A stretch of 16,337 nt of DNA from an uncultured Candidatus Saccharibacteria bacterium (GTDB lineage Bacteria > Patescibacteriota > Saccharimonadia > Saccharimonadales > Saccharimonadaceae), in NCBI GenBank assembly GCA_937990205.1, contig CALKRO010000059.1, forward strand, positions 1 through 16,337, given 5' to 3'. The position numbers and the translations under genes were made by a program. The notes beneath the pieces are model-generated. The model saw only the letters and a list, made by a program, of their open reading frames with translations, did no database searches and was not told the origin of the DNA. Below are positions 1-16,337 of this stretch, one piece after another. Position 1 is the stretch's first letter. Each line of letters begins with the position of its first letter.

Positions 1-82
1 GCAATTCAGTGGTAGCTGATTTTATTTCATTAGCTAATTTTATGCCATCACGTATTGCTATTTCGGCTAAGTTTGTACTCAT
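1..82 (-). CDS. Partial small protein, N-terminus only (runs off left edge)
   Basis: Reading leftwards from the ATG at 82-80 there is an open frame of 27 codons to the window edge without a stop. It begins MSTNLAEIAIRDGIKLANEI and reads like an amphipathic helix. It lies 52 bases downstream of the stop of the next minus-strand gene, so the two may form one transcript. There is no strong Shine-Dalgarno, only purine-rich bases at a distance. The family is not recognised. A 27-codon open frame alone is weak evidence; same-strand context and a plausible helical composition are the main support. Confidence 0.4.
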   Translation of the reverse strand, partial: MSTNLAEIAIRDGIKLANEIKSATTEL

Positions 83-134
83 TTACTTAAGTATAGCAAT
101 TCTCTTACTTAATTCAATAAAAAATTTAAAAGAA

Positions 135-470
135 TTACACCCAACTCTCACCATCAAGTTCTTTAATGAAGCCGTCCATGAATTCTTTCGCCAAAACTTG
201 TGTAGGCTCGTAATCTAAGTTCTCTGGGTAAAGTGATTTTCTCTTCCAGTCTAGCGCTACATAAAGAGAAGTGGTTAAGCTGCAATCTTTTTCATCACTA
301 AAGTCTAATGGTTCACCAAAATTTTCATCAACAAAATCAGCGTATTTATCAATAATTGGCTTGAGTTTCTCTAACTCAGAAAGTTTGGAAATCGGACGCA
401 TTCTATCGATGATTTCATGTCCATCTTCGATGACCTTATTAATTAATTTTGCCTTTTCTAAGTAATCCAT
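135..470 (-). CDS. Hypothetical acidic protein, 111 aa
   Basis: The frame starts at the ATG at 470-468 and ends in TAA at 137-135. An in-frame TTG at 485 could add five residues, but ATG is preferred. No signal peptide or membrane segment is visible. The protein is soluble-looking, charged and mostly helical, with a long N-terminal helix (about residues 1-45) and a stretch around residues 65-85 with SLTTSLYVALDWKRKS. The start lacks a Shine-Dalgarno. A TATATT six bases upstream of the ATG (482-477 on the minus strand) could give a leaderless message, but the region is too AT-rich to be sure. It is transcribed divergently from gatC. No family is recognised and no function is assigned. Confidence 0.6.
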   Translation of the reverse strand: MDYLEKAKLINKVIEDGHEIIDRMRPISKLSELEKLKPIIDKYADFVDENFGEPLDFSDEKDCSLTTSLYVALDWKRKSLYPENLDYEPTQVLAKEFMDGFIKELDGESWV

Positions 471-516
471 ACTATAAATATACAATAATTTTTATAAAAT
501 AACCTAATCGAAAAAA

Positions 517-525
517 TGGTATAAT
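517..525 (+). promoter_or_regulatory. Extended -10 promoter of the gatC operon
   Basis: TGgTATAAT lies at 517-525, with TG at 517-518 and TATAAT at 520-525. No good -35 is seen at the expected distance. The -10 ends seven bases before the gatC ATG at 533, which places the transcription start at about 532. The message would therefore be leaderless or have a 1-nt leader. No Shine-Dalgarno is present upstream of gatC, which agrees with this. Confidence 0.75.
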
Positions 526-532
526 ATATCTT

Positions 533-820
533 ATGAATAATACGCGCGATGATATTTTACACTTAGCCAAGCTGTCCAATTTGCAGCTCACGGATGCCGA
601 AATTTCCGCCCTCCAGCAGGATGTTACCAATATTGTGGGCTATATTTCTCAGCTTGATGAATTAGATACTACCGGGGTTGAACCAACCTATCAGGTTTTT
701 GAAATGGAAAATGTTTGGCGTGCCGACGAAATTAAACCTCAGGATGCTACCAGAGAGCAACTTCTCGCACTCGCACCTGATCAAGCTCAAAATATGATTA
801 AAGTACAGAAGGTTCTCTAA
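533..820 (+). CDS. gatC: Asp/Glu-tRNA(Asn/Gln) amidotransferase subunit C
   Basis: GatC is the small subunit of the GatCAB amidotransferase, which turns Glu-tRNA(Gln) and often Asp-tRNA(Asn) into the correct Gln- and Asn-tRNAs in the cytosol. It wraps around GatA and stabilises the complex. The 95-residue length is normal. The family pattern is clear: an N-terminal helix with LAKLSNLQLTDAEI, a second helix VGYISQLDELDTTGVEPTY, and the ENVWRADEI segment matching the usual NVLREDE. The ATG at 533 is the first after the -10 and gives the full family N-terminus. The stop overlaps the gatA start by one base (TAATG), so translation is probably coupled. It is the first gene of gatC-gatA-X-gatB. Confidence 0.95.
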   Translation: MNNTRDDILHLAKLSNLQLTDAEISALQQDVTNIVGYISQLDELDTTGVEPTYQVFEMENVWRADEIKPQDATREQLLALAPDQAQNMIKVQKVL

Positions 821-2199
821 TGAAAATTGCTGATTTACATACTTCCGCGGTTTCGCTCGTCAAGGAAGCCTTGGAAAAAGCTAAAAAATACGCTGACCAC
901 AATATTTTTATTTCGCTCAACGAAGATGAAGCTTTGAAAAAAGCCGCTGAAATCGACCAAAAAATTCAAAACGGTGAAAAGGTTGGTCGTCTCGCCGGTG
1001 TACCTTATGCTTTGAAGGATAACTTCCTCAGTAAGCAGGGAAATACCACCGCCGCTTCGAAAATTCTCTCGAATCTCCATTCACCGATTGATTCCACCAC
1101 TGTCGCCAAGCTCGAAGCTGAAGGTGCGATTATGATCGGCCGTACTAATCTTGATGCCTTTGCTCACGGTTCTTCCACGGAAAACTCTTTCTTCGGTCCT
1201 ACTCACAACGCCAAGGATTTTGAGCGTGTCGCCGGTGGTTCCTCTGGTGGCTCCGCCGCTGCCGTTGCTCTTGATATTGTGCCTTTTGCTACTGGTACCG
1301 ATACTGGTGGTTCGATTCGTCAGCCAGCCTCTTTTAACGGTGTTTATGGTTTGAAGCCGACCTACGGCACGATTTCGCGTTACGGTGTGGTGGCGATGGC
1401 TTCCAGCACTGATGTAATTGGTTTCTTTACTCAAAATCCGGAAGACCTTGACCTCCTGATGTCGATTACTAGTGGTCAGGATGAAAAAGATCTTACTTCT
1501 TTGCCAGATTATTATAATGAAACTACCGTCGAAACTGGTGTGAAGAAACGTATTGGAGTGATTAAGGATTTTGATAACGAAAATGTAGCCCCAGAAATTC
1601 GTGAAGCCATGAAGATTCAACTCGAAAAACTGAAAGCTGAAGGCCATGAAATTGTCGAGCTCTCCATGCCAGTCCTTAAATATGCGCTTGCCGTCTATTA
1701 TGTCGTGGTGCCAGCCGAAGTGGCCTCTAATCTCTCGCGTTATGACGGTATTCGCTATGGCTATCGCAGTTCTGAAGCCCACAGTATCGAAGAAGTTTTT
1801 GGTCTTAGTCGCAACGATGGATTTATGCCAGAAAACAAGCGCCGTATCATGATCGGCAACTTCGTTCTAAGCAGTGGTTTTTATGATGCTTACTATCTCA
1901 AGGCCCAAAAAGTCCGTACTCTCATTATTAAGGCTTATGCAGAGGCTTTTGAAAAATGTGATTATATCCTCACTCCGGTTTCTCCGTCGCCAGCTTTTAA
2001 ACTCGGTGAAAAAGTTAATGACCCTGTCGCCATGTACTTAGAAGATGTGATGAGTGTACCAATTAATCTCGCTGGTTTACCAAGTTTAGCCATTCCAATC
2101 AATCGTGATAAAGATGAACTTCCAGTCGGCCTACAATTAATCGGCCCACGCCGTAGTGACAAAAACCTCTTGCAGTTTGCCAAGGAGAATTTCTCATGA
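820..2199 (+). CDS. gatA: Glu-tRNA(Gln) amidotransferase subunit A (glutaminase)
   Basis: GatA is the amidase subunit that frees ammonia from glutamine or asparagine and channels it to GatB. The protein is of the amidase-signature family. The Ser-cisSer-Lys triad can be read as K66 (in GVPYALKDN), S141 (first Ser of GGSSGGSAAAVA) and S165 (TDTGGSIRQPA). The spacing between these residues matches that of well-studied GatA proteins. At 459 residues it is slightly short; the frame stops soon after the conserved PVGLQLIG segment, so only the C-terminal tail is trimmed. It starts in the gatC stop (TAATG) and its TGA overlaps the next ATG by four bases (ATGA). Use of TGA as a stop argues against the UGA=Gly code of some other CPR lineages. 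Confidence 0.96.
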   Translation: MKIADLHTSAVSLVKEALEKAKKYADHNIFISLNEDEALKKAAEIDQKIQNGEKVGRLAGVPYALKDNFLSKQGNTTAASKILSNLHSPIDSTTVAKLEAEGAIMIGRTNLDAFAHGSSTENSFFGPTHNAKDFERVAGGSSGGSAAAVALDIVPFATGTDTGGSIRQPASFNGVYGLKPTYGTISRYGVVAMASSTDVIGFFTQNPEDLDLLMSITSGQDEKDLTSLPDYYNETTVETGVKKRIGVIKDFDNENVAPEIREAMKIQLEKLKAEGHEIVELSMPVLKYALAVYYVVVPAEVASNLSRYDGIRYGYRSSEAHSIEEVFGLSRNDGFMPENKRRIMIGNFVLSSGFYDAYYLKAQKVRTLIIKAYAEAFEKCDYILTPVSPSPAFKLGEKVNDPVAMYLEDVMSVPINLAGLPSLAIPINRDKDELPVGLQLIGPRRSDKNLLQFAKENFS

Positions 2200-2615
2200 A
2201 CTCCCCAGTTTTCTTTCTCCTAATTGCAGTTTTAATTGTGGGAATTTTGGTCTTCATCTCGATTTCCCAACTCGGTAACCGCACTCATACTTTTGATAAG
2301 GAAGATTATCAAGCCAACTTCCTTCGAATTGAAAATAATCTCTCACGGGATAATCCACTCAGTTTTAATTATGCCGTGATCGAAGCCGATAAGTTACTCG
2401 ATAAGGCCATGATGGAACTTGGTGCTCCTGGTAAAACCATGGGCGACCGCCTCAAGGCTTCCGGCCATCGTTTTTCAGAACTGAACTCAGTCTGGTATGT
2501 TCATAAGAAACGTAATCAAATCGCTCATGAGCAAAATTTCCAGCTCGATTACAATCAAAGTCGTCGCGCCTTGGAGACCTATAAACAAGCATTAAAAGAT
2601 TTAGGAGCTATCTAA
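2196..2615 (+). CDS. Membrane-anchored HEPN-like protein with Rx4H motif, inside the gatCAB operon
   Basis: This is a 139-residue protein of no family I can name with certainty. Residues 4-24 form one hydrophobic helix (FFLLIAVLIVGILVFISI), so the rest is probably anchored facing the cytosol. The soluble part looks all-helical: a helix around 57-75 (AVIEADKLLDKAMMELG), then 85-105, and a final helix 117-137. Residues R106-N107-Q108-I109-A110-H111 match the Rx4-6H motif, with a polar residue after Arg, that marks HEPN domains, many of which are RNases. The gene overlaps gatA by ATGA and gatB by TAATG, so it is translated together with the amidotransferase. A HEPN fold is inferred from motif and helix pattern only; a structural role near GatCAB or an RNA-binding or RNase role are both possible. 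Confidence 0.85.
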   Translation: MNSPVFFLLIAVLIVGILVFISISQLGNRTHTFDKEDYQANFLRIENNLSRDNPLSFNYAVIEADKLLDKAMMELGAPGKTMGDRLKASGHRFSELNSVWYVHKKRNQIAHEQNFQLDYNQSRRALETYKQALKDLGAI

Positions 2616-4078
2616 TGTCAGAAAATTCAGCTTACGAAATTACTATCGGTATCGAATGCCATGTCCAGCTCGCGACCAAGACTAAACTTTTTTCTGAAGT
2701 CGACAATGATGCTCGCGGTAAGGAGCCTAACTCTTGTGTTTCGCCGGTCGAATACGCTCTTCCGGGTATGTTGCCACGCTTGAATGAGGAAGCCGTGCGT
2801 CTCGCTACCCGTGCTGGTCTAGCGCTTAATTCCAATATCAACCTAATTTCACGTTTTGATCGCAAACATTATTTTTATCCTGATTCTCCGAAGGGCTACC
2901 AGATCACCCAGATGTATCAGCCAATTATTGGTCCAGGCTTCGTGGAACTACCTAATGGTACGAAAATCCGCATCGAACATGCTCACCTCGAAGGTGATGC
3001 GGGTAAGCTCACACATTTTGATACCTATAGCTTGGTAGATTTGAATCGTGCTGACACCCCACTGATTGAAATTGTCTCTATGCCGGACATTCATTCCAAG
3101 GAAGATGCGCGGGATTATTGTAAGGAGCTTTGGCGTATTTTGACTTTTGCTGGTGTGACTTATGGCGATCTTTATAACGGCAATATGCGTTTTGATGTGA
3201 ATATTTCATTAGCCAAAAAAGGTAGCACTGAGCTTGGTACGCGTGCCGAAATTAAGAACCTCAACTCTTTCCGTTCGGTTGAAATGGCGGTCGAATACGA
3301 ATACCACAGGCAGAAAAAATTGCTGGATAACGGTGAAAAGGTTATCCAGGAAACCCGTGGCTGGAATGATAATACCGGTAAAACCACTTCTCAGCGTAGC
3401 AAGGAAGAAGCCAATGATTATCGCTACATGCCAGAACCAGATATTCCGCCAATTCATTTGACTGAAGAATATGTCGAAGCCGAACGCGCTAAATTGGTAC
3501 ACCTGCCGGCTGATTATCGCGCCATGCTCCGCGTGGTAATTCCAGAGGAACAACTCGAAATCCTTCTTGATCATCAAAACCTCGTCGAAAGCCTAGCCGA
3601 ATTAAAGTCCGCTTATGATGCTGATGGTATTGAGAAGGAAATCACCAAGAATGCCATCCAGAAGATTTCTAATCTTTATACCTCGGTGCTCCTCGCGGAA
3701 GAAAATAGTAGCCTTTTGAATGATGAACTTCCGACCACCATGCAGCTTCGCGAACTCTCTGAAATGATTAATAAGAACGAGCTTTCTTCGACTAGCGTAA
3801 AAGAGGTTTTCTTGCGCTTCTTTGATCCAAATATGCATCATAAATCTGCTCGCGAAATCGCCAAGGAACTTAACCTGCTTCAGGAGAATGACCTCGGTGC
3901 GCTCTCTGAGATTGTCGATCAAGTCCTAGCTGACCCAGCCTGCGCCCAAGCCGTCGCCGACTTTAAGGCCGGTAGTGAAAAAGTAATTGGTTTCTTAGTG
4001 GGTCAGGTGATGAAATCTTCGAAAGGAAAGGCAAATCCAGCTATCGCCCAGAAACTTTTACGCGAAAAATTGCAATAA
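2615..4078 (+). CDS. gatB: Asp/Glu-tRNA(Asn/Gln) amidotransferase subunit B
   Basis: GatB binds the mischarged tRNA, phosphorylates the Glu or Asp carboxyl group with ATP, and transfers ammonia delivered by GatA. The 487 residues span the full family. The N-terminal cradle domain shows IGIECHVQLATKTKLF (residues 11-26), LPGMLPRLNEEAV, and FDRKHYFYPDSPKGYQITQ (81-99), close to the canonical FDRKNYFYPDLPKGYQISQ. The YRYMPEPDIPP segment ends this domain. The C-terminal YqeY-like tRNA-binding domain ends with GQVMKSSKGKANPAIAQKLL, which is typical. The ATG sits in the stop of the preceding gene (TAATG), so translation is coupled. It is the last gene of the operon, followed by an intrinsic terminator 57 bases on. 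Confidence 0.96.
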   Translation: MSENSAYEITIGIECHVQLATKTKLFSEVDNDARGKEPNSCVSPVEYALPGMLPRLNEEAVRLATRAGLALNSNINLISRFDRKHYFYPDSPKGYQITQMYQPIIGPGFVELPNGTKIRIEHAHLEGDAGKLTHFDTYSLVDLNRADTPLIEIVSMPDIHSKEDARDYCKELWRILTFAGVTYGDLYNGNMRFDVNISLAKKGSTELGTRAEIKNLNSFRSVEMAVEYEYHRQKKLLDNGEKVIQETRGWNDNTGKTTSQRSKEEANDYRYMPEPDIPPIHLTEEYVEAERAKLVHLPADYRAMLRVVIPEEQLEILLDHQNLVESLAELKSAYDADGIEKEITKNAIQKISNLYTSVLLAEENSSLLNDELPTTMQLRELSEMINKNELSSTSVKEVFLRFFDPNMHHKSAREIAKELNLLQENDLGALSEIVDQVLADPACAQAVADFKAGSEKVIGFLVGQVMKSSKGKANPAIAQKLLREKLQ

Positions 4079-4134
4079 TCATCTAGCTAATCACTTGGAT
4101 TAATTCCTATCAAAGCCAGTTAAGGCTAAAACCT

Positions 4135-4162
4135 AAAATCCGGCTCCAACGCCGGATTTTTT
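4135..4162 (+). terminator. Intrinsic terminator of the gatCAB operon
   Basis: The stem AATCCGGC (4137-4144) pairs with GCCGGATT (4151-4158) around a TCCAAC loop, extended by A-T pairs and followed by Ts to 4162. It lies 57 bases after the gatB stop. Confidence 0.9.
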
Positions 4163-4195
4163 GACGGCTAAAATTCCACTATCCGATTCTACTTA

Positions 4196-4204
4196 TGCTA
4201 TAAT
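4196..4204 (+). promoter_or_regulatory. Extended -10 promoter of metK
   Basis: TGcTATAAT lies at 4196-4204, with no convincing -35. The predicted start near 4211 leaves a leader of about 25 bases. That is too short for any known SAM riboswitch. The bases before the ATG (AAGAAAG) are a weak ribosome binding site. Confidence 0.75.
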
Positions 4205-4235
4205 ATAGAAAAGTTAAGACCACAAGAAAGAAAAT

Positions 4236-5294
4236 ATGAAACTATACAGTAACGAGATTGTTTTTCGTGGTCATCCTGATAAAGTTTGTGACCAAATCAG
4301 TGACGCCCTGCTTGATGCCTTTCTCTCTGGTGATCCCAGCTCCCGTTGTGGTATCGAAGTGATGGGTGGCAAGGGTAGGATTTTTATCACCGGCGAAGTC
4401 ACTTCCGCCGCAAAGGTCGACGTTGAGTCTGTGGTGACGCGCGTTTTAAAAGAGGTTGGCTACATTAATGGTGATAATGCGGAAAATCTCACACCTTCTG
4501 GTATACTCGCTGATTTTGAAATCGTTAATAATCTCGGCGTCCAGAGTCAGGATATTGCCCTCGGTACAAATGATGAAGTAGGTGGTGCTGGCGACCAGGG
4601 AATGATGTTTGGTTTTGCCTGTGATGATAATGTCGAATATAAGCCGACTGCCATGGTGATTATGCAGGAATTTTCCAAATTCTACGATGAACTACGTCAA
4701 AAAGATTCCCGCTTCCTCGCCGATGGTAAAACCCAGCTCACTGGTGAGTATGACGACGAGATGCGTCTTTTAAAAATTAAGGACTGGACGATTAGTTATC
4801 AAAATACCGAAATCGATCGCGCTGAAACCGATCAAATTCTCATCGATAAGGCACGCGAAATTGCTGGTAAATATGGCGTAGAGGTCGAAAAATTCCTCGT
4901 AAACCCAACTGGTAAATTCCTCATCGGTGGGTTCATGGGTGATGCTGGTCTCACTGGGCGCAAAATCGTAGTCGATAGTTATCAATCTTTTGCTCCGGTT
5001 GGCGGTGGTGCCTTCTCGGGGAAGGACCCGTCTAAGGTGGATCGCTCTGCTGCTTATAAGGCGCGCGAAATCGCCGTGGATTACCTCAAGCGTCATAATT
5101 TACATTCTTGTGAAGTGCAACTTTCCTACGCCATCGGTATTGCTGAGCCACTCGCTATCTATATTAAGGGCGATGGTAAAAATATCACACCAGAGCCAGA
5201 ATTATATGCCGCCTGTACGCCTAAAAATATTATCAAGGACCTTGATCTCTTACATAAAAAATACGAAGACACTGCCAAATTCGGTCATTTCTAA
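4236..5294 (+). CDS. metK: S-adenosylmethionine synthase (methionine adenosyltransferase)
   Basis: MetK makes SAM from methionine and ATP in the cytosol. Family motifs are clear: GHPDKVCDQISDALLDA (residues 12-28) with catalytic H13, GAGDQGMMFGFA (117-128), GGFMGDAGLTGRKIVVDSY (231-249), and the phosphate-binding loop GGGAFSGKD (256-264) followed by PSKVDRSAAY. At 352 residues it is shorter than the usual 380-400. Two canonical stretches differ. The usual SVSEGHPDK reads IVFRGHPDK, so the Glu two before the His is Arg (R11), although the earlier Glu (E7) is kept. The usual DTYGGxxxHGGGAF reads DSYQSFAPVGGGAF. The enzyme is probably active but of a divergent lineage. It is a single-gene unit with its own promoter and terminator. 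Confidence 0.95.
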   Translation: MKLYSNEIVFRGHPDKVCDQISDALLDAFLSGDPSSRCGIEVMGGKGRIFITGEVTSAAKVDVESVVTRVLKEVGYINGDNAENLTPSGILADFEIVNNLGVQSQDIALGTNDEVGGAGDQGMMFGFACDDNVEYKPTAMVIMQEFSKFYDELRQKDSRFLADGKTQLTGEYDDEMRLLKIKDWTISYQNTEIDRAETDQILIDKAREIAGKYGVEVEKFLVNPTGKFLIGGFMGDAGLTGRKIVVDSYQSFAPVGGGAFSGKDPSKVDRSAAYKAREIAVDYLKRHNLHSCEVQLSYAIGIAEPLAIYIKGDGKNITPEPELYAACTPKNIIKDLDLLHKKYEDTAKFGHF

Positions 5295-5302
5295 AAATCA
5301 GG

Positions 5303-5332
5303 AAAAGAACCTCACTTCAGGGGTTCTTTTTT
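5303..5332 (+). terminator. Intrinsic terminator of metK
   Basis: AAAAGAACC (5303-5311) pairs with GGTTCTTTT (5322-5330) around a 10-base loop and runs into more Ts. It begins eight bases after the metK stop. Confidence 0.9.
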
Positions 5333-5402
5333 CCATCTAGGTCTATAGTTTTAATATTTGTAAGTTTAGAATTAATTGATTATATAAACTCATAAATAAA
5401 CC

Positions 5403-5430
5403 TTGAATTAAACCATAAATACTATAAAAT
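5403..5430 (+). promoter_or_regulatory. Probable promoter of the smaller surface protein
   Basis: A -35-like TTGAAT (5403-5408) is followed after 16 bases by TAAAAT (5425-5430). The leader would be about 35 bases and contains AAAGGA nine bases before the ATG at 5473. The region is AT-rich, so an alternative -10 at TATAAA (5423-5428) cannot be excluded. Confidence 0.55.
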
Positions 5431-5472
5431 AGAGCTAGAAGCATAAGCACAAAAATCAAAAGGAAATGTTGT

Positions 5473-6948
5473 ATGTCTAAACTCAAAACAATTTTGAAGA
5501 GACCAGCGCGGGCGTGGCAGCGCGTTTTTGGTTTCTTACCGATTATCTCGCTTGGTGGCACAGTATTTATTCTCGGCACCTTATCTATCGCCCCGAATTT
5601 TATGAATTTCGCCCACGCGGAAGAAAAACCAGCTCTAAAGCCAAGTGATATTAATCTGTCTATCAGCGTCGACGAAACGTTCCATAAGTTTAATGATGTC
5701 TATCTTACTTCGGACGGGGTTGAACATGAAGATCAAAATAATATTACTTTTAAACCTACCGTAAAGACTAATAATCCTGCAGGTTACAAAGTTTACTTCT
5801 CGGACGTTGATGAAGATACTAACATGCGCAGTGTTGATGCCACGGTGACCGACTCTATTCGTTCTGCTGCTCCTTCTGATTTTGAGAACGGCCAGCCAAA
5901 AAACACCACTGACAACTATTGGTATTGTGGTATCCTGCAGGTTCCAGACACTATCACTGGGGAAGCAGAAAAAACCACTTCCACTAATAATGATTTGTCA
6001 ATCCCAGTCAGAAGTCACCCACGATTAATTGATGAAGTTAAGTATATAAAAACAAACGATAATAAAAATAATGGGATATACTGTAATATCTCGATCAATA
6101 AGCAATTAGCCACATCGACCTATGTTGGCAAAATGATTTTTAGTACCATAGCCAATACTAATAATTTAAAACCTGCCACTTTGAAAGATGGATATTCGGC
6201 CTTCCGTAGAATTCCGAATAACTATGCAGGTAAAAGGGAATTTAAGAGTTTTAAGTATGCCGTACCAACTCCAGCAGATTTTTCTACTGAAGTAAAAAAT
6301 GATGAATCGATTGCTTCGAGCGTAAAACCAGACTATAAGTATAGTGGTATGCCTGGGCCAGCCTGTCCTCCTGTGATGGGTTTGGGATTCAATATGTATA
6401 ATATTACTGCCAATAATACGGAAGATGAAGAGCCAGTATTAGTCTGGGCCTCCAGTTGTGATGATCGAGGATTACGTTGGTGGTCTCCATCTGGAACTTT
6501 GAAGCTCGGTGAAAATTGTTCTAATTTCTTCTCTACCGCCAATGCGCCACGTTTTGATAACCTTGATCTTTCTGGCGTCGATATCTCAAATTGCAAGAAT
6601 ATGGAATCTATGTTTGAACGCACCGATGAAGGATTTAAGGAAATTAATTTCGGATATAACAAATTTTCTTCAGAATTATCTAACACTAAGAATATGTTCA
6701 AGGGGAATAGCAAACTTGAGAGAATACATACAACTACTGACCTTGATTTAACTTATGTGGCAGAAAGTGAAGGAATGTTTGACGGCTTAAATGAAATATC
6801 AGGTTCATATAGAATGGAAAATGGGGAATGCAATGGAATGCCATTTATTAGCGCTCACACTGACGCCCGTATGGCAAAAACGCACGGTGGATATTTCTTC
6901 CGTGATTATCCAGGTAAGGAAATGTGTGATAAGGTTATTCATCTTTAA
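5473..6948 (+). CDS. Secreted surface protein with degenerate BspA-like (DUF285) repeats
   Basis: This is a 491-residue exported protein. The N-terminus is basic (residues 1-18), followed by a hydrophobic stretch at about 21-40 and a likely signal-peptidase site after A49 (AHA before EEKP). Residues about 55-230 look beta-rich and share a layout with the larger BspA protein in this window: a TNNPAGYKVYFS segment here against NSNDKSGYRIIIS there, then a YVGKMIFSTIANTN-like strand near the end. Residues about 357-440 hold roughly three weak BspA/DUF285 units (LDLSGVDISNCKNMESMF, then SNTKNMFKGNSKL, then EGMFDGL). There are eight cysteines (152, 204, 298, 329, 349, 374, 453, 485) in the exported part, which could form disulfides. 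No LPXTG or other anchor is seen. A role in surface display or host contact is inferred. Confidence 0.9.
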   Translation: MSKLKTILKRPARAWQRVFGFLPIISLGGTVFILGTLSIAPNFMNFAHAEEKPALKPSDINLSISVDETFHKFNDVYLTSDGVEHEDQNNITFKPTVKTNNPAGYKVYFSDVDEDTNMRSVDATVTDSIRSAAPSDFENGQPKNTTDNYWYCGILQVPDTITGEAEKTTSTNNDLSIPVRSHPRLIDEVKYIKTNDNKNNGIYCNISINKQLATSTYVGKMIFSTIANTNNLKPATLKDGYSAFRRIPNNYAGKREFKSFKYAVPTPADFSTEVKNDESIASSVKPDYKYSGMPGPACPPVMGLGFNMYNITANNTEDEEPVLVWASSCDDRGLRWWSPSGTLKLGENCSNFFSTANAPRFDNLDLSGVDISNCKNMESMFERTDEGFKEINFGYNKFSSELSNTKNMFKGNSKLERIHTTTDLDLTYVAESEGMFDGLNEISGSYRMENGECNGMPFISAHTDARMAKTHGGYFFRDYPGKEMCDKVIHL

Positions 6949-6959
6949 TAAAAAACCCC

Positions 6960-6986
6960 AAAGAGAGCCCCGTGCTCTCTTTTTTT
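6960..6986 (+). terminator. Intrinsic terminator after the smaller surface protein
   Basis: AAAGAGAGC (6960-6968) pairs with GCTCTCTTT (6974-6982) around a 5-base loop, followed by Ts to 6986. It separates the surface protein gene from fusA. Confidence 0.92.
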
Positions 6987-6999
6987 CTTCTTGAAATTA

Positions 7000-7008
7000 T
7001 GGTAAAAT
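7000..7008 (+). promoter_or_regulatory. Extended -10 promoter of fusA
   Basis: TGgTAAAAT lies at 7000-7008, with no clear -35. The predicted start near 7015 gives a leader of about 35 bases. A good Shine-Dalgarno, AAGGA (7040-7044), sits five bases before the fusA ATG. Confidence 0.7.
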
Positions 7009-7049
7009 ATCCTGAAAGTCTAAAAAACTATTAATTAATAAGGAAATTC

Positions 7050-9152
7050 ATGGCAGAAGCTACACATGATTTATCAAAATTGCGCAATATTGGTATTATT
7101 GCTCATATTGATGCAGGCAAGACCACGACTTCAGAAGCAATTCTTTATCGTACTGGCTTGAAGCACAAAATCGATCTCGTCAAGGGTGACACCGGTGGTG
7201 CTACTACTGACTGGATGGAACAGGAAAAGGAACGTGGTATTACCATTACTTCCGCAGCTGTTACCGCCACTTGGAAAGGTCACAAAATTAACATTATCGA
7301 TACCCCGGGCCACATCGACTTTACCGCTGAAGTAGAACGTTCTCTTCGTGTGCTCGATGGTGCCGTCACCGTTTTCGACGGTAAGATGGGTGTCGAAGCT
7401 CAATCTGAAACTGTTTGGCGCCAAGCTACTAAATACGGCGTCCCACGTCTTTGTTTTATTAACAAAATTAACCAAATCGGTGGTGACTTTTATAAGTCTC
7501 TCGACTCTATTCACAAGCGTCTCTCCAAGAATGCTTTCGCTATTCACCTTCCAATTGGTTTCGAAAAAGACATCTGTGGTGTCGTCGACCTTATCGATAT
7601 GAAGGCTTACACCTACAAGGAATACGCTGACCATTCTTTGACCGTTGGTGAAATCCCAGCTGATATGCTCGACAAGGCTAAAAGAGCTCGTGCTCTTCTC
7701 GTTGAAGAAGCTGTGGCTGCCGATGAAGATTTGATGAACAAGTACTTCGCCGAAGGTGAAGAAGCTATCACCGAAGCTGAACTCAAGGCTGCTCTTCGTA
7801 AGCGTGTGCTTGACGGTGACTTCTTCCTCGTGACTGGTGGTGATGGTCGTGGTGTGATCGTTGAAAAAGTTCTCGACCTCTGTGTTGATTATCTTCCTTC
7901 ACCTCTTGATCGTGATCTCGGCCAAACCGTTGGTACTGATCCAAAAACTGGTGATAAGGTTATCCGTAAGGCTTCTGTCACTGAACCTCTCACCGCTCTT
8001 GCTTTCAAGATCGCTTCTGACCCATTCGTCGGTAAGCTCGTCTTCGTCCGCGTCTACTCTGGTGTTTTGAAGTCCGGCTCTTATATCTTGAATGCTACTA
8101 CCGGCAATAAGGAACGTGTTGGTCGTCTCGTCCGTATGTTCGCTGATAAGCGTGAAGAAATTTCTGAGGTTGCCGCTGGTGACATCGCTGCTATCGTTGG
8201 TCTCAAGGAAACCACCACTGGTACCACTCTTTGTGATCCAGCCCACCCAATTCACCTTGAATCTATCGAATTCCCAGAACCACCTGTTTCTATCGCTGTT
8301 GAGCCTAAGACTAAGGCTGACCAGGAAAAAATGGGTCTCGGTCTCGCTAAACTTGCTGAAGAGGATCCAACTTTCCGTGTTCACACCGATGAAGAAACTG
8401 GTCAAACCATTATTTCTGGTATGGGTGAGCTTCACCTTGAAATCATTATCGACCGCTTGAAACGTGAACATAATGTGGAAGCTAATACTGGTGCTCCTCA
8501 GGTTGCCTACCGTGAAACTATTCGTGGTACCGCTGAAGCTCAAGGTAAGCACATTAAGCAGTCCGGTGGTCGTGGTCAATACGGTGACGTTTGGATTAAG
8601 TTTGAGCCAAATGAATCTGGCAAGGGCTTCGAATTCATCGATATGATTAAGGGTGGTGTGGTGCCTCAAGAATACCGCAAGCCAGTTCAACAAGGTGTTG
8701 AAGAAACTCTTAACGGTGGTGTGATTGCTGGGTACCCAGTAGTTGATATTAAGGCTACCCTCTACGATGGTTCCTACCACGATGTCGACTCTTCCGAGCT
8801 TGCCTTCAAGCTCGCCGGTAGCTTGGCTACTCGTGAAGGTATCAAGAAAGCTAAACCAGTGCTTCTTGAACCATTCATGAAGCTTGAAGTTACTACCCCT
8901 GAAGAATTCATGGGTGATGTGATCGGTGATATTAACTCTCGCCGTGGCCGTATCGACTCTATGGAAGATATTCAAGGTGGCGCCAAGCTTATTACTGCTT
9001 TCGCTCCACTTGCTAACCTCTTCGGTTACACTTCGGATCTCCGCTCCATGAGCCAGGGCCGTGCCGCTTCTTCTATGGAGCTCGCACAGTACGAGGAAGT
9101 ACCACCTAACGTTGCTCAAGAAATCATCGAGAAGCGTAATACTTCTAAGTAA
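7050..9152 (+). CDS. fusA: Elongation factor G (EF-G) with altered G4/G5 motifs
   Basis: EF-G is the GTPase that drives tRNA-mRNA translocation on the ribosome and, with RRF, ribosome recycling. The 700 residues cover all five domains. G1 is AHIDAGKT (18-25), G2 ERGITITSA (61-69), G3 DTPGHID (84-90). Later hallmarks include [62 protein letters not shown] and [15 protein letters not shown]. Two guanine-recognition motifs are unusual. G4 is NKIN (138-141), not NKxD, and G5 is TGGDGRG (262-268), where GSAFKNKG is expected. Everything else suggests a working translocase. Codon use is strongly biased (GGT, CGT, GCT, GAA), as in highly expressed genes. It is a single-gene unit; the usual neighbours rpsL, rpsG and tuf are not adjacent. 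Confidence 0.97.
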
Positions 9153-9162
9153 GTAGTCTCTT

Positions 9163-9194
9163 AAAAATAACCTCTCCGGAGAGGTTATTTTTTT
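9163..9194 (+). terminator. Intrinsic terminator of fusA (perfect palindrome)
   Basis: A 15-base arm (9163-9177) is followed directly by its exact reverse complement (9178-9192); the core is CCTCTCC/GGAGAGG. A-rich and T-rich ends on both sides mean it could also act on the minus strand. Confidence 0.93.
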
Positions 9195-9255
9195 ATTTAA
9201 AATTTTATTTGGGATATCTGAAAACTTGAAAAATTAGTGAGAATATTTCTACATC

Positions 9256-9290
9256 AAAAAGCCCCGCATTTCTGCGAGGCTCTTTTTTTT
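9256..9290 (-). terminator. Intrinsic terminator of the lipoprotein gene
   Basis: As minus-strand RNA, an arm reading AAAAGAGCCUCGCA pairs with UGCGGGGCUUUUU around a GAAA tetraloop and ends in Us. The two positions that would be C-A and A-C mismatches on the plus strand become U-G and G-U pairs on the minus strand. This favours the minus-strand gene ending at 9296 as the natural user. The plus strand also carries eight Ts after the hairpin, so it may work in both directions. Confidence 0.85.
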
Positions 9291-9295
9291 GGAGA

Positions 9296-10789
9296 TTAAT
9301 TTCGTCTTACGACTACATTTGCATCGATATCCTTAAACAAATCATCGCGATTAAGGTTAGACTCATGTCCAACCAGAGCATTAGTGCGCTCCACTACTCG
9401 CTTGATTAAATCCACCGAATCTTCACGCACATAATACAATGCACGGTATTTATCGTTAGACGGATCATAGTTGGGGCTACTTTCGACGAAACGCTTTAAC
9501 TGCATTTCTGCATAGAAACTCGAAAGTTCTGGTGACAGCAATAAAACATTACCATCATTAGAAAAATAGGGTCCACCATTATGATCAATATCCGTGAGCT
9601 TCATCTTGTGCATCACGTGATAAAAATCTTCCGGTCTCGCATCGGTTCTTCCGTAGCCAGAATTTGGGAAAAGTCGGTCATCTTTCACATAGTAGACTTC
9701 AATCCCATTTACCCCAATACCGTAAAACAGCCCGCTTATATGTCGGCGTGAATCAATGCGGTAGGGTACCAGACGTTTTTCGAAATCTGCCATGTTGCCA
9801 AGATCGTTTATCTGCTTACCCTCCGCTCCATAATTCGCATCAAACCGAATCATTAGCTTCGGATTCGTCTCATTAATGAAAGTATAGACGTCTAATGCCG
9901 GGAAGCTATCTGCCAATCTGAGATTAAAACCGTTATCTCTCATATAGCCAACCAGGTCAAACTCGCCAAATCTAGTGTAAGTCTTCGGGTCATTCTTCTG
10001 GTGGGTCGGGAGTGGCTCAGAGGCTTCTTGTTTGATACGCCTCAGCATGTACTCCGCTGTGAAAGAAATAGTGTCCGGTTCGTCTGGCTCAATCGGCTCC
10101 ATGGGATCAAGCTTAGTAGTATGAAATTCATCCACTAAGTTCTGCACCAGGAACTGCGTATAATTAATTCCGTCAGCTCCGGTAAAGTTTGGTGTGCGTC
10201 CGTTCAGATAGGGGTCCAGGAATCCCGCATCAGTACCGTCCTTGATATAAGTCGGAATATTCCGATAGTGGTAATAGCTATTCTCCCCGGCATCCGTATT
10301 TACTTCGAGCACCGAATTTCCTCTAATACTCTGATTTAAATGCTTCGGGAAGAGAATTACATTACTTGGTACCATAAAATCCGAGATGTAACTGCCAGAT
10401 TGCGACACAAGCTGATCTCTCAGGTCTTCCACTTCTCTGATATTAAACTCAGAAACCATTTGGAATGTGCCTGGGTGCGACCTACTCGGATCGGGATCTT
10501 TTAGTGGTGCTAATCCATAATCATTTCTGGCTGCTCGTCTAGCTTCTAACACGTCAGGGGTGGCATCCCTAATCGGTCCGGTTACTTCGCCGCCACCGAA
10601 TTCGGAAGCATCCACCGCTGCCGTCAGTTGAGCGTCCATCTCGTATGGATTATCGGTTTCTTCCTCATGTTTCACTTCCGCCTTCGCGGTAGTTTCTACT
10701 TCGGAAGTCTCCGGAACTACGGTTTTACTCTGGGCACTGCAAGCAACTAAACCGAGAGCGAGCGACAAAAACAGGAATTGTTTCTTCAT
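9296..10789 (-). CDS. Putative lipoprotein of unknown function, 497 aa
   Basis: The N-terminus is a short lipoprotein signal: MKKQFLFLSLALGLVAC, with lipobox LVAC and the lipidated Cys at residue 17. That is the only cysteine in the protein, which supports lipidation. After it comes an acidic, Thr/Glu-rich linker (about 20-55), then a region without a recognised domain. A Pro-Glu/Asp segment (PMEPIEPDEPD, about 229-239) separates two halves. The second half is rich in aromatic residues (YYVKDD, GPYFSNDGNVLLLSPEL). Two adjacent ATGs are possible (10792 and 10789). The Shine-Dalgarno GGAGG (10800-10796) is three bases from the first and six from the second, so the second was chosen. It is convergent with fusA and divergent from the two-TM gene. 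The function is unknown; substrate binding or surface contact are possible. Confidence 0.88.
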   Translation of the reverse strand: MKKQFLFLSLALGLVACSAQSKTVVPETSEVETTAKAEVKHEEETDNPYEMDAQLTAAVDASEFGGGEVTGPIRDATPDVLEARRAARNDYGLAPLKDPDPSRSHPGTFQMVSEFNIREVEDLRDQLVSQSGSYISDFMVPSNVILFPKHLNQSIRGNSVLEVNTDAGENSYYHYRNIPTYIKDGTDAGFLDPYLNGRTPNFTGADGINYTQFLVQNLVDEFHTTKLDPMEPIEPDEPDTISFTAEYMLRRIKQEASEPLPTHQKNDPKTYTRFGEFDLVGYMRDNGFNLRLADSFPALDVYTFINETNPKLMIRFDANYGAEGKQINDLGNMADFEKRLVPYRIDSRRHISGLFYGIGVNGIEVYYVKDDRLFPNSGYGRTDARPEDFYHVMHKMKLTDIDHNGGPYFSNDGNVLLLSPELSSFYAEMQLKRFVESSPNYDPSNDKYRALYYVREDSVDLIKRVVERTNALVGHESNLNRDDLFKDIDANVVVRRN

Positions 10790-10843
10790 CATGCACCTCC
10801 ATTTTAATGTGCGTAGGATAAAAGTAGCCTAAAAGTTAGCTAT

Positions 10844-10872
10844 ATTTTACAATTTTTTCACAAAAAAGTCAA
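10844..10872 (-). promoter_or_regulatory. Promoter of the lipoprotein gene (-35/-10)
   Basis: On the minus strand TTGACT (10872-10867) is followed by exactly 17 bases and TAAAAT (10849-10844). Transcription would start near 10837, giving a leader of about 47 bases with a strong GGAGG. This is one of the two best matches to the sigma70 consensus in the window. Confidence 0.8.
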
Positions 10873-10916
10873 TTTTAACATAATTGGATTAATTACTGGC
10901 AAAAAGCTGCAAAATA

Positions 10917-10925
10917 TGGTAAAAT
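10917..10925 (+). promoter_or_regulatory. Extended -10 promoter of the two-TM protein gene
   Basis: TGgTAAAAT lies at 10917-10925, directly before an ATG at 10926 that is therefore inside or upstream of the transcription start (about 10932) and cannot be the real start codon. The promoter is divergent from the lipoprotein promoter, with about 45 bases between them. Confidence 0.65.
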
Positions 10926-10988
10926 ATGCAAGTTAGTTTTTCAAAAAATGGAAAAATCAGTATGTTCTTTAGAAAAGGGGGAAATTGT

Positions 10989-11351
10989 ATGTTTGCAATA
11001 CTAGTAACGTTGTCGTGCTTTTTGGCTGGTCTATTCTGTCTGGTGCTGAACTATTTTCGCATTATTCTGATTCTGCGGATTGATATTTTTATCTGTAGTT
11101 GGATTGTGCTGACCTTACTTCCGGCACTCGTGTCTATAATCTATCATGAACGTAAGAAACTTCTAGCGGAAAGAATTGCTAGAATCGATGAAGAAATGGA
11201 CCAGGGTTGCTATCATTTTCAGTTTGACAGAAGTCCCAAGAACAGAATCCCCAAAATCGCAGACGACGAAGTTGATTTTGATGATTATGGCTGTGGCTGT
11301 GAGTGGGATCGTGAACGCCATGATTTAGTCAGAGTCGTACCGGAAGATTAA
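10989..11351 (+). CDS. Small two-TM membrane protein with acidic C-terminal tail, 120 aa
   Basis: Two hydrophobic segments (about residues 2-22 and 33-52) are followed by a basic turn (HERKKLLAERIARID) and a strongly charged tail of about 65 residues. The tail ends with DDEVDFDDYGCGCEWDRER, so a Cys-Gly-Cys sits in an acidic patch. By the positive-inside rule the tail should be cytosolic. The ATG at 10989 is preceded by AAAGGGGGA, seven bases away, and the promoter rules out the in-frame ATG at 10926. An ATG at 10962 is possible but lacks a ribosome binding site. No family is recognised. It lies divergent to the lipoprotein gene, so the two may be an accessory pair inserted between fusA and tuf. 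A metal-binding role for CGC is possible but unsupported. Confidence 0.72.
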   Translation: MFAILVTLSCFLAGLFCLVLNYFRIILILRIDIFICSWIVLTLLPALVSIIYHERKKLLAERIARIDEEMDQGCYHFQFDRSPKNRIPKIADDEVDFDDYGCGCEWDRERHDLVRVVPED

Positions 11352-11380
11352 AACTGCAAATTTAAATTAAAAATCACACC

Positions 11381-11400
11381 AGCCCATCTGGGCTAATTTT
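11381..11400 (+). terminator. Small GC hairpin, possible weak terminator
   Basis: AGCCC (11381-11385) pairs with GGGCT (11390-11394) around ATCT and is followed by AATTTT. The stem is only five base pairs. It is 30 bases after the two-TM gene and may be a first, weaker terminator ahead of the one at 11427. Confidence 0.5.
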
Positions 11401-11426
11401 ACTACAACATCGAAAAACTAACTGTC

Positions 11427-11452
11427 AAGGCGTCAATTTGGCGCCTTTTTTT
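11427..11452 (+). terminator. Intrinsic terminator after the two-TM gene
   Basis: AAGGCG (11427-11432) pairs with CGCCTT (11442-11447) and is followed by Ts to 11452. The 11352-11566 gap otherwise holds only the smaller hairpin and the tuf promoter and leader. Confidence 0.85.
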
Positions 11453-11477
11453 CGGATTTCTCTCTTTACTTATTCCG

Positions 11478-11483
11478 TAAAAT
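11478..11483 (+). promoter_or_regulatory. Candidate -10 of tuf
   Basis: TAAAAT follows TTCCG at 11478-11483. No extended TG and no good -35 are seen, so this is a weak call for such a highly expressed gene. A nearby AT-rich stretch (11487-11503) offers alternatives. Confidence 0.4.
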
Positions 11484-11507
11484 CTATTAATATATAGATA
11501 TATCTAG

Positions 11508-11562
11508 CTTCTTGGCTGGTTAATATTAGTGCCAAGGAGAATAATATTAAAGGAGAATAATA
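11508..11562 (+). promoter_or_regulatory. tuf leader: hairpin plus duplicated Shine-Dalgarno
   Basis: CTTCTTGGC (11508-11516) can pair over nine bases, with one G-U, with GCCAAGGAG (11531-11539). This stem hides an AGGAG. A 13-base direct repeat AAGGAGAATAATA occurs at 11534-11546 and again at 11550-11562. The second copy carries the AGGAG actually placed for tuf, with an 11-base gap to the ATG. The leader therefore holds one closed and one open ribosome-binding sequence. Confidence 0.6.
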
Positions 11563-11566
11563 AAGA

Positions 11567-12751
11567 ATGGCAAATTTCGACCGTTCCAAGCCACACATTA
11601 ACGTTGGTACTATGGGTCACGTTGACCACGGTAAGACTACTCTTACTGCTGCTATCACAGCAGTTCTTGCAAAACGACTTCCATCAGAAGTTAACAAACC
11701 AATCGCGTACGATCAAATCGACAACGCTCCAGAAGAAAAAGCTCGTGGTATTACCATTGCTACCTCTCACCAAGAGTACGAATCAGAAAAGCGTCACTAC
11801 GCTCACGTAGATATGCCAGGCCACGCCGACTACATCAAGAACATGATTACCGGTGCTGCTCAAATCGATGGTGCTATCCTCGTAGTTGCTGCTAACGATG
11901 GTCCACTTCCACAAACTCGTGAGCACGTACTTCTCGCTCACCAGGTGAACGTACCAAAAATCATCGTCTTCCTCAACAAGATGGATCTTGCTGACCCAGA
12001 ACTCGTTGAGCTCGTTGAAATGGATGTCCGTGAACTTTTGAACAAGTACGGCTTCGACGGTGACAACGCTCCAATTATCAAGGGTTCTGCTCTTAAGGCT
12101 CTTGAAGGCGACACCGAAATGGAAGATCGTATCATGGATCTCGTCCACGCTATGGATGAATACTTTGACATCCCTGAACACGATCTTGACAAACCATTCT
12201 TGATGCCAATCGAAGATGTCTTCTCCATCAAGGGTCGTGGTACTGTTGCTACTGGTCGTATCGAGCAGGGTATCGTCAAGATCAATGACGAAGTTGAAAT
12301 CGTTGGTATTCGCCCAACTCAGAAATCAGTTGTTACTGGTATCGAAGCTTTCCACAAGACTCTTAACGAAGGTGAAGCAGGTGACAACGCTGGTCTCTTG
12401 CTCCGTGGTATCGAACGTGAACAAATCGAACGTGGTCAGGTTATTGCTAAGCCAGGTTCTATTACCCCACACACTGAATTCGAAGCTCAGGTTTACATCT
12501 TGAAGAAAGAAGAAGGCGGCCGCCACACCCCATTCTCAAAGGGTTACAAGCCACAATTCTACTTCCGTACTACCGATGTTACCGGTGAAGTCGAACTTCC
12601 AGCTGATAAAGAAATCGTCATGCCTGGTGACACTGTTACCTTCCAGGTCAAGCTTCTTTCAGCTATCGCTATGAACAACAACGACCGTTTCGCTATCCGC
12701 GAAGGTGGCCGTACTGTCGGTTCTGGTGTTGTTACCAAGATTATCAAATAA
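11567..12751 (+). CDS. tuf: Elongation factor Tu
   Basis: EF-Tu delivers aminoacyl-tRNA to the ribosome as a GTP complex. The 394-residue length is standard, with the GTPase domain and two beta-barrels. G1 is GHVDHGKT (residues 18-25), G2 [11 protein letters not shown]3 DMPGHADY, G4 NKMD, G5 GSALK. All guanine-binding motifs are canonical, unlike EF-G in this window. The only notable change is Met where the common form has Cys in DCPGHADY. The later segments [30 protein letters not shown] and [15 protein letters not shown] are typical. Codon use is very biased, as expected for an abundant protein. It is a single-gene unit between its own leader and a UUCG-type terminator. It lies one accessory cassette away from fusA, which suggests a disrupted str operon. 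Confidence 0.98.
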
Positions 12752-12764
12752 TCTATAACAACCT

Positions 12765-12795
12765 AAATACCTCTCCTTCGGGAGAGGTATTTTTT
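12765..12795 (+). terminator. Intrinsic terminator of tuf (UUCG tetraloop)
   Basis: AATACCTCTCC (12766-12776) pairs with GGAGAGGTATT (12781-12791) around a TTCG tetraloop, followed by Ts to 12795. The core CCTCTCC/GGAGAGG is the same as in the fusA terminator. Confidence 0.95.
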
Positions 12796-12798
12796 GTC

Positions 12799-12827
12799 TT
12801 GACGAACCTCTGTTTTTATCGTAAAAT
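12799..12827 (+). promoter_or_regulatory. Promoter of rpsJ (-35/-10)
   Basis: TTGACG (12799-12804) is followed by a 17-base spacer and TAAAAT (12822-12827). It lies directly after the tuf terminator. The predicted start near 12834 gives a leader of about 73 bases. Confidence 0.8.
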
Positions 12828-12847
12828 AAATTTACTATTATTAATTG

Positions 12848-12900
12848 AATTCTAAAAACTCATTGACGCATCAAGCATCTGAAGTTATAGAATTAGAAGG
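12848..12900 (+). promoter_or_regulatory. rpsJ leader: structured hairpin and Shine-Dalgarno
   Basis: AATTCTA (12848-12854) pairs with TAGAATT (12888-12894). After a small internal loop, AACT (12857-12860) pairs with AGTT (12883-12886), and an inner TTGA/TCAA pairs around CGCA (12863-12874). The stem ends directly before the Shine-Dalgarno AGAAGG (12895-12900), which is six bases from the ATG. Folding is predicted by eye, and the outer stem is AT-rich. Confidence 0.5.
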
Positions 12901-12906
12901 AAAACA

Positions 12907-13230
12907 ATGGCAGACGCAAAAAACGAAGGCTTGAAGATCCGTATTCGTCTCAAGGCCTACGACCATCGTGTAATCGACCAAAGCGCTAAGCAAATCGTCG
13001 ATACCGCTATCCGTACTGGTGCCGCCGTTTCTGGCCCAGTCCCACTACCAACTAAGCGCAGTACTTTTACTGTGGTGAAATCACCTCACGTTTACAAGAC
13101 CGGTGGTGAAGCTTTCGAAATGAAGATTCACAAGCGTCTCATCGACATCACCAACGCTACTCCAAAGACCATTGATGCACTTCAAAACTTGTCTTTGCCA
13201 GCTGGTGTCGACGCTGAAATCAAAATGTAA
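12907..13230 (+). CDS. rpsJ: 30S ribosomal protein S10 (NusE)
   Basis: S10 sits in the head of the 30S subunit and also acts with NusB in antitermination. The 107 residues carry the family signature: [20 protein letters not shown] (residues 9-28), [20 protein letters not shown], the [19 protein letters not shown] segment, and the [11 protein letters not shown] end. The segment after SPHV reads [10 protein letters not shown], where NKKSREQFEI is common, so that loop is divergent. The start has a good Shine-Dalgarno. In most bacteria rpsJ heads the S10 operon (rplC, rplD and so on); here a terminator and a surface-protein gene follow at once, so it is a lone transcription unit. Confidence 0.97.
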
Positions 13231-13249
13231 TTAAAACATAAATTACTTG

Positions 13250-13277
13250 AAAATCCCAATCTTGAATTGGGATTTTT
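13250..13277 (+). terminator. Intrinsic terminator of rpsJ
   Basis: AAAATCCCAAT (13250-13260) pairs with ATTGGGATTTT (13266-13276) around CTTGA and is followed by another T. It starts 20 bases after the rpsJ stop. Confidence 0.92.
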
Positions 13278-13286
13278 GATTTGTTT

Positions 13287-13316
13287 TACGATAATCTTTA
13301 TGTTAAAATTATCGTA
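13287..13316 (+). promoter_or_regulatory. Extended -10 promoter inside a 9-bp inverted repeat (possible operator)
   Basis: TGtTAAAAT (13301-13309) lies nine bases before the ATG at 13318, giving a leader of about two bases. It is embedded in a perfect inverted repeat, TACGATAAT (13287-13295) and ATTATCGTA (13308-13316), with a 12-base spacer. The half-site centres are 21 bases apart, two turns of DNA, as expected for a dimeric repressor. The repeat covers the -10 and the transcription start. No poly-T follows it, so it is not a terminator. Confidence 0.6.
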
Positions 13317-13317
13317 C

Positions 13318-15801
13318 ATGACGAGCGATAAAAATCAAAAACTGCGAATCACCCGTTCATGGCTGAAAAGTCTCGCCGGCTTTTTTACCCTAACGGCCTC
13401 AATTTTTAGCTTGAACATGATTTTTGCTCCCCAAACTTACGCTCTCTTTATGCCGTCTTTATCTGCGGCTCTTAATCAGTCATCGGCGGTATTTCACGGT
13501 AATGATGATCGCTCCGCGAATCCACAACTTCAGGAAGCGACCACGAAACTAACTGTTAACTCTAACGATAAAAGTGGCTACCGCATCATTATTAGTACCG
13601 ATTCGAATAATACTGCACTTATAAGTCCGAATTCTGCTGTTACTGATAAGATTAGCTCAATTCCAAATGCCGATACTCTAAGTAATTTTCCTGCCAGGAC
13701 CTGGGGCTATAAGATTGATGACGAGACTAATTTTCGCCCGATCGGTTCAGTCGCCAGTCCGACCAATCTTTTTAGCTCTGAAGAAAAAACCGATGGCAAT
13801 GAAGTCAAGAATATTACCATTGGCATGAATTTGGGTACCGATCTTTTGAGCGGTAGTTATAAAAACACACTCATGATTTCGGTTATTTCAAATAATAATG
13901 CCGGTACCAACGCTACGCTCACAAGAGGACCGGATTTAAACCAGAAAATTGCTCGTAGTGCAATCCTTGCCGGCACCAATTTGCATGCTATTAAGGGGTT
14001 CAAGCGAAGCCCGACCGCACCGACGGCTGCCATGAAAACTATCAATATCGAAGATTCTGATGAGTCAAGCTATGAAATTTTAGCTTGGTTTGATCCGGCA
14101 GACAAAACAGTTTACTACTATTGCGAGAATGACCGCGTCTACATGAATGAAGACTCACGTCAGATTTTTAATAACATCCTTAATATTACTGATATTGATT
14201 TGTCTGGACTCGATACACGTTACGTGAAGGATATGTCTTTTATGTTTAATAACGCCAGAAGTGTGGTAAACCTAGATCTTTCTACCTTTAAAACTTCCCG
14301 TGTCACTGCGATGACTAATATGTTTGCCTATATGGGATCCCTGAAAAATCTCAATATTTCTAGCTTCAAAACTAAAAACGTTAAAAGCTTCTCTCGTATG
14401 TTTATGGGTGATTCTTCTTTGCAAAATCTTGATCTCTCGCATTTCGATACCTCTAAAGTTACCGATATGGGCAATATGTTTAGTGGCGCAAGTAATATAA
14501 CGTCACTAGATTTAGGGAATTTTAATACCGCTAATGTTGTTAATATGCAGGAAATGTTTAAGGATTGTGGTAATCTCACTAGTCTGAATGTTTCGAGTTT
14601 TGATACGACTAAGGTCACCAATATGCAAACCATGTTTGGTGGCGCTACCAAGCTCACTAGCCTCGATATCCGTAATTTTGATACTTCTAAGGTCACCAAC
14701 ATGCTCTCCATGTTTGGTAATCTCCGCTCAATGACCGATTTTAAAATTAGTGACAAATTTAAGACTCACAATGTGACAAATATGGCCAGCATGTTTTCAA
14801 ACTGCATCCTTCTGGAGGAGCTTGATCTCTCGAATTTTGATACCAGAAAAGTGATTACTACGAGTGCGATGTTTAGCGGTATGAGTAATGTAAAAAAGAT
14901 TATTTTAAGCCCTAATTTCCAGACTAGTAATGTTATTAATATGAATAGTATGTTTAATAACTGTAATCTATTGCAGGAAATTGACCTTTCGAGCTTTGAT
15001 ACTAGGAAAGTTACCGATTTTACTAATATGTTTAATACCTGCTCGAGTCTCACTTCGCTTGACGTCTCGACCTTTGATACTCGCGAGGCCACCAGTATGG
15101 CTAGTATGTTTAGCGGCATGCTGAATCTCGCCAATCTTAATCTTGGACACAATTTTAATACTTCCAAGGTAAACAGTTTGTATAATATGTTCTTTAATGA
15201 CCGCAAGCTCGTAAGTCTGGATCTTTCGCAGTTTGATACCAGGAATGTGACAAATATGGCATCCATGTTTAGCTATATGTTTGAGTTAAAAAATCTCAAC
15301 ATTTCGTCCTTCGATACCAGCAAAGTAGAATCCATGTATCGTATGTTTTATAGTACTAGTAAGCTCGAAAATCTTGACTTCAGTCATCTTGATACCAGTA
15401 AGGTTCATAATATGCAAGATATTTTTTCCGGTATGGCGGCTTTATCCTCAATCAATCTCGGCGGACATTTTTCTACGGCCAGTGTGACAGATATGCGTGG
15501 CATGTTTACAGATACGAATAGTCTTACCGAACTTGATTTGAGCAATTTTAATACTGCGAAGGTGAATAAATTTAGCAACATGTTTGCTTCCTCGCGCCCA
15601 CTCGAGACTAAATTGGAAAAAATTTACGTCAGTCAAGATTTTAACATTTCTGCTGGTACTGAATTTGATAATGTTTTTCGAAATCAGGTTAAACTGCGTG
15701 GTGGTAATGGTTCCTTCCTTGTAAATCCTGCTTCTGCCGACAAAACTTGGCTTCGCATCGACCGCCCAGGCGCTAAGGGCTACTTCACTCAGAAACCATA
15801 A
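13318..15801 (+). CDS. Large secreted BspA-like (DUF285) repeat protein, 827 aa
   Basis: The start chosen is the ATG at 13318. An in-frame TTG at 13267 lies upstream of the promoter. Residues 8-18 are basic, about 20-37 hydrophobic, with a likely cleavage site after A42 (TYA). Residues about 48-200 form a beta-rich domain resembling the one in the smaller surface protein. A linker segment ILAWFDPADKTVYYYCENDR (254-273) is typical of the part preceding BspA repeats. Residues 289-793 hold 18 clear and one degenerate unit of 24-25 residues with pattern LDLSxFDTSKVTxMxxMFxxxxxL. The C-terminus (SADKTWLRIDRPGAKGYFTQ) is the usual BspA tail. No LPXTG, membrane anchor or lipobox is present, so attachment is unknown. 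BspA-type proteins of other bacteria bind host matrix or cells; adhesion here is inferred. Confidence 0.93.
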   Translation: MTSDKNQKLRITRSWLKSLAGFFTLTASIFSLNMIFAPQTYALFMPSLSAALNQSSAVFHGNDDRSANPQLQEATTKLTVNSNDKSGYRIIISTDSNNTALISPNSAVTDKISSIPNADTLSNFPARTWGYKIDDETNFRPIGSVASPTNLFSSEEKTDGNEVKNITIGMNLGTDLLSGSYKNTLMISVISNNNAGTNATLTRGPDLNQKIARSAILAGTNLHAIKGFKRSPTAPTAAMKTINIEDSDESSYEILAWFDPADKTVYYYCENDRVYMNEDSRQIFNNILNITDIDLSGLDTRYVKDMSFMFNNARSVVNLDLSTFKTSRVTAMTNMFAYMGSLKNLNISSFKTKNVKSFSRMFMGDSSLQNLDLSHFDTSKVTDMGNMFSGASNITSLDLGNFNTANVVNMQEMFKDCGNLTSLNVSSFDTTKVTNMQTMFGGATKLTSLDIRNFDTSKVTNMLSMFGNLRSMTDFKISDKFKTHNVTNMASMFSNCILLEELDLSNFDTRKVITTSAMFSGMSNVKKIILSPNFQTSNVINMNSMFNNCNLLQEIDLSSFDTRKVTDFTNMFNTCSSLTSLDVSTFDTREATSMASMFSGMLNLANLNLGHNFNTSKVNSLYNMFFNDRKLVSLDLSQFDTRNVTNMASMFSYMFELKNLNISSFDTSKVESMYRMFYSTSKLENLDFSHLDTSKVHNMQDIFSGMAALSSINLGGHFSTASVTDMRGMFTDTNSLTELDLSNFNTAKVNKFSNMFASSRPLETKLEKIYVSQDFNISAGTEFDNVFRNQVKLRGGNGSFLVNPASADKTWLRIDRPGAKGYFTQKP
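14182..15696 (+). repeat. Array of 18-19 BspA/DUF285 protein repeats (about 72-75 bp each)
   Basis: The coding repeat is 24 residues, with consensus LDLSxFDTSKVTNMxxMFxxxxxL. Conserved points are the Asp-Leu-Ser, Phe-Asp-Thr, Val-Thr, Met and Met-Phe positions. Units 8, 10, 13, 17 and 19 have one extra residue before the Phe (for example ILSPNFQTSNV and NLGHNFNTSKV) and a more neutral first strand. The DNA copies have drifted and are not identical, so the array is old rather than freshly expanded. Confidence 0.9.
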
Positions 15802-15802
15802 G

Positions 15803-15841
15803 CGTTTAAAATTATCGAAAATGACAATTTTAAACGATTTT
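15803..15841 (+). terminator. AT-rich 11-bp inverted repeat: terminator or fic operator
   Basis: CGTTTAAAATT (15803-15813) and AATTTTAAACG (15826-15836) form a perfect inverted repeat with a 12-base spacer, followed by ATTTT. It starts two bases after the BspA stop, so it may be its terminator, but the stem has only two G-C pairs (at the base) and few Ts follow. It also occupies the -35 region of the fic promoter, so it could be an operator. Confidence 0.6.
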
Positions 15842-15849
15842 GCTATAAT
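15841..15849 (+). promoter_or_regulatory. Extended -10 promoter of fic
   Basis: TGcTATAAT (15841-15849) ends six bases before the ATG at 15856. The transcription start should fall on the A of the ATG, giving a leaderless message. No Shine-Dalgarno is present. Confidence 0.75.
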
Positions 15850-15855
15850 AGAGTT

Positions 15856-16337
15856 ATGATTAGTAACTCTCTTCGGCAAAAACTCGATTTTCTGATTGAA
15901 CGATACCGTGATTTGGTGCCAAACTATGCTTCCGGAATTAGGGGACTAAGTCTTGTTGAGCTTCCAGAGATGGTTTATAACTCGAATGCCATTGAAAACT
16001 CCACACTCACCCTCGAAGATACGGAAGATATTTTGATTCGACATCAAATTCGTACCGATCATCTGATTCGTGAGATTTTTGAAGCGACTAATTTAGCGAA
16101 AGCTATGAAGTTTCTTCTAGATAATCCTGAAACTGAAATCTCTGTGCCACTAATTCTTCAACTTCACAGCATTTTATTGCAAAATATCCGTGATGATGCT
16201 GCTGGTCGGTTTCGCACTAATAAGGAATGGGTGCACGTAGGTAGTCATCTAGGTGCAAACCCGCAATTCGTCCACGGTTTTATGTCGGATTTAGTTGAAA
16301 AATATAACGCGTCAGATGACCAATATTTTCTCGACAA
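15856..16337 (+). CDS. Fic-family protein, class II, N-terminal part (cut by right edge)
   Basis: The frame is open for 160 codons to the window edge. Residues 43-48 read SNAIEN and match the inhibitory motif (S/T)xxxE(G/N) of class II Fic proteins. There an N-terminal helix places a Glu in the active site and blocks ATP use. The region STLTLEDTEDIL after it is typical of Fic_N. Residues 104-120 (HSILLQNIRDDAAGRFR) and 127-138 (HVGSHLGANPQF) match the start of the Fic core and its target-binding flap. The catalytic HPFxxGNGR motif should come about 30-50 residues later, outside the window, so activity cannot be judged. Fic enzymes usually AMPylate proteins. It is transcribed from its own leaderless promoter. 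Confidence 0.88.
   Translation, partial: MISNSLRQKLDFLIERYRDLVPNYASGIRGLSLVELPEMVYNSNAIENSTLTLEDTEDILIRHQIRTDHLIREIFEATNLAKAMKFLLDNPETEISVPLILQLHSILLQNIRDDAAGRFRTNKEWVHVGSHLGANPQFVHGFMSDLVEKYNASDDQYFLD

Follow-up and report, generated by a model that had tools for sequence, protein, structure and literature searches.

Few enzymes are as strongly conserved as elongation factor G (EF-G), which drives movement of the ribosome on the mRNA. The NKxD motif (G4) serves as a fingerprint of GTP binding, its Asp being treated as the determinant of guanine specificity. In canonical EF-G, N1-H and N2-H of guanine donate hydrogen bonds to this Asp. The window analyzed here (the whole stretch of 16,337 nucleotides) encodes an EF-G in which the G4 motif reads NKIN and the G5 motif reads GGDGRG, which raises the question of how guanine is recognized by a factor of this family that has lost the G4 Asp.

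The window EF-G and its G motifs

The host of this EF-G is a Nanosynbacter-like Saccharibacterium, a small oral bacterium. Among the best 120 of 8000 scored database proteins, one carries the name Candidatus Nanosynbacter sp., a genus placed by the NCBI taxonomy in Minisyncoccota, class Nanosynbacteria. The features considered are as follows:

7050 to 9152, forward strand: fusA, elongation factor G (EF-G), 700 aa, five domains, intact
7098 to 7127, forward strand: G1 (P-loop), residues 17-26, canonical
7233 to 7247, forward strand: G2 (switch I), RGITI, residues 62-66, canonical
7299 to 7313, forward strand: G3, DTPGH, residues 84-88, canonical
7461 to 7472, forward strand: G4, NKIN, residues 138-141 (Asn141 is AAC, 7470-7472)
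7836 to 7853, forward strand: G5, GGDGRG, residues 263-268 (Asp265 is GAT, 7842-7844)
11567 to 12751, forward strand: tuf (EF-Tu), identified by translation and EF-Tu NCBIfam models, internal control

The protein scores 1021.7 bits against the TIGR00484 equivalog model, above the curated cut-off of 659.4 and over its full length (residues 5-697 of 700 aligned), and has the Pfam domains GTP_EFTU, EF-G_D2/GTP_EFTU_D2, EFG_III, EFG_IV and EFG_C in this order; it is a family-typical orthologue of canonical bacterial EF-G. It shares with canonical EF-G (TIGR00484) all domains, G1 to G3 and the Asn and Lys of G4, and differs from it in having Asn instead of Asp in G4, Asp instead of Ser/Thr in G5 and a G5 loop shorter by one residue. 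The canonical motifs are equally conserved in EF-Gs that carry Asp in G5 instead of G4 (referred to below as swapped). In the tree set, A18, H19, D21, G23, K24, T25 and T26 of G1 were invariant in 305-306 canonical and 120 swapped rows filled at these positions, RGITI was present in all filled rows (307 canonical and 120 swapped), and so was DTPGH (307 and 122, respectively).

At G4, Asn141 replaces the Asp of the fourth position, and N138 and K139 are retained, as they are in all 123 swapped rows of the tree set; TKIN was seen in one metagenomic protein outside this set. As K139 is present, the loss of the G4 Lys known from SpoIVA is not seen in the window EF-G. At G5, Asp265-Gly266 stands in place of the canonical [ST]A. 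In a phmmer alignment with Staphylococcus aureus EF-G (C-G-T-A), D265 is paired with Thr, G266 with Ala and R267 with Lys, and one residue is missing between G266 and R267, such that the canonical T-A-F-K corresponds to D-G-gap-R; MAFFT alignments of larger sets gave the same register. Because both methods place it there, D265 is assigned to the Ser/Thr column of the canonical G-[ST]-A, which is followed by a one-residue deletion. Swapped EF-Gs of Bacilli, which have no such deletion (C-A-D-A-L-S-N-Q-G), provide independent support for this register. The EF-Tu of the window keeps NKMD and GSALK and is thus canonical.

Both unusual residues are shared by near-identical proteins from other database entries. 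The best 120 of 8000 scored proteins, including that of the window itself, are 99-100% identical; the 12-residue stretch around G4 and VTGGDGRGV occur exactly in 117 of them, and in the remaining three a single residue is changed within G4 or next to it (TKIN in one of them). Asn141 and Asp265 are present in all 120, i.e., in 119 listed proteins besides that of the window, and a base-calling error is therefore excluded. In addition, all 14 loci read under a Saccharibacteria title have NKIN together with GGDGRG. Among 21 related genomes with non-canonical EF-G, no second fusA was found: 20 had one EF-G match (E up to 1e-40), and in the remaining one (G017) the EF-G gene is split across two contigs. 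The window EF-G is an ordinary EF-G and apparently a single-copy one.

A preliminary description of this sequence had reported the same NKIN and GGDGRG motifs and the canonical motifs of EF-Tu, all of which were borne out; two objections that it had raised, a second canonical fusA and a sequencing error at 7470 or 7842, were not encountered in the 21 genomes and the 119 proteins, respectively. Its assignment of D265 to the Ala of GSA and its view that G5 shows no length change need correction, as phmmer and MAFFT both put D265 one place earlier, in the Ser/Thr column, and one residue is deleted after it.

Two EF-G matches were detected in three of 364 matching genomes (G055, G117 and G131). 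A Bacilli genome (G621) has a second, partial canonical EF-G (L322) besides a full canonical one, and G785 has two full-length EF-G matches, of which the one read (L470) is canonical; the extra copies in these two genomes may represent contamination or paralogues. As for the surroundings of fusA, the translation genes of the window are flanked by proteins with DUF285 (BspA-like) repeats at 13267-15801 and 5473-6948 (E 2.7e-91 for the larger protein; the smaller one scored under the family cut-off). A 498-aa protein at 9296-10792 on the reverse strand has, by eye, a lipoprotein-like start and no Pfam match, and positions 15856-16335 contain the start of a Fic-like protein, truncated at the window end and scoring under the family cut-off.

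Complementarity of G4 and G5 across EF-Gs

EF-Gs came from genome contigs and protein searches, supplemented by sampling one phylum (twice), two classes, three orders and one family around the cases. Genomes were covered at the fetched loci and stretches only, Patescibacteria and Bacilli being sampled densely and other groups thinly. The 447 loci and 360 proteins (807 in total) represent 772 distinct sequences, including the divergent paralogue L256 and leaving out PF00009 loci L323-L352, and 767 of them were readable at both sites (five rows were unreadable at G4). Asp was present in exactly one of the two sites in all 767 readable distinct sequences, which is a count of sequences and not of events, as near-identical proteins inflate it. 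A G4 Asp was accompanied by Ser (276), Thr (134) or Ala (8) in G5, giving 418 sequences, and a G5 Asp by Asn (205), Gly (121), Ala (15), Lys (3), Cys (3), Glu (1) or Ser (1) in G4, giving 349; none of the 767 had Asp at both sites and none had it at neither. Among the swapped sequences, L286 was the only one seen to have an acidic residue at both sites (Glu in G4 and Asp in G5). A search for the motif patterns that did not use the alignment gave the same result in 742 of 772 rows and a different one in three, all of which were mis-hits just upstream of the true GGDG; in the other 27, the patterns found nothing in G4 or G5.

In a column screen of the 380-row set, the most frequent letter of each of the eight non-canonical groups was compared with canonical EF-Gs. 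Only at columns 141 and 265 was this letter rare among the latter for all eight groups, the next-best columns reaching five of eight; as these groups were defined by column 141, only column 265 is an independent result. In NKIN-type EF-Gs, Asn is the sole G4 residue and the G5 loop has been reshaped, being one residue shorter, whereas the swapped Bacilli clade has five different letters at the G4 residue and a constant G5 Asp. Because the G4 residue drifts in that clade and the G5 Asp never changes, the constraint seems to have moved with the carboxylate. The swap is not specific to the candidate phyla radiation (CPR), as a lineage of Bacilli has the same change.

A breadth check was made in the phylum of Biostraticola, where all 30 EF-Gs (L485-L514) were canonical. 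Together with 27 further copies or paralogues (L478-L484 and L515-L534), 56 of 57 had the G4 Asp; the exception, L518, is a divergent EF-G-like paralogue with NKME in G4 and Ser in G5, so that Asp is at neither site. Some paralogues in this check had NEMD, NQCD or TKLD in G4, and L523-L525 are, like L518, divergent EF-G-like paralogues (NKME or NEMD in G4).

The change was also looked for in other GTPases of swapped genomes. Searches with PF00009 in six such genomes gave 32 matches, six of which were EF-G. All 24 non-EF-G GTPases that were read (of 26; the other two are in G020) retained NKxD; judged by length and motifs, they are presumably EF-Tu, LepA, TypA-like proteins, IF2 and one Der-like protein. 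Among the proteins read, the change is therefore confined to EF-G.

Origins, probable reversal and apparent recombination

Trees were built with both motifs removed. The 432-row tree comprised all readable loci and 21 of the 360 proteins, with L256 dropped. On the whole-protein tree of this set, parsimony gave ten switches, and all nine supported independent contrasts changed both sites together (sign test p 0.0039). The figure of ten was not accepted at face value, as apparent G-domain recombination inflates it: in the 380-row set, a tree of residues 291-700 alone required 22 switches and the G-domain tree (residues 1-290) only six, a disagreement suggesting that G domains carrying the pair have been recombined among EF-G genes, in both CPR and Bacilli. 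For this reason, the G-domain tree was used for a conservative count, which was six switches in the 380-row set and seven in the 432-row set, one of the seven hinging on the position of L188. Strongly supported contrasts on the G-domain trees (five and four, respectively) were all concordant and too few for p < 0.05. A quick IQ-TREE analysis of 95 rows, consisting of hand-picked event rows and their relatives filled up by diversity, showed nine switches, with six of six supported contrasts concordant (p 0.031). If all branches are treated as equal, the rough chance that six changes at each of two sites fall on the same six of 862 branches is about 2e-15.

By parsimony on the G-domain tree, separate gains were assigned to the NKIN clade, to an NKMA lineage (L187, L451, P0241 and P0242), to an NKMK lineage found in three genomes (L353, L423 and L424), to the Bacilli clade with NKM[G/A/S/C/E], and to L160 with NKMA. 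Within the NKMK lineage, L353 shares 86% identity with L423 and 81% with L424, compared with 70-75% for canonical members of the same order. The swap thus has about five origins and at least one reversion, the direction of gain and return resting on NKxD being taken as ancestral.

The return is represented by L283, which has the canonical pair (G4 Asp and G5 Thr), is nested in the swapped Bacilli clade and keeps the CA-x-AL flank of that clade. Because its G4 flank (windows 126-175) and its G5 CATAL are of the swapped type, reversal by point changes appears likelier than recombination, although window 176-200 is nearer to a canonical relative (0.84 vs 0.72) and the next three windows tie. A different picture was observed in L159, which looks like a mosaic: residues of about 150-275 are nearest to canonical relatives in most windows, and the rest is nearest to the swapped clade. 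A plausible intermediate between the two states is offered by the eight canonical EF-Gs with Ala in G5, a residue one codon step from Asp.

Proposed guanine recognition by swapped EF-Gs

In Ras, the G5 Ser contacts the Asp of NKxD, and in canonical EF-G the Ser/Thr of SA in G5 likewise lies next to the G4 Asp. In a survey of GTP-binding sites, Asp119 of Ras is described as making a dual hydrogen bond to guanine N1/N2, and O6 as being bonded by the main chains of G5 Ala146 and G4 Lys117 (PMC11594714). In the window EF-G, the G4 Asp has been lost (N141) and the adjoining G5 residue has become Asp (D265), the carboxylate of which is most likely placed where that of G4 stood, reached from the other loop. 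Given the sequences themselves, the strict pairing of the two sites, the recurrent switching and a pocket that is otherwise intact, we consider it highly probable that the guanine-reading carboxylate has been re-sited from G4 to the Ser/Thr position of G5 and that GTP specificity has been kept. The geometry and hydrogen bonds are what we infer from this pattern, and the factor would stay GTP-specific through D265. Exactly one Asp may be present because two facing Asps would repel each other and zero Asps would leave the base unread. If the carboxylate of D265 occupies nearly the same place, Gly, Ala and Lys could be tolerated in G4 once G5 is Asp, and a return would require both changes. The compensating re-wiring of base recognition that the preliminary description had put forward is thus strongly supported by the sequence patterns, with linkage in every readable sequence and repeated origins; the co-variation that it proposed to check proved to be perfect, the changes not being scattered.

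The main reason for caution is, by analogy, SpoIVA, an ATPase derived from Era-like GTPases (PMC7952092). As in swapped EF-G, the G4 Asp of SpoIVA is replaced variously and its G5 Ser position is sometimes D; unlike swapped EF-G, SpoIVA has lost the G4 Lys and hydrolyses ATP, its G5 position is usually N, D or S where that of swapped EF-G is always D, and an acidic residue two positions on matters (PMC7952092). Since the SpoIVA G5 Ser position can be N, D or S, a G5 Asp alone is no proof of guanine reading.

It is also conceivable, though unlikely, that D265 is structural only and restores the hydrogen bond between the G4 and G5 loops, with guanine being read by backbone contacts. The bond from the Ser hydroxyl to Asp would then become one from the Asn amide to Asp, consistent with G4 being Asn in all 205 readable NKIN-type (GDG-R) sequences; elsewhere, however, the same G5 Asp occurs with Gly, Ala, Cys or Lys in G4, and Gly or Ala would offer no side chain with which this bond could form. 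Moreover, the Ser-Asp bond seems to be dispensable, because eight canonical sequences carry Ala in G5.

A change of nucleotide specificity, such that XTP, ATP or another nucleotide is preferred or that the factor is promiscuous, seems very unlikely. Such a change has precedents, as substitution of the G4 Asp by Asn turns Ras to xanthine nucleotides (as cited in PMC7952092) and, according to the same paper, ATP use in SpoIVA goes along with a lost G4 Asp and an altered G5. Ras D119N and other NKxN mutants of the xanthine switch have the same G4 change as NKIN, but they are laboratory single mutants, and a compensating G5 Asp is unmentioned in the part available (PMC7952092). An exclusive G5 Asp in all 349 swapped sequences would be unexpected if guanine reading had been abandoned, and the other 24 GTPases read in the six swapped genomes retain NKxD. 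Furthermore, SpoIVA also lacks the G4 Lys (PMC7952092), which is present in every swapped row of the tree set. Seven different residues occur at G4, and the XTP preference that had been suggested for the window EF-G is left unsupported, since G4 may also be Gly, Ala, Ser, Cys, Lys or Glu with the G5 Asp constant, implying that the conserved thing is the carboxylate.

An origin in sequencing error, in misalignment or in a second, degenerate copy has practically no likelihood. Nothing was found in favor of such an artefact, the one-residue shift of the G5 alignment having misled only the preliminary description, and it is refuted by the 119 near-identical proteins sharing both changes, the single EF-G match in 20 of 21 genomes (the gene of G017 being split over two contigs) and the concordant alignment-free check.

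Guanine sites of a related kind have been described before. The so-called D/E plus sites, which comprise 61 of 298 GTP-binding complexes in the PDB and have no NKXD, resemble swapped EF-G in that the carboxylate paired with guanine N1/N2 does not belong to NKXD; they are a survey class, and the available text mentions neither EF-G nor a movement between G4 and G5 (PMC11594714). The principle of NKxD-free guanine sites with D/E from elsewhere is therefore already known from this source. A computational study of EF-G subfamilies reported that G4 NKxD and G5 gSAx are conserved in EF-G II (PMC3150367). In a literature search confined to open-licence papers, which makes for a weak absence, no listed title or abstract opening described a swap of the Asp from G4 to G5, and as far as searched, Asp transfer within one enzyme family is undescribed.

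Taken over the family, it seems likely that the Asp with which translational GTPases read guanine can change its place. In EF-G it would have moved from G4 to G5 on about five occasions in two phyla and returned at least once, with one Asp present in every case and never two, and with G domains of either version apparently exchanged between EF-G genes by recombination. A natural and repeated transfer of this kind would show that a specificity element can evolve, and motif-based annotation or reasoning from Asp-to-Asn changes would misjudge the swapped EF-Gs. Close pairs such as L160 and L289 (87% identical) are ready-made for testing a two-site swap across a fitness valley, and an old question is made testable, i.e., whether guanine selectivity needs the position of the Asp or only that of the carboxylate. 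If the re-siting is true, an overlooked second solution for guanine recognition would exist in a core universal enzyme, and it would be carried by all 14 loci read under a Saccharibacteria title.
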